This document shows, piece by piece, positions 1-64,000 of a DNA stretch of 64,000 nucleotides. The translations under genes were made by a program, and so were the position numbers. The stretch's first letter is position 1, and every line of letters begins with the position of its first letter. Location of the stretch: positions 89,376 through 153,375 of IMG/VR virus record IMGVR_UViG_3300049855_000474; one strand, given 5' to 3'. The notes beneath the pieces are model-generated. The model was given only the letters and a program-made list of their open reading frames with translations. It made no database searches and was not told the origin of the DNA. The stretch comes from a virus.

Positions 1-43
1 CTTCTCGAATAGCATGATCTAAGGTTTTTGGTTTCAGTTCCAT
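1..43 (-). CDS. Start of a leftward gene, cut by the window edge
   Basis: An ATG at 43-41 directly follows the TAA of the primase gene (TAAATG, no gap) and stays open to the edge, giving MELKPKTLDHAIRE. The zero spacing is the usual join between genes of this operon, so I read it as the next gene. Fourteen residues are too few to suggest a function. Confidence 0.55.
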   Translation of the reverse strand, partial: MELKPKTLDHAIRE

Positions 44-1036
44 TTATACGCTCACATGATTCTTAAGCCAGGAAAGCTGGTCAAGGGCTAAAGAGCCAGG
101 ATCCGTGCCTTCAGGCAAGACAATGTTATCAACATGATTGAAATAAACAGTGCCTTTAGAGTCCCCAACAAGCGAGCCAAAAGATTCTGTGCCTTGAAAT
201 AGATTTTTGGCAGCTAGGCGCCCAGCGCTATCTCCATCCATACAGACATAGACGTTATCAATGCCTAGAGTCATAAGAAGAGTACGTTTGTCATCTGACC
301 AGTTGTTTGTTCCCATCAGGCAAAGAGCAGGAATCCCGAACTGAACCAATACAAGAGCATCGATTTGACCCTCAACCAAAACAATTGTTTTTGGTCGCAT
401 AGCTGCTACGTAATCAAACGGGAATAGAATTTTACGAGCCTTAGCCCAGGGTGCGTTGTAATACTTTTGAGTAGTATTATCATCAAGACGCCTACCCGTA
501 TATCCCACAAGCTCCCTTTTCTGCATAAAAGGGAGCAGGATTCTATTGGTAGTGTATCCATTTCTCAGGTTACGCTGACGCCAGTACTGCGCATTGATGG
601 AAGTTAGAAAAGAAACGGATAGACCACGCCAGGGTTGATTCGTATAGTCAGCCCATGGGATAATATTATCTGGTAACTTCCCTGCGTCCGAAGATTCCTC
701 CTCCTCTTCCGCTATAAGCTGAGCATGTACATGATCTACCAGATCTATACCACTTGTGTAGCTTTCTTTGGAATAACCGTGACCACCTTTGAGGGTTTGG
801 AGTCCTAGATTCTTAGCAACAGAATCCCAGGAACCTTTCCAGTCACAAACCCAACAATGAGCCCGCCTACCGTCTTTAGTAATCTCGAGCTTCATTTTCA
901 GTCCATCTTCTAATGAAGGACAGGCTGGGTTTAGACAAATAGTAACAAAGTCCTTACGTTTTTCGATAAAACGTCGAGCGGACTTCAGCAACTCCTGCCT
1001 AATTATGTGTTCGGCTTGTGGATTAGGAGTGAACAT
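44..1036 (-). CDS. DnaG-type DNA primase
   Basis: Makes RNA primers for DNA replication. The N-terminus has a zinc-finger pattern: C34 and C39, then H60, C61 and C64. Residues 217-280 form a TOPRIM domain with E222 and D226 in LVEGQIDAL and the acidic pair D267/D269 in CMDGDSAG, which bind catalytic metal. At 330 residues it is much shorter than bacterial DnaG and lacks a helicase-binding C-terminal domain, as is common in phages. It lies far from the replication genes of the rightward arm, downstream of virion genes in the leftward operon. Family assignment is firm; whether it primes alone or with the DnaB-like helicase at 53741 is inference. Confidence 0.9.
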   Translation of the reverse strand: MFTPNPQAEHIIRQELLKSARRFIEKRKDFVTICLNPACPSLEDGLKMKLEITKDGRRAHCWVCDWKGSWDSVAKNLGLQTLKGGHGYSKESYTSGIDLVDHVHAQLIAEEEEESSDAGKLPDNIIPWADYTNQPWRGLSVSFLTSINAQYWRQRNLRNGYTTNRILLPFMQKRELVGYTGRRLDDNTTQKYYNAPWAKARKILFPFDYVAAMRPKTIVLVEGQIDALVLVQFGIPALCLMGTNNWSDDKRTLLMTLGIDNVYVCMDGDSAGRLAAKNLFQGTESFGSLVGDSKGTVYFNHVDNIVLPEGTDPGSLALDQLSWLKNHVSV

Positions 1037-1085
1037 ACCTAATCATTTACAAGACAAGCAAGCAATTCAGTAGAAAAGGATTTCT

Positions 1086-1547
1086 CTAGACTAGACCATA
1101 TAAAGCTAAAGGATTACCGTAATCTCTTGTAGCTCGAACGGGGTCTTGTTGGAATTGTTCTAGAAAAAACTTTTGATTTTGGTTAGGGTTGCCCTCCCAG
1201 CTCGGGAGTTCAACTACTAGGTCATTACCTACAGAAGTCCAGTTAAAGTCGTACATATAAGCAGGAGCCACCACATAACGATAGGGTCTTTTAGCACTGG
1301 ACAACCGTTGGTGTCTCATTACCTGATGAAAGAAAGGAATATCCTTAGCGAAAATCTCACTCATATGCAAATAGGGCATATAGTAACCTCGGTAAGCATA
1401 GGTATGTCCCCAAAGATGTATAAGCTTAACCAAAGGTTTATCCTTTCTTTGTGCAGACGCTGCGTAAAAGTTAGTTGTATTACCTACAGTACCTGCTACA
1501 TGTCTCTGTAGAAAAGGGTCCTGCTCTATAGGTACCCTGACTTCCAT
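1086..1547 (-). CDS. Unknown protein with a terminase-like C-terminal stretch
   Basis: 153 residues, ATG start, not recognised as a whole. The C-terminal 40 residues (LPSWEGNP ... FQQDPVRATRDYG) run parallel to a stretch of this phage's own large terminase (TWEASPEY ... NKPVTFWRDFGAQPP): a W-E-x-x-P block, a charged spacer, then P-V-x-x-x-R-D-[YF]-G. No Walker A and no nuclease aspartates are present, so it is not a terminase by itself. It may be a terminase fragment or a paralogous domain. A perfect hairpin sits just upstream of the ATG and no clear Shine-Dalgarno sequence is visible. Confidence 0.7.
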   Translation of the reverse strand: MEVRVPIEQDPFLQRHVAGTVGNTTNFYAASAQRKDKPLVKLIHLWGHTYAYRGYYMPYLHMSEIFAKDIPFFHQVMRHQRLSSAKRPYRYVVAPAYMYDFNWTSVGNDLVVELPSWEGNPNQNQKFFLEQFQQDPVRATRDYGNPLALYGLV

Positions 1548-1549
1548 CT

Positions 1550-1568
1550 GCTGATGTTTAGCATCAGC
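1550..1568 (-). other. Hairpin touching a start codon
   Basis: GCTGATG and CATCAGC (7 bp) enclose a 5-base loop, in the 28-base gap between two leftward genes and only 2 bases upstream of the ATG at 1547. No U-run follows, so it is not an obvious terminator. It could limit ribosome access or be an RNA processing site; this is inference. Confidence 0.5.
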
Positions 1569-1575
1569 TTGGTAA

Positions 1576-1887
1576 TCAGCTATTTGGAGGCTGAAGGATT
1601 CCTCTAGCTTGCAACAGCCAGCTGTCGAGATTACTCTTGAGCTGCCCGTCTACCTGCTGCGCCACGTTCTCAATTACAGGTAGAATAGCTTCAAGCAAGG
1701 CATTATGCACGTGGGGAGTAACAAATAACTGAAGTAGTATCATAGGATCTGAGGTATCGAATTTGACATCTAGAGCTATTTTACCTAGTTCAAAGATACC
1801 AGTGGGTGTTTCAGTAAAATAGGTGACTATCTTCTCACCGTTTTCAAATGTGACTGTATACTTTACAAGTGTCTCTGCTAGTAACAT
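1576..1887 (-). CDS. Unknown protein, 103 residues
   Basis: ATG start joined directly to the upstream gene's stop (TAAATG). The N-terminal half is rich in beta-forming residues (VKYTVTFENGEKIVTYFTE) and the C-terminal half looks helical. Length, position next to a likely tail gene and the tight join suggest a small virion or assembly protein, but no family motif is visible. Confidence 0.75.
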   Translation of the reverse strand: MLLAETLVKYTVTFENGEKIVTYFTETPTGIFELGKIALDVKFDTSDPMILLQLFVTPHVHNALLEAILPVIENVAQQVDGQLKSNLDSWLLQARGILQPPNS

Positions 1888-2616
1888 TTAGAGCTCCAGT
1901 TCCAATTCATCAAGAGTGAGACTTGTCATAGCAAATTGAGAAGCCCAGGCATCACGTAGTTTAGACCCATCGTGAAGTGGCGGGTTTGATTGACTAACTC
2001 GAAAAGTTGCTGCCCATGTGACACTAGCAGGTTTTTGCGCGTCCTCAGTTACTGTAATAGGACTTTCGGGCTCAAAGAAACCACGAAGTAGTATTGTAGG
2101 ATAAAGAAGACTGTGATACACAATATTTACGAAGTTTGGTCTCCCACTAGAAAGAATTTTAGGCTCATCCAGAAGAGAGAAAAAATCGTAGTAGTCTAAA
2201 AGACCAGGAGGAAGAAAGATAAGAGAAGCTGTGCCATCAGCCCGAACAGCTTCCCTTACAGGCATGATATTACCAGTCTGGAAGGTAAAGGATACAGAAG
2301 GGTCATCAAAGAAAGTAGTGCGCTTATTATCCAACCAATAGTGAGCAATATAACCAGTCCTAGTCTGCTGGGTCACACCACGCTGCTGGAAAGTCCAAGT
2401 AGTATTCTGGGGACCGGACCAAAACAGAATATACTTACCGCGATCACCAAGCGTGACTTGCTGATCGGTAGTAATTATCATGGGTATAAATTCACGAGAA
2501 ACACGTTGACCACGAGCGAGCCTTGCAGACTCTATCTCGGAAGTACGATCCGAAAAAGCCCCCAAGGAGGTTAATTGCTGTAGGATCCTGTCAGAGTTGA
2601 TTACTTCAGTACCCAT
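1888..2616 (-). CDS. Probable tail or baseplate-associated protein
   Basis: 242 residues from ATG 2616, preceded by GAGG at 8 bases; a TTG two codons upstream is a weaker alternative. The protein is rich in beta-strand stretches and aromatic residues. A C-terminal segment (LRGFFEPESPITVTED, then WAATFRVSQS) resembles, in my reading, conserved tail-tube or baseplate proteins of large phages. No catalytic motif is seen. The role is inferred from composition and from its place in the virion gene run. Confidence 0.7.
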   Translation of the reverse strand: MGTEVINSDRILQQLTSLGAFSDRTSEIESARLARGQRVSREFIPMIITTDQQVTLGDRGKYILFWSGPQNTTWTFQQRGVTQQTRTGYIAHYWLDNKRTTFFDDPSVSFTFQTGNIMPVREAVRADGTASLIFLPPGLLDYYDFFSLLDEPKILSSGRPNFVNIVYHSLLYPTILLRGFFEPESPITVTEDAQKPASVTWAATFRVSQSNPPLHDGSKLRDAWASQFAMTSLTLDELELEL

Positions 2617-2676
2617 CAGCAAAACCTCAATAGGAAAAGGAAATAAGACTGTGTTTGAGGCTATAACAGCTACGGA

Positions 2677-3396
2677 TTAATCTTCGTCGGAGTCACCCGA
2701 CACATCGAGGCTCTGACCACGACGAGCAGCAAATTCCTGCTTAGCGTACTTCTCTACAAGACCCTGGCTATTAGCCACGATGTAGGCAAGATCTGCCTCA
2801 CTAAGGTCGAGCCCCTCAAGCTCGCTACGAACTTCTCGAGCCTTCTTTTCCCTTGTAGTAAGAGCTGCGACAAGGACCTTGACACGAGCCTGGACATCGC
2901 CATCCTCATCATTGTCAGCAATCCCGACATCTTGAGGATCAACAGGCTGCGACAACGAAACGCCAGGGTTCTCCCCAACCACGATAGCATCGTGCTGCTT
3001 ATGGTAGAGCAAGGCATCGTCCTCGGGACGACCAGTCTCTCGCATCTTTCGAATCTCAGGATTACCGTAATCCAGATACTGATAGGCGCGATCGACATCC
3101 TCACGAGCGCGAGGATTAGTCTCGTAATAAGCCTCCGCCTCAGCAGGAGGCACGATCTCAAGAACGCGACGCATGATCAAATCACGGAGGTCACGACTGT
3201 TCCGGAGAGTATCGGGAGTAACACGATCCGAAAGGCAGACAGGGTGCTTGACACCAGGGATATCAAGCTTCTGAACGCGACCGGAGCGATCCGTCATCGT
3301 GAGGATGATAAGTCCTCGCGGCTTGTGGACGTTACGTACCCAAATTGGCTTATTTTCATCTAGAATTTGATCGATGTGACGAATGCTATAACTCAT
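2677..3396 (-). CDS. Probable virion protein, 239 residues
   Basis: ATG start with AAGGAG 8 bases upstream, one of the best ribosome sites in the leftward arm. It opens within the last codons of the 46-residue gene before it (TCATGAG). The N-terminus is a compact basic domain; the C-terminal half is acidic and helical, ending in a DVSGDSDED tail. The codons are richer in G and C than those of its neighbours, which fits high expression. No family is recognised; a structural or scaffolding role is a guess. Confidence 0.75.
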   Translation of the reverse strand: MSYSIRHIDQILDENKPIWVRNVHKPRGLIILTMTDRSGRVQKLDIPGVKHPVCLSDRVTPDTLRNSRDLRDLIMRRVLEIVPPAEAEAYYETNPRAREDVDRAYQYLDYGNPEIRKMRETGRPEDDALLYHKQHDAIVVGENPGVSLSQPVDPQDVGIADNDEDGDVQARVKVLVAALTTREKKAREVRSELEGLDLSEADLAYIVANSQGLVEKYAKQEFAARRGQSLDVSGDSDED

Positions 3397-3533
3397 GAAT
3401 TAGTCTCCTTAATTAAGTCTTTATCGGAAGTTTCTTTAGTAACTTCTTCCTTAGAAGACTCTTCCTTCAAATCAGGCTGTTGTTTATCGGTCTCAACAAT
3501 CTTTTCTTCTCGAACTACACCATACCGTATCAT
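3393..3533 (-). CDS. Small charged protein, 46 residues
   Basis: Starts MIRYGVVREEKIVETDK and is then almost wholly Glu, Lys, Asp, Ser and Thr. GCAGGTGAG lies about 8-12 bases upstream of its ATG, and its TGA overlaps the next gene's ATG (ATGA). The strong ribosome site plus coupled stop/start support translation. It probably leads and couples to the downstream 239-residue gene. Function unknown; likely disordered. Confidence 0.6.
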   Translation of the reverse strand: MIRYGVVREEKIVETDKQQPDLKEESSKEEVTKETSDKDLIKETNS

Positions 3534-3681
3534 ACACTACCACTCACCTGCTCTCATCGAGCTTTCTGTTTCATAGACATGCTGTTAGCAGTGGCCTCAA
3601 CAGACTGTCGCCGGGGCGGAACTCGGCGAAGATACTAATTACTTTGTAAGTTGCTATCGGCAGTTGCCTAGTAACACAGAT
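3534..3681 (-). promoter_or_regulatory. Gap with hairpins, possible leader of the left operon
   Basis: This 148-base stretch is the largest gene-free gap in the left 7 kb. A GC-rich hairpin at 3608-3629 (TCGCCG/CGGCGA, 10-base loop) stands about 75 bases upstream of the small gene at 3533. A second short inverted repeat (CTGTT/AACAG) lies at about 3582-3604. No convincing -35/-10 pair was found. It is a plausible 5' leader or attenuator for 3533 down to 1, but that is inference. Confidence 0.35.
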
Positions 3682-4002
3682 TTACATCTGTGATAACGAA
3701 TCTGCGATAAGAAAAGCAATTGTTTTACTTGTCTTTTCTACATCTATAACGCAAAGGAGCTTCTTCTCCCCAGAAACAGGCTTCCAATGAACCAAGTACT
3801 CAAAACGAATATCAAATTTCTGCAGGGTCAGCGATCCTATCTTCGTCTCTGTAATCCTGGAAAATACATCAAACTCTACAGGAGACTTAAAGAGAATCAG
3901 CTTACCTATACTGTCTTTTACAAGTTTGTGGTTAATAAGCGACTCTATGTCGGGAAGCTTAGAAGCTAAATGCTCCTCAGGAGTTCCACGACAACAAGAC
4001 AT
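3682..4002 (-). CDS. Unknown protein, 106 residues
   Basis: Chosen start is ATG 4002, one base after the TAG of the FtsZ-like gene; an in-frame GTG at 4026 would overlap that gene. The protein begins MSCCRGTPEEH and continues with a mixed alpha/beta sequence (KLILFKSPVEFDVFSRITET). No known motif. Tight coupling to the GTPase gene suggests co-expression with it. Confidence 0.65.
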   Translation of the reverse strand: MSCCRGTPEEHLASKLPDIESLINHKLVKDSIGKLILFKSPVEFDVFSRITETKIGSLTLQKFDIRFEYLVHWKPVSGEKKLLCVIDVEKTSKTIAFLIADSLSQM

Positions 4003-4003
4003 T

Positions 4004-5275
4004 CTATTTAGTATCCACGTTAGCACTTAGCTGTTTCAACTCCTGCAATCGGGCAGCTGGGGGCTCCAGACCCGAAATCATAGTAAAGACCTTCATCCCA
4101 GAGTTAGCACTTTCATAAACACCGTTATGAAGAGTAATTCCTTCATTTCCAATGATACGTCCTAAGCTGTGGAAAGCTGAATCAAGATGTTCCATAGGAA
4201 GCTCGGCAAGAACATCATCGTGAGCTACAATAATAGCCCCTGCCATATCAGCCTTGGTTAGATCAAAACCATCAGCCAGAAGAGTACCTGCCAAGTTCTG
4301 ACGAATAGCTTTACTGATATCTTCCTTGGAGTCCCATTTCTCCACAGAAGTCATACCGAAGATAAGAATGCCGTTCCGGAGAATAGAACGAAAATCAGAA
4401 CGGTCAAAAGTACTGTACTCGCTATTCTGAGCTGCCAGAATATTGAATGTATGAAGCACAGAAGCGAAATTCTGATTGGCAACCTTCCAGAAGTTCTTCA
4501 CGGAAAGCCCAGGCAAAATAGAATGAATCTTAGCATTATCAACAAGAATTAAAGTCTTGATATCACCACGGTCACAAAGCTCGATAGCTTCTTCCAAAGC
4601 TTTGAGCGCATTTGCCTGGACGCGTGCACCTTCTGAGCGTTTTGGCATAGTCATAATAACGCCAACTTTTCGCTCAGTAGTCGACTCAATCTGAGTCGTA
4701 CTCAAATATTCCTTCAACGCCCGTAAAGCAACAGACCAAGAGCCTGTACCAGAACCACCACCAGCACCAACACACAAAAAGGCTTGCTCTACATCCTGAC
4801 CATACACCCGGAGAAGCATCTCCATAATGTCTTCAAATGATTCCTCAGCCGCAAGTCTTCCTTGTTCTGGGTCTTTTCCAGCACCACCGCGATCTTTACC
4901 AATAACCAATTTATTTGGAATTGAAAGACTTGCAAGGTCCTGGTCTGTCGTATTCAGAGCACAGACGCGAACGTAGCCAAGGTCATGAAAAGCTTGAGCA
5001 ACACGACCACCGCCCTGACCAACGCCAAGAAAAGCCATCTTCAAGGCAGAAACAAATTGATCTTTAATCACAACTGTATCAAACTTAGGCTGTTCAGCTG
5101 CTTTAAACTCGGGTAATTCGATTGCCATAGGTGACCTCTTCGTGGAAGATTGGGGAACAGTCTGTTCTAATTTTACAGGAACAATAGTACTTTCGGCATA
5201 AGAGGGAACTACTTTATAGTTCTCTATGCCAGGTAAAGGCGTTCCAAAACGCAATGTCCCTTTTACATTTGTCAA
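4004..5275 (-). CDS. FtsZ/tubulin-like GTPase
   Basis: A polymer-forming GTPase of the tubulin/FtsZ superfamily. Residues 82-90 carry the first nucleotide loop (FLGVGQGGG). Residues 170-179 are the tubulin signature loop (GAGGGSGTGS). A later STFDRSDFRSIL matches the T7-loop region whose acidic residues trigger GTP hydrolysis in the next subunit. The layout is closer to FtsZ than to PhuZ or TubZ. About 50 extra residues precede the core; the track start is TTG 5275, but ATG 5128 (MAIELPEF) has a better ribosome site (AAGAGG). Phage tubulins are known to position phage DNA; whether this one does so, or disturbs host division, is open. Confidence 0.88.
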   Translation of the reverse strand: MTNVKGTLRFGTPLPGIENYKVVPSYAESTIVPVKLEQTVPQSSTKRSPMAIELPEFKAAEQPKFDTVVIKDQFVSALKMAFLGVGQGGGRVAQAFHDLGYVRVCALNTTDQDLASLSIPNKLVIGKDRGGAGKDPEQGRLAAEESFEDIMEMLLRVYGQDVEQAFLCVGAGGGSGTGSWSVALRALKEYLSTTQIESTTERKVGVIMTMPKRSEGARVQANALKALEEAIELCDRGDIKTLILVDNAKIHSILPGLSVKNFWKVANQNFASVLHTFNILAAQNSEYSTFDRSDFRSILRNGILIFGMTSVEKWDSKEDISKAIRQNLAGTLLADGFDLTKADMAGAIIVAHDDVLAELPMEHLDSAFHSLGRIIGNEGITLHNGVYESANSGMKVFTMISGLEPPAARLQELKQLSANVDTK

Positions 5276-5285
5276 GAAACAAATC

Positions 5286-5768
5286 TCAAGATTTTTTCAA
5301 AAAATTGTACAAATCAGCAGGAGTAATAGAGGAGGGTTCCAGATCAGCAGAACCCGGATAATCGCCTGCTTTAAGCATAATTACTATAGCTTCGGAGCAA
5401 AAAATGGCTTTAGTATTGAATGGATTACTCCATTTAAGCCGCAACCAACGACCTAACAAAACAAAAATCGTACCAAAAACACCAAAGTAGTCATACCTAC
5501 GACCTAACCACTGAGTGGCTTTCTGGATAGCTGATTCTTTTAAATTATCAAGTGGGATAATGTATACAATTTTATGTTTCTTATCAAAAGAAGACAAAGT
5601 CACCAGTTGAAAGCCACCAGGCACAGCTTCAAGAACCATATCTATACCAAGAAAAGAATTACGAAGAATGAGGAATGCGTGACTAACAGTGCTACGGGTA
5701 AAAAACCGTATAACTTTCGAACCTATATTTCGACTTCGAGAAAAGCCAATACTTACCTGGACTGTCAT
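5286..5768 (-). CDS. NlpC/P60-like papain-fold protein
   Basis: 160 residues from ATG 5768, with GGAGAA 8 bases upstream and one base after the upstream stop. The motifs SHAFL (H30) and IFCSEAIV (C124), with a Y-D-Y-F-G segment before the cysteine, fit the circularly permuted NlpC/P60 family (YiiX/YebB-like), where His precedes Cys. Such proteins cleave amide or ester bonds in peptidoglycan peptides or lipids. The context, a small membrane protein and tail genes, would suit an entry or lysis function, but the substrate cannot be read. Confidence 0.65.
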   Translation of the reverse strand: MTVQVSIGFSRSRNIGSKVIRFFTRSTVSHAFLILRNSFLGIDMVLEAVPGGFQLVTLSSFDKKHKIVYIIPLDNLKESAIQKATQWLGRRYDYFGVFGTIFVLLGRWLRLKWSNPFNTKAIFCSEAIVIMLKAGDYPGSADLEPSSITPADLYNFLKKS

Positions 5769-5769
5769 T

Positions 5770-6078
5770 TTAAGTTCTCCAATGATCCAAAGCGTACCAA
5801 ATAAACAAGACACCAACGACGCAAGTCAAAGGGTCACTAACCCACGCATTCAGCCAGGACTCGGGTGTAAGCCAAATGTCAGGCTTCCGAGGCTCCATAA
5901 TTCTCTCAAAAACTTCCCAAGCGAAAGCTAGGAACAAACAGAGACCCATAGAAAACCAGCGGTTCCACTGGAAGGACCACGTGATAGAGCCAAAATAGAT
6001 CCAAAAGCTGATGTGGACAATAGTCCAAACATCAACAAAAGTTCGACCAGTCTTAATAGGAAAAAGCCAATCCATCAT
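5770..6078 (-). CDS. Small membrane protein, 102 residues
   Basis: Two to three hydrophobic segments: roughly residues 15-35, 43-60 and a final VVGVLFIWYALDHW. The sequence is very rich in Trp. The start codon overlaps the upstream stop (GAATGATG). Being directly upstream of an NlpC/P60-like gene suggests a lysis or membrane role such as a holin, but no family is recognised, and a structural or superinfection role is possible. Confidence 0.65.
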   Translation of the reverse strand: MMDWLFPIKTGRTFVDVWTIVHISFWIYFGSITWSFQWNRWFSMGLCLFLAFAWEVFERIMEPRKPDIWLTPESWLNAWVSDPLTCVVGVLFIWYALDHWRT

Positions 6079-7199
6079 TCACTCTCCGATCTACAATAAA
6101 AGGTTGCGGTAGCCATATAACCAACAAAAGGTTCATGGTGCTCTAAATATACACGAAGCTCCATACCTTTTGCACTAGATAACGAGACGCTACCCAGGTA
6201 GTCCCAATCAAAAGTAGTTACAGCATGATGCTGTGAACGCCAGTTGTCAGGATCGCCTAGGGCTGGGTAGGAAGGATACGAACGAAAAGCATCATTATGA
6301 AAGTCAGCCATGGTTTTATACGCCAATCGCTGTAGGCGAATCTTATAACCAATACCATAAGGTATTCCATACGCTGTCATTTGGGCTGATGTCAGGAAGA
6401 AGTCTGCGATACCCCAAGCCTCAAATAAAACAGTGTCTCTTGGATCTACATCAGAAGAGAATTGTACCTCAGCAATATCGATCAAAAGTTGTTTACCAGC
6501 CAAAGGCTTAACTGTATATATACTATTTATGGCGTAGTGGTACGTTACTTTGATAACATCAGCAACATCTTTTACTGATTCAAAAATAACTTTACCAAGT
6601 TCGTAATTAATCGTATAATCTCCACCTGTCCCGTAATGAGGATCCTGTTCAGTCTTCACGACATCATTAACTTTCACTACAACACGAAGGGAGTGTCCGC
6701 CGGAACCTAGCAAGTCGTCTTCTTGTGTTATTCTTCCATGATAATTATCTATCACCCGGTTCTGGGCTAGGTTATAAGTGATATGATCTCCGGAGTCTGT
6801 AGCTACTTCGTCTACAATACGTGTCGCCGTCTGATACCAAGTACAAGGGTCGGTAAAATCATAAGAAAAGAAATTTGTACGTACATTCTGAGATTTCTCT
6901 ATAGCGATACGTTGGCGACCATCGGAGGTTTTTGCTGGATTAACAAGCAACTGACCGACACCCACGATATAAGCGATAGCCTCATCTTCACTAACGATCT
7001 GGATAGATGTACGATCCTCTAACCAAGCGGTAAAATCAGTAGTATCCACATCGGATACGTAAGTTACATAAAAGTACTCCAAATTTCCGGCATACAGATG
7101 AAAAGTTTGGTCATCAACAGGTTGTTTATAAACTACCCAGTGATGATTAGCGTTCAAAACTAGCTTCCAGGTAGTATAAGGTATGTATAATCTACGCAT
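6075..7199 (-). CDS. Probable tail or appendage protein
   Basis: 374 residues, ATG start 6 bases below the long fibre gene. The sequence is beta-rich with many aromatic residues and no catalytic motif. Middle segments such as VIDNYHGRITQEDDLL and GTGGDYTINYELGKVIF resemble repeated Ig-like strands of tail decorations. Its place directly after the fibre gene supports a virion role. Confidence 0.7.
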   Translation of the reverse strand: MRRLYIPYTTWKLVLNANHHWVVYKQPVDDQTFHLYAGNLEYFYVTYVSDVDTTDFTAWLEDRTSIQIVSEDEAIAYIVGVGQLLVNPAKTSDGRQRIAIEKSQNVRTNFFSYDFTDPCTWYQTATRIVDEVATDSGDHITYNLAQNRVIDNYHGRITQEDDLLGSGGHSLRVVVKVNDVVKTEQDPHYGTGGDYTINYELGKVIFESVKDVADVIKVTYHYAINSIYTVKPLAGKQLLIDIAEVQFSSDVDPRDTVLFEAWGIADFFLTSAQMTAYGIPYGIGYKIRLQRLAYKTMADFHNDAFRSYPSYPALGDPDNWRSQHHAVTTFDWDYLGSVSLSSAKGMELRVYLEHHEPFVGYMATATFYCRSESE

Positions 7200-7205
7200 T
7201 TTGCC

Positions 7206-10193
7206 TCAAGAATCGTAGTAATCAAAGGAACCACGGAAAATATTGGAAGTTCCAGAAACTGGAGTTACATACATGACAATTCTAGCAGGACCAGGTACCT
7301 TAATGTATGATCCGTAGTTACGAGGAACTTGGCTGGACTGACCATGCAACGTCAAGAAATCACCAACCTGCTTTTCTGGCTGGTTTGCCACTGGTAGACT
7401 ACGAACTTTCAGAACAAAAACAGAGCCGTTACCAGCTACAGTTGAGTTACTACCAATTAAAGTACCTGTTACGCTGCATACTAGACCTGAAGCCACATAA
7501 TGATGTGCCCAAAAAGTTTGATTATTGGTGGCTGCTATGGTGCCTACAGCGGTCCCACCACCAGCAGCTCCTGTAAATAGAGTAATAATCCCAACATTGG
7601 ATCCGGTACTACCAACAGTTAAGACCTCCATTTTTTCAATAAAACATTTCGTAGTAGTAACTAGATTAACAGCAGTTGTACCGTTGAGGGTTACATCTTC
7701 AGTGCCTACAGTGGTACCTGTAGCATCCATCCAAGTAATTCTAACCTGGCGAGCGCCCGTACCAGCAGAAGAATCGTTTGCACTCGAGGAAACGATAGAA
7801 CCGGTAAAATTAGCTGCAGGCTCTGTATAAGAAGTACGCCTAACAGCAGCTTGAGCTGTGGAAGCTAGGGAAGGGTCTCCAAACGCAATTCCTGGAATAG
7901 AATTTTCCGGAGCAGAGGTGACGGGGATAGCTAACTGATTAGGAGACAAAACAACTACAAGAGCCTTATCTGAAGCAACTGGAGCCGTACTTGCAGGTTT
8001 GACCGATACAGGACCAGTAGTGCCATCAGACAACTGATTGAAAATCGAACGGGCAACGCTATCACCCGTAGGCAATGTGTTGGTTCCGTCAGTTATACGA
8101 ACAGGCCAGTACCCGGACAAAGAAGCAGCGGTGCCTTGGTTCGCGGTAACCGTACCGTCCACAGTAAGAGATCCACCATTGTCCGTAACGGGTATAGCAG
8201 TCTGATTACTAGCAAGTACAACAGGAGAACTTGCCGCCATAACAGCCTGACCAGCAGATAAGGTCTTAGTATTAATAGCAGACAGGGTTGTTTCGGTTGC
8301 AGCTCCTGATGGAAGCGGTAACGACGCAGCAGAAATTGGGATAGTATTATTAGGACTGATAGCAACTACAAGAGCGGGGTCCGCTGCTACTGCTGCTGTA
8401 GAGGCAGCTTTGATCGTAGCTGTATTGGTGCCATCTGTGATCTTTTCAAAGATAGCCCTACCAACAGCATCCCCCGTTGGCATTGTATTAGTGCCATCTG
8501 TTACTCTAACAGGCCAATACCCAGCAAGAGAAGCGGCAGTGCCCTGAGTAGCAGTAACAGTACCATCTACAGTAAGCGATCCGCCGTTATCAGTAACAGG
8601 AATAGCAGTCTGATTACTAGCAATAACAACAGGGGAGGAGGATGCCATAGCTGCTTGACCCGCAGCTAAAGTCTTCGTATTAATAGAAGATAATGTAGTT
8701 TCCGTAGCCGCACCTGTTGGAAGCGGAAGAGAAGCCGCAGAAACAGGCTGTGTTACACTGGAACCATCAACTCGAAGCCCGCCAGCGGTATTTAAAGAAA
8801 GTGAACTTAGTTGTCCAGTTGTATAAGAGGGAGCCGCCGTAGTGACAGAGCCACCAATAGAAGTTGCTTGAGCTGGTGGAGAGGAACCCGTAGCACTAAC
8901 GCTAGGATTACTAGCCACAATTGGAGTATTAGGAGAAATAGCAACAACAAGAGCGGTATCAGCCGCCACCGCTGCTGTAGAAGCTGATTTTACCGTAGCT
9001 GTATTAGTACCATCATTAATCTTGGTTGTTTGATTACCAAGAGTAGTTTGGTTCGCAGAAGTTGCAGCACCTGTAGGCAGAGGAAGGGATGTCGCTGAAA
9101 TTGGTTGAGTTGTTGTCCCGGTTGGGTCTACTCTTAAAGGATCTGACGAAGTACCAGCTTCAACAGAACCGCCAGAGGCACTTTTACGAAGAATTGTACC
9201 TAAAATAAACTGAGTACCTGCACCAGAATCCGCATCAAATACCCTAGCGGCCTGTAGATTAGTTCCATCAGAACCACCAACCTGAGTAGAAGAGGTTGGA
9301 ATAGATGTATTATTGGATCCAACGGAAGGGTTTGTTGCAGTAATTGAGCTGTTAGGACTAATTGCTACAACAAGAGCAGGGTCTGACGCGACAGGAGCAG
9401 TACTAGCCGCCTTAACCGCTGCGATATTTGTTCCATCCGTAATCTTCTCAAAGAGTGCTCGACCAGCAGTATCTCCAGTTGGCATTGTATTAGTGCCATC
9501 TGTTACTCTAACAGGCCAATACCCGGACAAAGAAGCAGCTGTACCTTGAATAGTTGTAACTGTACCGTCAATAGTAAGCGATCCGCCATTGTCTGTAACT
9601 GAGATTGCGGTCTGATTACTCGCAATTACAACAGGATAACTCGCAGACATAACAGCTTGACCCGAAACGAGCGTCTTTGTATCAATAGAAGCAAGCGTTG
9701 TCTGCGTCGCTGCGCCTGCTGGAAGCGGTAAAGATGTAACACTAACAGGCTGGGTAGTGGTTCCAGTAGGATCAATTCGAAGGGGGTGCGTATTATCCCC
9801 CAAGAAATCTGTATTATTAGGACTAAGTATTTTGCCGTTAGCATCGACAGTACCGCTGGTAACAGTGACCGTTCCGCTTGTAACATTGACATTCTGTGGG
9901 TCATCTGGTAAAGCTATACCAGAATGATCACCTAAAATACTCCCACCAGAAGCTGGTGAATTAGGAGTTTGCGATGACAAACCATCTAAAGTATTCTTCT
10001 CTCCGCTAGCAAGAGGATCTTTGAACCAAATTGTAAGACTATCATCCCCTGGGGCTGTGATACCACCAGCAACGTAATCAATTTGAGTTACAATAGAACT
10101 TAATTCTATTTCACGACGTAACCTAGCAACACTAACTAATCCAGAAGGGACATCGGTGCTGATTGTATATACGTAACTAGTAGGCGTAGGCAT
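7206..10193 (-). CDS. Long repeat-built tail fibre protein
   Basis: 995 residues with low sequence complexity (Thr, Ser, Ala, Val, Gly). The central part repeats a unit of about 135 residues three times, each opening with SLPLP[AT]GAAT, passing VIASNQTAI, DNGGSLT and YWPVR[VI]TDGTN, and ending VVAISPN. A shorter partial copy lies between copies 1 and 2. The unit type is common in long fibres and other adhesive virion proteins. The N-terminus (TSYVYTISTDVPSGLV) likely attaches to the virion and the non-repeat C-terminus (about residues 770-995) ends in a compact domain that may bind the host. Confidence 0.85.
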   Translation of the reverse strand: MPTPTSYVYTISTDVPSGLVSVARLRREIELSSIVTQIDYVAGGITAPGDDSLTIWFKDPLASGEKNTLDGLSSQTPNSPASGGSILGDHSGIALPDDPQNVNVTSGTVTVTSGTVDANGKILSPNNTDFLGDNTHPLRIDPTGTTTQPVSVTSLPLPAGAATQTTLASIDTKTLVSGQAVMSASYPVVIASNQTAISVTDNGGSLTIDGTVTTIQGTAASLSGYWPVRVTDGTNTMPTGDTAGRALFEKITDGTNIAAVKAASTAPVASDPALVVAISPNSSITATNPSVGSNNTSIPTSSTQVGGSDGTNLQAARVFDADSGAGTQFILGTILRKSASGGSVEAGTSSDPLRVDPTGTTTQPISATSLPLPTGAATSANQTTLGNQTTKINDGTNTATVKSASTAAVAADTALVVAISPNTPIVASNPSVSATGSSPPAQATSIGGSVTTAAPSYTTGQLSSLSLNTAGGLRVDGSSVTQPVSAASLPLPTGAATETTLSSINTKTLAAGQAAMASSSPVVIASNQTAIPVTDNGGSLTVDGTVTATQGTAASLAGYWPVRVTDGTNTMPTGDAVGRAIFEKITDGTNTATIKAASTAAVAADPALVVAISPNNTIPISAASLPLPSGAATETTLSAINTKTLSAGQAVMAASSPVVLASNQTAIPVTDNGGSLTVDGTVTANQGTAASLSGYWPVRITDGTNTLPTGDSVARSIFNQLSDGTTGPVSVKPASTAPVASDKALVVVLSPNQLAIPVTSAPENSIPGIAFGDPSLASTAQAAVRRTSYTEPAANFTGSIVSSSANDSSAGTGARQVRITWMDATGTTVGTEDVTLNGTTAVNLVTTTKCFIEKMEVLTVGSTGSNVGIITLFTGAAGGGTAVGTIAATNNQTFWAHHYVASGLVCSVTGTLIGSNSTVAGNGSVFVLKVRSLPVANQPEKQVGDFLTLHGQSSQVPRNYGSYIKVPGPARIVMYVTPVSGTSNIFRGSFDYYDS
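7940..8345 (-). repeat. Fibre repeat copy 3
   Basis: Third and most diverged copy, directly joined to copy 2; its end differs (NQLSDGTTGPVSVKPAST) before the non-repeat C-terminal part. Confidence 0.75.
8350..8753 (-). repeat. Fibre repeat copy 2
   Basis: Second full copy; most similar to copy 1 around YWPVRVTDGTNTMPTGD, where the DNA is also nearly identical. Confidence 0.8.
8925..9115 (-). repeat. Fibre repeat, partial copy
   Basis: Keeps the opening SLPLPTGAAT and the closing INDGTNTATVKSAST ... VVAISPN but lacks the central DNGGSLT-YWPVR portion: an internally deleted unit. Confidence 0.7.
9350..9756 (-). repeat. Fibre repeat copy 1
   Basis: First full copy of the 135-residue unit. At DNA level about 44 bases starting at 9481 are identical to 8479 onward in copy 2, which points to recent duplication or gene conversion. 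Confidence 0.8.
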
Positions 10194-10199
10194 AAATCC

Positions 10200-11129
10200 T
10201 CAGTTATCAATCAGCCAAAGCGTTAGGTATACATCTTGAATGCCTGCACTACCTGAACCGCCAGCAAAGCGGTAGTCTACCGTAAAGGTATGTACGCCGG
10301 ATAACGCGACTTGCACGCTATGACCCGAATTGCTGAATTGGGAGCCTGCTGTACTCGCTTTATTAACTACTAAAAATAGATTGGTGGCGCCATCTTTACG
10401 TACACGGCTTTCGACCTGCGTATTATTATTCGATCCATTCGTGATGTAGGACCAAAATAGAATGTAATCGCCGACAGGCAAGCTCGTAGTCGTCAACGTT
10501 AATTTAGTAATAAAGGTAGCGCTCGTAGTGGTACTCAGCACCAAGGAATTTACACGATTTAACTCAGCAGCTACACCGGCTACAACAGTAACCAGGTTCC
10601 AATTTCCTGCTCCATCCGACTGCATCATACGACCCGCAGGAGCGGCGCCAGAACTTAGGTTTTGTGCAGTAATAGGTTGAATGCCTCCTACATAATGCTG
10701 AGAGGCATGCGCAGTGGCTTGAGTATCCAAATCCTTTAAAACAGCTTGAGCAGTACTATTTGCGGAAGCTACGAAAGTCGAGGTGTCCACACCGACACGA
10801 AGAGCACCGGACTTGTTTCTAAAAGCGGCTGTTCCTCCTGTGGAGGTAGCGATAGCTTCAACAACATCAAGAGATTGATCAGTGAGAACGTTGGCTACGG
10901 TGTAGGTCCCGTTGGCACCCGAAGTACCAGTGAGAACAACTTTATCCCCAACTTCAACAGGGTCATCTCCATAAATCAGACTTACAGAGCCTGGAAAGAG
11001 GATGACTTTTGTGCCGGAGGTAGTGGAAGTAACAGTGTTTCCAGTGCGATAAGAAGTTACACCCGTAGCTGCTAACTCAGTAGAGTCAACAATATCAAGG
11101 TCTACAATATCGGCTTTGGATATACCCAT
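10200..11129 (-). CDS. Probable tail fibre or appendage protein
   Basis: 309 residues, ATG start overlapping the upstream stop. An N-terminal beta domain (GSVSLIYGDDPVEVGDKVVL ...) is followed by a helical linker and a C-terminal beta domain with VALSGVHTFTVDYRFAGG. That C-terminal part has the look of a C1q-like or similar trimeric jelly-roll, but this is a weak call. It sits between the 995-residue fibre and a coiled-coil gene. Confidence 0.7.
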   Translation of the reverse strand: MGISKADIVDLDIVDSTELAATGVTSYRTGNTVTSTTSGTKVILFPGSVSLIYGDDPVEVGDKVVLTGTSGANGTYTVANVLTDQSLDVVEAIATSTGGTAAFRNKSGALRVGVDTSTFVASANSTAQAVLKDLDTQATAHASQHYVGGIQPITAQNLSSGAAPAGRMMQSDGAGNWNLVTVVAGVAAELNRVNSLVLSTTTSATFITKLTLTTTSLPVGDYILFWSYITNGSNNNTQVESRVRKDGATNLFLVVNKASTAGSQFSNSGHSVQVALSGVHTFTVDYRFAGGSGSAGIQDVYLTLWLIDN

Positions 11130-11626
11130 TACTTCTTAGGGGATTTACCTGAAGGTATAATACGAACCCCAGGAATATCCGTAGAAACCCCAGATAGTTT
11201 CTCCGCAATCTTCTCTACTTGCTTAGTAGTCACTTTTTCTAAAGGCGTTTCAACTACAGCAGTAACAGTTTCGTCAACTTTTTCAGCTTCTTCACGCTCT
11301 TTAGCAAGAGCAGCCATCTCTTCCAAACGCCGTACTTCCTGTGTATTGAAAGCTGCTACGATGTTAACAATAAGGTCACCCATGTCATTACAGGCTTTCA
11401 TACGACCATGCTCCTCACCAATCTGGTGAGTCAGACGTTCTATTTCCCGCTGACTTTTGATCTTGATTCCTTCGATACCATTTAGTATCTGAATCATTTG
11501 ACCTTGAAAAAGCTCAGGAGTTACGATATCATAAGTAATAGCTTTTGTAAGCTCAGACCTAAGTTCAAGAAGACGCTCTTTGTAATTTTTCTCGTGTTTA
11601 TTTCCGCGTGGCTCTATTCCAGACAT
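11129..11626 (-). CDS. Coiled-coil protein, 165 residues
   Basis: Almost entirely helical and highly charged, with heptad-like stretches (IKIKSQREIERLTHQIGEE and VRRLEEMAALAKEREEAE) and a basic, Pro-containing tail (IIPSGKSPKK). No known motif. It may be a fibre assembly chaperone or a virion linker, judging only from neighbours. Confidence 0.7.
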   Translation of the reverse strand: MSGIEPRGNKHEKNYKERLLELRSELTKAITYDIVTPELFQGQMIQILNGIEGIKIKSQREIERLTHQIGEEHGRMKACNDMGDLIVNIVAAFNTQEVRRLEEMAALAKEREEAEKVDETVTAVVETPLEKVTTKQVEKIAEKLSGVSTDIPGVRIIPSGKSPKK

Positions 11627-11634
11627 AAAACTCC

Positions 11635-11895
11635 TTAGAACTTATTATACTTTTTCTCATCTCTAGCCATTCTATTTGCTAAATAGAGACACTGTTCGCA
11701 GTACACACCGTGACGATCTTTAGGAAGCAAATGTAAATCCCCGGATATCTGAATGAATCGCATCCGTTGGACTTTACCGTCTCTCTCCATAAATTCGTCA
11801 GCGGTGTGACCAGATTTGCACCAGAGATCTTGAGGATAGTCAAGATCGCCTGGATTTATTACTCTCTGAGTTAAGTCAGCTTTAAGCTTTGACAT
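11635..11895 (-). CDS. Small protein with a possible zinc site
   Basis: 86 residues. A cysteine and histidine in DLWCKSGHT and a later CEQC (VYCEQCLYLANR) could together bind one zinc ion. ATG start; the upstream gene ends 18 bases before. Function unknown. Confidence 0.65.
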   Translation of the reverse strand: MSKLKADLTQRVINPGDLDYPQDLWCKSGHTADEFMERDGKVQRMRFIQISGDLHLLPKDRHGVYCEQCLYLANRMARDEKKYNKF

Positions 11896-11912
11896 AAGTT
11901 AGCAACTATATT

Positions 11913-13739
11913 TTACAGGATGAAATAGTTAATGTGGTCACCAGAGTTAATCTTCTGGAAAGCCGTGATGGATGTCGTGCTAGTTTCGGTATAATCGTTA
12001 CCGCTAGTAGAAGGTCCGGGGTCCCGCAGAAGACCGCGCCAGAATACCCAGAGACCAACACCGTTATTGGTGCCGTCAAGAAGGTAGGTATTGCCACCAG
12101 GCAATGTATGAGCCGTGCCCGCACTAATTTGAGCAGCCAAACGCTCAATAACACGAGTTACGCTTGCGCTTGAGATAGCAGAGGAAAGTGCCTGCAAGCT
12201 GGCGGTGATAGTCTCACCATCCGTAAGATAGGGACCCGTGTAATCACGAATACCAATCTGTTGGTTGATCTTGTTAAGAACCTCTGTTACAGAGGGATTC
12301 TGATCAAGACCCGAGAACACGTAGAAGTTGGAAGTATTGGTCAGACCTTCAAGGAAATCATCACCATCAGAAACACCAAGCAAACTGCGGATATCAGAAA
12401 TATCCTGAGCCACACCAGCGTCACCAACGATACCATTGACTAATGTCCTACGAAGAGCGTTTTCGCTCATAAGGTCAAGACGTTCGCGGAAACCGTAGAA
12501 CACGTTGACGGAAGTAGGCAGTAGCTTTTCCCAGGTATAAGCAGCGGAACCCGAGAGAGCTGCGCCTTGCGCTACCTTGCGGAAGTGAGCTTCATACGAA
12601 TCACCATCTACAGCGCCACCACCAAGAGAACGGGCGAAGATACGGAAGCCCGCGTCAGCAGTACCACCAGACATACCAACCACAATGAAACCAGCGTCAA
12701 CGACAGTTTCAGTAATGGTTACGTTACCAGCCGTGCCTGGATTAGTATTAAGAAGTTCAACGATAGCGCCGCCGCCTGTTGAAGCATTGATATTCAGTAC
12801 AGGGGCACTGTTGACAGCTGCGATGATGGTAGCTGCGACAGTGGCAGCTGAATCACCGCCAGCAAAGGTAATAGCACGAAGAGTATTCGACTGCACAACT
12901 GAGGCGTTACTATCAAATTCAAAAGTAACGGCAGGATTTGTGCCATCACTAAGAACGAAAACTTCACCGTCAAGAAGAGCAGCACCAGCGACGGCAGTGA
13001 TTCGACCCACAGCACGCCCATCAACCGTAAGAGCTTGACCCGTTGAAGGATTGATTAACTCAATGTAAGTTGCCTCATGATCGCCAGCGTCAGCGCCATC
13101 GAAAACCGGCACACCTGTTCTATCGACAGCATCTGCCCAAGGCAAGTTACCAGCACTAGAAACAGTTACGTTAGTATTACCATGAGCCACAGCCTGAGCA
13201 AGGAACAAACGAGTATTGACCAAAGCCTTAGCGTCCGTGGTCTTACTGGCAATATTCGTAAGATTAGCAGGTACCGCAGTACCTACCGCAGTAGGACGCT
13301 CATACGTAGGAACAGAATCTGTATGTGAAGCAGTACCCTTAATTAACTTGCGATCCGTACGGACAAAGTTGATGTCATCTTCCAACGAATAAGGATCTCG
13401 AACAGAGTAGGTACCAGTGAAAGCTTCGGCTACACCGGAAGCATTCTGATACGTAATGACCGTACCGCTGGTGAATGCCGAAATAAGGAACGAACCATTG
13501 TTAGCGCCAGTGGTAGCACCAGCTATTGTAATAAAACGACCTACATCAGCGGCTGTAAAGGTGGCACCTGCATCCGTAAGGGTCATATTTGGTGCGGTAC
13601 CGCCGATGGTATCACCAGTACCGGTAGCAGTTGTGGCACCAAAACTAGAACTCTCATCCGTGAGAGTACGAGTATTACTTGGATTAATACTGCCCTTAAT
13701 ATCAATCTGTTGATCAAGGGCATTAGGTCTAACTGGCAT
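11913..13739 (-). CDS. Large virion protein (tail or appendage)
   Basis: 608 residues, ATG start with AGGAGA about 6 bases upstream. Rich in Ala, Gly, Thr and Val. Residues 35-110 hold an Ig- or fibre-like module (LTDAGATFTAADVGRFITI). A second similar segment near residue 235 (ALLDGEVFVLSDGTNPAVTFEFD) resembles phage tail-associated domains. The C-terminal third (LLGVSDGDDFLEGLTN ...) is more helical. Codon choice is richer in G and C than in most genes here, as expected of an abundant structural protein. Confidence 0.75.
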   Translation of the reverse strand: MPVRPNALDQQIDIKGSINPSNTRTLTDESSSFGATTATGTGDTIGGTAPNMTLTDAGATFTAADVGRFITIAGATTGANNGSFLISAFTSGTVITYQNASGVAEAFTGTYSVRDPYSLEDDINFVRTDRKLIKGTASHTDSVPTYERPTAVGTAVPANLTNIASKTTDAKALVNTRLFLAQAVAHGNTNVTVSSAGNLPWADAVDRTGVPVFDGADAGDHEATYIELINPSTGQALTVDGRAVGRITAVAGAALLDGEVFVLSDGTNPAVTFEFDSNASVVQSNTLRAITFAGGDSAATVAATIIAAVNSAPVLNINASTGGGAIVELLNTNPGTAGNVTITETVVDAGFIVVGMSGGTADAGFRIFARSLGGGAVDGDSYEAHFRKVAQGAALSGSAAYTWEKLLPTSVNVFYGFRERLDLMSENALRRTLVNGIVGDAGVAQDISDIRSLLGVSDGDDFLEGLTNTSNFYVFSGLDQNPSVTEVLNKINQQIGIRDYTGPYLTDGETITASLQALSSAISSASVTRVIERLAAQISAGTAHTLPGGNTYLLDGTNNGVGLWVFWRGLLRDPGPSTSGNDYTETSTTSITAFQKINSGDHINYFIL

Positions 13740-13764
13740 TGACGTCTCCTATAGTTTAATTGTA

Positions 13765-14976
13765 TTAAGCCAGTAGATAATCTGCTTCTATTTCAGAAAA
13801 TTGATTCGGAGTAAAGCCAAGTAAATATACAGAATCGTAACCTGTTCCAGGTCCACCGCTCTCGAATGGATAATACTCACCACCTTCAGACGGTGTTCCT
13901 GTCGTAGCTTGTTTCAAGCGACGACCATTATGATGCACAACAATAGTTTCACCTAAAATCAAATCGTGGACAAAAACATCGGGAACTAAGAAAACCTTAT
14001 TTATGCTATTTCTCAGCCCAAGTAGTGGAATTCCATACTTACGAGAAGCTGCGGTGCAGAGAGTGAGGGTGAGCTGACCAAATAGTAATCCGTGCGTTCT
14101 AGATACTACAGAGTTTAAATCCCGAACAGCATCAATATCACCGGAACCAGAAAGTGAATTCGGAAATACACGAGAGCACTTTGTAGCAGAAAGTTGAACA
14201 ATTTCCCCAGTACCAGAATAAACAGGATGTCCAGAGCTTGTAGCCGCATTAATAATGGAGTTTTCTAGTACAATTTCGGCTAGACCTGTGGACCCGGATA
14301 ACTTAGATAATAAATGCCCAGTAGATAACATTGTAACTTTGCTATGGATTAGATGAACCAAACCATTAGAAACACCAACAACAGAGACAAGATCTCCACT
14401 AGTATCACATAACAAATTTATGTTTTGAATTCTAAGAGTTCGCCCTATAATAGCTACACCATTATCAAAAATTACTGTAGGCTGTGAGCTTCCAAGCCCC
14501 TGAATAAAAACACCACGAAGGTCGTAAGTTCCGGAAGGTATATGAATAGCACTACCAGGATCCAGAGAATCATCAATAATTACAATGCCTCCACCGCTAG
14601 CTACTAGTCTGGTATACAAGGTTGCCCAATCAGCAAAAACTATATTATCAGGATATACAGTTGTTGCCATAGGACGTAAAATAAAGATGCCTGAAGCACC
14701 AGAAGCCCCTGGTACAGCGCTAATAGCCTCCGCTATGAACCGCTTAATGTCGGCAAGAGTCACATATTCGGCGTCGTCATCTTCAATTTCAGGAGTATTG
14801 AAGACGTTGAATTCTATTTTGTGCTGCTCTTGTAATAATACTAAGGAGGTTCTAAGAGCCTCTACCTCTGCCACGCGAACAAAGATCGTCCTTGTGCTGT
14901 CAGGGAGTACAATTCCCAAGACACCATCAAATGCGATCAGGTCCAATGTTAGGTTTTTGACTCTTAACCACGGCAT
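13765..14976 (-). CDS. Beta-helix appendage protein with shared N-terminal module
   Basis: 403 residues. Residues 1-65 (LRVKNLTLDLIAFDGVLGIV ... RTIFVRVAEVEALRTSL) form the same module as the start of the next two upstream genes. After a collagen-like GASGASG, residues of about 130-290 show short turns typical of a right-handed beta-helix (FIQGLGSSQPTVIFDNG, VIGRTLRIQNINLLCD). Such domains in phages bind or cut surface polysaccharide. No catalytic residues can be assigned. Confidence 0.7.
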   Translation of the reverse strand: MPWLRVKNLTLDLIAFDGVLGIVLPDSTRTIFVRVAEVEALRTSLVLLQEQHKIEFNVFNTPEIEDDDAEYVTLADIKRFIAEAISAVPGASGASGIFILRPMATTVYPDNIVFADWATLYTRLVASGGGIVIIDDSLDPGSAIHIPSGTYDLRGVFIQGLGSSQPTVIFDNGVAIIGRTLRIQNINLLCDTSGDLVSVVGVSNGLVHLIHSKVTMLSTGHLLSKLSGSTGLAEIVLENSIINAATSSGHPVYSGTGEIVQLSATKCSRVFPNSLSGSGDIDAVRDLNSVVSRTHGLLFGQLTLTLCTAASRKYGIPLLGLRNSINKVFLVPDVFVHDLILGETIVVHHNGRRLKQATTGTPSEGGEYYPFESGGPGTGYDSVYLLGFTPNQFSEIEADYLLA

Positions 14977-14995
14977 GTATGGAGCAATTTCAAGG

Positions 14996-15769
14996 TCAAC
15001 TACGGAGTAACGTCAACGAACGATAAGTCGCGCGCAATGCTCCCTCTGTAGCCTTCCAATAGATTGCAACAATGTCTCCCGCTTCCAGGGACAGGCATGC
15101 AGTCGTAAATACGCTAGTAGAGTCTTCTTGGGTGCGCACCCAAGAGCGTTCTGAGCCCTCGAGTATGGTATCAGCAAACCCCCCACCAAAACGACCTAGA
15201 CATATTTTACCCTTAGAAGAAACGGGACTGTAGAGCCCAATTTCTCCCAATACCAACCAGCGACCGGAAGAAGGTATCACTAGTTGTAAGCCATTAACAG
15301 GAGCATATGTCTGGTGAGATTGAGAGACAGCATTCTGTGCATCTGCACGAAATGCCATAGGCTGTGGAGGTGTTGTTTGAAGGTGCAGTAGCGTTTTTTC
15401 GCAATCTACAAGCTTTTCAGCTAGAAGTTGAGTTACAACTACTTGAGAGGCTAAAGCGTCATCCAGCGTAGAAACACGAGAAAACAAAGCTGCTACGGAA
15501 TCTTTGGATGCGTCAAGACTGGATTGAAGCTTCTCGACACCAGGAGATGTCATCGTTAGAGCATTACGAGGAGAAACAGGAGAAACAAGATCTGAGTGGA
15601 CCGTGTAAGAAATAATACCCTTAGTTTTAAGAGAGTCCAAAAGAGGCTTTAGTGCCTCGAATTCGATAGCAGTAAGCTCAACTTCTTGGGTAGCCCGCCG
15701 ACCTAAGTTCGGTACGCGACTAGTCAAAGGAATTTCCGCTACTGTATTGTTTACCAAAGTAATTTTCAC
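14996..15769 (-). CDS. Appendage protein: shared N-terminal module plus C1q-like head
   Basis: Chosen start GTG 15769 (MKITLVNNTVAEIP), which lines up with its paralogue at 16246 and has AGG 9 bases upstream; GTG 15778 is the longer option. The N-terminal 65 residues are the shared module, the middle (residues 70-125) is helical, and the C-terminal 130 residues look like a C1q/TNF-type trimeric jelly-roll (GRWLVLGEIGLYSP ... LEAGDIVAIYWKA). Likely a receptor-binding or decorating trimer. Confidence 0.7.
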   Translation of the reverse strand: MKITLVNNTVAEIPLTSRVPNLGRRATQEVELTAIEFEALKPLLDSLKTKGIISYTVHSDLVSPVSPRNALTMTSPGVEKLQSSLDASKDSVAALFSRVSTLDDALASQVVVTQLLAEKLVDCEKTLLHLQTTPPQPMAFRADAQNAVSQSHQTYAPVNGLQLVIPSSGRWLVLGEIGLYSPVSSKGKICLGRFGGGFADTILEGSERSWVRTQEDSTSVFTTACLSLEAGDIVAIYWKATEGALRATYRSLTLLRS

Positions 15770-15820
15770 ACTAAGCACCTACAGTAGAAGGAGATGAGAC
15801 TACCTAAACTAATTACTTAG

Positions 15821-16246
15821 TTACTTAGCAACCCAGCCCGTATTACCAACGCCGGTTTCTTTGACGTACAGAGTCGTACCAGCGCCGCCATTCGTACGAA
15901 GGAAAAGACAACCAACAGGAGCCGTGACAGCAGCTTCAGGCGTACCAGCACCAACAAAGATCTTGGCAGCACCCAACGTAAGAGGAGAAGCAAAAGAAGC
16001 AGTCAAGGAACCGTTCTCAAGCTGTTCCTTCATCACACCCTCAGCCGCATCATCGACGGCTGAAGTATTTGCTGCTACTGACCAAGTCAAAAGATTAGCA
16101 GCAGCTAGGCTAACCAGCATAGGGCGAGCATCCTCAAGAGCTGCCGTATTAAGCTCGACAGTTCGCGAAGCACCACCAGCCAAAATGCCAATCGAGGCAC
16201 TGACAGGAAGTTCCGCACTTGTTCTATTTGTTACAGTTACCAACAT
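15821..16246 (-). CDS. Short appendage protein with the shared module
   Basis: 141 residues, ATG start. It begins MLVTVTNRTSAELPVSASIG and has the same pattern as the two genes below it: a V-x-N-x-T strand, a R-T-V-E-L strand, then a helix ending L-x-x-L. The remainder (TLGAAKIFVGAGTPEAAVTAP) resembles short fibre-tip repeats. It has GC-rich codons and may be abundant. Confidence 0.7.
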   Translation of the reverse strand: MLVTVTNRTSAELPVSASIGILAGGASRTVELNTAALEDARPMLVSLAAANLLTWSVAANTSAVDDAAEGVMKEQLENGSLTASFASPLTLGAAKIFVGAGTPEAAVTAPVGCLFLRTNGGAGTTLYVKETGVGNTGWVAK

Positions 16247-16378
16247 GATACCACCTAGTATGTAGAGAATGACCGGTTAAATTAGCAGCTCAGAATACAT
16301 TTACTCCAAGACAAAAGTCTTTTACCAGACAATCACCAAAAAGCTACGAAATTGAACCTTTCGGAAGTTAAATAAAGC

Positions 16379-17560
16379 TTACAGTAAGCCAATTCTCGAA
16401 AGAAGAGGAAGTATTTGCCCTGTCCCAGCAGGACCTCGAAACACAGGAACAACAACACTAGAAAGACCGTAATCATAAGGACGAGTAGCAAGAGAACCCA
16501 CACTGTTTCTACGAAGAAGATTTCTCTTGACTTTTGGAAGCTCTGTACGGATATATTCACCTAAACGACTGATGGCACTTTCGTAAGTACCAGTACGATC
16601 AGTATCAAGAGTAATAGTTTGACCCGAAAAGTTGAACTTCAACTCACCTTCAGCGATAAATTGAGCCTGAAGTCCCCACCAAGCAGCAGCGGCTATCAAA
16701 AAAGTATCAATTCCAGCCATACTAGAAATTGTACCAAAGCCCCACATAGTGATAGGGTTGAAGGAATTCACGATACCTAGCCCACGAACAAAATATTCGT
16801 ACATATCAGAATCTGAATAGGCTTGAACGTGACCTTCTTTTTTCTGAACCTTATCCATTAACATACGAAGAGAAGGCTGTAGAAACCAAAATTGTGATTC
16901 AGGTACTCGAATTTGTTGAATAAAATGTTGAGATGGTGATATTGGCGTCTCTCTAATAGCCCAAGTGGCTATGTAGCTGCCTACTTGCAGTTCTGAGGTA
17001 TCTGCATAATACATAATGAAGCCATCAGTATTGACTTTAACAGGGGTATAGGTCTCAACCTGCCCACCAGTATTCATCAAAGTGACAGAAAGTGAGCTAG
17101 GTTCCCTAGCCATTTTAAGGAATAAACGCTCAGAAGTGTTTTCAAGAGTGAGGTTGGTATAGGCTCTCTCCTCAGAAGTAGCGACAATATTGTCTATTAC
17201 AGTGAAAAATTGAGTCTTAGAGACCTGGCGTCCACCAGCAGTAAAGAGAATCCAATCAATACGCCAATTCTGGTCTGTAACGGACAACTCAGCATCTGCT
17301 GGAACAAACCAACTATAACGATAGCGACCATCACCCAAAGAAATCGCTACAGCCTGCTGTATTATCTCCTCCGAAGGAGAAACAATACTAACCGAAGGAT
17401 ACTGAGCAGGATCTATCGGAACAAGGGGATCCCCCACCTCATCTAGGAATAGTTGCTCGAAAATGGTATTTACCCCTCGAACAACTTTTTGTGGTGTTAT
17501 AGCTTGTACCATCCTTATCAAATAACGTTGGGCTACCTGTATAATAGTAATAATTGGCAA
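16379..17560 (-). CDS. Probable tail or neck protein, first gene of the leftward arm
   Basis: 393 residues. The start is TTG 17560 with AAGGAG 12 bases upstream; ATG 17512 has a ribosome site too close to it. The N-terminal 200 residues are two Ig-like beta domains (SIVSPSEEIIQQ ... DWILFTAGGRQ). The C-terminal part is helical and hydrophobic (TFLIAAAAWWGLQAQFIAEG), then basic. Conserved in style with tail-sheath-adjacent or neck proteins, but no firm family. Confidence 0.7.
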   Translation of the reverse strand: MPIITIIQVAQRYLIRMVQAITPQKVVRGVNTIFEQLFLDEVGDPLVPIDPAQYPSVSIVSPSEEIIQQAVAISLGDGRYRYSWFVPADAELSVTDQNWRIDWILFTAGGRQVSKTQFFTVIDNIVATSEERAYTNLTLENTSERLFLKMAREPSSLSVTLMNTGGQVETYTPVKVNTDGFIMYYADTSELQVGSYIATWAIRETPISPSQHFIQQIRVPESQFWFLQPSLRMLMDKVQKKEGHVQAYSDSDMYEYFVRGLGIVNSFNPITMWGFGTISSMAGIDTFLIAAAAWWGLQAQFIAEGELKFNFSGQTITLDTDRTGTYESAISRLGEYIRTELPKVKRNLLRRNSVGSLATRPYDYGLSSVVVPVFRGPAGTGQILPLLSRIGLL

Positions 17561-17591
17561 GTTACGCTAGCACTCCTTATTTAATAGGAGA

Positions 17592-18719
17592 ATGCCTGTT
17601 AAAGGATATAGACCGCCTGACGTAGACAGGGTCACCACCGATACTGACGTGTTGGATGACTTGGTTCAGCGCCATGTGCGCGAAGACCTACTTCCAATGA
17701 TCGCACAGAAATCTAGAAATGCCCTCAATGTTACACCGGTCTACATTGAGTATTTTCAAAGGCTCAAGACAGGCAGGCGCTGTTCTTGCTTTACTGTAGA
17801 AACGGATGCAGGCGGTCAATGTCCAGCCTGCTTTGGTACAGGTATCGTAGGCGGATACACTAAACGTGGTACCAAAACGGAAGTATTTGACGTTACCTAC
17901 CAAAATGTAGTGGCGGCTAACGTCCAAGCGGATTACAGTAATAGTACAAGACCTGTTTACTGGACCCTGGTGGATACAGCGGTCTATGGAACCCTAGAGT
18001 TTACAGTACAGGTTAATAAAAATTGTGGTCTTCTGGACGTTTACGAAATTAGAGACTATCAACCTACAGGCACTCTGATTCAGTACTTTGTGAGGGCAGA
18101 CGACGAAATCAACTTCGTAGCTATGACCCGAGCAGCACTAGAACAACGGCTAACAACAAGTTTTCTACATTTCAAAATTACAATAAAACGTAATAGTCCG
18201 GCAGCACCTCTACCGAAACTACAATTGTTTAGGTTTTCTTATCGGCTGCTTCGTTTGTCTTGTTTGCGTGCGGATATCCCGAGAGTAACAGAAAGCCAAA
18301 CACTAGAAGAGCTAGGACTCTATCAAAGCTGGACTAATCAGTCATATTTTCTAGACAACACGCTCAAAAACTGCTCAACCGAGGATTTTCTGATAAACCT
18401 ACAGGATAATACAAGATGGAAGGTAAACGAAGTAAAGGGAAATGCTCCACTGAACATCACCTTGTCGTGGGACCTAACTTGCCGTCTTGTTCTTGATACA
18501 GAACCTTATGCACTGGTACCAGCAGGCGTCGTAGATTCGAGTGTTTTGCCTTCTCAATTTATACGTTCTATACAAACTGACAAAGAGATTGTGGAACAGA
18601 CTCAACTTAATCCTGGGCATTTACGTCTACCTGGGAACAGGGCGGATCAAACTAACGTCAATCAAAGCCCCGTCGCGCCTGGTATTGCAGATGTGGCAAA
18701 ACCTAGTCGAAATACGTAA
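17592..18719 (+). CDS. Zinc-site virion protein, first gene of the rightward arm
   Basis: 375 residues, ATG with TAGGAGA upstream, only 31 bases from the divergent leftward start. Near residue 63 it has C-S-C, then CPACFGTGIVGGY, a zinc-ribbon or DnaJ-like knuckle. The rest is beta-rich. In my recollection this knuckle occurs in a family of conserved phage structural proteins of unknown role; the assignment as a virion protein is inference. Confidence 0.7.
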   Translation: MPVKGYRPPDVDRVTTDTDVLDDLVQRHVREDLLPMIAQKSRNALNVTPVYIEYFQRLKTGRRCSCFTVETDAGGQCPACFGTGIVGGYTKRGTKTEVFDVTYQNVVAANVQADYSNSTRPVYWTLVDTAVYGTLEFTVQVNKNCGLLDVYEIRDYQPTGTLIQYFVRADDEINFVAMTRAALEQRLTTSFLHFKITIKRNSPAAPLPKLQLFRFSYRLLRLSCLRADIPRVTESQTLEELGLYQSWTNQSYFLDNTLKNCSTEDFLINLQDNTRWKVNEVKGNAPLNITLSWDLTCRLVLDTEPYALVPAGVVDSSVLPSQFIRSIQTDKEIVEQTQLNPGHLRLPGNRADQTNVNQSPVAPGIADVAKPSRNT

Positions 18720-18731
18720 ACGAGGAAGAAA

Positions 18732-19076
18732 ATGGCGACGATTACTATCAAGATAAATACTGCGACAGTACCGGAAAAAGCGGTTATCGTTCTAGGTGAT
18801 TATCAACACGTCAAAAATTTGAGTCAGACTGTATCGGTAAACAAACCTCCGGTAGTCAGCACACATCACGGAGTTTCTAGGACACAGGAGTCCTTTATAG
18901 GCGGTTTAGTAATCAGTCAGTACGAGCAATCGTACGACCAGGAAATTTTCAAGCGATGGAACTGGGGAATGATCGCCGAACTAGCCACATTGATTGAGAA
19001 AAACAAAGTTTCTGTGAAATTAGATGGGGCAGCCCAAACAGCAACCCAAATACGAGCAATGTACACTTCGACGTAA
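18732..19076 (+). CDS. Unknown protein, 114 residues
   Basis: ATG start with GAGGAAG upstream. Beta-rich N-terminus (MATITIKINTATVPEKAVIV) and a helical C-terminus (GMIAELATLIEKNKVSVKL). Small-virion-protein appearance, no recognised motif. It follows the zinc-site gene by 12 bases, so the two are probably co-transcribed. Confidence 0.7.
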   Translation: MATITIKINTATVPEKAVIVLGDYQHVKNLSQTVSVNKPPVVSTHHGVSRTQESFIGGLVISQYEQSYDQEIFKRWNWGMIAELATLIEKNKVSVKLDGAAQTATQIRAMYTST

Positions 19077-19085
19077 AGCTAAAAT

Positions 19086-19385
19086 ATGAAACCTACATAC
19101 ACCGAGAAGAGCATCGAAGGTATTCACTACTTCGCAATGTCAAAGACCGCCGCTGTTTCACAGGTGGTCCTTCGAATTTGTGAACTAGCAATATTGCATC
19201 GAGCGCATTTCGGAGATGTCATTCTTGACTTATCCGATGCTAAAGATTCAGATATCCCTTTACTCAATAGAGCTGTAAAGAAGTTGGTAGCGACCAATAG
19301 AAAAGTCGTAACCATAGGCAAACAATTTCAAAATATGCCCGTGCATACATCTATACAGTCTGCGGTGTCAGCCTTGAAGGATTAA
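19086..19385 (+). CDS. Unknown small protein, possibly STAS-like
   Basis: 99 residues. The order strand-helix-strand (DVILDLSDAKDSDIPLLN) followed by helix and VVTIGKQF resembles a STAS domain, a fold used by anti-sigma antagonists. The match is only by eye and lacks a clear phosphorylatable serine, so the function stays open. Confidence 0.65.
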   Translation: MKPTYTEKSIEGIHYFAMSKTAAVSQVVLRICELAILHRAHFGDVILDLSDAKDSDIPLLNRAVKKLVATNRKVVTIGKQFQNMPVHTSIQSAVSALKD

Positions 19386-19413
19386 AGTTTTAATGTAACC
19401 AGGAGAAGAGCCT

Positions 19414-19611
19414 ATGGCGTACGTTGTAGTGGATATGGTTAATGATACCGAAGAAATTCTCTGCAGTGATAAATGTTGCGCAAGTTGCAACTGTTCATTA
19501 GAGAACTGCACAACCTACGCAGCGGGGGCTTCGCAGATATGCGTCGATTGCGCCAAACAAGAAGCTGCAAAGTATCATGAACATGTGATGCCTAGGCTTG
19601 AAACTTACTAA
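19414..19611 (+). CDS. Cysteine-rich small protein, 65 residues
   Basis: ATG with AGGAGA upstream. Eight cysteines, in C-C-x-x-C-x-C order around residue 25 and C-x-x-C in ICVDC, suggest one or two zinc sites. Its neighbour at 19678 is also Cys-rich. Function unknown. Confidence 0.65.
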   Translation: MAYVVVDMVNDTEEILCSDKCCASCNCSLENCTTYAAGASQICVDCAKQEAAKYHEHVMPRLETY

Positions 19612-19677
19612 ATTTCCTTTAGTTTACTCTTAGCTTAATCTTTGGCTTACCACCTTACACACTAAAGGTGCTCAGCC

Positions 19678-19974
19678 ATGTCTAATACTATTATAGCTCT
19701 TGTAAGATGTACAGGATGTGAGGTAGACAGCCTGGCTCGTATCGTTCTTCAAGAACGTGAAGGTCAACCTTTCCGCTGTATTGAGCCTCCTAGACCCTGG
19801 CTATATGTATGGGCTGCTACAAGCAGTAAAGAAAAAGATTCAGTCTTCGCATGCTGTCGCTGGTGTGCTCGTGATATTATGGCGGAAATCGTCAACACGA
19901 CCAATGAAAAGATTGTGTACTCCTGGTGTGAGCAGACACAAGTTAGGGAGCGGTACGAGGTCAAAGATGAATGA
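19678..19974 (+). CDS. Cysteine-rich small protein, 98 residues
   Basis: ATG start. Cysteines occur as CTGC near the N-terminus and as CCRWCARD later, a possible zinc knuckle. No enzyme motif. A 23-residue open frame overlapping its stop is not called as a gene. Confidence 0.65.
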   Translation: MSNTIIALVRCTGCEVDSLARIVLQEREGQPFRCIEPPRPWLYVWAATSSKEKDSVFACCRWCARDIMAEIVNTTNEKIVYSWCEQTQVRERYEVKDE

Positions 19975-20071
19975 GAGTCGTTATATAATTGAAGGATGCG
20001 AAAAGTGTATCCAAGGCAGTATAAGCCTAATACACTAGTAATTTCGAGAACCTCCAAGGAAGGAAGGAGGA

Positions 20072-20149
20072 CGGGGTCAATGACTAAAAGCAAAAAGTCG
20101 ATTAAGAAAACTCTAAATCGACCGAAACGTGTTTTGGGTCTTGACCCCG
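20072..20149 (+). promoter_or_regulatory. Inverted repeat pairing the start codon with the DPG codons
   Basis: CGGGGTCAA (20072-20080) and TTGACCCCG (20141-20149) are perfect 9-bp complements. The first arm ends on the A of the ATG; the second ends three bases before the in-frame TAA. In the mRNA this would mask the start and put a stem just before the stop. A smaller hairpin with a CTTG loop also forms within GGGTCTTGACCC. Confidence 0.55.
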
Positions 20150-20583
20150 GTTAAATTTGCACCGTGAACTTTGCATTTAGTTTCTTAGTAGACGGCACAC
20201 TAGAGGAAACTGGTTGGTTAAAGCCTCAACCGAATGTCACAGATGACGCTGCTTTCCTTAATAACATCATAGAACTAATTCTTAGACTAAAGCCAGATGC
20301 CATAATAGCAGAACGCTATATGTTTCGTGGTATACAGAGCATACAAACTGAGCTAATTAGCCAAATGCTGGGACGCATAGCCATTATCACCAGGTATTAT
20401 CTAGGTCAAGAATTGTATCAGATTACAGCGTCGCAATGGAAAAACTTCTATAAAGTCAAGAAGCTAAAGAACGGTGTATACGACCTGTTCCCAGAAGACA
20501 CAGAGAGATTTGACCTAATCCACCAAGTGGACGCTGCCTGTATCGCTAAATACGGACAAGAGCGTTGGTGTTTACTAAAATGA
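20080..20583 (+). CDS. RuvC-like resolvase with an in-frame TAA after the first motif
   Basis: RNase H-fold nuclease of the RuvC type, which cuts branched DNA. ATG 20080 (GGAGGA upstream) reads MTKSKKSIKKTLNRPKRV and then GLDPG, holding the first catalytic Asp. The next codon is TAA (20152-20154). The same frame stays open after it: ICTVNFAFSFLVDG, then AIIAERYMFRG (catalytic Glu) and HQVDAACIAKYG (final acid). If the nine bases TAAATTTGC are skipped, the motif reads DPGTVNFAFSF, as in normal family members. A GTG at 20164 would make a product without the first Asp. Either recoding (readthrough or bypass), a recent mutation or a sequencing error explains this. Confidence 0.7.
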
Positions 20584-20867
20584 CAGATTTCAACAAAGAA
20601 TATCCAGCCTGGTCAGTAAATAAACAAGAAGCCAAGAAAATTGGGGATCGTTTAGGTGTGGACTGGACAAGATTCCCTATCGAAGAGTTTCAAAAAGGGA
20701 TTGAAATTGAGTTCGAACACGTGACCGACATCGTGGAAGCTGCTCGGATTGCTATTATGCACCTAGTAGAATCTAAAACTTACTACAGGGACTTGGAGAG
20801 TGTTGAAAATAAAAAGGTCTCCGAGCACAGAAAAGTTCTCCTTGCCTTTATTAGGCAAGATCGATAG
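20580..20867 (+). CDS. DUF5661-like protein
   Basis: 95 residues from ATG 20580, overlapping the previous TGA (ATGA). The pattern G-V-D-W, then F..G.E.E.EHV.D, then I.H L.E..YY..L matches what I know of DUF5661, small proteins of unknown role found in phages and bacteria. No catalytic motif is evident. Confidence 0.7.
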   Translation: MTDFNKEYPAWSVNKQEAKKIGDRLGVDWTRFPIEEFQKGIEIEFEHVTDIVEAARIAIMHLVESKTYYRDLESVENKKVSEHRKVLLAFIRQDR

Positions 20868-21150
20868 TTAAGCTCACCTACCATGTGTAGGTAGAGTAAC
20901 GGGGTTGTTAGGCAACCCCAGCCTTTTCACAGCAAGCTAGGCAATAGTGCTGACCTGACGGGTCCTTGCTGTAAAACCGACGTTGAAAAGCGTCCGTTAC
21001 GGAAACACTCAGCGCCCCGGCAAGTCTGGTTCAAAGAGTGAGACTCTAATGTCTAGGAGGGAATCATATGGAACTATGTAGTCTAGAGGCATGCAACCCC
21101 GAGCCGGCAGGTAAGCAGCAAAGTCGAGCCTAATATTCCCTGAAAACTTA
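20868..21150 (+). ncRNA. Structured intergenic RNA, possible group I-like ribozyme
   Basis: A 283-base gene-free stretch dense in complementary segments. Stable hairpins open it (ACCTAC/GTAGGT near 20877-20893; GGGGTTG 20901-20907 with CAACCCC 20913-20919). The following helices occur in the nesting order of a group I intron core: P3 20937-20943 with 21050-21056 (7 bp, one G-U); P4 20947-20953 with 21009-21015 (7 bp, one G-U); P5 20956-20961 with 20994-20999; P6 21017-21020 with 21026-21029; P7 21041-21045 with 21080-21084. P7 and P3 form the expected pseudoknot, and AGACU then AAUGUC, and UAGUC, resemble group I conserved elements. Against it: long J6/7, weak P8, no interrupted gene. A competing helix (20929-20936 with 20965-20972) also exists. 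Confidence 0.4.
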
Positions 21151-21151
21151 C

Positions 21152-21176
21152 AAAGCCCACCAAAAAGGTGGGCTTT
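21152..21176. terminator. Bidirectional terminator hairpin
   Basis: AAAGCCCACC and GGTGGGCTTT form a 10-bp stem with a five-A loop. It lies between convergent transcription units (rightward from 20867 or the RNA, leftward gene stop at 21184) and has A/T ends on both sides, so it can serve both strands. Confidence 0.85.
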
Positions 21177-21183
21177 CCTAATT

Positions 21184-22158
21184 CTAGACAACTCGATTGA
21201 ATTCCTCTTGAAGAGAGGAGATATCCACTCGAATAGGACCGTAGTTTTCAATCATGCGATCCTGAATAACCGATGTTTTTTCACTGAAAGCGGCTAACCA
21301 AGTAGGCGCCTTACCCACACGCTTAGTCAAAGCCAGAGAATTATCGGGAACTTCCTCAGGAAATAAATCAGAAAGACCAAAATGCAGATGCTCTTGAAGG
21401 AGCCCATTTAGTAATTTAGAGGAGAGACCTAATGCTTCCTCTAAGTTACCTTGGGTGTTATACTTACGAATGGCCCAATTCAAGACCTCTGTAATCTCAA
21501 CCCCGCACGAAGATTCCAAAGATAGGACATGAACAGGCTTAGAAATCGAACAAGAAATACTACAATACTTATACCCATGATCTTCAATAGGAGCTTCGGT
21601 TAATGGTTGTTCACAAACAGAACATACAGAAAAATTCAACAAAGTTACAAAACGAGAATCGATCTCATACCCAGAGGTAGTATCTACCGATTCCTGACGT
21701 AAGAATAGCAATGCTTTATTGGTATCCTCGGTAATTTGCTTATGAGGGGTCCCGAGAATCATGCTCAACTCCAAGGTACTGAGCGTATCTACCTTGTGCT
21801 TACTCATATAAACTAAAATACAGTTTCGTACTCCTGGGTAGGTAGTGTAAAAAGAACAGTCACGAAGAGCACAATCAGTAATAATAGGCTCACCATGAAC
21901 TTTACACTTGACGTCTCCGACCTTAGCGCGAGCGGTTTGCCATAAACCTAACTTCTGAAGAGCCGAAACTGCCATATTCTTATCAAATATTGACATAATC
22001 TCTAATGATTTAGGCATATTACAAGCACTACAGGCTTGTAATGCTGGTAAACCACTTTGAGAGAGTTCGGATTCTAGCTGATCGCAAGTTGAACTACGTT
22101 CGAGTCCGTGCTTACAAGAAGCATCTTTTAGTACAGTCAAAGTATATTTTGATGACAT
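21184..22158 (-). CDS. Cysteine-rich protein, possible regulator, only leftward gene of the right arm
   Basis: 324 residues. Several cysteine pairs (CSAC near residue 43; CKVHGEP; CSVC and CSISC in the middle) suggest two or three zinc sites. Residues 120-165 (LSTLELSMILGTPHKQI) look like a winged-helix or HTH segment. It runs against all neighbours, faces its own terminator and shares a divergent control region with the gene at 22262. That layout is typical of a regulator, though no family is recognised. Confidence 0.75.
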   Translation of the reverse strand: MSSKYTLTVLKDASCKHGLERSSTCDQLESELSQSGLPALQACSACNMPKSLEIMSIFDKNMAVSALQKLGLWQTARAKVGDVKCKVHGEPIITDCALRDCSFYTTYPGVRNCILVYMSKHKVDTLSTLELSMILGTPHKQITEDTNKALLFLRQESVDTTSGYEIDSRFVTLLNFSVCSVCEQPLTEAPIEDHGYKYCSISCSISKPVHVLSLESSCGVEITEVLNWAIRKYNTQGNLEEALGLSSKLLNGLLQEHLHFGLSDLFPEEVPDNSLALTKRVGKAPTWLAAFSEKTSVIQDRMIENYGPIRVDISSLQEEFNRVV

Positions 22159-22210
22159 ATGCTAGCTTTTACAGTTAATGGTTATATATTTGGGAGGATA
22201 CCTAACCCTC

Positions 22211-22232
22211 TTGTCTGTTTATCTAAAGACAA
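22211..22232. promoter_or_regulatory. Inverted repeat in the divergent control region
   Basis: TTGTCT and AGACAA with 10 bases between them lie in the 103-base gap separating the leftward gene at 22158 from the rightward gene at 22262. Symmetry and place would suit an operator for one or both. No clear -35/-10 pair could be assigned. Confidence 0.4.
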
Positions 22233-22261
22233 TTCGCCGTTTCAGGAACCAGGAGAAAACA

Positions 22262-23092
22262 ATGAGTAATAAGATACTCGAGCGATTCGCGGCGAAGACC
22301 GCTAAAGCGGGACTTGCTTCCCGTGGTGATATGTATGTTACGGATGTACAGAGAATTGATAATTCCAAATGCCGAGTGCTTGTTGGTTATTCAAAACTAG
22401 CAGGCGGGGTACCAACGATCCCACAGCTGGAGCAATATTTTCAGCAAACTTTCGGCAACAAAGTGATTGCCCAGACTAGTTCGGCTCAAAGCCATGAAGC
22501 AGAAGCGGCTATTAGCTTGCTTGTCACTCTGAATACGCCTAGTCGACCACTTTCGGATATGAATGATATGATCCGAGTGTCGGCAACTTCTTTCATGGAT
22601 GAGAATACGAAGCATCTCTGGCAGGTGGTGGACACAGGCTCCAACAAGTATCTCACTCGCGAAGCGGAAGAGAATGTTGCGGAGATCGTGGAAGCACGTC
22701 GTTCGCGTACGAGCAAGAAAGAAGCTCGTTTCGTGAATCTTAAGACAGCGGCTCCCATGGCTATGGCAGGTGATACGGTCAAGTTTATGAGCCCACAGAA
22801 TGTGGTTCTAATGGGTGAGATTTCTACCATCAGCGACGCCAAGGCTACAATAAAAGCTAACGGAGGCTCTTTCTCTGTGGATCGACAAGCCATTATCCAG
22901 GTGGTGGAGCGTGCTTCGAAATCTGTCCAGAGCAACAAGAATATTCTTGAAGACTATTTTACTAAAGCCTACGGCGACCCTGCATTTGCCAAGCAGCTAA
23001 CGGATAAGCAGTCCCAGGACCTTCACGGTCTTGGTACTACTGTACCAGCTACCCCTTCCGTAAAGGTACCAGGACGCAAAGACGGCGAGTGA
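22262..23092 (+). CDS. Unknown abundant protein, 276 residues
   Basis: Start ATG 22262 has a strong site (CCAGGAGAAAACA); an upstream in-frame start would read into the control region. The codons are GC-richer than those of most neighbours, and a strong terminator follows, so it looks like a well-expressed single-gene unit. The N-terminus is basic (ILERFAAKTAKAG), the middle mixed alpha/beta, the C-terminus low in complexity (TTVPATPSVKVPGR). Internal virion or DNA-binding roles are possible; none can be shown. Confidence 0.75.
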   Translation: MSNKILERFAAKTAKAGLASRGDMYVTDVQRIDNSKCRVLVGYSKLAGGVPTIPQLEQYFQQTFGNKVIAQTSSAQSHEAEAAISLLVTLNTPSRPLSDMNDMIRVSATSFMDENTKHLWQVVDTGSNKYLTREAEENVAEIVEARRSRTSKKEARFVNLKTAAPMAMAGDTVKFMSPQNVVLMGEISTISDAKATIKANGGSFSVDRQAIIQVVERASKSVQSNKNILEDYFTKAYGDPAFAKQLTDKQSQDLHGLGTTVPATPSVKVPGRKDGE

Positions 23093-23124
23093 AGCAGCAG
23101 ACGAGAGTTAGGTAATTGAAGAAT

Positions 23125-23160
23125 TGGCCTGTGCCTGAGAAGGCCCAGGTCATTTTTTTT
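23125..23160 (+). terminator. Rho-independent terminator
   Basis: Two stacked stems, TGGCCTG/CAGGTCA (one G-U) and GCCT/AGGC with a GAGA loop, are followed by eight T. It ends the unit of the 276-residue gene and isolates the terminase operon. Confidence 0.9.
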
Positions 23161-23191
23161 GGAACCAAGTACGATACTGTAAAGGTCTAAG

Positions 23192-23806
23192 ATGTCACAA
23201 GAATCATGTGAAATTTGCGAACTGGATATCACGACAGTAGAGCAAGTGAAACAATTATACCAATCTGGACAAGAGCCTGAAGAGATCGGTATAACTTTAG
23301 GTATCGACTTTGAGAGCCTTCAGAAGCATTGTCACGCCTGTATTAAACGACCAAGAAGCCAGCAAGAGCGCTATCGAGAGCTAATCGACCAGCTAGAGGA
23401 AGATGTCGGGCATGCTCGACAGGCTATGATTAAAAGACCCGATTCTCCCGGATTACAGCAAGGCTACGCTAGAATAGTTACGGAATATCGCGATGCTATT
23501 TCTAAAAACGAAGACCTGATTAAACCTGAAGATACGGTTACAGACCTTATAGTTAGGGTTATTAATCCACTGATTCGGGAAACCCTAAAGGGTATCACCG
23601 AAGAGATTGCTAAGCTACGAGGCGAGTTACAAGCAGCAGGGATAGCCCCGGACATAGCTGCCAAACTCCTGGAAGAATTTTTCAAGCGGTCTGCGATACG
23701 CCTCAAAGCAACAACAACAGGAGCTGTCATAAACATGAATAGCTATTTTGGTGCTGTAGATGACCCGATGAAAAAAGATCGCACAATAGAGAAAACAATT
23801 CAGTAA
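23192..23806 (+). CDS. Possible small terminase subunit
   Basis: 204 residues. The N-terminus has C-x-x-C (CEIC) and a helix-turn-helix-like stretch (VKQLYQSGQEPEEIGITLGI) followed by HCHAC, a zinc-associated DNA-binding look. The middle is a long helical, coiled-coil-like region (residues 75-170). A small DNA-recognition protein two genes before the large terminase suggests the small subunit. This rests on position and HTH only. Confidence 0.6.
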   Translation: MSQESCEICELDITTVEQVKQLYQSGQEPEEIGITLGIDFESLQKHCHACIKRPRSQQERYRELIDQLEEDVGHARQAMIKRPDSPGLQQGYARIVTEYRDAISKNEDLIKPEDTVTDLIVRVINPLIRETLKGITEEIAKLRGELQAAGIAPDIAAKLLEEFFKRSAIRLKATTTGAVINMNSYFGAVDDPMKKDRTIEKTIQ

Positions 23807-23824
23807 AAGCTGACTGGGGAGCAC

Positions 23825-25012
23825 ATGAAATTTCTGAATTTCGACAAAACAATCGACAAAAAGGTCAAAGAAGAGGATTCTAAGAAAGAAGATGCATCTA
23901 AGAAAGATGAATCTGAAGAGTCTAAGGATAAAGGCAGAGAAAAAGACGAAAGTTCTGGGGAAGAGGTTAAAGGAGAGCCTGCTAACCAGACTTACAAGAC
24001 CGATAGCCCCACGGACCTCAGTAGTGATGCTTGTCTGCCTTGGGGCACTTCTCCTTATAATCTCAAGCCTGGTCATGGACAAGCTCTTGTGGATGTACTT
24101 CGGCGTGTTGCTTCAGATGTTCGTGAGCTTGCTGGATTAAAGATTGCTAAAGGTTTGGAGGATGGTCCTGCGCCAGCTTCCAGTGAAGTCAATTGGGATC
24201 ATGCTTTCTCTGTCATTGAGGACACTTTCAAGAAGAACAATCTTCGGCTAGTGAACTTCGAAGATCGGTCACAGCCTGGGTCTATTCCATACTACATCAA
24301 GAATACATCAGACGGAATTCTATTTTGGGTTACCCCTAGACCCCACACGGATAAACCAATATACGAAGCCATCAAAGCATTGAAGGCAGCGGGTATTGTT
24401 GCTCTACGACGTGAAAGTGGCATTTTGATAATGGCGGCTATGCCCACCCAAGACGGTCACCCTGCTGATGAGGTGGCACGATTTAGCAAAGGAACGCATC
24501 TAGAGACCAAAGATCAGCGCGACGGTACCTGGCATAAAGTAGAGATCGAAGGTGTAACTATTCGTTACAAGTTCGATCCTACAAGCAATAGAATGGAAGT
24601 CCACTGCCATAGGGGAGACAAGGGTCTCATCAATACAAAAGCAGAGTTCTTATTGAATCATGCCAACTCTCGCCAATTGGCGAAGGTACTCAAGTACCAG
24701 GCGGTGCGATTCACCAAGATGTTTGATCCAGCTACCTACGGGCTTCACGCTGAGATGGATCCTTTCCGCTTAAAGAAGCATGTGCTGATTTACTGCGGCA
24801 AGGGGAAAACACTAGTGATTGGACCAGACGACCAGGCGTTTCTAGTTACTTCAAAGGGTGAATATCCTCTATGCAAGGAAGAGGGGCGAGTTGCTCTCAA
24901 CCCAAACCTAACCTTTGTAAAGCTTCAGGATATTAAAACCTTGAAGTTCGTCCATGGGGACATTTGGGTTAAGTTCGGACATCTATTACAGAAACGCGGG
25001 TTGCTTGTCTAA
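23825..25012 (+). CDS. Unknown protein with a long charged N-terminus
   Basis: 395 residues, ATG with GGGGAG upstream. Residues 8-55 are nearly all Lys, Glu, Asp and Ser, probably disordered. The rest is a folded alpha/beta protein with histidines in VHCHRGDKG and no known motif. It sits between the putative small and the large terminase subunits and its last codons overlap the terminase TTG start. Confidence 0.75.
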   Translation: MKFLNFDKTIDKKVKEEDSKKEDASKKDESEESKDKGREKDESSGEEVKGEPANQTYKTDSPTDLSSDACLPWGTSPYNLKPGHGQALVDVLRRVASDVRELAGLKIAKGLEDGPAPASSEVNWDHAFSVIEDTFKKNNLRLVNFEDRSQPGSIPYYIKNTSDGILFWVTPRPHTDKPIYEAIKALKAAGIVALRRESGILIMAAMPTQDGHPADEVARFSKGTHLETKDQRDGTWHKVEIEGVTIRYKFDPTSNRMEVHCHRGDKGLINTKAEFLLNHANSRQLAKVLKYQAVRFTKMFDPATYGLHAEMDPFRLKKHVLIYCGKGKTLVIGPDDQAFLVTSKGEYPLCKEEGRVALNPNLTFVKLQDIKTLKFVHGDIWVKFGHLLQKRGLLV

Positions 25013-26987
25013 AAAAGGTGAAAATTCTCATCTGCTTGATATCGATCTATTAGTTGACAGTATCGTTAATAGCGGCTTATCTCCAGATGTCTTTGAAGTA
25101 GAAGTCGACATACCGCGTGCCAGAAACGTGATCGATTTCGCTACAGGTCCAACCTTCCTCAATACGCCTCTCTATGCAAAGCAAGCAGAGCAGGCAGTAA
25201 AACTGTTTGCTGAATATTGTCCGGCGTGTTCCAATCCAGATTACGTAGCCAATGTACCTACTGGGGATAGTATATCTCAGTTTCAGGACAATATACAGCT
25301 TCTCGATTACAGCATTTGCCCCAAGTGCAAGCGTAACAGAAGAGAGTTATTCACTACTTTTCCTAACGAACTCGTAAGCTGTATTGGGCAGCGAGCTGGT
25401 AAGACGGCTCTCACGGGTGGTGTTTTAATTCCCTACCAACTGCACCGTTACTTGAAAATACCCAACCCGGCAAGATACTTAGGTGTAATGCCGAGTACAA
25501 TGCTGCAGATGACCGTTGTGGCTGTTTCCGCTAAACAGGCTTACGAAACACTGTGGACAGCTATCCATGGACAGATAACAGTAGCTCCCTGGTTCACAAT
25601 GTACCATCAAGCACTCCGGGATGCGGAGAAAAAGAAGGGTGTAGCTCCAGGTACTCTACTGAGGGTACTGGACTCCTATGTCTGGTATGGTGATAAAAAG
25701 ATATCAGCTACCTATCAGGCTGCTGATATGAAGACTTTGCGCGGTAGAACTCGAATAATTTGCGCGGTGGACGAATTAAGTTGGTTTAATTCTGCAGATA
25801 GCGCTGTGCGCGCAAACGCAGAAGAAACTTACATAGCCCTGTCTAACAGTCTCCGAACCGTGCGCAACAAGACGGATCAATTGTGGGCGGCTGGTGACTA
25901 CGATGTTCCATCCGCCTACATGTTGAATATCAGTTCTCCTAGGTCACAGTTTGATAAGGTCATGTCCTTGTTAAAGGAAGCAGAGAGAGATCCTCGGAAG
26001 GCTGCCTTTCATTATGCAACATGGGAGGCGTCTCCGGAGTACAAAAAAGAAGACTTCAGATCAGAAGAAGTAAACAAACCAGTTACATTCTGGCGAGACT
26101 TCGGAGCACAGCCACCATTGGCTGATAGCCCTTTCATGCAGAACAAACATGCTATTAATGCCACAAAAACAGCCAAGACTCCTGTTTTCCAAACCAAACC
26201 TAAGTATATCAACGACAAAGCAGGATCTGGTAAGTTTATTGCGGCAGAAGTTGTTTCATGTGATACAGATAAGCAAACCGCTCGTATTATTACATGCGAT
26301 GCGGGTGAAACCGGAAACTGTTTTGCTATTGCTCTACATCACGTAGAGCGTGAAGACACTGATGTCAAAATGATTCTTGACGGTGTGGTCTCTGTAGCTC
26401 CAGAGACTGTTCAAGACTCGGATGTTGTGGTATCCATACATTTCCCGACCATGTTTGAGATCATATTGAAACTTTGTAAACACTTCAATATAAAGTATGT
26501 AGTATTCGACAGATGGAACTCTTCAGGGGAGGTCCAGCGTCTCCGTGACCTTAAGGTTGTAGCAGAGCAATACAGTCCAAAATTCCAGGATTTCCAGGAC
26601 TTCCGCAATACAGTGAACTCTGAAAACTACAAGATGCCTAAGTGGGAATATGAGAACTTAGAAGACTTGGACATTACCAACTCAAGCCAGTTGAAAAACG
26701 CTCCATACACCCACTTTGCATTACAAATGGCTACAGTACGCGAAGTAGGCAAAAAGGTACTCAAACCAGAGGCTGGTGATGACGACATGTTCAGAGCAGT
26801 TATTCTGGCTAGTCGTTACTTGATTACGTACAGAGAAGATTTCCTTAAAGCTGGTTTAGGTACGGCGAGCAGACCATTAGGATCCCTTGGCGTGGTTATC
26901 GGAAAAACGACAGCAGCGGGATACAAGGGGTCCGGAGGTCCTGTAGACTCTAAGCTAGGGAACGTAAAGAAAAGGACGCCTTTCTAA
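25005..26987 (+). CDS. terL: Terminase large subunit (packaging ATPase-nuclease)
   Basis: Motor that packages DNA into the head and cuts it. From the proposed TTG start at 25005 (660 residues), two CxxC pairs at 72/75 and 105/108 form a zinc ribbon before Walker A (GQRAGKT, 128-134). Walker B is ICAVDELSWF. The nuclease domain shows the RNase H-like acids in TCDAGETGN, VVFDRWNSSGEV and GDDDMFRAV. An ATG at 24954 would overlap the previous gene by 59 bases and has no ribosome site. Start uncertain, identity firm. Confidence 0.9.
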   Translation: MSKKGENSHLLDIDLLVDSIVNSGLSPDVFEVEVDIPRARNVIDFATGPTFLNTPLYAKQAEQAVKLFAEYCPACSNPDYVANVPTGDSISQFQDNIQLLDYSICPKCKRNRRELFTTFPNELVSCIGQRAGKTALTGGVLIPYQLHRYLKIPNPARYLGVMPSTMLQMTVVAVSAKQAYETLWTAIHGQITVAPWFTMYHQALRDAEKKKGVAPGTLLRVLDSYVWYGDKKISATYQAADMKTLRGRTRIICAVDELSWFNSADSAVRANAEETYIALSNSLRTVRNKTDQLWAAGDYDVPSAYMLNISSPRSQFDKVMSLLKEAERDPRKAAFHYATWEASPEYKKEDFRSEEVNKPVTFWRDFGAQPPLADSPFMQNKHAINATKTAKTPVFQTKPKYINDKAGSGKFIAAEVVSCDTDKQTARIITCDAGETGNCFAIALHHVEREDTDVKMILDGVVSVAPETVQDSDVVVSIHFPTMFEIILKLCKHFNIKYVVFDRWNSSGEVQRLRDLKVVAEQYSPKFQDFQDFRNTVNSENYKMPKWEYENLEDLDITNSSQLKNAPYTHFALQMATVREVGKKVLKPEAGDDDMFRAVILASRYLITYREDFLKAGLGTASRPLGSLGVVIGKTTAAGYKGSGGPVDSKLGNVKKRTPF

Positions 26988-27418
26988 TGGACCGTCGTAA
27001 AATCGAAGCTATCGCTAAAGGTCTCGAGCGTGTAGCAGCAATGTGGACAATGCCTTCTTTAGAGGAAGAGCAGGACGAGCTAGTGCGGACGGCAAGAGAG
27101 CTTGATATACCACTGCTGCAGCTAAAGCATGGCTTCGGTAAAGCCAAGCTAGCCCTGCTGACCAATAAAGACTGGAAACGCTTAGAGAATACAGATTCCT
27201 GGAAAGTGAAAACGCTAAATCAGGCTCGAAAGTTAGCTAAAAGCTATGGTAAGGACATAAGTCCTGTGCTAGAAGCTTTTCATACAGGACATAGCTTACC
27301 AGCCCCAATCGTGCTAGAGTACAAGGACAAGCTTATCCTGATAGCCGGGAATACCAGGCTCATGATTTCGAAGATACTAAACAAATCCCCAACTGTCCTC
27401 TGGATCAAACTACCCTAA
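26987..27418 (+). CDS. ParB/sulfiredoxin-like small protein
   Basis: 143 residues, start overlapping the terminase stop (TAATG). The N-terminal half is helical. The C-terminal 45 residues (LPAPIVLEYKDKLILIAGNT, then R-L) match the G-x-x-x-aPIvL ... lxAGNTRL pattern of ParB-like domains found in phage genomes. Activity cannot be inferred. Confidence 0.7.
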   Translation: MDRRKIEAIAKGLERVAAMWTMPSLEEEQDELVRTARELDIPLLQLKHGFGKAKLALLTNKDWKRLENTDSWKVKTLNQARKLAKSYGKDISPVLEAFHTGHSLPAPIVLEYKDKLILIAGNTRLMISKILNKSPTVLWIKLP

Positions 27419-27452
27419 TGTTCACCATCTATAATTCCTGCGAGTCTCCTTA

Positions 27453-27677
27453 GTGACGCTCATTTGGCGCCACAACGGAGCAGTTGTGCATACGAATCAT
27501 CGCAGGAAAAATAAGTACAAGAATTGTCAAAGTGTGATTTCAGGTAACTGGAAACCTTACTTCCGTAGGGATAAGCACAAAGTGTGCAGGCAGCAAGCTA
27601 AGCGGAAGATCTTCCACGAAGAGTGGGACGATATTCCTAACAAATACTACAAAACTCTTAGGTGGGATTATTTCTGA
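27453..27677 (+). CDS. Small basic protein, 74 residues
   Basis: GTG start with a poor ribosome site; very rich in Lys, Arg, His, Trp and Tyr. Its TGA overlaps the next ATG (TGATG), which supports it as part of the operon. Function unknown. Confidence 0.5.
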   Translation: MTLIWRHNGAVVHTNHRRKNKYKNCQSVISGNWKPYFRRDKHKVCRQQAKRKIFHEEWDDIPNKYYKTLRWDYF

Positions 27678-27838
27678 TGACCCAGGAAGAACGATTAAAG
27701 GAATTGCTCAGGGTTCTCACTCCTGAAGAGTACGCCAAGGTGAAGGTGCCTACAAGAGAACAATTCCGAAAGGCTCTTCGCAAGGGAGCTGAAGAACTTC
27801 GACAGCACAATAATTTCAAGTACAAAGGTAGATACTGA
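27677..27838 (+). CDS. Small helical protein, 53 residues
   Basis: MTQEERLKELLRVLTPEEY onward, amphipathic helices, ending FKYKGRY. ATG overlaps the previous stop and its own TGA overlaps another ATG. Unknown function. Confidence 0.6.
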   Translation: MTQEERLKELLRVLTPEEYAKVKVPTREQFRKALRKGAEELRQHNNFKYKGRY

Positions 27839-27978
27839 TGTCTAGCTTTTTCATGCCCAGTTCTAACACCAGCGCGCCGGTTGCGCCGGCTGGTGGAGGA
27901 AATCATGGGTCACTACAAGAATCGGAAACCGAAGAAGTACAAGGGTTGCTGTTGGATGTGCGCCTGCAAGGACCGTAG
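27838..27978 (+). CDS. Possible 46-residue protein overlapping the next gene
   Basis: Starts MSSFFMPSSNTSAPVAPAGG, coupled to the previous stop (CTGATG). It overlaps the better supported frame from 27905 by 74 bases, so one of the two may be untranslated, or both are used. Confidence 0.35.
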   Translation: MSSFFMPSSNTSAPVAPAGGGNHGSLQESETEEVQGLLLDVRLQGP

Positions 27979-28084
27979 AGGTGGATGCAGAAATAAACGC
28001 AAACTTAAAATACAAGAACATCGAGAAGCTATCACAGCCCGAGAAGAAGGGCTGAATGTAAAGAGGAATAAGTTTGAAGCCTAA
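27905..28084 (+). CDS. Small Cys-rich basic protein, 59 residues
   Basis: ATG 27905 with GGAGGA 7 bases upstream. The KYKGCCWMC motif with later cysteines is of a kind I know from short conserved phage proteins with a presumed zinc site. The gene ends inside the start of the HNH gene. Function unknown. Confidence 0.65.
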   Translation: MGHYKNRKPKKYKGCCWMCACKDRRGGCRNKRKLKIQEHREAITAREEGLNVKRNKFEA

Positions 28085-28766
28085 TCCAAAAATTACCAAT
28101 TTCACAGAACAAGACTGGTACAGAAGAGTTGAACCTTTCATTGAAAAAGATAACGGTTGCTGGATTTGGTGTAGATCTGCACGGCTTAAAATAGCAATAG
28201 GCAGACAAAAACAAAGTATACGAGCTTTGGCGCTATGGGTATTTCGTAAAGAATATATTGAAACCACGACAAAGGTTTCGTGTAAAAACATAAAATGTTG
28301 CAATCCTGACCATATACTCAATAGTGAGGAAGAACGCTTTTGGTACTATGTAGTTAAAGCCGAAGGCTGCTGGTCCTGGAAAGGACCTACCGTACGTGAT
28401 GGATATGGTTGTTTTGGTAGTAAAACAAAGCAAGCTCATAGATACAGTTACGAAATACACAAAGGACCAATTCCAAAAAATTTGTTGATAAGACACAGCT
28501 GCCATAATCCAAGCTGTACAAACCCAGAGCATCTTAGCACAGGAACCAAGAAAGATAACAGCAGAGATATGTTCGAAGCACAAAGAGAAAATATATTAAA
28601 AGGAGTCGACAACGGTCAGGCTAAACTAACAAATGAAAAAGTTTTAGAAATAAGAGAGTTAGGCAGAACCGGAAATTATACATATCAAGAAATAGGGGAT
28701 AAATTTAGTGTCACAAAGCAGACAGCTATGGCTATATGTAAGTATAAAACATGGAAACACCTATGA
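28074..28766 (+). CDS. HNH endonuclease, free-standing
   Basis: 230 residues, TTG start with AGAGGA upstream. It contains two related halves. The second (about residues 95-175) is a full HNH_3-type nuclease: GCWSWKG, HRYSYE, IRHSCHNPSCTNPEHL and GTKKDNSRD. The first half keeps GCWIW and CCNPDHIL but has lost the RH..C core, so it is probably inactive. The C-terminus (LTNEKVLEIRELG ... TYQEIGDKFSVTKQTAMAIC) is a DNA-binding HTH. Likely a homing-type nuclease inserted in the operon. Confidence 0.85.
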   Translation: MKPNPKITNFTEQDWYRRVEPFIEKDNGCWIWCRSARLKIAIGRQKQSIRALALWVFRKEYIETTTKVSCKNIKCCNPDHILNSEEERFWYYVVKAEGCWSWKGPTVRDGYGCFGSKTKQAHRYSYEIHKGPIPKNLLIRHSCHNPSCTNPEHLSTGTKKDNSRDMFEAQRENILKGVDNGQAKLTNEKVLEIRELGRTGNYTYQEIGDKFSVTKQTAMAICKYKTWKHL

Positions 28767-29689
28767 AAAGCATGTATATTACGTATCAAGATAGATATTC
28801 TGGAATGAAGATTTCGGGAAATAAAGCCGTAACGACGGATTTTATAAACAAAAATGGTCATATGAAGCGTGCTTTCTATATCACCGTACAATTAGAAGCT
28901 CCTTTATGGGGCTCCGTCCAAAGTTATGATGGGGCTGGAATGTCAGGAGGACCTCTACATTTTACAGCTGTCCTACCACGTACTATGCAACAAGGTCCTT
29001 TGTTCCAGCTTCTTAGACGTATCGAGATGGTACCAGGTGCCCCAGTTAAACCACTGTGGGATGCTTTAGCGGCTGAAGGCTGGTACGTCGCCAAAGACGG
29101 AATGCTTCGGGATAAAAAATCTGGAGCTGTTATCTCCGGAAAAGCCATTAGAAACGTCTTCACACCACAGGACGGTAAAGTACCCCATACTGGTACTGAT
29201 AGAGTTAAAGCGGAAAAATGGGCTACTCTTTTTAGCGATCTCCTGTCAGATCCAAAGACTTTTGCTGCTCAAGCCGATCACAGCATCGAATATTTGATTC
29301 TAGGTTCTGAGGAGGTGGAAATGAAAGCTTACAGGCTTTTTATTCCCAAGCTACAATCTCCCGAACGTATCGGCATAGAACCCGGCGTGGTACTTCCAGA
29401 CCCTGTGGATTTGGCGATGTGCGTGTACCACGCGTTTACGCCAAACGCACCAGCTATTGCCAAACAGTGTTTAGAGGCTACTTTAGATAAAGTAGGTCCT
29501 AAGCCCTTCCCTCTATACTTCGCTCAAACACTAATTAAGACACTAGGCACGAAAAAGTATGGACGATGGGCTGACATCCAGGGTACAAAGGGAAGCCGCT
29601 ACGACGCTACCCGAACAGCAGTAATGGCTTCAGGACTTTGGAGTCAAACTGTTCCAAACCTAATAAACCTAATGCCCGTAGATTTCTAA
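28763..29689 (+). CDS. Unknown protein, 308 residues
   Basis: ATG 28763 overlaps the HNH stop (ATGA); an ATG at 28751 is the alternative. The segment SYDGAGMSGGPLHFTA ... GPLFQLLRRIE has a rhythm (yDgAg.S.G.lq.t) that recalls lysozyme-like or peptidoglycan-hydrolase catalytic regions, but no catalytic Glu or Asp can be assigned with confidence. A lytic-enzyme role is only a suggestion. Confidence 0.7.
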   Translation: MKSMYITYQDRYSGMKISGNKAVTTDFINKNGHMKRAFYITVQLEAPLWGSVQSYDGAGMSGGPLHFTAVLPRTMQQGPLFQLLRRIEMVPGAPVKPLWDALAAEGWYVAKDGMLRDKKSGAVISGKAIRNVFTPQDGKVPHTGTDRVKAEKWATLFSDLLSDPKTFAAQADHSIEYLILGSEEVEMKAYRLFIPKLQSPERIGIEPGVVLPDPVDLAMCVYHAFTPNAPAIAKQCLEATLDKVGPKPFPLYFAQTLIKTLGTKKYGRWADIQGTKGSRYDATRTAVMASGLWSQTVPNLINLMPVDF

Positions 29690-29702
29690 AGGATTGGTCC
29701 AA

Positions 29703-30401
29703 ATGAACGAAGTTCAACAATTACGAGACAAAGGACCCGAGGTCGCCAGCTTCGTTAATTTTCTAGAGAACAAGGGCGTCAGGTTCGGTAAAAAATCAGA
29801 TATTTGGTGGATGCGTTTGGTAGGCATGTTTATGCCAGACTTCATGCTATACGTAACCACAACAATAGGGAATACCATTTACTTGCCCAAGGACTTTACC
29901 AAGGGTCGAAGTAAAACAATAATACTATCTACATTGGCGCATGAGTATGTACATATAGTAGATTACCGCAGAAATAAGCTATTCCTGATATCCTATCTAT
30001 TCCCACAACTGCTTGCTGCTTTCAGCGTTTTAGCTGTCTTCGGTGCCTTCTATCAACCAATGTACTATTTCGCAGCTGCTTTAATATTTCTATTGCCTCT
30101 ACCAAGCCCTTTCCGTGTGTATTGGGAACTACGAGGCTACACCATGAGTATGGCTGTAGAAATCTGGAGGAATAGACACCTATCCCCCGATACGTATAAC
30201 AATGTAAGCCTCAGTCTTCGAGGTATCACGTATTGGCACTATATTAGCAAAGCAGCCCTACATCGAAAGCTAAGCAAGCAGCTGCGGAAAATCGAAAATA
30301 GCGACATACTAGAGAGTCAACCTTTTTCCGAGGTTCAGCTGTTCCTACTAAGCCACCGGGTAGTGCTTAGTGGATCTATACCTCCACCCAAACGTAAATG
30401 A
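29703..30401 (+). CDS. Membrane protein with zinc-protease motif
   Basis: 232 residues from ATG 29703 (AAAGGA upstream; TTG 29694 also possible). It carries STLAHEYVHIVDYRR, the HExxH signature of zinc metallopeptidases, followed by two strongly hydrophobic segments (FLISYLFPQLLAAFSVLAVF and MYYFAAALIFLLPL). A conserved Glu in RVYWELRGYTMSMA, about 70 residues on, may be the third ligand. Possibly a membrane-bound protease; target unknown. Confidence 0.7.
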   Translation: MNEVQQLRDKGPEVASFVNFLENKGVRFGKKSDIWWMRLVGMFMPDFMLYVTTTIGNTIYLPKDFTKGRSKTIILSTLAHEYVHIVDYRRNKLFLISYLFPQLLAAFSVLAVFGAFYQPMYYFAAALIFLLPLPSPFRVYWELRGYTMSMAVEIWRNRHLSPDTYNNVSLSLRGITYWHYISKAALHRKLSKQLRKIENSDILESQPFSEVQLFLLSHRVVLSGSIPPPKRK

Positions 30402-31216
30402 AACTCACCACCGACGAAGCTAAAAGAATAAAAGCAGTACTAGACGACCTACTGAGCAAGTCGAATGCTCTACGTGAGCACGCAAGAGACAAAGACCCTG
30501 TAGGACTGATATACAAGTACGCTAATAAAGAAGACCAGGAAGCTGCTGCTTTCATTGCTTCGACGCTGTCTTACGGGAAGCAAGACACTTTTCGACCTAT
30601 CATAGCTCGGATATTGAACCAAATGGGGGATTCCCCAGTAGATTTTATTACAGATGTTCTAGTAGAAGACCTGGAAGACAAGTTCAGTTGGTTCCAATAC
30701 CGTTTCAATAAGCCTGTAGATATTGCTTGTCTTATCCTAGCACTACGTGGCGTGTACGAAACGGGGTTTACACTAGAGAATCTATTCAAGAGTGGTTATG
30801 AGGATAACAATAGCTTCCAAGAAGGGTGTTCATACCTAACAAAAGCACTAAAGAAGGACTGGTACGTTCACGCGTATGCAGGAATACATGAACATGAGTT
30901 GAAAGGATTCCAGTATCTTATACCAAGCCCCCAAGCAGGCAGTGCCTGTAAGCGGTTATGTATGTTCCTTCGGTGGATGATTCGACAGGATGACATTGAT
31001 GTAGGTAACTGGACAGATATTCCTACAAAAGACCTAATAATTCCACTGGACACGCATGTAGCTAGAATCAGCAAGGATCTAGGACTCACAAATAAAAGTG
31101 GGGGAACCTGGAAGGTTGCTGAGGATATCACGGACAGTCTTCGACAGTTGAATCCAGATGACCCGTTGGTCTACGATTTCCCTATCTGTACAGCTGGTAT
31201 ACAAGGGCAACTGTAA
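30398..31216 (+). CDS. DUF2400 (TIGR02757) family protein
   Basis: 272 residues. Diagnostic blocks are in order: DQEAAAFIASTLSYGKQDTF, QYRFNKPVDI, GSACKRLCMFLRWMIRQDDI, IIPLDTHVARISKDLGL and LRQLNPDDPLVYDFPICTAG. The family is widespread in bacteria and its biochemical role is not settled; the helical layout with P-L-D-T-H-V recalls HhH DNA glycosylases. ATGA overlap with the previous gene. Confidence 0.85.
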   Translation: MKLTTDEAKRIKAVLDDLLSKSNALREHARDKDPVGLIYKYANKEDQEAAAFIASTLSYGKQDTFRPIIARILNQMGDSPVDFITDVLVEDLEDKFSWFQYRFNKPVDIACLILALRGVYETGFTLENLFKSGYEDNNSFQEGCSYLTKALKKDWYVHAYAGIHEHELKGFQYLIPSPQAGSACKRLCMFLRWMIRQDDIDVGNWTDIPTKDLIIPLDTHVARISKDLGLTNKSGGTWKVAEDITDSLRQLNPDDPLVYDFPICTAGIQGQL

Positions 31217-31244
31217 ATTCTATCAGAAGCTGTAAAAGCTTGAG

Positions 31245-31496
31245 ATGCTAAATAAGCATTCTACAAGCTCGCTGAAAGCAGAAGAGCTGATCTCCAAAAT
31301 CCAAATCGATTTCGGGATGGAACGCGATCAAGTTCTTCTATTCATGGCGGAGGCTTTAGCCATAGCGGTCTTGGGTACAACTCAGGTCATGCTGATCCAG
31401 ATGTTCTCTAAGCAAAGTAACCGTCTGCACTACAGGCGTCTGCGTTCTGTTTTGGACACACTGGAAAAACTAGGATTTCTCAACTTCAGGGATTAA
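31245..31496 (+). CDS. Unknown helical protein, 83 residues
   Basis: ATG start. Helical, with a hydrophobic stretch (VLLFMAEALAIAVLGTTQVM) too polar at its ends to be a sure membrane segment. No motif. Lies 2 bases before the SWIM-like gene. Confidence 0.65.
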   Translation: MLNKHSTSSLKAEELISKIQIDFGMERDQVLLFMAEALAIAVLGTTQVMLIQMFSKQSNRLHYRRLRSVLDTLEKLGFLNFRD

Positions 31497-31498
31497 AG

Positions 31499-31957
31499 AT
31501 GCTAACTCTCAGTACAGTGCTACGAGCAACTAATCCAGACTATGTAAGGCAAGCTAGCAAATATCGGGCTGAATATTTCAAGATAGATAATGCCAAGGAT
31601 AGTCACGGGTCTCATGTCAGAGTAGCCAGCGTCATAGAAGGAGGTTCAAAGCCAAGAAAAGCTACTATTAAGTGCTACGACGCCAAGATTTCTCCAAGCT
31701 CACCTTGTATGGTAAGTTGTTCTTGTGACCTATTTCAATACAAATTGGAGATTGCGTTAGCTGCACGTGGCTCTGCCAAGGTTGATCGAGCAGAAGCTAG
31801 AATGCCTATGAAGACCAATCCACAAATGCTCCCTGGTCTCTGCCCTCATTTAGCTTACCTGGTTAAGTTAGCTCTATCCTCCGACACAGCTAAGCAAGCA
31901 ACTATAAAACAATCAGTAAAACCCAAGATAAGCCCCAAACTAAAGAAGGGCAGGTAA
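31499..31957 (+). CDS. SWIM-like zinc-finger protein
   Basis: 152 residues. CSCDLFQYKLEIAL followed about 35 residues later by CPHLAYL gives the C-x-C ... C-x-H pattern of SWIM fingers, which bind DNA or protein. Lys-rich C-terminus. Overlap-free join (3 bases) to the sigma-like gene. Confidence 0.65.
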   Translation: MLTLSTVLRATNPDYVRQASKYRAEYFKIDNAKDSHGSHVRVASVIEGGSKPRKATIKCYDAKISPSSPCMVSCSCDLFQYKLEIALAARGSAKVDRAEARMPMKTNPQMLPGLCPHLAYLVKLALSSDTAKQATIKQSVKPKISPKLKKGR

Positions 31958-31960
31958 ACC

Positions 31961-33289
31961 TTGTCTTATTTCGAAGAACTTACAAAAGCAAATGACGCCG
32001 AAACGCTGCGTCAAGAAGAATTGTTTCCCTTATTTGCCAGAACTCATCGATTACTTAAGGAGTGTCTGAGAGCGCTGGTCCAGGAAAACTCTATAGTTCA
32101 GTTTGCTATTATCGATTTGGGTGCGGAGATTGCTGCAAACATCGATAGAAATAAGGCAATATTTACTAGGAGTATCGATTATAATAATAAAGATGATCTA
32201 GTAGATACAGTTGCTGATAAGAGTAAACAACAAGCAGAGATGCTTTGTCGCTGCATGGACCTGCAACAGGCAATGTCACGTAAAGATAAAGCTAAACAAG
32301 CTAAAATAGTCGAGAATACACAGATTTCCAGATTAGTATTCGAAACAGTAATAACAGAATGGCTTAATGCAGTCAAGCACTATAACAAGCTAGTATTAAG
32401 TTATGTCAGAGCTAATTTAGATGAAAACTTGGACAAAAAGATAGAGCTAGCTGCCGCAATCTATCGTCTTGAAAAACTTTACGACTTAGATACGATATCA
32501 GGTTATGGAACTATAGCTTTCGTTAGTAAACGAATGGAGGCTATCAGGTACATATATAATAGAATAAGTAAGGCATATGCAAGAGTAGTACTGAAAATGG
32601 CACGCAGTCAAGCGGTGTCCATAGATTACGTACTCGATAGCTATCAGGATGGGAATTGTGGACTTCTAAGAGCCATATCTTCCTATGATCATATGAGCAA
32701 TGCTAGATTTCCAGGTTATGCTAAATGGTGGATCCGGCAACGAATGCTATTCTGCATGAAGGAAAATGCGAATGTAATAAAAGTATCAAGTAATACTTGG
32801 CAGCATTATGCAAAGCTAGAATCAGTACGTATTAAAATAGAAAGCGCTAATGGTCCTGTTAGTACAGAGGAATTAGCAGAAGCTTCCGGATATGCAGAGT
32901 CTCATGTAGAAAGCATATACAATTCTATCAAAACAAGTCAAGTAAAATCCCTAGAATACCATCTAAGTTCTGAGGGATTTACTTTGATGGCGGTAGCTTC
33001 TGGTTGTTCCGATGAACCACTTATAGTGGAAGACTCTCTGGCTGCATACGAGGAAACACTTGCTTTAGAAGAGCAAACTTCACCTGAAGAACAAAACGAA
33101 AGAAATGTAGAAAGCCTACTAGGCAGAATTCCCTCCAGACTGAAAAGACTGATTTGTCTGCAGTACGGGTTGATTGATAGAATAGATCAGAATATCGACC
33201 CCGATCGAATTACCATTGAGAAGCTGAGACAGCGGTTAGCAGCAACGAAATCCAAAGATCATGTAAATGAGATCTCAGTCAAGTCATAG
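31961..33289 (+). CDS. Sigma-70-like RNA polymerase factor
   Basis: 442 residues from a TTG start with AGGT upstream. Region 2 is clear near residues 225-270: VLDSYQDGNCGLLRAISSYD, then RFPGYAKWWIRQRML and IKVSSN. Region 3 follows (VSTEELAEASGYAESHVESI). Region 4 is degenerate: RIPSRLKRLICLQYGLID is the remnant, with no clear HTH after it. The N-terminal 200 residues are helical and unlike region 1 of host factors. It probably redirects host polymerase to phage promoters. Confidence 0.85.
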   Translation: MSYFEELTKANDAETLRQEELFPLFARTHRLLKECLRALVQENSIVQFAIIDLGAEIAANIDRNKAIFTRSIDYNNKDDLVDTVADKSKQQAEMLCRCMDLQQAMSRKDKAKQAKIVENTQISRLVFETVITEWLNAVKHYNKLVLSYVRANLDENLDKKIELAAAIYRLEKLYDLDTISGYGTIAFVSKRMEAIRYIYNRISKAYARVVLKMARSQAVSIDYVLDSYQDGNCGLLRAISSYDHMSNARFPGYAKWWIRQRMLFCMKENANVIKVSSNTWQHYAKLESVRIKIESANGPVSTEELAEASGYAESHVESIYNSIKTSQVKSLEYHLSSEGFTLMAVASGCSDEPLIVEDSLAAYEETLALEEQTSPEEQNERNVESLLGRIPSRLKRLICLQYGLIDRIDQNIDPDRITIEKLRQRLAATKSKDHVNEISVKS

Positions 33290-33355
33290 CCTAGTTATCT
33301 AAGTATAGGGCGCATCGGCTTAGCCAAATCAGCCCACAACAAAAGGAAATATCAA

Positions 33356-34360
33356 ATGAAAAGCCTCGACGAAATCAACCCACGCACTAATGACATTAAA
33401 TGGAAAGACCAAGTTCTCTGGGCTGAGATGCCTAAGATCGAAACATGGTACCAGTTCCGAATCGTGGGAGGCGTATTCACCTACGCCCAGCATTGGCTCA
33501 AGTTCGTAACCAAGCAGGGGAAGGAAACAAGTTTCCCTGTCGATTGCTTGGCTTGGTCGAATGACCTTGAAGCTGTCGACCCTGCCACTGCCCACACCTG
33601 CCCTGGTTGCCAGGCTGGTATCAAGCCTGCTATCAAGTACATGTTCAATGTTATTGATCGTGCTGCTCAGGGTCGTGGGGATGCCGGTTATGTCAAGGGT
33701 TTTGAGTTGCCACCTACGGCAATGAAGAAGATTCTTGATCTCCGAAATCTTAATATGGTGCAAGGACGTCCTTTCAGCGTTGCACATCCAGATCACGGAT
33801 GTGACTTGTACATCCAGAAGTGTGTGATTCCAGGCAAGAAGGGTCATGACTGGCAGTTCCAAAAGGGAGATCGCTCGGTGATGTCCCCCGAGGAACGCGC
33901 AGCAGAAATCTTCGAGTTTGATACGATCTATGCTCCTGGAGATGCAAATAATGCTCGAATGAGCCTTATCCGTGCTGGATATTTGGGCAATACCGAGAAT
34001 AGCAACAATCCAGGAAACTCCGGTGGTCCGGGATCGACGCCTACAGGCGCGCAGATGCCCCCATCCGGGGCGCAGATGCCACCTTCAGGTTCGCAGATGC
34101 CTCCTACACAGAACACAGCAGCTTCCACCAGTAATCCTATCGGATTTCAGACACCTGCCCAGCAGCATGTCCAGCTTCCTGTGACCAACAACCCACCACC
34201 TGCTACTCAAATGGCAACTGGTAGTTTAGGTCGTCCGCCAGCTGATACGCAAGGTCAGACTGAGCGTCCTCAGTGTTTCGGTGGATTCTTGGGTGCCATG
34301 GAATGCATCAAATGCGTTCATAAGCCCCAGTGCCTACAGGTCACAAGCGAACGCTCGTAA
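33356..34360 (+). CDS. Single-stranded DNA-binding protein (gp32-like)
   Basis: 334 residues, ATG with AAAAGGAAA upstream. HTCPGC starts a zinc site, and IKYMFNVIDRA and DLYIQKCVIPGKKGHDWQF are blocks I associate with gp32-type binding proteins of large phages. The C-terminal third is low in complexity (three G-[AS]-Q-M-P-P units at about 34048-34107, then Pro/Thr/Gln) and ends with a second Cys set (CFGGFLGAMECIKCVHKPQC). The codons are G/C-ending, as in abundant proteins. Confidence 0.75.
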   Translation: MKSLDEINPRTNDIKWKDQVLWAEMPKIETWYQFRIVGGVFTYAQHWLKFVTKQGKETSFPVDCLAWSNDLEAVDPATAHTCPGCQAGIKPAIKYMFNVIDRAAQGRGDAGYVKGFELPPTAMKKILDLRNLNMVQGRPFSVAHPDHGCDLYIQKCVIPGKKGHDWQFQKGDRSVMSPEERAAEIFEFDTIYAPGDANNARMSLIRAGYLGNTENSNNPGNSGGPGSTPTGAQMPPSGAQMPPSGSQMPPTQNTAASTSNPIGFQTPAQQHVQLPVTNNPPPATQMATGSLGRPPADTQGQTERPQCFGGFLGAMECIKCVHKPQCLQVTSERS

Positions 34361-34401
34361 GCTACCAGCAAAGAGCCTGATAAGTGTAAAAGCTCTCTTT
34401 A

Positions 34402-34719
34402 ATGAGAAAAGTTACACCAAAACAGGCTCTTGAGCTAATTATCAACAAAAAACGAGTAGTTATACTCCTAGAAAAGTCTGACGAACCCTTGTGCAAGAGG
34501 GCTCGCCAGACTTTTTTGGTATCAAGGCTTCGCATAAGGCAACTAGGGTATTCCGTATATGCTGTAGAAGTAAATGAAGAAAGTTCAAAATACAAAGAGT
34601 TGGCATGCGTGCGCGTGCCGCAAACTAGACTTTTTGTAAACCAAGAGATGGTTCAAAAGCAGGTAGGCGTGCCGTCAGAGCAATTTATAGCCGACCTTCT
34701 TACGGAGAAGTTTGAGTGA
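34402..34719 (+). CDS. Thioredoxin-like protein lacking the CxxC site
   Basis: 105 residues. VVILLEKSDEPLCKRARQTF, then VYAVEVNEE and RVPQTRLFVN fit a thioredoxin fold with the cis-proline loop, but only one cysteine stands where CxxC is expected. It may be a binding rather than redox protein. Its TGA overlaps the topoisomerase GTG. Confidence 0.55.
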   Translation: MRKVTPKQALELIINKKRVVILLEKSDEPLCKRARQTFLVSRLRIRQLGYSVYAVEVNEESSKYKELACVRVPQTRLFVNQEMVQKQVGVPSEQFIADLLTEKFE

Positions 34720-36524
34720 AGACTAAACCGATAGCAGAGAAACGAAAAATAGTCGTGATAACAGAATCACGGGCTAAGTCTAAGAAATTGCAAGAATTGA
34801 CGACAGAAGTCTCTAAACATAACTGGAAGTTTTTTGAAGTTACAAAGGAGATGTTTAGTCTACCAAAGACAGGTGCTTGGATAGATGAATTCCTCGACCC
34901 TGTCTGGAATGTTGATAAGTCTATACATAATATAAAAACTTCACTATTAGCAGCGGATGATGCTTACATTTGCACAGATATAGATGCAGAAGGTGAGGCT
35001 TTAGCCTACAAGCTACAAGATATTATCCTCAAGCATTCCGAAGCTAGGTCTAGAAGAATAGTAATCGACGAGATTACACAAACTAACCTCACGATAGCAC
35101 TAGGTGCAGCGAGCGTTGTGGATGAGGCTCTGGCTAAGTCACATTCCGCAAGATTAGTAATAACCAAGCTGCTTATAGAACCTCTGAAGGTCTATATAAA
35201 AAGAGCAGGAAAGCTAGTCGATACTAAAGGACATAGCTTAGAATACAGCCTAACAATTTTCCCGTTATTAGCAGAAATTGTAAGAAACGAAAGAGCCCGG
35301 CGAACTTTCATTCCTCAAAAACTGTACTACGTCGACTGTGAAATATGCAAAGGCAAAGCAAAAGCGACATCTTTGGCTTATACCACAAAAGAAAGTGCTT
35401 TTCAATTAATTGATCGTATTAGAAACCTAGAGCAGGGAGAGCTTCTTGAGATAGATTACTCAGAAAAATCCGAGGAAATCAAGGCATCGTCCCCAGCAAC
35501 AACCAGTATCCTATTCAGGGATATGATTCTAAGAGGATGGAAGCCAGCAGAAGTAATCCAAGCAGCAAGGATACTTTACGACAATGGATTTATTACCTAT
35601 TTCAAGACCAATAGAAAGTCATTGAATCGTAGATTCGCTGAAAAGCTGTGGGCGTATGCTAGAGCACAAAAGTTTCAGGTACGAGAAAGCCCCAAGAACT
35701 ATCTAGAGCCTGGATACGGCGAAGTAATTAGACCCACTAGCTTCCTAGCTCCAGAGGAATTGTTATACGAAGATAAAATCATCAAGGATTTATACGAAAT
35801 TGTTTGGTTTCGAACACTGAATACCCAGCTGCTACCTTCTAGAATAAAGAAACAGGCGGTAGATTACATAACAGAAGACGGCTACACGACCCTGCTACAA
35901 GCAGAAGGTACGGTGGTGGAGTTTCTCGGAACTAACCCCCCAGAGGCAATTCAACAGTTAGATACTAAAACACTCCATCGGCTAGGAGACATGACTATCC
36001 GAGAGGAGATGTCTAAACCACCAGCCCGATACACTATAGCAGGTTTGATTAAATGGCTAGACGAGAAAGCTATTGGTAGAGCTGAGAACTACGAAGAAGT
36101 ATTGGAACAGCTCATAGATAACAGATTTGCACAGGAAGACGAGAAAGGAGAGATGGTTTTAACAGATCGTGGTGAACTTATACACTCCACTATAGCCAAT
36201 CTTTCTGATGACATTAGTGATCCTTCTTTCTGTGCACAATTCGAAGAAGACCTAGAAGCGATAGCTTCAAGGAAAGCCGAATATGCAGATATCGTGATTG
36301 AATACAGTAATTGGATTAAGTCATTACGAATGACAGTTTCTAAATACGAGGCGCCTTACCCAGAGAGTTGCCCACAGTGTCTGGCTCCCCTGCGGGGGAT
36401 GATGGACATTAAACGTATAAACCCTTATGTGAAGTGTAAAGCCTGTAGTTGGTGGAACTTCATAACCTTCGATGCTGAAGGCAATATCATACTAAGCCCA
36501 AATTTCCAGAAAAGTAAAGAATAA
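34716..36524 (+). CDS. Type IA DNA topoisomerase
   Basis: 602 residues, GTG start. TOPRIM motifs VITESRAKSKKL and TDIDAEGEALAY (D-x-D-x-E) bind metal; EALAKSHSARLVITKLL matches the conserved region after it. The active-site block is RILYDNGFITYFKTNRKSL, with the tyrosine in ITYFKTN that attacks DNA. A C-terminal zinc ribbon (CPQC ... CKAC) follows. Shorter than bacterial TopA and with weaker domain II blocks. Relaxes negative supercoils during replication. Confidence 0.88.
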   Translation: MKTKPIAEKRKIVVITESRAKSKKLQELTTEVSKHNWKFFEVTKEMFSLPKTGAWIDEFLDPVWNVDKSIHNIKTSLLAADDAYICTDIDAEGEALAYKLQDIILKHSEARSRRIVIDEITQTNLTIALGAASVVDEALAKSHSARLVITKLLIEPLKVYIKRAGKLVDTKGHSLEYSLTIFPLLAEIVRNERARRTFIPQKLYYVDCEICKGKAKATSLAYTTKESAFQLIDRIRNLEQGELLEIDYSEKSEEIKASSPATTSILFRDMILRGWKPAEVIQAARILYDNGFITYFKTNRKSLNRRFAEKLWAYARAQKFQVRESPKNYLEPGYGEVIRPTSFLAPEELLYEDKIIKDLYEIVWFRTLNTQLLPSRIKKQAVDYITEDGYTTLLQAEGTVVEFLGTNPPEAIQQLDTKTLHRLGDMTIREEMSKPPARYTIAGLIKWLDEKAIGRAENYEEVLEQLIDNRFAQEDEKGEMVLTDRGELIHSTIANLSDDISDPSFCAQFEEDLEAIASRKAEYADIVIEYSNWIKSLRMTVSKYEAPYPESCPQCLAPLRGMMDIKRINPYVKCKACSWWNFITFDAEGNIILSPNFQKSKE

Positions 36525-36537
36525 AGGACATAAACAC

Positions 36538-37803
36538 ATGGCAGCCAAAGAAAAAGTAGACAAGAAATCCCTACAACTCACTAACGTAAACCCAATAGAG
36601 TTGGCTGCAAGAGCAGCGGAAATTGGGTTGCAGCTAGATAACCCACCGGTTAACCTTGACCGGGGGCGCTTCGTAACAGGAACTGTGAGCTTCGGGTCAC
36701 TATCTCTTGACCTCCTAACAGGAGGCGGCTTACCTCCAGGTAAGATAGTTGATGTCTACGGACCAGAATCCAGTGGTAAGTCAACATTAACTTACCACGT
36801 CCTAGGTAACTGCATGCGTGAAACCCATCCCGGTGCCAATAATGCAATACCTACATTTTTATATGACCATGAAGCGGGAAGTGATGGCAAGTACCTGGGT
36901 GCCGTTGGTGTTAAAATTCGTCTAGCTGACGGATCTAAAAATCCAATGTTCAATTATTTCCAGCCTACTACAGGCGAGTCTACATATCGTCATATGAATC
37001 GTATCTTGGATATTCTACCAGACTACAACGGAGGACTGGAGGGCAGACCTCGACCTACAGTAGTTTTTGCTGTGGATAGCTTGGCAGCAATGCTACCCGA
37101 GGATCTCAACAACGCCGACGACAAGAATCCTATGGGAAGCCAAGCCAAATTGCATGGCGAAGGTATGCAACTTATCAAGTCAAAGCTTGGTAGGAAAAAT
37201 GCGACAATGCTTTGTACTAACCAGATTCGAGAGAAGCCTGGGGTTATGTATGGAAACCCAGAGTATGAGCCGGGAGGGCAAGCTGTCCGTTTCTACCCCG
37301 ATCTTAAAATCAGGATTCAAGGGGTAGGAAAGCCGTTCACTGAACGTGGTCGCCAAATGAGGTTCCTGACGGTACGCACCATTAAAAACAAGCAGTTTGT
37401 GCCCTTCCTGGAACTTAAGGAAGTTTTGGCGGTGGCTCATGGTCACGGTTTCGACCGTGGATACGACAGCCTAGGCTACCTACAGATGACAAACCAAGTT
37501 ACCCAAGGCGGAGGAGGGTATTACACTCTCAATATGCCAAATACTCACTGGGATGGACAGAAGTTCCGCAAAGATCCTTTGATGGAATTGTGCCACAAAA
37601 ATGTATTCCGGTCGTACTTGCGCTCGCAGATTGAAGAAGGAACTGCCTTTGATATGTATTTTGCTTCCCAGAACTGGGAAGACATGTACAAAGCGGATGA
37701 AGAGGACGCCGGTACAGGTTTGGCGCCAGAAGAAACTGGACCAGCAGAGCAGAGTCTGCTAATGAAAGAGACTAACCTAACAGAGACCGTTTTACAAGAG
37801 TAA
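36538..37803 (+). CDS. recA: RecA/UvsX-like recombinase
   Basis: 421 residues. Walker A GPESSGKST at 75-83, Walker B TVVFAVDSLAAM, and the L2-like CTNQIREKPGVMYGNPEYEP followed by GGQA. Acidic C-terminus. Strand exchange for replication restart and repair. Longer than bacterial RecA and without its standard C-terminal domain. Next to the topoisomerase and close to the SSB. Confidence 0.92.
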   Translation: MAAKEKVDKKSLQLTNVNPIELAARAAEIGLQLDNPPVNLDRGRFVTGTVSFGSLSLDLLTGGGLPPGKIVDVYGPESSGKSTLTYHVLGNCMRETHPGANNAIPTFLYDHEAGSDGKYLGAVGVKIRLADGSKNPMFNYFQPTTGESTYRHMNRILDILPDYNGGLEGRPRPTVVFAVDSLAAMLPEDLNNADDKNPMGSQAKLHGEGMQLIKSKLGRKNATMLCTNQIREKPGVMYGNPEYEPGGQAVRFYPDLKIRIQGVGKPFTERGRQMRFLTVRTIKNKQFVPFLELKEVLAVAHGHGFDRGYDSLGYLQMTNQVTQGGGGYYTLNMPNTHWDGQKFRKDPLMELCHKNVFRSYLRSQIEEGTAFDMYFASQNWEDMYKADEEDAGTGLAPEETGPAEQSLLMKETNLTETVLQE

Positions 37804-37805
37804 TT

Positions 37806-37901
37806 ATGACCCAGCATGATCGCAACAAATCTTTCAATAAAGCAATACTAGGAGCAGCTCTCCTGCTCGCGGTTACTATCTGGAGGACAACATCATGCTG
37901 A
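37806..37901 (+). CDS. Possible 31-residue membrane peptide
   Basis: MTQHDRNKSFNKAILGAALL and then LAVTIWRTTSC: a basic start, one hydrophobic helix. It begins 2 bases after the recA stop and its end overlaps the next ATG. Tiny, so only tentatively a gene. Confidence 0.35.
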   Translation: MTQHDRNKSFNKAILGAALLLAVTIWRTTSC

Positions 37902-38395
37902 TTATAATGGATATTGACGGTACGCTAGCAGACGATAGACATCGATACAATTACCTGGAAAACTCCGATCTTGTTAGTTTTTTCGAAAATTCTGATGAAG
38001 ACGGGGTAAATAAGCCGGGTTTTGATTGTCTAGAAGAGTTGCTTGCTAATAACAATGGTAGCAAACCGATCACAGCAGCCTTGACAGCACGCCCTAGTAG
38101 GTACACAAACCACCAGGGCGTGCAGGTCGATTACAAGAAAAGAACAAAGTTATGGTTAGCGCACCACGGTCTTAGGATCGACGAAATAAACATGCATAAT
38201 CCGTCAAGTAAAAAGGACGGTCAGCAAGAAAAGCTGGATAGATTTGTAGATATCGTCCTAGAACACATGGAAGAACGAGTAATCCACTACCTAGAAAACG
38301 ATGAATATATTGCGTATGCAGCCAAAGAACGCTGCCCAACTACCCATGTCTATCTAATTACGTACCACGGATATCATGAAATACACACCACCTAA
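37895..38395 (+). CDS. HAD-family phosphatase
   Basis: 166 residues. IIMDIDGTLADDRHRY is HAD motif I (D-x-D-G-T) and TAALTARPSR is motif II. KLDRFVDIVLEH and YLENDEYIAYAA follow where motif III/IV acids belong. Similar in arrangement to the phosphatase half of T4 polynucleotide kinase, but it has no kinase domain. It may remove 3' phosphates from nucleic acid ends or act on nucleotides. Confidence 0.75.
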   Translation: MLIIMDIDGTLADDRHRYNYLENSDLVSFFENSDEDGVNKPGFDCLEELLANNNGSKPITAALTARPSRYTNHQGVQVDYKKRTKLWLAHHGLRIDEINMHNPSSKKDGQQEKLDRFVDIVLEHMEERVIHYLENDEYIAYAAKERCPTTHVYLITYHGYHEIHTT

Positions 38396-38795
38396 TAACG
38401 TAATTGACCTGAACAAGGTTTGGTGGGAAAGACAATTGGCTGGTATCAACGACCAAGCAGAGCAAGTAGAGAATGCTATCTACGAGGTGCTGGACCAAGG
38501 ATTCGATTGCGAATATGAGCCTGGAGAAATCCAGTCGTTCATAGGACTTAACAACTTCCGTACTCTAGGTGAGAAGTCTGTATGGACAGCTCTCACCTTC
38601 TACATGGATAGGAAGCCTATCTTTGTTATAAACGCCGTTTGCGATCGGAAACAGGGAGCAGAAATCATCAACTGCGGAAGGCTTATTCGTAACAAACTAG
38701 AATTGTATTACTGCAGTGATTTCGAAGAAGTTCTAGCCTCTGCTCGACGGTACGCTAAAGACCATATTCTACCCGAATTGGAATTCGAGAAATGA
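38376..38795 (+). CDS. Unknown protein, 139 residues
   Basis: ATG start 20 bases inside the HAD gene. Mixed alpha/beta with a helical first half (WWERQLAGINDQAEQVENAI). No motif recognised. Overlaps the next gene by 4 bases. Confidence 0.7.
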   Translation: MKYTPPNNVIDLNKVWWERQLAGINDQAEQVENAIYEVLDQGFDCEYEPGEIQSFIGLNNFRTLGEKSVWTALTFYMDRKPIFVINAVCDRKQGAEIINCGRLIRNKLELYYCSDFEEVLASARRYAKDHILPELEFEK

Positions 38796-39406
38796 TTGAA
38801 AAACTACCAGAAGGTTTCGATCCTTCAAAGCTCGTAGCAGGTCAAAAAAGCCAAGCTATTAACGACAGGAAAAATATAGTCGATGTAGACGGCAACCCTA
38901 TCCAGTACGGAAAAGATCCTAATGATCCTACATTAGGACCAGACGACAATCCGAAGTTTGAGATGCGGAAGAATGAGGATTTTCCGAATGTTCCTCTTCC
39001 CGTTAAACAAGCGGAGATTAAATATATCCTACCTATGGCTAATTTCCTAGCTCAATCTCTAGGGATCAATCTCATTGATGAGAAGCTGTATGAGAAGATC
39101 CTAGACCCTTTGAGGCAGCGTAGCTTGATGGTTCTAATGAACCTGGAGAAAATGCAAGTTGCGGATGGTGTTGCTTCATGGTACGGACTTATATTGATGT
39201 GTAAGAAACATCCCATAGTGCTTACCAAGTTCAAGCTCCATATAGGAAGTGGGCGAATTGGAATAGCTTCTCTCCGTTTATGGTCTCGAGCAGATCAGCG
39301 CTACGTGGTATTTGGAGATAGAGATCAGAAGGCGTTCCTAGACCGAGAAAAGACAGCCGTCCAGATACTCGACTACCTTAAGACTGAAGGCGTTTGTAAT
39401 GTCTGA
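38792..39406 (+). CDS. Unknown protein, 204 residues
   Basis: ATG at the ATGA overlap. The N-terminal 60 residues are polar and Pro/Asp-rich (DPNDPTLGPDDNPKFEM); the rest is a helical domain. No known family seen. Lies between DNA-end processing genes and the SbcCD pair. Confidence 0.7.
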   Translation: MIEKLPEGFDPSKLVAGQKSQAINDRKNIVDVDGNPIQYGKDPNDPTLGPDDNPKFEMRKNEDFPNVPLPVKQAEIKYILPMANFLAQSLGINLIDEKLYEKILDPLRQRSLMVLMNLEKMQVADGVASWYGLILMCKKHPIVLTKFKLHIGSGRIGIASLRLWSRADQRYVVFGDRDQKAFLDREKTAVQILDYLKTEGVCNV

Positions 39407-39605
39407 TCTCCAAGTTGTAGATATCGGAGACGATTGTCCTAAATGCCACAGAACGGGTCGTAGGGTGGGGATGCGTAAAAAATGGTGGTTGTTCGGAGAA
39501 CTCACCATTACTTACATTTGCTATTATTGTACGGAGAGTAAAGACTTTGGACGATATAGGCTTCCCTTTCTATGGAAGACTAGAACAATGAGGAAGTTTT
39601 TGTGA
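39399..39605 (+). CDS. Small zinc-ribbon protein, 68 residues
   Basis: CPKC near residue 13 and CYYC near residue 41 form a four-Cys zinc ribbon; Trp- and Arg-rich. Starts 8 bases inside the preceding gene. Confidence 0.65.
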   Translation: MSDLQVVDIGDDCPKCHRTGRRVGMRKKWWLFGELTITYICYYCTESKDFGRYRLPFLWKTRTMRKFL

Positions 39606-39754
39606 GTTCGCAACAAAAGATAGTAACCTTATGCTTATGCGGATGTGAGAAAAAGACGAGTGGACCTAAAAGGAAATTTGTTTCAGGTCACCATATGAGA
39701 ATGGAAGAACATAAAGTTGAAAATTTTATAAAGAGTCTACGAGGACAATTTTGA
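39602..39754 (+). CDS. Small zinc-site protein, 50 residues
   Basis: GTG start overlapping the previous TGA, and TGA overlapping the TTG of the SbcD-like gene. LCLCGCEKKTSGPKRKFVSG followed by HH is a C-x-C-x-C ... G-H pattern I know from short phage proteins and zinc-binding starts of endonucleases. Function unknown. Confidence 0.6.
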   Translation: MSSQQKIVTLCLCGCEKKTSGPKRKFVSGHHMRMEEHKVENFIKSLRGQF

Positions 39755-40800
39755 GATTCGTCCATTCCTCAGACTGGCACATAGGAGCCAGCAAGTTCCT
39801 TCCTGACTATCTACAGCGCCAAGCTGCTGTAATTGACGATATTTTTGCTGTCGCCGAACGGAATAACGTCACTACAGTAGTAATCGCTGGTGACGTTTTC
39901 GATGACGACTGTCCCTCCAGAGAAGAGAGGGATATGGTCCAGCGTAAGCTGGTTGGGTACGATCATGCTGGTTTCAATATTCTGGTCATCCCAGGAAACC
40001 ATGACATGTCAGACATGACTGGATACACTGCAATACACTACCTGGCGCTTCTCCATGACCAAGGGAAGTTCCTCAATTCTACAATTGTGGAGAGAACAAC
40101 CTACCGAGTTATTGACGACACATTGTTTATTCTCCTGTGTCATACGCCCAGACGCTTCAAAGAAGACTGCGAAGCAGCTATCAATGCCGCTAAGAACTCC
40201 TCTATCGCTCCCAAATTCAAAAGCGTCGTCGTCGTAGTACACGAAACTTTCAAAGGGTCGATCACTGATACGAATTGGCGCCTGCATGACGGGGTCAATG
40301 TCCCCAAGCTCGACTACGAAGGAGAAGAGGTTAGTAAGTTTGAAGTTACGTATTGTGCTGCTGGTGATATACATGTGCGACAAAAATTAGCTCCTAATAC
40401 ATATTACTGCGGAGCGCCTCTGCAAGTCAAGTTCGGAGATCAGTGGCCTAAAGGAGTTTTGATTGTCGATACCGACGATCCGGATAATCCCGTATTCGAA
40501 CCTGTAAAATCCAAACAACTGGTAAAAACCACAAGTTTTGAGGACCTATACCCCGATTGCTACGTGAAGGTGGTCACCAATAAAGCAGAAGCGCTTGGTG
40601 TAGCTCGTCCCGCTAACGTCATGAAGGTTGAGTTCGAGAAACCTACATTTGAGCCTGTACTAGACCTCAAGAAGAGTCTTAGCCTTCACCAGCTGATCCT
40701 CGAAGGAGTAAACCAAGCCTTCGAAAATGAAGATGACTTGGCTATAGCTAAGCGTGAGGTAAATAGAATAATTAGCGAAGTGGAGCAGGTGGACGAATGA
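39751..40800 (+). CDS. sbcD: SbcD/gp47-like nuclease subunit
   Basis: 349 residues from TTG. Metallophosphoesterase motifs in order: SDWHIGASK, VVIAGDVFDD, VIPGNHDMSD, VVVHETFKG and AAGDIHVRQ. These hold the two-metal site that cuts DNA ends and hairpins. The gene overlaps its partner at 40797 by 4 bases, as in the sbcDC and T4 46/47 pairs. Confidence 0.92.
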   Translation: MRFVHSSDWHIGASKFLPDYLQRQAAVIDDIFAVAERNNVTTVVIAGDVFDDDCPSREERDMVQRKLVGYDHAGFNILVIPGNHDMSDMTGYTAIHYLALLHDQGKFLNSTIVERTTYRVIDDTLFILLCHTPRRFKEDCEAAINAAKNSSIAPKFKSVVVVVHETFKGSITDTNWRLHDGVNVPKLDYEGEEVSKFEVTYCAAGDIHVRQKLAPNTYYCGAPLQVKFGDQWPKGVLIVDTDDPDNPVFEPVKSKQLVKTTSFEDLYPDCYVKVVTNKAEALGVARPANVMKVEFEKPTFEPVLDLKKSLSLHQLILEGVNQAFENEDDLAIAKREVNRIISEVEQVDE

Positions 40801-43100
40801 CAACAACCTATAAGCACTTTGCTGTACGTAATGGTGGCTGTATTATTGAAGCAGATATGCCCCTTGAAAACCAGGGATTGGTTTTAATTCAAGGTGTCAA
40901 TAATGATGAAGGGGGAAGCAATGGAGCTGGTAAGAGCACGCTTGGAGATCTACTAGCTAGTATAATCACAGGACGCACAGGAAAAAGGTCTGGGGAGAAA
41001 TCTTTCGTCAAAAAGAATGACTTACTCAATCTAAAGAACCCTCGTAATTTTCATACGCAACTCGCCTTCGACAAAGAGGGCGTTGAATACCTAGTAAACA
41101 ATTATCGAAAGCACCAAGATTGGGGTACACGAATAGAATTGTGGGTAGATGGTGAGGATAAGACTCCAACAACGGATATAGACGATGTCCAAGCTAAAAT
41201 TATGGAAATTTTAGACATCACGCCAGATGAGTTTTTCGGACAAACTTACCTATCCCAGCAGTACTCACATGCCTTAGTTCATGGAACACCCTCACAGAAA
41301 AAGAAGTTTCTATCCACTTATTTTGGACTGGAGCAAATAGATGCAGCAGCCAAGGTATCACAGAAGTTCGTCAATGGCATAGTTATACCCAACGAAGCTG
41401 AGCTTGATGACCTTCGTAGAGGATTAGAGCAACAGTTAAAGGATCTGCCACCAGAGAATGTCATCAATGACAATAAAAAAGCAGCGGATACTCTTCGCGG
41501 AGAATTGCAGCAAAGGATTCTAGACCTACGCTTCCAGGTAGAGCAACAGAAAAAAGCTAAACTTGTTGAGGAACAAAGCCAAGCTTGGGAACAAAAAGTA
41601 GCTGCTCTGGGTGTCTCTTTCACTGCTCCCGATATGTTCCAAGAAATAACAAATTGCACAAATCAGGCAACCCTCTTACAAAGAGAGATACAACGACTCA
41701 CGGAGGTGAGTACCATAAACAAACAGTTGGAACAGTTGGGGGTAGATACCACCCAATCCTATCAAGAAATTAGACAACAGATTGAAGAACATGAACTGAT
41801 TCTCAACAAAAAAGGAGAGGACGTAGCAAAGCTCAAAGTCCGAGCTATCAAGGAACAAGAGTTGGGTGCTCTCCCCAAAACAGAGAAAACCCTCAGGGAC
41901 CTAAGTTTAGAACTGATACAGGCTCAACTAGAAGCTAAGACGTATACAGCAAACCTGAATACTCTAGCCTCGGAAATAAACAAGCTATCTTTCAAAGGTA
42001 CCAAGTGCCCTACCTGCCTACGTGCTATCACAGAGGAAGAGCACAAAGAGATGCTCTCAACGAGGCAGCATAACCACAAGCAGTTACAAGAAGTAGTTAC
42101 TGACCTACAACAGCAGGTTAGAGATCTTCAATCTCTGTCTACGGCTAAAGAGCAAGCGATGCTCCTCGAGTACGAGTTGTCGTCCCTTCCCACTGGTGAC
42201 CACACGCAAGCGACAGAAGAACTTCAAAATATAAAAGCCACCAAAGTTACTTTACAAAAGCTGGCTGACGACCTGGTAAAAGTCACAGCATTGCAGGATC
42301 GTTTAGAGACGCTAGAAGCATCCAAGGATGCGAAAGTACTGGTAGAAGCTCACAATCTCCAGGAAGTTATAGTAACAACTACAAACAAAGCGACTGTATT
42401 ACGAAATGCTAGAGAATGGTTGTTGCAAAACGGTCAAACCAAATTTGATATGCACGCTCTCGGTATGGCACAAAGTGAACTTGACATCATTGAACGCAAG
42501 TTCACAGAAGCTAACGAAGCAGCAATAAACCAAGCAACGCTGCTTACTACGCGCAATAATACAGTGAAGCAAATTGGGGACATTGAACGAATTCTAGCTA
42601 AAAATAGCGAGGAAAAACGAAGAAAGCGCATTCTAGAAGTCATCAATGTTACAATTAATAGCATCAAGAAGGCGAAACTTAGCGAAGCTACTGGCATGTT
42701 GACCGGTGTACTGCCACACTACATAAGTCAGCTCTTCCCGTTAGGTGATGTCAGAATAGCAACACCAGAGAATGAAAACGAATTCGACTTATTCCTAGAT
42801 AAAGGGGATCAACAAATCCCACTATACTTGGTTAGTGGTGGTCAAGCTAAGCGAGTAGCTTTAGCGATATTTTTCGCTTTTGCCAAAATGGGAACAAAAA
42901 GCAGTAATATTTTACTCCTGGATGAAGCTGATAAAGACCTGGACCCTCTAGGCAGAGAAGCCCTCTACGAAGTTCTACAAGATTTGAAGTTCCCTAGTGT
43001 TTTCCTAACATCGCATAGCTCGGACCAACAAAAAAGTAAAAAATATGATCAAGTTTGGAAAATGGAAATGACTAATAGCGTATCAAGACTGATTCGATAA
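40797..43100 (+). CDS. sbcC: SbcC/gp46-like SMC-type ATPase
   Basis: 767 residues. Walker A SNGAGKST near residue 41-48; long coiled coils (about 190-390 and 420-630) around the zinc hook KCPTC (C404/C407); signature VSGGQAKRVALA and Walker B NILLLDEADKDLD at the C-terminus. With the SbcD-like subunit it resects and opens DNA ends for RecA loading. Confidence 0.92.
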   Translation: MTTTYKHFAVRNGGCIIEADMPLENQGLVLIQGVNNDEGGSNGAGKSTLGDLLASIITGRTGKRSGEKSFVKKNDLLNLKNPRNFHTQLAFDKEGVEYLVNNYRKHQDWGTRIELWVDGEDKTPTTDIDDVQAKIMEILDITPDEFFGQTYLSQQYSHALVHGTPSQKKKFLSTYFGLEQIDAAAKVSQKFVNGIVIPNEAELDDLRRGLEQQLKDLPPENVINDNKKAADTLRGELQQRILDLRFQVEQQKKAKLVEEQSQAWEQKVAALGVSFTAPDMFQEITNCTNQATLLQREIQRLTEVSTINKQLEQLGVDTTQSYQEIRQQIEEHELILNKKGEDVAKLKVRAIKEQELGALPKTEKTLRDLSLELIQAQLEAKTYTANLNTLASEINKLSFKGTKCPTCLRAITEEEHKEMLSTRQHNHKQLQEVVTDLQQQVRDLQSLSTAKEQAMLLEYELSSLPTGDHTQATEELQNIKATKVTLQKLADDLVKVTALQDRLETLEASKDAKVLVEAHNLQEVIVTTTNKATVLRNAREWLLQNGQTKFDMHALGMAQSELDIIERKFTEANEAAINQATLLTTRNNTVKQIGDIERILAKNSEEKRRKRILEVINVTINSIKKAKLSEATGMLTGVLPHYISQLFPLGDVRIATPENENEFDLFLDKGDQQIPLYLVSGGQAKRVALAIFFAFAKMGTKSSNILLLDEADKDLDPLGREALYEVLQDLKFPSVFLTSHSSDQQKSKKYDQVWKMEMTNSVSRLIR

Positions 43101-43123
43101 CCCTTTACGGAGAATAGCAACTT

Positions 43124-43945
43124 ATGTCAAAATTAGTAGGATTAGCGTTTACATCCCCAGGTCTCGCAGTTTGTGTTATAGACCGAGAAAAGTACAGAGT
43201 TTGCTACCACGATCAGTCCACCGCAGCGGACTTCCGCCTATTTCTGCAACAGAAAGATGATAGGAAGCCGGTGGTCTTTGTGACATCGGCTCGTGTATTG
43301 GCTGAAATTCAACCAATGGGAGAAGGCACAGTAGAGAGTTACGTTCTATTCAGTGATCCTGCTATTCTCACCGAAATCAAAGGAATTCACCTGCCAGATA
43401 TTACAGGAGAAGCAGCGGGAGGATGGACTAGAGTAAATATTACCCCAGACGAGTTTAATGCTATACTTGATAAGGGGGCGACTGAAACCTTTGAAGTCAC
43501 AGAAAAAGCACTCACCGCAAGTGGGGACTTAACTAAAGGTATTACTTTTAAAGAATTGGTGGAAGCTGTCGAAGCCTCCTATAGAGAGTTGGGTAAAGAT
43601 TCTACCGACATGGTTCTTCAGGCTTGTCGTTATGTGACAAAACTAATCAGCAAGAAAACATGGGTATCATCAGCCCGAAAACCTGCTCTAAACGCAGGAA
43701 TAAGCGTAAAAGTGCTAGCGGAACTTGAGAAATCTATTGAAACAGACAAAGCCGCTGAGGAGCTTTGGCGCGCTTTTTATGAATTGGCAACCAATGGCAC
43801 GGATAGCCAAAAGATCCTGACGAACTATGCAGTGACTAAGGACGATATCGACCTTCTCGTGAATAAACTAAAACCAGGACAAGGGCAGACCTTCGATTTC
43901 ACAGCTGTTCCGGGTGCGGCTAAGAAAAAGAAGAAATCGTCTTGA
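43124..43945 (+). CDS. Unknown protein, 273 residues
   Basis: ATG with ACGGAGAA upstream. The first 40 residues (KLVGLAFTSPGLAVCVIDRE) form a strand pair; the middle is helical and acidic; the C-terminus is GAAKKKKKSS. No motif found. Its stop region contains TTGACA (43942-43947), 16 bases before TAGTGT, a weak promoter candidate for the next gene. Confidence 0.7.
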   Translation: MSKLVGLAFTSPGLAVCVIDREKYRVCYHDQSTAADFRLFLQQKDDRKPVVFVTSARVLAEIQPMGEGTVESYVLFSDPAILTEIKGIHLPDITGEAAGGWTRVNITPDEFNAILDKGATETFEVTEKALTASGDLTKGITFKELVEAVEASYRELGKDSTDMVLQACRYVTKLISKKTWVSSARKPALNAGISVKVLAELEKSIETDKAAEELWRAFYELATNGTDSQKILTNYAVTKDDIDLLVNKLKPGQGQTFDFTAVPGAAKKKKKSS

Positions 43946-44008
43946 CACGAGCCTAAAAGGCTTTAGTGTAAGCAAGTCAATCTCAGTCTCAGCAAAAGGA
44001 TTAGTACA

Positions 44009-44746
44009 ATGACCAAATTAAATCAAATTTTAGCGATAGAAAAAGGCGAGAAGAACAAGAGCTTCAAGCAACTTACTGACTTGCACCACAAGTCGGAAAA
44101 GGCGGAGCTTTACGAGGGTAGGGTTCGTACCTATACCCCAGCTGCTGAGGATGGCGAGCAGCTCCCACCCGAGACGCAGGTCGTGCAGCAGAATGCTGAT
44201 GACGTTCTTAGCCAGTTCCAGAATATCCTGGTGCCTCTTTGGGATATTACAGCAACTAAGGACTATACTAACGGACAGTCCGGTTATGCTGACATCGTGG
44301 TGAATGGTCGTACTCTTCTCACCAAGGTTCCAGTAAGTTATCTTCTCTTTCTGGAGAAGCAGTTGGCGGATGTCGAGACCTTCATTTCCAAGATCCCTAC
44401 CTTGGATGCTTCCCAGAAGTGGTCTTTTGATGAGAATCAGAAGTGCCATGCCACGGAGAAGACTTGGCAGAATCGAGCCAAGAAGGTTCTGAAGAATCAT
44501 GTAAAGTCAGTAGCAACTGATAAGCATCCGGCACAGGTCGATGTGTATAACGAGGACATCGTCATCGGTAGGTACGAGTCTATTCGTTTCTCTGGTGCTG
44601 TTTCAGTCAGCAAGAAGGAAATGCTCCTTAGTCGCGTTCGAGAGTTGAAGAACGCAGTTCTATTCGCCCGAGAACAAGCCAACTCGGTCGATGCCTCAAA
44701 GCAGGAAGTAGCGAAGGTTCTCTTCGGTTTCGTCCTGAACGGCTAA
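44009..44746 (+). CDS. DUF7873-like abundant protein
   Basis: 245 residues, ATG with AAAAGGA upstream. Helical, Lys-rich. The pattern LNQILAIEKG, then VRTYTPAAEDGEQLPPE, then LFLEKQLADVETFISKIPTL fits what I recall as DUF7873, a conserved phage family without known role. The codons strongly favour C/G endings, unlike flanking genes, suggesting high expression. It is followed by a terminator-like hairpin and the tRNA region. Confidence 0.75.
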   Translation: MTKLNQILAIEKGEKNKSFKQLTDLHHKSEKAELYEGRVRTYTPAAEDGEQLPPETQVVQQNADDVLSQFQNILVPLWDITATKDYTNGQSGYADIVVNGRTLLTKVPVSYLLFLEKQLADVETFISKIPTLDASQKWSFDENQKCHATEKTWQNRAKKVLKNHVKSVATDKHPAQVDVYNEDIVIGRYESIRFSGAVSVSKKEMLLSRVRELKNAVLFAREQANSVDASKQEVAKVLFGFVLNG

Positions 44747-44751
44747 AGCTT

Positions 44752-44775
44752 CACAGTTCCTTGTGAACTGTGTTT
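44752..44775 (+). terminator. Terminator-like hairpin
   Basis: CACAGTTC and GAACTGTG, 8 bp, 5-base loop, followed by TTT. It lies 5 bases after the stop of the abundant gene. The U-run is short, so read-through into the tRNA region is likely. Confidence 0.6.
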
Positions 44776-44821
44776 GGAGACAAACTTAATCTCTTAGTAA
44801 CGATCAATCTGATATCCTTCC

Positions 44822-44933
44822 TTGTCCCGTAGGCAACTACTTGCAGGTTCAAGTCCTGCCCCTCTGACTGAGAATTCCTTATCTAAATAATGAATTTTGA
44901 GTCAGAGGGTGGCGAAATGGCAAACGCAGGCAA
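44822..44933 (+). tRNA. Circularly permuted tRNA-like gene A (Leu-type)
   Basis: Halves are in reversed order. First the 3' half: anticodon-stem strand TTGTC (44822-44826), a variable arm with a GTAG/CTAC stem and GCAA loop, T-arm GCAGG-TTCAAGT-CCTGC (44843-44859), acceptor CCCTCTG (44860-44866) and discriminator A. After a 36-base spacer comes the 5' half: acceptor CAGAGGG (44903-44909), TG, D-arm GCG-AAATGGCAAA-CGC with the GG pair, A26, and GGCAA (44929-44933). Acceptor pairs 7/7; anticodon stem pairs 5/5 (one G-U). The D-arm, long variable arm and A73 point to leucine. CCA is not encoded. The anticodon cannot be read because the join is unknown. Confidence 0.75.
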
Positions 44934-45003
44934 CAGGTAATAAAACTATTCTCCCAAGCTCTTAAACCGCTACTATTGTGATCTCTCTCTTCTGGTATCT
45001 CCT

Positions 45004-45114
45004 GCTAAAGATGATGGTGCGAATCCATCTCCCTAAGCAGAGTTTCTAAGTTCTACCTCATAGGTAATAACTCGGTGATTCTGCTTAGGGATGGCCCAAC
45101 AGCAAGGCGTTAGC
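45004..45114 (+). tRNA. Circularly permuted tRNA-like gene B (short variable loop, G73)
   Basis: 3' half first: anticodon-stem strand GCTAA (45004-45008), variable loop AGAT, T-arm GATGG-TGCGAAT-CCATC (45013-45029), acceptor TCCCTAA (45030-45036), discriminator G. After a 48-base spacer comes the 5' half: acceptor TTAGGGA (45085-45091), TG, D-arm with GCC/GGC, G26, TTAGC (45110-45114). Acceptor 7/7 and anticodon stem 5/5 Watson-Crick. The acceptor pairing continues 5 bp past the tRNA ends (CTGC/GCAG and more). Oddities: G instead of T at position 55 and no GG in the D-loop. G73 fits Glu or Gln among others. If all loop bases came from the 3' half, U33 would be 44998, but the anticodon is not certain. 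Confidence 0.7.
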
Positions 45115-45176
45115 ACTAAAACTAAGGACCAGAATTAAACGTCGTTCACATGCCGTAAACAGTAGTAAAAAATCCA

Positions 45177-45211
45177 GCCGGGCAGCAGGCTTCGCTGCCC
45201 GGCATTTTTAT
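45177..45211 (+). terminator. Rho-independent terminator after the tRNA region
   Basis: GCCGGGCAGC and GCTGCCCGGC form a 10-bp GC-rich stem with a 7-base loop, followed by ATTTTTATTT. It closes the tRNA transcript and precedes the ligase gene. Confidence 0.92.
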
Positions 45212-45231
45212 TTAAAGAACAAAGGAAAGTT

Positions 45232-46569
45232 ATGACTACGACAAAAGCTTTTGAAGTACTTGATAGACTCGCCCAGATGTCTGGACGTAACGAGAAAATT
45301 GCTCTTCTGGAGGAGAATAGGGACAATACAACTCTCCAGAATATCCTCAGGTGGGCATACAATGGGGATAAGTATCATGTGCATACAGAGGTCGTGGTCG
45401 CTCTTGCAAACAACAATTCAGAAGAAGTACGGGTCAGTAACCTAGTTGCTTTTGATGCGCTACTGACTCGATTGAAGAATAGAGAAGTAACGGGAGGCAA
45501 AGCGGAACAAGAAGTGCAGCAATTGTTCACTGCCTTTGATAGCTCTGAGAGCAAGTGGTACCTACGGGTAATGAAGCACGACCTGAGGACTGGGTTCACC
45601 AAAGGAACGGTCACCAAGGTATTCGGCAAGGATTTCTGGGGCTCTAGTGCCACAGAGAGTAACTCCTACGGTTTCCCCGGCGTGATGCTCGCTGAGAAGT
45701 GGGACAAGCACAAGTCCAAGTACATGTTCAAGGAGTTCTACGTAGAACCAAAGTACGATGGCTACAGGCTAGTGGCTGTTGTCGACAATGGACAAGTTAC
45801 CTTCTATTCTCGGCAGGGGAAGTCAGAGCCATACACCACAAATTTGACCCATGTTGCCCAGCAAATTGTGGAAGCAGGGTTCGATAATTGTATGGTTGAC
45901 GGCGAGATTATGAAGGATTCGTGGAACGGGACCTCCGTGGTCAAAAAGAAGAAGATGTCAACAGAGGACCGTGAAAACCTAGCTAAAGTCACTTTCACTG
46001 CTTTTGATTACATTGATTTTGCGATCTATAGTACAGGAGATGACAGCTACACAGTGCCTTTTCACGAGCGACGAAGTCAGCTGGAAGACGTTCTAGCCGA
46101 GAGTAACTATACAAACCTGAAAATCACGGATAGTTTCAAGGTTAAATCAGAGGAAGAGGCTTTCGATCACCACGCCAGGTTCCGGAAAGAAGGAAAAGAA
46201 GGCACTATGGTCAAAGACCCTAACGGTCATTACATGTTCAATGATCGAAACCATTTCTGGGTCAAGATCAAGCCGGTCCACTCTATCGATGCTAAAATTA
46301 TAGATTTTCAACCAGGCGAAGCCGGAAAGAAAAATGAGCATCGCCTAGGCGCTATCATCTGCCAGGATGCTAAAGGCATTAAATATAAGTGCGGACAAGG
46401 TTTTGAGGATTTAGATCGGGATTACATCTGGGAGAACCGCGCTAAGCTACTGGGAGCTATTATCGAGATGGAAGCTCAAGATGAAACCAACTCAAAAACA
46501 GGACCGGTAGCTACTGCCAGGAATGCTGTGTTCCTTCGAATTCGCGAGGATCGAGAAGGCATTCTGTAG
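45232..46569 (+). CDS. ATP-dependent DNA ligase
   Basis: 445 residues, ATG with AAAGGAAAG upstream. Nucleotidyltransferase motif I is EPKYDGYR with the adenylated K174; motif III DNCMVDGEI; motif IV EGTMVKDP; motif V WVKIKP. An N-terminal helical domain of the ligase A_N type precedes it and an OB-fold follows (IGAKNEHRLGAII region). Seals nicks during phage replication. Confidence 0.93.
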   Translation: MTTTKAFEVLDRLAQMSGRNEKIALLEENRDNTTLQNILRWAYNGDKYHVHTEVVVALANNNSEEVRVSNLVAFDALLTRLKNREVTGGKAEQEVQQLFTAFDSSESKWYLRVMKHDLRTGFTKGTVTKVFGKDFWGSSATESNSYGFPGVMLAEKWDKHKSKYMFKEFYVEPKYDGYRLVAVVDNGQVTFYSRQGKSEPYTTNLTHVAQQIVEAGFDNCMVDGEIMKDSWNGTSVVKKKKMSTEDRENLAKVTFTAFDYIDFAIYSTGDDSYTVPFHERRSQLEDVLAESNYTNLKITDSFKVKSEEEAFDHHARFRKEGKEGTMVKDPNGHYMFNDRNHFWVKIKPVHSIDAKIIDFQPGEAGKKNEHRLGAIICQDAKGIKYKCGQGFEDLDRDYIWENRAKLLGAIIEMEAQDETNSKTGPVATARNAVFLRIREDREGIL

Positions 46570-46581
46570 CAAAGCTTCTCC

Positions 46582-46610
46582 TTGAAAAGTTGAACAGCTT
46601 AAGGTAGAAT
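46582..46610 (+). promoter_or_regulatory. Sigma-70-type promoter
   Basis: TTGAAA (46582-46587), 17-base spacer, TAGAAT (46605-46610), in the 63-base gap after the ligase. Expected start about 46617, 16 bases before the GTG of the next gene. Confidence 0.55.
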
Positions 46611-46632
46611 ACAGATAACAAAGAAGGTTCAA

Positions 46633-47028
46633 GTGTCAGAAGACAAGTTTATCGAAGCTATTCGAAGACAAAAAGAAGCTGGTAAAATTCACATCAATAG
46701 CCTGGAAGTAGATGATGTGATTGTTGCAGAGACCTTGCATTCGCGATATGTCATAAAGATCGCAGAACTTTCAGACACCTACCATAGGCTGGAGGTTTCC
46801 AGTAATAACAAAAAATACCCAGGACCCTACACAGAGACTAGACTTAGTGGTACTACTCTCGCACCTGGTACTTCCACCATCTGCCCCGAGCATTTAGCTA
46901 TCGGCGGGAGCCTGGAACTTGTAATAGTATTAGATGCTGAGAGGGTTAAGGTCCTAACTACTTCCGAAGTAAAAAGAATTGCCGTCAATGGGGTTCAGAT
47001 TCTACCCGTAGTAGAAGCACAAGCCTAA
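46633..47028 (+). CDS. Unknown protein, 131 residues
   Basis: GTG start with AGAAGG upstream. A beta-rich core (VDDVIVAETLHSRYVIKIAE ...) with ICPEHLAIGGSLELVIV; an OB- or SH3-like small barrel is possible. No family recognised. First gene after a likely promoter. Confidence 0.65.
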   Translation: MSEDKFIEAIRRQKEAGKIHINSLEVDDVIVAETLHSRYVIKIAELSDTYHRLEVSSNNKKYPGPYTETRLSGTTLAPGTSTICPEHLAIGGSLELVIVLDAERVKVLTTSEVKRIAVNGVQILPVVEAQA

Positions 47029-47063
47029 GAGGAATTACCCGGTATTTATAGGAGGAGATTAAA

Positions 47064-47330
47064 ATGGATAGAGCTTGGGAATTGCTAGGTTTAGCAGTGG
47101 TAGCGTCAATAGTTATAGTGTTTTTAAATATTGCTTATCAACTAAGCACAGCATCAGGGAAAATTGACTTCTGTCACGTAACCGAACATATATATGAAAA
47201 ATCAGAGCCATACCAATTAATAGGTCACCGAAGCTGGCGTCCTGATTTGGTACTAGCCGCTACCTCTACCTATGAACAGGCTGTCGAAAAGGCTAAAGTT
47301 ATAAGTTGTCCAATTAAGGTAGGACCATGA
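47064..47330 (+). CDS. Single-pass membrane protein, 88 residues
   Basis: ATG with AGGAGG at a good distance. Residues 7-28 are hydrophobic (LLGLAVVASIVIVFLNIAYQ), then a polar domain with two cysteines (IDFCHVTEH, VISCPIKVG). N-in, C-out orientation likely; function unknown. Confidence 0.65.
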   Translation: MDRAWELLGLAVVASIVIVFLNIAYQLSTASGKIDFCHVTEHIYEKSEPYQLIGHRSWRPDLVLAATSTYEQAVEKAKVISCPIKVGP

Positions 47331-47527
47331 GTAGCTGTTGTCGAGCCCAACAAAAAGACCCTAATCTAGAGTTTTTCGAACTCGTAGAAAAGCTCACTTT
47401 TGCACTGGCGAACCGTACAGAGGAAGATCTAAAAGCCGATCGTGACAGCAATATCCGATGGTCTAAGTACCAGGCTCTACAGCGACAGCTGTGGGATATG
47501 GAGACCATGGTAGGAAAAGAACTATGA
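47327..47527 (+). CDS. Small helical protein, 66 residues
   Basis: ATG overlaps the previous TGA (ATGA). Starts MSSCCRAQQKDP; helical and charged after that. Its TGA overlaps the exonuclease ATG. Unknown function. Confidence 0.6.
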   Translation: MSSCCRAQQKDPNLEFFELVEKLTFALANRTEEDLKADRDSNIRWSKYQALQRQLWDMETMVGKEL

Positions 47528-48381
47528 TGCAAATGAAAGCACTGTTCCCTAGCTTCATTCTGATCGACTTCAAGAACACGGTCATGCGCGCCTGGCACGC
47601 AGGACAAAGCGGGGATCAAGAAGACGCTAAGCGTTCTGATGGCTACCCTAGTGGGCATGTCCTAAGGTTCTTCAGGATGATTCACAAGCTGAAGAAGGAG
47701 TGCGGGGGTGGTCAACTTGTCTTCTGTATGGAGGGTGGAGAGACTCGACGCTATGAGCTGCTTCCTACCTACAAGGAAGGTCGAAGTAAGCCAGATTTCG
47801 ATCCAGCTCCTGATGTAGTGAAGATGATCCAGCTCATGAAATGCAAAGTTGTAACACCTGTCTCAGCTGAGGCGGATGATGCGATTGCAACTTTCGTGGC
47901 TACTAACAAAGGTGGAAAGCACTTTATTGTCAGTGTTGATAAGGATTTGTGGTCTCTTTTAGGTGGAAAAGTACGAATCCTTAGCGCTCAAAATGAGATC
48001 ACTGAGGCAAAGGTACTGAAGACCTTCGGCGTCAAACCCTCAGGAGTTGCCCTAGCTAAGGCTCTTGTAGGTGATGCTAGCGACAAGATACCGAAGGTAC
48101 CTTACCTACTCTGGAAAGACATAGCCAGTGCCATGGAGACGGCTCTTACCCCCGAAGATCTGTACAACCAGATAGACAAGATACCACCAAAAACAGCTAC
48201 CAAACTACTTGAATACAAGGAACAAGTAGAAAAAATGTTCGAGGTAGTCAGTCTAAGGAAAGACTGCGAGTTGCTAATAGATGAGAGACCGGGCAACTCG
48301 GAAGAAATGAAGGCTTTCCTAGAGTCATTCGAATGTGCTAGTCTAATACCATTGATATCAACACTAACCGAAGCAATGTGA
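47524..48381 (+). CDS. FEN-type 5'-3' exonuclease
   Basis: 285 residues from ATG 47524. PIN/FEN nuclease with acidic clusters in ILIDFKNTV, SAEADDAIATF, VSVDKDLWSLL and LVGDASDKIPKV. The last is the helix-hairpin-helix entry of T5/T7-type flap nucleases. Removes RNA primers and flaps before ligation; the ligase is two kilobases upstream. Confidence 0.88.
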   Translation: MMQMKALFPSFILIDFKNTVMRAWHAGQSGDQEDAKRSDGYPSGHVLRFFRMIHKLKKECGGGQLVFCMEGGETRRYELLPTYKEGRSKPDFDPAPDVVKMIQLMKCKVVTPVSAEADDAIATFVATNKGGKHFIVSVDKDLWSLLGGKVRILSAQNEITEAKVLKTFGVKPSGVALAKALVGDASDKIPKVPYLLWKDIASAMETALTPEDLYNQIDKIPPKTATKLLEYKEQVEKMFEVVSLRKDCELLIDERPGNSEEMKAFLESFECASLIPLISTLTEAM

Positions 48382-48395
48382 GGAATACGTAATAT

Positions 48396-48683
48396 ATGGA
48401 ACTACAGATGCGTAAGCAATTGTTTGATGAGACTGTAAGGGACTTAGTCGAACATATTGTCGAGGAGTTAATCAACGATCCCAATGGCGATCTTGTCTAT
48501 ACGTCATGCAAGATGACGGAAAAAGACGTAGAGTTGACCGTTTGGGTACCAGAAGCCGAAGTACCCAAGATCTTTGGGAACGCTAACGGAGACCTACTAG
48601 CGGCTATCAAGAAGCTTGTCTTCAAGGTTGCAAACCAGCACGGGTTTTATGTGGTGTTGAAGGTTTCAGGCTACGAGCAGTAA
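48396..48683 (+). CDS. Unknown protein, 95 residues
   Basis: ATG start. N-terminal helix, then strands (LVYTSCKMTEKDVELTVWV) and a helix. No motif. A hairpin follows before the helicase. Confidence 0.65.
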   Translation: MELQMRKQLFDETVRDLVEHIVEELINDPNGDLVYTSCKMTEKDVELTVWVPEAEVPKIFGNANGDLLAAIKKLVFKVANQHGFYVVLKVSGYEQ

Positions 48684-48710
48684 TAGTTCGGTAGCTAGAC
48701 CACACCAGTT

Positions 48711-48738
48711 ACAGGGTCCTTTTCGATAGGAACCCTGT
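48711..48738 (+). terminator. Hairpin before the helicase gene
   Basis: ACAGGGTCC pairs with GGAACCCTGT (9 bp, one bulged A). No T-run follows, so it may be an attenuator or processing hairpin rather than a true terminator. Confidence 0.4.
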
Positions 48739-48759
48739 AAATGCTCTTTAAGCACCCCT

Positions 48760-51700
48760 ATGACATCTGATAAAAAACGCCTTGCAATACTGAGCGATAT
48801 GCTGTACGTGCCTTCTTCTGAGGTACGTAACGAGCATTTAAACGCTTACACCTATAAGTTCGAAAAAGTCACATACGAGAAACCCACTGACGTTACTCGT
48901 AAGTGTGCCAACTGTGAGTTGTGGAAGAAGCCCTGGCGGAATGCTGAGGGTATTGAGATGTATTGCCACAAGCTGGGATACACCGAGACCGATTATTGCA
49001 ATAGATTCAATCCCAAGCAGGTTCGCAAAGTAGAGGAATACGAGGTTACCACTTATAAAGAGGTAGCTAACGAGTATTATGCTTTTGGTCGTGGAGATCT
49101 AGGGAAAGTTGAAAGAGTCTTCGGTGATTTCGAAGTAGTTGACCAGAGGTCAGCCCCTAAGTTAGGCATTCCTCTCAAGTTGAAGGAGGGGAGGGTATTG
49201 CGACCTGACCAGGTAGCTGTAGCGGAAGAATGGCTGAAGCATGGGTATGGAATAATTAAGGCACCGACCGCATTTGGCAAGTGCTCGAGCAAATCAAGCC
49301 TAATCGCTACATCTGAAGGACTTATCCCTATTGGAAAGTTTGTAGATAAAATATTAGGAAAAAAATATACTACGATTAGTGGACTTGATACCAAAGAAGT
49401 AAGTCACTTAAACTTATACGTGACTTCTAATGGACATAAGGCGAAAATTTCAGATGTGTGCCGTAAAAAAGCGGTTACCACAAAAATTCAAACTAAATGG
49501 GGTTATTCAATAGAATGTACTCCAGAGCATCCCTTACAAACAATAACGGACAAAGGGTTAAACTGGCGAGAGGTAAAGGATCTAAAACCAAATGATTATA
49601 TCGCAATTCGTGGTTTTGATTTCTATGGATCTCCTAAAAATCTTGAAGAGTACAGCTACATAAATACATGTACAACATCCCCTAATAAAAAACCCATAAG
49701 ACTACCAACTACTATTACACCCTCCTTTTCCCGATTACTTGGAGCTTTAACCGCAGATGGTACCCTATCTATAAAGGGTAGTATAGCTTACACAAAAACA
49801 GAAGAAGCCTTGATAGAGGATTTCAGAAATAGCTTAAAACAATTTGATCTAGAGTTAGATACTGTTAAAAATAGAACAGTAGAACATAAAGTAAGAGGTG
49901 GAATAACAGCCTTTCAAGAACTACTACAGATTATAGGCGTGAAGCAAGAAACTGCAAGGTACAAAGAAGTACCATGGATTGTATTGCAATCAGGCAAAGA
50001 AATTGCGAAACAATTTCTTAAAGGTTATTTTTCTGGTGATGGTGAAGTGGCTCACGAACTATCCCATATCGAATGCTCTAGTGCTAGTAAGCAATTAATT
50101 GAAACTATACAAATAATGCTACTAGGCTTCTGTATCCCCTCAATAATCTACCCAAAACCCGTCAAGTTAGAACAATGGGATTGCGCAAGAGATTACTGGA
50201 GACTGTATATAGGTCCCGCCTTTCTGAAGAAATTTCAAGAAGAGATAGGCTTCATAGACAAAACTAAAAAATCTACTTTACTAGAAGCTGCTGTTGTTAA
50301 ATATGACAACAGAAATAATAGTGGTAGCGAGTTTACACTTCCCATAAGTGGTTTACTAAAAAAAGCATACCAAGCTTTAATACTAAATAAAGCTAAGGCG
50401 TATGAGACGTGCAAACAGTTTAAACACATATGGGAGCGTGGATCTCGTGTAGACCCAAGAACACTAAAGCGTTTTCTTGAATTATACCAAGATTATCAGC
50501 ATCTCCCGGAAATCGCCGTACTACAGGAAATATACGACTTAAACCAAAATCATGGTCTATGGTTTGTTGAAGTAAAAGAAATTACAGAAGGTGCTGAGCA
50601 GTACGTATACGATATCACAGTTCCTGAGGGGCATTGGTATGTAGCTAACGGAATAGTCAGCCACAACACTGTCTTGTGGTGTTACCTCGTTCAACACCTA
50701 GGGATGAGGTCATTGCTTCTCGCACAAGAGGTTCGGCACTTAGCCGTAGGCTGGGAAGGTCTATACGAGCATACCAACTTAGCGGAGTTAGAGGAAGAAG
50801 CTGGAGAGTTTCTCTGGGGAAAAGTAGGTCATGATACGTCCAAAGTAGTGACCCAAGTGAGAAACTCAAAAGGGGAGCTTGTTGACAGAGTAGAATTTAA
50901 GTTCAAAAAGAGCAAAGACCCAGCAAAAATCTACCCTATCACGTTCTCAACGTACCAATCTCTACATTCAGAAAAAGGTTGGGAAATACTACAAACAAAA
51001 CTGAGGGATTCTTTTGGATTTATTCACTGTGAAGAAGCCCATCACTCCGCAGCCGAGACTTTCCACCATGTAACAAAATCCTTCAATAGCTACTACCGTG
51101 GTGGTCAGTCTGCAACACCTACACGCAAAGACCAAATGCATTGTGCTACATACGATACAATTGGACCAGTAACCGCTTTAGCTACAAAGGAGCAGATGAA
51201 TTGTGACTTCACTTTCATTAATACTGGGGTGTACCTACCTGATAAAGTATTCAACGGGATGTACCCACTGACCAATGTTTTCAATTTCTTAGCTACCAAT
51301 ACCGACGTACAAAACTGTCTTCTACAGTGGATGAATTACGACATCCAATCAGGAAGGAAGCCTCTGTATATCACCGAGCGTAAAGCTGATGCCTTCTCGC
51401 TAAAGAGTAAAATCCACCTGTCCGGATATAACGTCGAGCTGATCATGGGTGGTCAGAAAATGCAGAAACAACAAAAAGAGTATTCCGAGGAACTACTTAA
51501 TGGCTCACTGCATTGTATTATTGGTACAAAAGTAATCAAAGAGAATTACAACATTCCACCATTGGATACTTTGTACCTGCTGTACCCAAACTTCGTGGTA
51601 GAGTCTGAAGAGCAGATGACGGGACGTATTCGGCGCTACGTTCTGGATGCTGAGGGAAACCAAGTGTTCAAGAACAAGCCTCTGATCAGGATTTTCACTG

Positions 51701-51852
51701 TCAACTCTAGCCAAGAAGTGATGAAAAAGTCGATCAACTTCCGGAAGAATTTCTATTACAAGATGAGCTTCGAAGAGATTCAAGTAGATACCACAGAACA
51801 CGAGACGGAGAAACCAGATGATCGTGTATCGAGCAAACTGAAAGATTGGTAA
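48760..51852 (+). CDS. SF2 helicase (UvsW-like) with intein
   Basis: 1030 residues, 568 after removal of the intein. The N-terminus has a four-Cys cluster (CANCELW ... CHKLGY ... DYCNRF). Helicase motifs: Q-like LRPDQVAVAEEWL, Walker A APTAFGK|T split by the intein, motif II HCEEAHHS (E-E-A-H in place of D-E-A-H), motif III SATPTR, motif VI QMTGRIRR. Likely unwinds branched DNA or R-loops as UvsW does. Without splicing the ATP site is destroyed. Confidence 0.9.
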   Translation: MTSDKKRLAILSDMLYVPSSEVRNEHLNAYTYKFEKVTYEKPTDVTRKCANCELWKKPWRNAEGIEMYCHKLGYTETDYCNRFNPKQVRKVEEYEVTTYKEVANEYYAFGRGDLGKVERVFGDFEVVDQRSAPKLGIPLKLKEGRVLRPDQVAVAEEWLKHGYGIIKAPTAFGKCSSKSSLIATSEGLIPIGKFVDKILGKKYTTISGLDTKEVSHLNLYVTSNGHKAKISDVCRKKAVTTKIQTKWGYSIECTPEHPLQTITDKGLNWREVKDLKPNDYIAIRGFDFYGSPKNLEEYSYINTCTTSPNKKPIRLPTTITPSFSRLLGALTADGTLSIKGSIAYTKTEEALIEDFRNSLKQFDLELDTVKNRTVEHKVRGGITAFQELLQIIGVKQETARYKEVPWIVLQSGKEIAKQFLKGYFSGDGEVAHELSHIECSSASKQLIETIQIMLLGFCIPSIIYPKPVKLEQWDCARDYWRLYIGPAFLKKFQEEIGFIDKTKKSTLLEAAVVKYDNRNNSGSEFTLPISGLLKKAYQALILNKAKAYETCKQFKHIWERGSRVDPRTLKRFLELYQDYQHLPEIAVLQEIYDLNQNHGLWFVEVKEITEGAEQYVYDITVPEGHWYVANGIVSHNTVLWCYLVQHLGMRSLLLAQEVRHLAVGWEGLYEHTNLAELEEEAGEFLWGKVGHDTSKVVTQVRNSKGELVDRVEFKFKKSKDPAKIYPITFSTYQSLHSEKGWEILQTKLRDSFGFIHCEEAHHSAAETFHHVTKSFNSYYRGGQSATPTRKDQMHCATYDTIGPVTALATKEQMNCDFTFINTGVYLPDKVFNGMYPLTNVFNFLATNTDVQNCLLQWMNYDIQSGRKPLYITERKADAFSLKSKIHLSGYNVELIMGGQKMQKQQKEYSEELLNGSLHCIIGTKVIKENYNIPPLDTLYLLYPNFVVESEEQMTGRIRRYVLDAEGNQVFKNKPLIRIFTVNSSQEVMKKSINFRKNFYYKMSFEEIQVDTTEHETEKPDDRVSSKLKDW
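49282..50667 (+). mobile_element. Intein with LAGLIDADG endonuclease
   Basis: 462 residues from Cys175 to Asn636 of the precursor. The start is C-S-S-K-S-S-L-I; the end is VPEGHWYVANGIVSHN followed by Thr as +1 residue. Block B resembles ECTPEHPLQT. The endonuclease has two motifs, LLGALTADGTL and FLKGYFSGDGE. Inserted exactly between GK and T of Walker A, a favoured conserved site. Base composition is more A/T-rich than the flanking extein. Both splicing and homing residues look intact. Confidence 0.93.
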
Positions 51853-51854
51853 TC

Positions 51855-52199
51855 ATGGAGGCGAGAATTAGGCTATTCTTCTCCAGTCTAAAAATCAATG
51901 TATTCAGTTTATTCTGCACTTGCTTTCATGCACTTACGATGATGCTGATATGGAACTGGCATGCTACAAAGTACTTAGGGTTCAAGCACATCTCCTACGT
52001 GGGTTCGTTTATCATAGTATTCTTTGTACGTAGACTATTTTCTCTTAGATTTTCAATAGAGATAAAATCGATTAAGAGTCTGTTACGTGACATAAAACCT
52101 TACGATGAAGCTCTTCTATCAGAAACTGAAAATATTACACTATTAGCAGAATGTTGCCTTTTGATAGTTGTCGCCTACTTGCTTACCTACATCATATAG
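51855..52199 (+). CDS. Membrane protein, paralogue 1
   Basis: 114 residues from ATG 51855. Three hydrophobic segments: about 10-33, 45-60 and a C-terminal AECCLLIVVAYLLTYII. Shares a W-N-W-H-A block followed by [IV]-S-[YF] with the next gene. Function unknown. Confidence 0.65.
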   Translation: MEARIRLFFSSLKINVFSLFCTCFHALTMMLIWNWHATKYLGFKHISYVGSFIIVFFVRRLFSLRFSIEIKSIKSLLRDIKPYDEALLSETENITLLAECCLLIVVAYLLTYII

Positions 52200-52205
52200 G
52201 AAATT

Positions 52206-52592
52206 ATGGAACAAGAAAAACCTTCCACAGTCCCCAAACTATCGACATGGAAACTAGCGGAAATAAAAGCAAGAACACTAGCTTTCGGGGCAGCTTGCAC
52301 ATTTGTAAACGTATACGTGGTATGGCAAGTGTGGAATTGGCACGCACCCACCCTGCTTAGAGCACAACAAGTAAGCTTTAGTGCTATCTTTCTGATTATC
52401 TGCTTACTCAAGACAGCCCTGCTAGGTCGGGTAGGTGAACAAATAAATCAGACTAAGCGAATGGTCTATGCACATAGCGGTGTCTGGTGGGATACAAGCA
52501 CTCGTGAGAATATCGACTTTCTTATCAAGAATATGATGATTCTGGGTTCGGCTTACATTCTCAAACAATACGGGTATTTAGTATGGTACTGA
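52206..52592 (+). CDS. Membrane protein, paralogue 2
   Basis: 128 residues, ATG 6 bases after its paralogue. Hydrophobic segments near 28-45, 58-75 and the C-terminus; WQVWNWHAPTLLRAQQVSF matches the block of the previous gene. Function unknown. Confidence 0.65.
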   Translation: MEQEKPSTVPKLSTWKLAEIKARTLAFGAACTFVNVYVVWQVWNWHAPTLLRAQQVSFSAIFLIICLLKTALLGRVGEQINQTKRMVYAHSGVWWDTSTRENIDFLIKNMMILGSAYILKQYGYLVWY

Positions 52593-52831
52593 AAATTCAA
52601 GGTTTTGATGATATAAGATTATGCCCAGGATGGGTTCAATATTTCTGGTCAGTAATCCTCTGTGATGGTCCTGATAGAACAGAATACAACGAAGTTGAAG
52701 ACATTCAAGTATTCATATTCGATATAAAGGAGACAGATATAGAATACTACCCTAATCTTGAGAATATCAAGGTAGTAAAAATTTGGGAGTTACCTGATGG
52801 TCCTGTTATGTACGAGGCGCACACCAAATGA
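52583..52831 (+). CDS. Unknown acidic protein, 82 residues
   Basis: ATG start 9 bases inside the membrane gene. Acidic and aromatic (VEDIQVFIFDIKETDIEYYP). Overlaps the next gene by ATGA. No motif. Confidence 0.6.
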   Translation: MVLKIQGFDDIRLCPGWVQYFWSVILCDGPDRTEYNEVEDIQVFIFDIKETDIEYYPNLENIKVVKIWELPDGPVMYEAHTK

Positions 52832-53169
52832 CTAGATCAAAAACTTGGCACGCGTTCTACCCAGAAGAACAATTAACAAACCTGGACAAAGCTTGGTATG
52901 AATTTCAAAAGTTTTTGGAATGTACTAAAAGATCCTGGTATTATCCATATCTACCTAGCAATATATACAAGCTAATAGAACTAGCAGATACTTTAAGATA
53001 TGAAGCTGGTTCCTATGGGCATCAAGCACAACTACGATACAAAGTGGCAGTGCTCACTAGCGAACTAAAAACTTACAAGGAAAACGCTACCAAAGCTAGA
53101 GAAGTAAAGGAGAAGTACAATAAGCTTCGACGAGAACGGAGTACGAATGCGAAAAGTAAAAAGCCCTAA
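52828..53169 (+). CDS. Unknown helical protein, 113 residues
   Basis: Helical with a basic C-terminal coiled coil (YKENATKAREVKEKYNKLRR). No motif recognised; coupled to both neighbours by overlaps. Confidence 0.6.
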   Translation: MTRSKTWHAFYPEEQLTNLDKAWYEFQKFLECTKRSWYYPYLPSNIYKLIELADTLRYEAGSYGHQAQLRYKVAVLTSELKTYKENATKAREVKEKYNKLRRERSTNAKSKKP

Positions 53170-53740
53170 CGAAGCGCGAAAAATCAAAGATGACCGAGAT
53201 GCTTTGTACTACGGGGCTGGAATACCAAGCATTGCTTGGAGTACCCCAAGAGCAAAACCGAAGTTTTCTCCTGTCATGGGTGAGGAGGATGATCCCGAAA
53301 TAAAGGTAGGAGTACAGATTCAGGATGAATGGTTCAAACAAATACTCACTGGAGACATGTTTCAGGATCCCTACCTGGTCTACCTCGCCTCCATAGATTC
53401 CGATGACTTAGCGTGTCGCTACGCCTATGAAGTAATGAAACAGGCTCTATCCAAAGACTTACGAGTGCAAGTCACAAACGCAGCTCGCATTGATAAAGAA
53501 GAGGTCAATGAAGAGACTGTGTTCATGTTGCATAATGTGTTCAAAGAAGCTAATCAGTATAGGACCCAGTGCATTAGGGACTGGATCACTGTTCATGACG
53601 ATTGTTTCAGGATCGTTGTAATAACTGGTATGGATCCTTACATCTTTAGCAAGATGGTGCATGTAAACCCGCATGCTATGTTTTTGCTGGAAAACTCCGG
53701 AAAAGTCAGAAGCAGCACACCCAAGAAAATCAGCAGATAA
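53147..53740 (+). CDS. Unknown protein before the DnaB-like helicase
   Basis: 197 residues, ATG with CGGAG upstream. Polar N-terminus, then a helical domain and a beta segment FRIVVITGMDPYIFSKMV. It ends directly before the helicase ATG, the place where helicase loaders or gp59-like proteins often lie; no ATPase motif is present, so that role is only a positional guess. Confidence 0.65.
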   Translation: MRKVKSPNEARKIKDDRDALYYGAGIPSIAWSTPRAKPKFSPVMGEEDDPEIKVGVQIQDEWFKQILTGDMFQDPYLVYLASIDSDDLACRYAYEVMKQALSKDLRVQVTNAARIDKEEVNEETVFMLHNVFKEANQYRTQCIRDWITVHDDCFRIVVITGMDPYIFSKMVHVNPHAMFLLENSGKVRSSTPKKISR

Positions 53741-55072
53741 ATGAAAAACTGGAATCTAGAAGCGGAAGTACAGGCAATGGTGTCTATACTTTCCAGCCCG
53801 AGCGACGAAGTAAAAAACGCATTAATCAATAAAATCAACAAGGATCATTTCGCCTACGCAGACATGATTACTGCTTTTGAGGTGTTCGATAAAGTCATCA
53901 AACAATCAACACATCTACCGACCCTAGAGACCTTCACACAGACGCCAGAAATCACCCCCAGTGTGGTTGAAGCTCTAAAGACCACAAATGTTGAAGTAAT
54001 TACCAAGTTAGATGACGCTAAGCATCTAATCAGCATTCTGGAGTATTACAGAAAAGTCCGCAGAAGTCTAGAGTTGGCAATGACTATTGTTGCCAAAACA
54101 AAACCGGCAGAAGCCAAGCCAGAAATGACGGATATCGTTCTGGACGTAGAGACCGCTCTCAGTAGTCTCAACCAAGGCACAGCTGACCAAAAGATTACAC
54201 ATTTCGGTATGGGTCACAATGCCGACCACTTGATTGAGAATCTTCTCAACGGAGAACAACCCAAGCTAGTACCTAGTACTTTCATCAACTTCGATATTAA
54301 GGTAGGTGGTTTTGGTTGTACGGACTTCGTAATTCTAGCTTCCCATGCTAAGGGAGGTAAAAGTATTACTGCCCTCAATATGATCAAAAACCAGTACCTT
54401 CTCCACAACTTGAACGTGGCACTAGTATCCATGGAGATGAAAGAGGAAGAGGTCGTAGAAAGACTCCTGTCTTCACTTACAGGAATCGAACATCATAAGA
54501 TTCGTACCCGTACCTTCAACAAGCTAGAAGCAGAAAAGCTTAGGTTCGAGTGGAAAAGGTTCGAAGAACATGGAAAGAAGAACAATTGTAGGTTCACTAT
54601 CTGGGATACAATTCCTGGGCTAACCACTCAGGAAATCAAGCTGGAGTTCAAAAGCAGAGGTTACGACGTAATATGTATCGATTACATCAATCTCATGGGT
54701 ACTTCCGATAAAAAGCTAGCTGATTGGGAACGTTTATCTGTGTTAGGGCGTGAGCTGAAGCAGCTGACCAAGGAGTTGACTGCCCTAGTCATAGCTCCAA
54801 CACAAATGAATGATGACGGCGATGTAAGGTATTCTAAAGCCTTGAAAGAGCACGCCAATACTATCTGGAGATGGTTTTACAAGGAAGAACAACGAGCTAC
54901 CCATCAGATACGAGTAGATCAGCTAGTAGTCCGTGGATGGGAGGCGTTTCCATTTATGCTCCGTGAGGACTTTAACAGGTCTCAGATTATGGATGGATCG
55001 GCTACAGTACCAGAAAAAGAAGAAGGCAATAAAAGGAAAGAAGAACTTAAGAGAATGTACAAGGACGACTAG
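53741..55072 (+). CDS. DnaB-like replicative helicase
   Basis: 443 residues. Helical N-terminal domain (1-150), then the RecA-fold: Walker A ASHAKGGKSITA near residue 204-210, VALVSMEMKEEEVVERLLS, Walker B DVICIDYINLMGT, then APTQMNDDG. Unwinds the fork in a 5'-3' direction with the primase. C-terminal tail Lys/Glu-rich. Confidence 0.9.
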   Translation: MKNWNLEAEVQAMVSILSSPSDEVKNALINKINKDHFAYADMITAFEVFDKVIKQSTHLPTLETFTQTPEITPSVVEALKTTNVEVITKLDDAKHLISILEYYRKVRRSLELAMTIVAKTKPAEAKPEMTDIVLDVETALSSLNQGTADQKITHFGMGHNADHLIENLLNGEQPKLVPSTFINFDIKVGGFGCTDFVILASHAKGGKSITALNMIKNQYLLHNLNVALVSMEMKEEEVVERLLSSLTGIEHHKIRTRTFNKLEAEKLRFEWKRFEEHGKKNNCRFTIWDTIPGLTTQEIKLEFKSRGYDVICIDYINLMGTSDKKLADWERLSVLGRELKQLTKELTALVIAPTQMNDDGDVRYSKALKEHANTIWRWFYKEEQRATHQIRVDQLVVRGWEAFPFMLREDFNRSQIMDGSATVPEKEEGNKRKEELKRMYKDD

Positions 55073-55129
55073 AAGGGAAAGCTTGCCAAGCTCAAGAAGT
55101 TCAGGTACTATATAGGACTGGGTAAGCTT

Positions 55130-55516
55130 ATGACCTTCCGTAGTAATGATCCAAAACTGAAACGCGAATTTGAAAAGCGCAGGTTGGTTGTTATCAATAG
55201 ACAGCCTATACCTGCCAGCGATATTTGCGCGCATTGTTGGTACCAATCAAAGTGTGTAGTTCGGACTCTCCGAGGAGATAAACCTCACACCTGTTGTGTA
55301 TACTCACTTTTTACGAAAGAAAGCAAAAGCAGCTTCTCGCTGGAGGAGACAGTCGCTTACACCTGCGATACGAAGTGCGTTGAAAGACAAGCTTGGAAGG
55401 GCGATCCCGTCCCACATGACTCAAGCTACTGTAAAGATCACTGCCCTGTGTCAAAGTTCATAAAGAACGAAAAATCTAGTAATGAAATAGACGTTCCAAA
55501 AAGTGGAGATTATTGA
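55130..55516 (+). CDS. Cysteine-rich protein, 128 residues
   Basis: At least ten cysteines: ICAHCWYQSKC, HTCCVYS, TCDTKC and CKDHCP. Zinc or iron-sulfur binding is possible. Its TGA overlaps the ATG of the nucleotidyltransferase gene, so the two proteins are probably made together. Confidence 0.65.
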   Translation: MTFRSNDPKLKREFEKRRLVVINRQPIPASDICAHCWYQSKCVVRTLRGDKPHTCCVYSLFTKESKSSFSLEETVAYTCDTKCVERQAWKGDPVPHDSSYCKDHCPVSKFIKNEKSSNEIDVPKSGDY

Positions 55517-56595
55517 TGAATTTCGACGTTGAAAGCAGAACAATCCTCCTTGTAAGACATGGAAGCCATGCTTACGGCTTAGCCACACCGGCTAGCGATG
55601 TGGACCAGAAGGGTGTCTGTATAGAGCCCAAAGCGTACCACCTAGGATTCTTGCAGCACTTCGAGCAGCAAGAGCGGTTAGCCAACAAAGGACATGAGGT
55701 AGATTCCGTAATCTATTCCTTGAAGAAGTTTGTTCGCTTGGCTGCTGAGTGCAATCCAAACATCATTGAGGTTCTTCATGTATCCGAGGAAGATGTCCTG
55801 AAGATGGATAGCTTTGGTCAAAGATTGCGCGACCATAGAAACGACTTCATGTCTCGAAAGGCTATGCACACGTTCAGCGGATACGCATTTTCGCAGATAA
55901 AAAGGATAAAATCGCACCGCCAGTGGTTGCTGCGTCCGCCTACACACAAACCTACTAGGACAGAATTTCAGCTCCCGGAACAGACCAAGGTATCACCAGA
56001 CCAATTGGAAGCGGCTCTATCTGCTGTCAAAAAGAAGCTACAGCACTGGAAGCTGGAGGACATGTCGGATATAGAACCAGCTATCCGTCTCCTGTATCAA
56101 GAGACGTTAGCCGAGGTAACAGCCGAGATGAAGCTTTCGGCTGAAGAAATGTGGAAGGCGGCTGCTCGAAGCATTGGATTTGAGGAGAATTTCCTTCAGC
56201 TCCTTAATAAGGAACGGGCTTACAGGCATGAGACAGCCAATTGGAACAGCTATCAGGAATGGCTCAAAACTCGTAATCCCGCCAGAGCAAAACTAGAAAT
56301 GAAGTATTCGTATGACACGAAGCACGGATCCCATTGCCTCAGATTAATGCGAATGTGCAAAGAAATTTTGGAAGGTAAAGGCGTCATCGTAAAGCGTCCT
56401 GACGCTGAGGAGCTTCTTGCGGTAAAGCTGCACGGAACAATGAGATACGATGACCTCATGGAAGAAACCGAAAGACTCATCGGAGAATGCAAGCAATTGT
56501 ATAATATCTCACCGCTTCCACATTCACCAGATCGTAATATGCTAGACAGACTAGTGGTCGAGATGACAGAGCAATATCTGTCTCAATACGGCTGA
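55516..56595 (+). CDS. RlaP-type nucleotidyltransferase
   Basis: 359 residues from ATG 55516. RHGSHAYGLATPASDVDQKG holds the Pol-beta fold G-S motif (16-17) and the catalytic D28/D30; VDSVIYSLKKFVRLAAECNP continues the RlaP pattern. The C-terminal 200 residues are helical. RlaP (RNA-ligase-associated Pol beta) proteins are found in RNA-repair operons and large phages and are thought to modify RNA ends. No RNA ligase is seen in this window. The permuted tRNAs lie 10 kb upstream. Confidence 0.8.
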   Translation: MNFDVESRTILLVRHGSHAYGLATPASDVDQKGVCIEPKAYHLGFLQHFEQQERLANKGHEVDSVIYSLKKFVRLAAECNPNIIEVLHVSEEDVLKMDSFGQRLRDHRNDFMSRKAMHTFSGYAFSQIKRIKSHRQWLLRPPTHKPTRTEFQLPEQTKVSPDQLEAALSAVKKKLQHWKLEDMSDIEPAIRLLYQETLAEVTAEMKLSAEEMWKAAARSIGFEENFLQLLNKERAYRHETANWNSYQEWLKTRNPARAKLEMKYSYDTKHGSHCLRLMRMCKEILEGKGVIVKRPDAEELLAVKLHGTMRYDDLMEETERLIGECKQLYNISPLPHSPDRNMLDRLVVEMTEQYLSQYG

Positions 56596-56641
56596 ATCAT
56601 GTAAATACTGACCATATAGTTAGAGAAATTGAAGGTTTAAG

Positions 56642-57712
56642 ATGAAGTTAACGACAAGTACAGAGGCTCTGAAGAAAGCGATGGTTTCAGTCCAAGCTCT
56701 TATCTCAGAACATCAAGTCATTCTGAAAGCTGATAAAGGCTCCAATATTCTTACTATCGAAGCTGGGTCAGATGGTGCCTATCTTCGACAGAAGATTCCT
56801 GCTTCTGTGACTGAGGCTGGTGAGGTTGTCATAAACAGCACGTACATTAGTTCGCTACAGCTTGCCGAAAAGGTAGAATTATCAACAGTGAATGATAGCT
56901 CTATGAGCTTTACTTCTGGTACTATGAGCGGTGTTCTTCAAACACATCAAGCGGTCCAGAAGATAGCAGATCAACGTCCATTGAACGATATTCCTATCCA
57001 GATAGAGTTGTCTAAGGATATTGTGACAAAGTCTATAGCAAAGTCTAATTTCAATTCGGCTCTGACACAGACGCAAGAGGGCTTGCGAGTAAAGATCGAT
57101 GCCAATATTGCAGTCAGTATTACGGACAGCTATCGATGTTCCTTGTACAAGGAAAAGCTACCATTCCACAAGACTACCATTGATTTTCAGATCAAGCCTA
57201 CTATGTTGTCTCTTGCCGTATCAAAGGTCGAGGAGCAAGAGGTTTGGTTTGGTTTGGGTAAGGGCTTGATTAAGATCGCGTCTCCTTCGTTCGAGTTTTA
57301 TCACCCTACTATGCAAAGCGAGCCTACAGACGTAGAAGCTTGGTTGGAATCTATTGATCATAATACTCGTCTAGGAGAGATTACTACTAATGTTCAGGAT
57401 TTAATTAAAACACTCAGTGCTGTTACCAGCATCACCGGGGGTCCTGGGGCGGATGTAAAACTTATTTGTGCTATCAAAGGAAACGTACTACATGTAGAGG
57501 TAGCAGCTGCTCATGGGTCGGCTAAAGCCGATCTACAACTCATTGAGTCTTCCTGTGATGATTACAAGGTTGTACTTCACAGCAAGTACACAACAGAAAT
57601 GCTGTCTCTAATTAAAGATGGAGTTGTAAATATTGGACTTTACGAAGATATTATCATACTTTCCTCAGGTGATGGCAAATGCACAAACGTAGTCCCGACA
57701 GTCTCGATCTAA
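56642..57712 (+). CDS. DNA polymerase sliding clamp (DnaN-like)
   Basis: 356 residues, with the three-fold repeat of beta-clamps: KLTTSTEALKKAMVSVQALI at the start of domain 1, IELSKDIVTKSIAKSNFNSA in domain 2, and NVQDLIKTLSAVTSI in domain 3. Each is the helix-then-strand unit of a clamp domain. Tethers the polymerase to DNA. The C-terminal binding pocket motif is not obvious, so the partner specificity may differ from host DnaN. Confidence 0.8.
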   Translation: MKLTTSTEALKKAMVSVQALISEHQVILKADKGSNILTIEAGSDGAYLRQKIPASVTEAGEVVINSTYISSLQLAEKVELSTVNDSSMSFTSGTMSGVLQTHQAVQKIADQRPLNDIPIQIELSKDIVTKSIAKSNFNSALTQTQEGLRVKIDANIAVSITDSYRCSLYKEKLPFHKTTIDFQIKPTMLSLAVSKVEEQEVWFGLGKGLIKIASPSFEFYHPTMQSEPTDVEAWLESIDHNTRLGEITTNVQDLIKTLSAVTSITGGPGADVKLICAIKGNVLHVEVAAAHGSAKADLQLIESSCDDYKVVLHSKYTTEMLSLIKDGVVNIGLYEDIIILSSGDGKCTNVVPTVSI

Positions 57713-58065
57713 AACTATGGTATAATATACCGGAGTGGTGTATAGCTAAAACCAGCGATAATGTTTATGCAATTAGAGTTGGGCATGCGGTGACAGAACC
57801 TAAGATCGTTACAAGTTACGAAGATGAAAATATCAAATTATGTATTTTCAATGCGGAAACAAAACCTGTACTAGGTTACACTATATACACCAAGAAGACT
57901 TTCAATGTTATAAGAAGGGATTGGTATCTTTCTCTCATAGATCCTACCGTAGAAAACCATCATACACCAGCTATAATATACAAAGATGCTGAGGTATTTC
58001 TACGTAAGTTCAACGGAAAAGAAAATGCCAGCTACTGGCTTACATTGCGCTGGAGAACAACGTAA
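57679..58065 (+). CDS. Unknown protein, 128 residues
   Basis: ATG lies 34 bases inside the clamp gene; no closer in-frame start exists. Beta-rich with many aromatics (LWYNIPEWCIAKTSDNVYAI). No motif. Confidence 0.6.
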   Translation: MHKRSPDSLDLKLWYNIPEWCIAKTSDNVYAIRVGHAVTEPKIVTSYEDENIKLCIFNAETKPVLGYTIYTKKTFNVIRRDWYLSLIDPTVENHHTPAIIYKDAEVFLRKFNGKENASYWLTLRWRTT

Positions 58066-58079
58066 CTCAAGGATAGCTT

Positions 58080-58871
58080 ATGACATCTTACGTAATTGAC
58101 ATAGAAGCAGTACCCTACCTACCAGTATATGACCCATGGAAAGCTAATAATAAGGACAAAGATTTTGTTCCTGCTTTTGCTTGCAAGATTGTAACATTAG
58201 GCTACGCAAAGTTATCCCCAAGTTTTTCCCTAGAGAAACTTGGGGTGGCTTGCGTTAACGAGACAGAAAAAGAAGGTCTAGAAGTATTCTCAGCAGCAGT
58301 AGCTACGAACAACGCTTCTCTGGTGACCTGGAACGGTAGATCTTACGACCTACCACTTATCTCATATCGCTGTCTACACTACGGTGTTCCTCTACAGTGG
58401 TATCACGAAGAACGTTCCGATTACCGAAACCGCTACAAGACAACCAAGCATTTTGATATGCTTGATTACATTTCAGACTACGGGCAAACTAGACCAAGCC
58501 TAAACTATATAGCGAAGTTGATAGGTCTACCAGGTAAAATGGATGCAAAAGGTTCAGAAGTCGAACAACTGTATAACGATGGAAAGCTTGAGGAAATTGT
58601 AAGCTATTGCACTACTGACGTTTTACAGGAGTATATTATTCTTCTTCGTATTTTGCTTACAAGAGGTACTATTACCCCAAGTCATTACAAAAGTCTAATA
58701 GAGACTACCTTCAAGAGTATTCAATCTGAAGGTAATTTAGAGTTATCTAGGCAACTCCCTAATAAAACACTTCTCAGTAATAGCATAGAAAAAGCTTCTA
58801 CATTGGCTATTGCTAAGGGTTGCCGTACACTGCTAAGTAACTGGGATCACAAGCAAGCTTTGGAGATTTAA
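58080..58871 (+). CDS. PolB-type 3'-5' exonuclease, free-standing
   Basis: 263 residues. Exo I: VIDIEAVP (D-x-E). Exo II: TWNGRSYDLPLIS. Exo IIIe: HFDMLDYISDYG, then SLNYIAKLIGLPGK, and YCTTDVLQEYIILLR with the last acid. Matches the predicted PolB-related exonuclease family. Likely a proofreading or repair nuclease acting beside a polymerase encoded elsewhere. Confidence 0.85.
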   Translation: MTSYVIDIEAVPYLPVYDPWKANNKDKDFVPAFACKIVTLGYAKLSPSFSLEKLGVACVNETEKEGLEVFSAAVATNNASLVTWNGRSYDLPLISYRCLHYGVPLQWYHEERSDYRNRYKTTKHFDMLDYISDYGQTRPSLNYIAKLIGLPGKMDAKGSEVEQLYNDGKLEEIVSYCTTDVLQEYIILLRILLTRGTITPSHYKSLIETTFKSIQSEGNLELSRQLPNKTLLSNSIEKASTLAIAKGCRTLLSNWDHKQALEI

Positions 58872-58875
58872 GGCT

Positions 58876-59106
58876 ATGTCTAGGACAAACGAAAAAACAA
58901 TGGAAATTATTGAGAATGCCTGTACAAAGCTTAAAACAAGTGCAGACAAGCTCAGAGAAGCTGCTAAAGAGCTAAAGGATTCCCAAGATCTCTTGCAGAA
59001 AGCTTTGAACAAGCTAGGACGAGCGGCAGCTAGCAAGCTTCCACCAGATCCCGTACCTGCAAGAGTTTATAAGACTTCTGCTTCGAAGAAGGGGCAGCCA
59101 AATTGA
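58876..59106 (+). CDS. Coiled-coil protein, 76 residues
   Basis: ATG with AAGG upstream. One long helix of heptads (LKTSADKLREAAKELKDSQ), then a basic tail. Probably oligomeric; unknown role. Confidence 0.65.
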   Translation: MSRTNEKTMEIIENACTKLKTSADKLREAAKELKDSQDLLQKALNKLGRAAASKLPPDPVPARVYKTSASKKGQPN

Positions 59107-59246
59107 TAGACTTAAAAAGAGTCGAAGACATAAAAAAGAGTATCAACGAACGCCTCAAAAATCTCAATATAGAGATTGAAGTTGATGCGAATTTCATTAT
59201 GATGCTCAGTCTTCTTCTAGAAGAGCTAAAGGACTCTAAAAAATGA
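59103..59246 (+). CDS. Small helical protein, 47 residues
   Basis: TTG start overlapping the previous TGA; TGA overlaps the next ATG. MIDLKRVEDIKKSINERLKN then VDANFIMMLSLLLEELKD. The tight coupling on both sides supports it. Confidence 0.6.
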   Translation: MIDLKRVEDIKKSINERLKNLNIEIEVDANFIMMLSLLLEELKDSKK

Positions 59247-59545
59247 CTGATCATCCTACATTAGTAGCTATATGGACAAAGCTACGAGAAAAAAGAAATG
59301 TTATCGCTTTCGTGGATACTACTAATTCAGAGGAGGATATCAAACCAATGTTAGATTGGTTTGAGCCTATTACAGAATGTTCCCTAAGCCAAGGAGAGAT
59401 CCAACTGCAAAATGGAACATTTCTAATTTTCAGACAGATCACAAATACAATGCCAGTACTAGATCCTAGAGTAGTCGGTGACTACGAAGTAATAGTTATA
59501 AACAACGAGACCTGCGCACAGATCGTACAAGGATTAAAAGAATGA
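59243..59545 (+). CDS. Unknown protein, 100 residues
   Basis: Alpha/beta order with strands VIAFVDTT, FLIFRQITN and YEVIVINNE. Could be a small Rossmann-like or P-loop-derived domain without a P-loop. Overlaps both neighbours by 4 bases. Confidence 0.65.
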   Translation: MTDHPTLVAIWTKLREKRNVIAFVDTTNSEEDIKPMLDWFEPITECSLSQGEIQLQNGTFLIFRQITNTMPVLDPRVVGDYEVIVINNETCAQIVQGLKE

Positions 59546-60129
59546 CTTTCGATGAAGATGATGTTTGGGTGCTCCGTATAGCTCGGTATCGAGCCGAAGA
59601 GCCAATCCCTACAGTCCTTGCCCAGATAAACAAGCCTAGGTTCGTACTAGATAATACAATAGAGACGGAACTAAAGGGTTACTTTATCTTCTCCCAGAAA
59701 GCAGAGGATAAGCCTCGAAGTATTAGAGGTCCCGCTGACCTTGAGGTAGCTTTGCAGGTATTCGAAGAAGTACAGATGATTAAGGATCGTGTTTGCGAGA
59801 TCTTGATGATCTCTCAGCGTATCTCCAAAGATCTGGAACGTCTCTGGGATGTGGCACGTGTTCATATTGTTCTTAAACCAGAGGTCGCATCGGCTAAGAG
59901 CGATGCTGTGCGACTAGCGGTAGTCGCTAGAACGGTCCCTGAACTAGAGGACATAATGTCCAAGGTAAAAACCAATGTAACTTCCTCCGAGCTTTTGGTG
60001 AAGAATTTGAATAAAACCTACGATATCATGGCTGCCCAGGTGGATACAATCAAGCAAATGATGTATTGGAGGAATTTAGCACTCCCTAATGCCGGAGAGA
60101 AACCAACTTCACTGAAATTCGAGCGTTGA
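59542..60129 (+). CDS. Unknown protein with coiled coil, 195 residues
   Basis: N-terminal alpha/beta part, then long helices from residue 60 to 180 (LQVFEEVQMIKDRVCEILMI and TVPELEDIMSKVKTNV). No motif. Confidence 0.65.
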   Translation: MTFDEDDVWVLRIARYRAEEPIPTVLAQINKPRFVLDNTIETELKGYFIFSQKAEDKPRSIRGPADLEVALQVFEEVQMIKDRVCEILMISQRISKDLERLWDVARVHIVLKPEVASAKSDAVRLAVVARTVPELEDIMSKVKTNVTSSELLVKNLNKTYDIMAAQVDTIKQMMYWRNLALPNAGEKPTSLKFER

Positions 60130-60130
60130 T

Positions 60131-60655
60131 ATGTCAAAAGTAGAAAAACAAGAAGAGTTGGATATCGATAAAAATCAACTTGCCGTACTTAGGAAGCAAA
60201 CAGATATTCTAGAACGCTACGAAGGAAAAATCCAAAGCCTACTCCAAGATCGTCTGGACGATAATATTACGGAAGAAGATTGGGGAGATAGACAAGAGGA
60301 CCTTCGAAAGTCTTTCCTCCGGGAATTTAATGAGGTCAATGCGGAGATTGATAATTCCACGCAAGAAATACATTTCCGCAACGTACTATACAAAGCTACC
60401 TTGGATCAAATTAAGCGATGCTTTGGTTACTACAACGCTCTAACTGACCTCGACAGCAAAATCAAACAGTACAATATGGAACTGAATGACCAGGTCCTCG
60501 AGAATGACCCAAAGTCACAGCTCTCCCTTATTATGAAGCTAGAACATGTAAAACTCACAGCTACAATGGCTGAGGCTCTCGGGTTGCCAGTCAAGTGGTC
60601 CAACAAGATCGTAGAGCACACAATCGATAAGCTATTTGCGAGTCACAAAAAATGA
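60131..60655 (+). CDS. Unknown helical protein, 174 residues
   Basis: Almost wholly helical and charged (LAVLRKQTDILERYEGKIQS ...). Probably a coiled-coil partner of the preceding protein. No motif. Confidence 0.65.
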   Translation: MSKVEKQEELDIDKNQLAVLRKQTDILERYEGKIQSLLQDRLDDNITEEDWGDRQEDLRKSFLREFNEVNAEIDNSTQEIHFRNVLYKATLDQIKRCFGYYNALTDLDSKIKQYNMELNDQVLENDPKSQLSLIMKLEHVKLTATMAEALGLPVKWSNKIVEHTIDKLFASHKK

Positions 60656-61230
60656 CAACGGTTTACTGCAATTATGCTCTGATAGACCAGACGGAAGAAC
60701 CCGATTGGGTTCAAATGCTACTTCTTCTACAAAAGGAGAAGGCAATCGATAACCTAGAGTTATACCGACCCTTCATTCCTCTAACGAGCCAGAAGCTGCA
60801 GTCTTTCATAGAAACCTCAGAAAAAGGTAACGAAAAGTTACTCTATACCCAAAACTTGGTAGGGCTGAGTCAAGTGTTTGAAACATGGTATAAGCAAACA
60901 GATAAAACAAGACCTGATTACCACGACATTGCAGGTGCAGAGAACTTAGGTAGAGAATTTTCTCATACACATATTCTTAAAGATTTTTGGGTATTGTCCA
61001 AATGCGATATTGTTATAACCGACTACAATGTGGCTGATCAGGCTACCAAAGATTCCTTACATATGCTAGGTAGAATGATGGGACTACGGACTATAGGAGT
61101 CTGTGACAGGTTCCTAATCAGCCCCTGGGCTCAGATGCTTAACGACTTCACTGTAACCACACCCGCATTACCAGAGCTTCTAGAGATGGCGATTAGTAAG
61201 GTAGCAAAGAGAGAAACCAATGGCATATAG
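60652..61230 (+). CDS. Nucleoside deoxyribosyltransferase-like protein
   Basis: 192 residues. LSKCDIVITDYNVADQATKD followed by LGRMMGLRTIGVCDR and SPWAQMLND fits the second half of the nucleoside 2-deoxyribosyltransferase/DUF4406 fold, where an Asp-rich loop and a helix bind the sugar. It lies directly before thyX, which supports a nucleotide role. The catalytic Glu is not certain. Confidence 0.6.
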   Translation: MTTVYCNYALIDQTEEPDWVQMLLLLQKEKAIDNLELYRPFIPLTSQKLQSFIETSEKGNEKLLYTQNLVGLSQVFETWYKQTDKTRPDYHDIAGAENLGREFSHTHILKDFWVLSKCDIVITDYNVADQATKDSLHMLGRMMGLRTIGVCDRFLISPWAQMLNDFTVTTPALPELLEMAISKVAKRETNGI

Positions 61231-62041
61231 CTGCAAAATACTGGCTGATTCAGTTAATCCATACGATTGTCGATTAACAACGTTTGAAATAACCTACCCT
61301 AGAATGGTATTAGCAGAGCTGAATACGCACAGAGTATTCAGCAGGAATGCTGCTAGTTCTCGCGCAATTCCAGTACAGAAGCTGATAGACCGTGTAGAAA
61401 CAGATCCGGTTATGCCTGTTTGGTGGGGGAAAAATCAACCGGGAATGTCGGCTAAAGAAGAGCTGACAGGTGAGGAGCTGCGTCTAGCGAAAGAAGCCTG
61501 GCTTATTGCCCGTGATAATGCTGTGATTAATGCTAAACGCATGCTCGACATCGGAATGCATAAGCAGATCGTCAATAGGCTTCTCGAGCCTTGGATGTGG
61601 GTGACCAATATCCTGACAGCTACGGAATTCAACAATTTCTACGCCCTCCGCTGCCATCCGGATGCACAACCTGAAATCAAGGTTATTGCAGAAATGATGA
61701 GGGAGACTCAAGCCAAAAGTACTCCTACTTATCTCGAAAGCGATGAATGGCACTTACCCTTAGTTCCTGATTTCGAAGAATTAAAGGCAGCAGGATACGA
61801 TATCGATGATATCGTCAAAATTGCTTGTGGTCGAGCTGCACGAGTGAGTTACCTAACGCATGACGGGAAAAGGGAGCCCAGCGCAGATATAGAACTTCAC
61901 GATAAGCTCCAAACCTCAGGGCATATGTCACCCTTCGAACATTGCGCTATGTCTCAATCTAGTGACTATTTCTACGGCAACCTACGCGGTTTCAAACAAT
62001 ATCGCAAGTTTTTGTCTAACGAAGCAGAGTTCCAAGGATAG
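61220..62041 (+). CDS. thyX: FAD-dependent thymidylate synthase
   Basis: 273 residues. The ThyX signature is present as LNTHRVFSRNAASSRAIPV; MHKQIVNRLLEPW, EFNNFYALRCHPDAQPEI and SPFEHCAM follow in order. Makes dTMP from dUMP with folate and FAD. The end (RGFKQYRKFL) is intact, so there is no sign of an intron in the gene. Confidence 0.92.
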   Translation: MAYSCKILADSVNPYDCRLTTFEITYPRMVLAELNTHRVFSRNAASSRAIPVQKLIDRVETDPVMPVWWGKNQPGMSAKEELTGEELRLAKEAWLIARDNAVINAKRMLDIGMHKQIVNRLLEPWMWVTNILTATEFNNFYALRCHPDAQPEIKVIAEMMRETQAKSTPTYLESDEWHLPLVPDFEELKAAGYDIDDIVKIACGRAARVSYLTHDGKREPSADIELHDKLQTSGHMSPFEHCAMSQSSDYFYGNLRGFKQYRKFLSNEAEFQG

Positions 62042-62143
62042 TAGTCTTATGAGATGCTATCATAATAGTTACTTCCCTTATCTACAAGCATCCAAACGTC
62101 CTACAGGACTATTCTAATGGTTGTTCAATGAAAAGGAATAGAA

Positions 62144-63130
62144 ATGAAACTTTGCACTAAATGCAAAGATATAAAAAATGTAGAAAATTTTCATAACGAT
62201 AGAAGCAGAAAAGACGGCAAGTATCCATGGTGTAAGAGTTGTGTAAGAGATTGGAATATAAATAATAGTTCCAACCCACACTACAAAGAATATAAAACTA
62301 AGTATCAGCGAGAATACGCCAAACGTCCTGAACGCCGTCAACAAATAGCAGCATACCAACAAACAGAAGCGGGGAAACGATGTAAACGTCGGTCCAAACT
62401 GAAACAAAAATACAGCCTCGATGAGGCTACCTACAATTTCATACTAAAGTCTCAGAAAAATGCCTGCGCAGTATGTCGGAATCCTTTAACTATAACCAAG
62501 CACACGCACATAGATCACTGTCATACAACAGGCATAATCAGAGGAATTTTATGTAACCATTGCAACAGAGCATTAGGTGCGGTCAAAGACAGTACGCTGA
62601 TACTACGAAACCTAATCAACTACCTAGACACAACTCTAGACAAACGAATAATTCCAGTAGTTGTAGAGAGCCCGTATAAAGGTAATATATACATTAACCG
62701 CGCGTATGCTCGACAATGTCTGCGAGACTGCCTATTTCGAGGTGAAAGCCCATTTGCTTCGCATCTGATATACACGCAGAGTGGTGTTCTTGATGACTCT
62801 ATAGAAGAAGAACGAAATCTAGGCATAGAAGCAGGTCTGGAATGGGGAAAATTTGCTGCCAAGACAATTGTGTATACAGACCTTGGCGTTTCCATCGGAA
62901 TGCAGTATGGAATAAATAGAGCCCAAAATGAAGGAAGGATGGTTGAATACCGAACATTACCAGACTGGAAAGAACCTTCAATAGAAGATGCTGCCAAAAT
63001 AGCCTACCAAGCCTACGGAGACACTACCGATTGGAAGAATTATCTAGGTCTTCCTATGCCTCTATGGGCACAGTTACCAGACAAGATCCGAGAAGCTTGG
63101 GTAGCTGCGGCTAAAGCACTTACTAAATAA
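62144..63130 (+). CDS. Endonuclease VII-DUF7768 fusion
   Basis: 328 residues. Residues 1-35 form a zinc site (CTKCKD ... WCKSCVRD). Residues 90-150 are a recombination endonuclease VII/HNH domain: CAVCRNPL, THIDHCHTTGIIRGILCNHC, NRALGAVKDS. From residue 165, VVVESPYKGN, YARQCLRDCLFRGESPFASH and VYTDLGVSIGMQYGI match DUF7768, a domain I relate to deoxyribosyltransferase folds. A homing-type nuclease joined to a nucleotide-related gene would explain it. Start ATG with AAAAGGAAT upstream. Confidence 0.82.
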   Translation: MKLCTKCKDIKNVENFHNDRSRKDGKYPWCKSCVRDWNINNSSNPHYKEYKTKYQREYAKRPERRQQIAAYQQTEAGKRCKRRSKLKQKYSLDEATYNFILKSQKNACAVCRNPLTITKHTHIDHCHTTGIIRGILCNHCNRALGAVKDSTLILRNLINYLDTTLDKRIIPVVVESPYKGNIYINRAYARQCLRDCLFRGESPFASHLIYTQSGVLDDSIEEERNLGIEAGLEWGKFAAKTIVYTDLGVSIGMQYGINRAQNEGRMVEYRTLPDWKEPSIEDAAKIAYQAYGDTTDWKNYLGLPMPLWAQLPDKIREAWVAAAKALTK

Positions 63131-63131
63131 G

Positions 63132-63160
63132 TTGACAAAGTAGCAAAAAAGCCATAGTAT
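63132..63160 (+). promoter_or_regulatory. Sigma-70-type promoter
   Basis: Perfect TTGACA (63132-63137), 17-base spacer, TAGTAT (63155-63160), right after the fusion gene stop and 9 bases before the next ATG. The best consensus promoter I found in the window. The short leader makes a leaderless or near-leaderless first gene likely. Confidence 0.65.
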
Positions 63161-63168
63161 GGACAGAA

Positions 63169-63333
63169 ATGATATCCAACAAAACTCTAATACTTCTCAT
63201 AACAGCTATACTAAGCGTAATCTTAGCAGCAAGATACGACGTCCAAGGCACAATAGGAGTAGTTTCCGGGTTGATAGCCGGAAGCTCCTCCCTATGGCTA
63301 TTTATGGATTTTGTCGATAATTCAAGCAAGTAA
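63169..63333 (+). CDS. Small membrane protein, 54 residues
   Basis: Two hydrophobic helices: TLILLITAILSVILAA and TIGVVSGLIAGSSSLWLF. ATG without a clear ribosome site, just after the promoter. Unknown function. Confidence 0.55.
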   Translation: MISNKTLILLITAILSVILAARYDVQGTIGVVSGLIAGSSSLWLFMDFVDNSSK

Positions 63334-63341
63334 AGGAATGT

Positions 63342-63776
63342 ATGAAGAAAAATACCACTGAGACAGGCAGATTCAGCAGCCAAGAACCAAATTTGCAGAA
63401 ACTACCACCCAGAAATAGCAACCTAAAGGAGTTGTATCAACAGTTTGTAGATAAGCAAGAGCCTATGCTGCATGCTGATTATTCCCAAACAGAGATACGA
63501 GCCATACAAGCAATAGAGTCATTACCACTACAATCCGATTACTCCCAAACAGAACTAAGAGTTATCGGTGAGTCAGGCATTCCTCTTTCAGGCGAGCCCA
63601 ATCATAGTAACAAGGATCTCATCGAACAATTCCAGGCACGCCTTAACAAAATTCTAGAAGCAGGTCGAAAGAAAGCTAAAAAACAGACCAAGAGTGGACG
63701 TTCTTCAGAGAAGAACCTAGACGATCGTCGAAGCAAGGCTAAAGCTTCCAGGAAGGCTAGGAAAGCCAGCCGATAA
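63342..63776 (+). CDS. Short protein built from DNA polymerase A motif A
   Basis: 144 residues, ATG with AAAGGAATGT upstream. Residues 6-50 (TETGRFSSQEPNLQKLPPR, then FVDKQEPMLHADYSQTEIRA) match the family A polymerase stretch that leads into motif A, whose Asp binds catalytic metal. DYSQTELRV is then repeated about 20 residues later. After that the homology ends and a Lys/Arg/Ser tail follows. Motifs B and C are absent, so it cannot be a polymerase. Possibly a domesticated fragment, a clamp- or DNA-binding decoy, or the debris of a split gene. Confidence 0.75.
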   Translation: MKKNTTETGRFSSQEPNLQKLPPRNSNLKELYQQFVDKQEPMLHADYSQTEIRAIQAIESLPLQSDYSQTELRVIGESGIPLSGEPNHSNKDLIEQFQARLNKILEAGRKKAKKQTKSGRSSEKNLDDRRSKAKASRKARKASR

Positions 63777-63784
63777 AGATCGGC
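63769..63784 (+). other. Hairpin at the end of the polymerase-fragment gene
   Basis: GCCGAT, AAAG loop, ATCGGC; the stop codon lies in the hairpin. GATCGGCA repeats 10 bases later, so two alternative stems are possible. A weak terminator or processing site. Confidence 0.4.
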
Positions 63785-63907
63785 AATGAGGATCGGCATT
63801 TCTCCTAATCAAAAGCTAGTAACAGCTAGGCTATCACAAGGAAATTAGCTGATTAAATACCGGCAACAGTGTAAATATAGGCAAGTAAAAGAAAGTGAGT
63901 TTACTAA

Positions 63908-64000
63908 ATGGCTACTAAAATCATCCCTACTACCAATCGAATCATGGTCAAGCCTGGCTTGTGTGAGACCCGTACGGAAGGTGGGATCTACATCCCACCT
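63908..64000 (+). CDS. groES: GroES-like co-chaperonin, cut by the window edge
   Basis: First 31 residues: MATKIIPTTNRIMVKPGLCE, then TRTEGGIYIPP. The V-K/R-P ... E-x-x-T-x-G-G-I pattern is that of GroES; the mobile loop should start just after the visible part. Phage GroES homologues (T4 gp31) adapt host GroEL to fold the capsid protein. Confidence 0.82.
   Translation, partial: MATKIIPTTNRIMVKPGLCETRTEGGIYIPP

What the first reader, a model, noticed from the sequence alone, without database searches (positions are those of the whole stretch)
44822..44933. Circularly permuted tRNA gene A (leucine type) in a phage
The 3' half (T-arm, CCCTCTG, A73) precedes the 5' half (CAGAGGG, TG, D-arm). 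The 7-bp acceptor and the 5-bp anticodon stem both form only if the order is permuted, and all spacings fit a class II tRNA. Permuted tRNA genes are known from some algae and archaea; I know of none described in phages or bacteria. A mature tRNA would need circularisation at the anticodon loop and removal of the 36-base spacer at the acceptor end.
Basis: partly seen in the sequence, partly recalled or inferred. Interest (0 to 1): 0.93.

Follow-up and report, generated by a model that had tools for sequence, protein, structure and literature searches.

The report
Double-headed tRNA-mimic RNA with DUF7873

Summary
Observation confirmed. 44822-44867 and 44903-44933 form a tRNA body (acceptor, T, D, anticodon stem and variable arm) in permuted order. 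A second permuted body lies at 45004-45114. The pair recurs just downstream of a DUF7873 gene (window 44009-44746): score >=25 in 56/68 distinct viral loci, against 0 on the opposite strand, upstream or further downstream and 0/680 shuffles. It also recurs in all 80 bacterial loci fetched (scanner 78; covariance model the other two). A covariance model built without the window finds it at 44974-45144 (E 4.6e-11). In 101 Streptomyces-family genomes, all 61 with the RNA carry DUF7873.

Interpretation only partly supported. These are not tRNA genes awaiting circularisation: no U33/purine-37 loop, the anticodon stem runs on into covarying helices, and no RNA-repair ligase was found. The fold is that of YrlA, the tRNA-mimic bacterial Y RNA, which matches below threshold. 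Ro60 is absent here; where Ro60 occurs it has its own, different Y RNAs.

Best reading: a double-headed, Y-RNA-like noncoding RNA that works with DUF7873; a tether or decoy for tRNA-handling factors is inferred. The acceptor ends look real: CCA is encoded at 74-76 in 38/103 viral and 19/126 bacterial heads.

The parts
44009..44746 (+). DUF7873 protein gene (245 aa), regular upstream neighbour of the RNA and probable protein partner
   Evidence: Pfam PF25283, E 1.1e-91; no NCBIfam; AlphaFold model pLDDT 92.4; co-occurrence
44747..44821 (+). Leader segment L of the RNA; carries the 5' strand of helix P5 (GGAGA 44776-44780) and, in relatives, 2-5 TNA motifs spaced 6 nt apart
44822..44867 (+). Head A, 3' part: anticodon-stem strand, long variable arm, T-arm, acceptor 3' strand, A73
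44868..44902 (+). Head A spacer; its ends extend the acceptor stem to 10 bp (44860-44869 with 44900-44909)
44903..44933 (+). Head A, 5' part: acceptor 5' strand, TG, D-arm, A26, anticodon-stem strand
44934..45003 (+). Middle segment M joining the heads; P5 3' strand 44950-44954 (TCTCC), strand that can pair with the trailer 44972-44979, P2 5' strand 44990-44996 (TTCTGGT)
45004..45037 (+). Head B, 3' part: GCTAA, variable loop AGAT, T-arm GATGG-TGCGAAT-CCATC, TCCCTAA, G73
45038..45084 (+). Head B spacer; its ends extend the acceptor stem to 12 bp (45030-45041 with 45080-45091)
45085..45114 (+). Head B, 5' part: TTAGGGA, TG, D-arm GCC...GGC, G26, TTAGC
45115..45176 (+). Trailer segment T: internal-loop strand, P2 3' strand 45128-45134 (ACCAGAA), conserved TTAAACG 45135-45141, strand 45159-45166 that can pair with 44972-44979
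45177..45203 (+). Intrinsic terminator (10-bp G+C-rich stem followed by ATTTTTATTT), probable 3' end of the transcript
   Evidence: a similar hairpin with T-run follows the element in L002
44974..45144 (+). Full-length match of the B-domain covariance model R1 (window not used to build it)
   Evidence: 50.8 bits, E 4.6e-11, model positions 1-134

Best explanation
The locus encodes a two-component ribonucleoprotein: the DUF7873 protein and, directly downstream, a noncoding RNA of roughly 350-430 nt. SHOWN by sequence: the RNA carries two tRNA-shaped heads, each permuted so that the acceptor end is a spacer-closed tip and the anticodon stem opens into a common core formed by leader, middle and trailer; the B-domain structure is conserved with strong covariation; RNA and DUF7873 occur together in phages and bacterial chromosomes. 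INFERRED, in falling order of confidence: DUF7873 binds the core; the heads are handled by tRNA enzymes at their acceptor ends (RNase P and CCA end: encoded CCA, U at -1); the particle works like a Ro60-Y RNA particle, with the protein at the base and the tRNA-shaped heads tethering or occupying factors that act on tRNA or structured RNA (an exoribonuclease, a tRNA nuclease or tRNA-maturation enzymes). No decoding tRNA is made.
For: Conserved double head downstream of DUF7873 with clean controls. All 80 bacterial loci carry it: 78 by the scanner, L115 and L119 by the model. Covariation: 92.7% of cells paired against 38-46% when slid; 29 of 31 pairs with double changes; helix P2, which the scanner never used, covaries at all 9 pairs. 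Independent model hit in the window. In 101 Streptomyces-family genomes: RNA 61, DUF7873 64, RNA-only 0; same strand just downstream wherever compared. A search that started from an RNA motif gave 11 true elements in 13 hits; 10 hold DUF7873 upstream in the fetched DNA and the eleventh is cut 95 nt before the RNA. CCA at positions 74-76 in 38/103 viral and 19/126 bacterial heads, against 0-3 at neighbouring offsets; U at -1 in 67/103 viral heads. YrlA match over the full model at 45 bits in L003. Six-nt periodicity of the core strands.
Against: No expression or binding data were available. DUF7873 has no recognisable RNA-binding domain and no convincing structural match. The tether or decoy function is argued by analogy with YrlA only. 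Head A is only partly captured by the B-domain model. The window's own core has weaker 6-nt repeats and no encoded CCA. U at -1 is not enriched in the bacterial heads (29/126).
Confidence: 0.72

Rival explanations
1. True circularly permuted tRNA genes: transcript ends are ligated at the anticodon loop, the spacer is removed by RNase P and a 3' nuclease, and a decoding tRNA results.
For: All tRNA stems and D/T-loop elements are present; CCA is encoded at 74-76 in many heads; ARAGORN accepts the re-ordered sequence.
Against: No U33 plus purine-37 signal at the junction; the stem continues into conserved helix P2; no RtcB in the own genome and the only ligase nearby is a DNA ligase; the BHB endonuclease pathway that defines permuted tRNA genes is reported from algae and archaea (PMC3978253).
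Confidence: 0.04
2. A genuine YrlA Y RNA that serves Ro60 (TROVE) encoded elsewhere in the phage or in the host.
For: Same permuted tRNA-like head; sub-threshold YrlA matches.
Against: TROVE is absent from the own genome and from 11 of 14 phage records tested. In RHph_Y65 and G007, Ro60 has its own YrlA-like RNAs, which match model R1 only or mainly in the head, whereas DUF7873 elements match over 1-134. The RNA tracks DUF7873. No gathering-level YrlA match.
Confidence: 0.08
3. A multi-piece, tmRNA-like RNA: RNase P and CCA processing in the two spacers cuts the transcript into three base-paired pieces with two aminoacylatable CCA ends, as in permuted two-piece tmRNA genes.
For: Encoded CCA and short spacers of 5-13 nt in many heads; permuted tmRNA genes are a known precedent (PMC10085705).
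Against: No tag reading frame or SmpB link was seen or sought; discriminator base and first acceptor pairs vary, so no single amino-acid identity; spacers up to 139 nt occur; a separate ordinary tmRNA is present in GodonK.
Confidence: 0.12
4. Decoy for tRNA-cleaving or tRNA-sensing factors: anticodon-less tRNA heads soak up a host or competitor nuclease.
For: Embedded in tRNA arrays in several phages; a decoy role has been proposed for YrlA (PMC7790460).
Against: Widespread on Streptomyces chromosomes with no recurrent neighbour genes; does not explain the elaborate core or the strict DUF7873 link.
Confidence: 0.15

Closest known systems
Bacterial Y RNA YrlA (Rfam RF02553), partner of Rsr/Ro60
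   Same: Permuted tRNA-like head (T-arm, then acceptor, then D-arm), ends paired where the anticodon arm would be; noncoding; encoded with an RNA-associated protein (PMC8394870)
   Different: Two heads in one RNA; basal stems and core differ; partner gene DUF7873 instead of TROVE; scores below the YrlA gathering cut-off in every case tested
Circularly permuted tRNA genes of unicellular algae and Thermofilum pendens
   Same: 3' half precedes 5' half; short intervening sequence; all tRNA stems
   Different: No anticodon-loop signature, no splicing machinery found; two tandem units tied to one protein gene (PMC3978253)
Permuted two-piece tmRNA
   Same: Permutation of a tRNA-like domain with an acceptor-end spacer; CCA ends
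   Different: tmRNA lacks a real D-stem and carries a tag frame (own knowledge); here D-stems are paired and conserved and there are two heads
Pfam PF25283 (DUF7873)
   Same: The protein half of the locus is a clear member
   Different: Family has no assigned function, and no paper in the searched library mentions it; the linked RNA seems undescribed

Membership tests
YrlA Y RNA (RF02553) | Score at or above the Rfam gathering cut-off (69 bits) | tested here: not met
   Best 45 bits (L003), 38 (GodonK), 36 (RHph_Y65), 33 (Mimi); no match in the window's element
YrlA Y RNA (RF02553) | Permuted tRNA-like domain with D, T and acceptor arms | tested here: met
YrlA Y RNA (RF02553) | Encoded with a Ro60/Rsr (TROVE) protein | tested here: not met
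   TROVE absent in G000 and in 11/14 records; where present it has separate YrlA-like RNAs
YrlA Y RNA (RF02553) | Basal stem binds Rsr; head binds PNPase | not testable with these tools
   Needs pull-down or structure
Circularly permuted tRNA gene | Both stems form only in permuted order | tested here: met
Circularly permuted tRNA gene | Junction yields a 7-nt anticodon loop with U33 and purine 37 | tested here: not met
Circularly permuted tRNA gene | BHB motif and splicing endonuclease/ligase | tested here: inconclusive
   RtcB absent and no true RNA ligase recognised in the own genome; a BHB motif was not formally scanned and the endonuclease family not searched
tmRNA | tmRNA covariance model match and tag frame | tested here: not met
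   No tmRNA hit on the window or on elements of relatives at gathering threshold; tag frame not examined
DUF7873 (PF25283) | Score over Pfam gathering cut-off | tested here: met
   307 bits against 27

The most novel reading that the evidence does not exclude
DUF7873 coats the core strands of the RNA one subunit per 6 nt, recognising the repeated TNA/RRYTNA motif, and so builds a filament-like particle that presents two CCA-ended, possibly charged tRNA heads: a new RNP machine shared by phages and Actinobacteria. The 6-nt period recalls Cas7-type backbones, which top both Foldseek lists but without a significant E-value or TM-score.
Probability: 0.15. Interest if true: 0.92.

Novelty: new variant of a known kind. 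Interest (0 to 1): 0.76.

Why it matters
It assigns a conserved structured RNA to a protein family of unknown function found in phages of actinobacteria, cyanobacteria, Rhizobium and Vibrio and in 64 of 101 Streptomyces-family genomes sampled. That makes the function of DUF7873 testable, through the RNA, in an ordinary laboratory Streptomyces. It shows that permuted tRNA mimics are not confined to Ro60 Y RNAs, and that standard tRNA finders and Rfam miss them because the order is permuted. It also corrects an attractive but unsupported reading, permuted tRNA genes in a phage.

Tried and rejected
Group I or group II permuted intron-exon (self-splicing) origin: no Rfam intron match on the window or relatives; leader plus trailer are short for a canonical group I core; rejected. 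Joining A5' with B3' as an ordinary intron-containing tRNA: the window's acceptor strands do not pair; rejected. L-M pairing as the cause of the 6-nt repeats: the variable N of TNA does not covary between L and M beyond shuffles in most combinations; not supported. Neighbouring ligase as the circularising enzyme: it is an ATP-dependent DNA ligase; rejected. Conserved neighbour genes in bacterial loci: the top cluster overlaps DUF7873 itself on the other strand (an antisense artefact) and there is no recurrent partner. DNA-level search in known phages gave nothing; the ligase query gave no close relatives in viral contigs. Foldseek of two DUF7873 models: Cas7 subunits lead both lists, but E >= 0.005 and TM about 0.1; kept only as a lead. 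ARAGORN with a long intron on the concatenated units gives arbitrary anticodons; not used. Rfam matches near the terminator (trpB motif and others) are below cut-off and chance-like.

Full report
What is there. The finding's coordinates are right: 44822-44867 and 44903-44933 form a class II tRNA body in permuted order. Seventy bases further on, 45004-45037 and 45085-45114 form a second permuted tRNA body, class I. Both acceptor stems continue outward as hairpins of 10 and 12 bp. A strong intrinsic terminator follows at 45177-45203. Nothing is detected by ARAGORN or Rfam as the sequence stands. The region folds much better than its shuffles (z -5.8). The window is part of a 153,375-base IMG/VR virus record, G000.

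Chance is excluded. The gene just upstream (44009-44746) is a clear DUF7873 member (PF25283, E 1.1e-91). A profile search gave 80 viral loci encoding it. A permuted-tRNA scanner applied to the 700 nt downstream scores >=25 in 56 of 68 distinct loci, against 0/68 on the opposite strand, 0/68 upstream, 0/63 at 1.5 kb further on and 0/680 shuffles. There are usually two units about 150 nt apart in the same order. The isolates GodonK, NiceHouse, Mimi, PA-SR01, Vibrio phage D472 and RHph_Y65 have at least one unit in what is annotated as a gap or as small hypothetical genes. The nearest relative, L002, keeps both heads with double compensations: B acceptor TTAGGGA/TCCCTAA becomes ATCAGGA/TCCTGAT, and the anticodon stem TTAGC/GCTAA becomes TTGGT/ACCAA.

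It is not only viral. A scan of GTDB species genomes found 252 bacterial loci encoding DUF7873; of the 80 fetched (mostly Streptomyces, also Actinoallomurus, Nonomuraea, Actinoplanes, Sorangium, Ktedonobacterales, cyanobacteria, Armatimonadetes), 78 show permuted units by the scanner and the other two, L115 and L119, by the covariance model.

Structure and covariation. An alignment of 33 B-domains (A3) supports 31 pairs: 92.7% of cells paired against 38-46% for slid partners, 253 double-change cells against 68 in shuffles, and 29 of 31 pairs with double changes. All 9 pairs of helix P2, which the scanner did not use and which lies beyond the anticodon stem, show compensatory changes. The head pairs were part of the scanner's criteria, so their pairing percentage is partly built in; P2 and the model hits are not. 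Model R1 from this alignment, built without the window, matches window 44974-45144 over its full length at 50.8 bits, E 4.6e-11. For head A, the helix L(GAGCR)/M(YGCTC) is seen by eye in the aligned leaders and middles and partly by RNAalifold; its evidence is weaker than for B.

RNA and protein travel together. In 101 genomes of the Streptomyces family, R1 (E <= 1e-15) is found in 61 and DUF7873 in 64; none has the RNA alone, and the RNA lies just downstream on the same strand wherever the places were compared (Fisher p about 2e-24, but adjacency and shared ancestry make this descriptive). Starting instead from a motif of the middle segment, 11 of 13 viral hits are the element. Ten hold DUF7873 upstream within the fetched DNA, one (L203) is cut 95 nt before the RNA, and two are chance hits. 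No other gene recurs next to the bacterial loci.

Not decoding tRNAs. If the ends were ligated in an anticodon loop, U33 and a purine 37 should be conserved for some split; they are not. Instead the stem passes an internal loop into P2. The own genome lacks RtcB and its RNA-ligase-family hit is the neighbouring DNA ligase. The acceptor ends, however, look real: CCA follows N73 in 38/103 viral and 19/126 bacterial heads, against 0-3 at the neighbouring offsets, and U precedes G1 in 67/103 viral heads, though in only 29/126 bacterial ones. That is what one expects of ends seen by RNase P and the CCA machinery; processing itself is inference.

What it resembles. Rfam's YrlA model (RF02553), the tRNA-mimic bacterial Y RNA, matches several of the units over its whole length below its cut-off (45 bits in L003, 38 in GodonK, 36 in RHph_Y65, 33 in Mimi). 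YrlA has a basal stem of its two ends and a tRNA-like domain, binds Rsr (Ro60) and PNPase, and its head has been proposed to compete for an anticodon nuclease (PMC8394870, PMC7790460). From memory, not read here: Chen et al. 2014 reported Y RNAs near Ro60 in more than 250 bacteria and phages. But Ro60 is absent from G000 and from 11 of 14 of these phage records. In RHph_Y65 and in G007, Ro60 has its own YrlA-like RNAs kilobases away; R1 matches the RHph_Y65 ones only in the head and those of G007 best in the head, with a weaker longer match of 31 bits, while the DUF7873 elements of the same phages match over positions 1-134. So the head is shared and the base differs.

How it may work. Shown: two conserved tRNA-shaped heads on one core, tied to DUF7873. 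Inferred: DUF7873 binds the core. The leader and middle carry TNA (RRYTNA) motifs at 6-nt spacing (236 against 36.5 expected in leaders; lag-6 identity 0.38-0.40 against about 0.24; chains of 4 or more in 56/95 leaders against 0/95 in one shuffle), as expected of a protein that contacts the strand every 6 nt. DUF7873 is confidently modelled (pLDDT 92) but has no significant fold match; Cas7 subunits head both lists with E >= 0.005 and TM about 0.1, which is not evidence. By analogy with Ro60-Y RNA, the heads probably tether or occupy a factor acting on tRNA or structured RNA; I put this functional step at about 0.45.

Limits. No expression data; no binding data; literature limited to open-licence PMC papers (no paper held mentions DUF7873), so earlier description elsewhere cannot be excluded. 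The phage collection lacks close relatives of this window.

Noticed in passing
L210:771-1590 (RHph_Y65 138670-139489) and L211:2966-3261: Unannotated YrlA-like RNAs next to TROVE/Ro60 genes in two phages; three permuted units precede the TROVE gene in RHph_Y65.
   Followed up: partly
L044:2384-2912 (GodonK): An ordinary tmRNA gene (90 bits) lies in the tRNA array of Gordonia phage GodonK; the deposited annotation of that stretch shows no tmRNA.
   Followed up: no
window 48760-51852: The 1030-aa helicase ORF seems interrupted by an intein (residues about 175-640) inside its nucleotide-binding motif (GKC...HNT); PHROG matches to intein-like families.
   Followed up: no
L014:10293-10532 (G000 50093-50332, minus strand): The virus record's only ordinary tRNAs (Asn-GTT, Phe-GAA, Lys-CTT), about 84 kb from the element.
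   Followed up: no
G059, G106 and G032 (Streptomyces-family genomes): DUF7873 present without a strong R1 match (G032 only a fragment); possible losses or divergent RNAs, not examined.
   Followed up: no
L029:6953-7232 minus strand: Both heads lie about 1.2 kb downstream on the strand opposite to DUF7873, the only rearranged arrangement seen.
   Followed up: no
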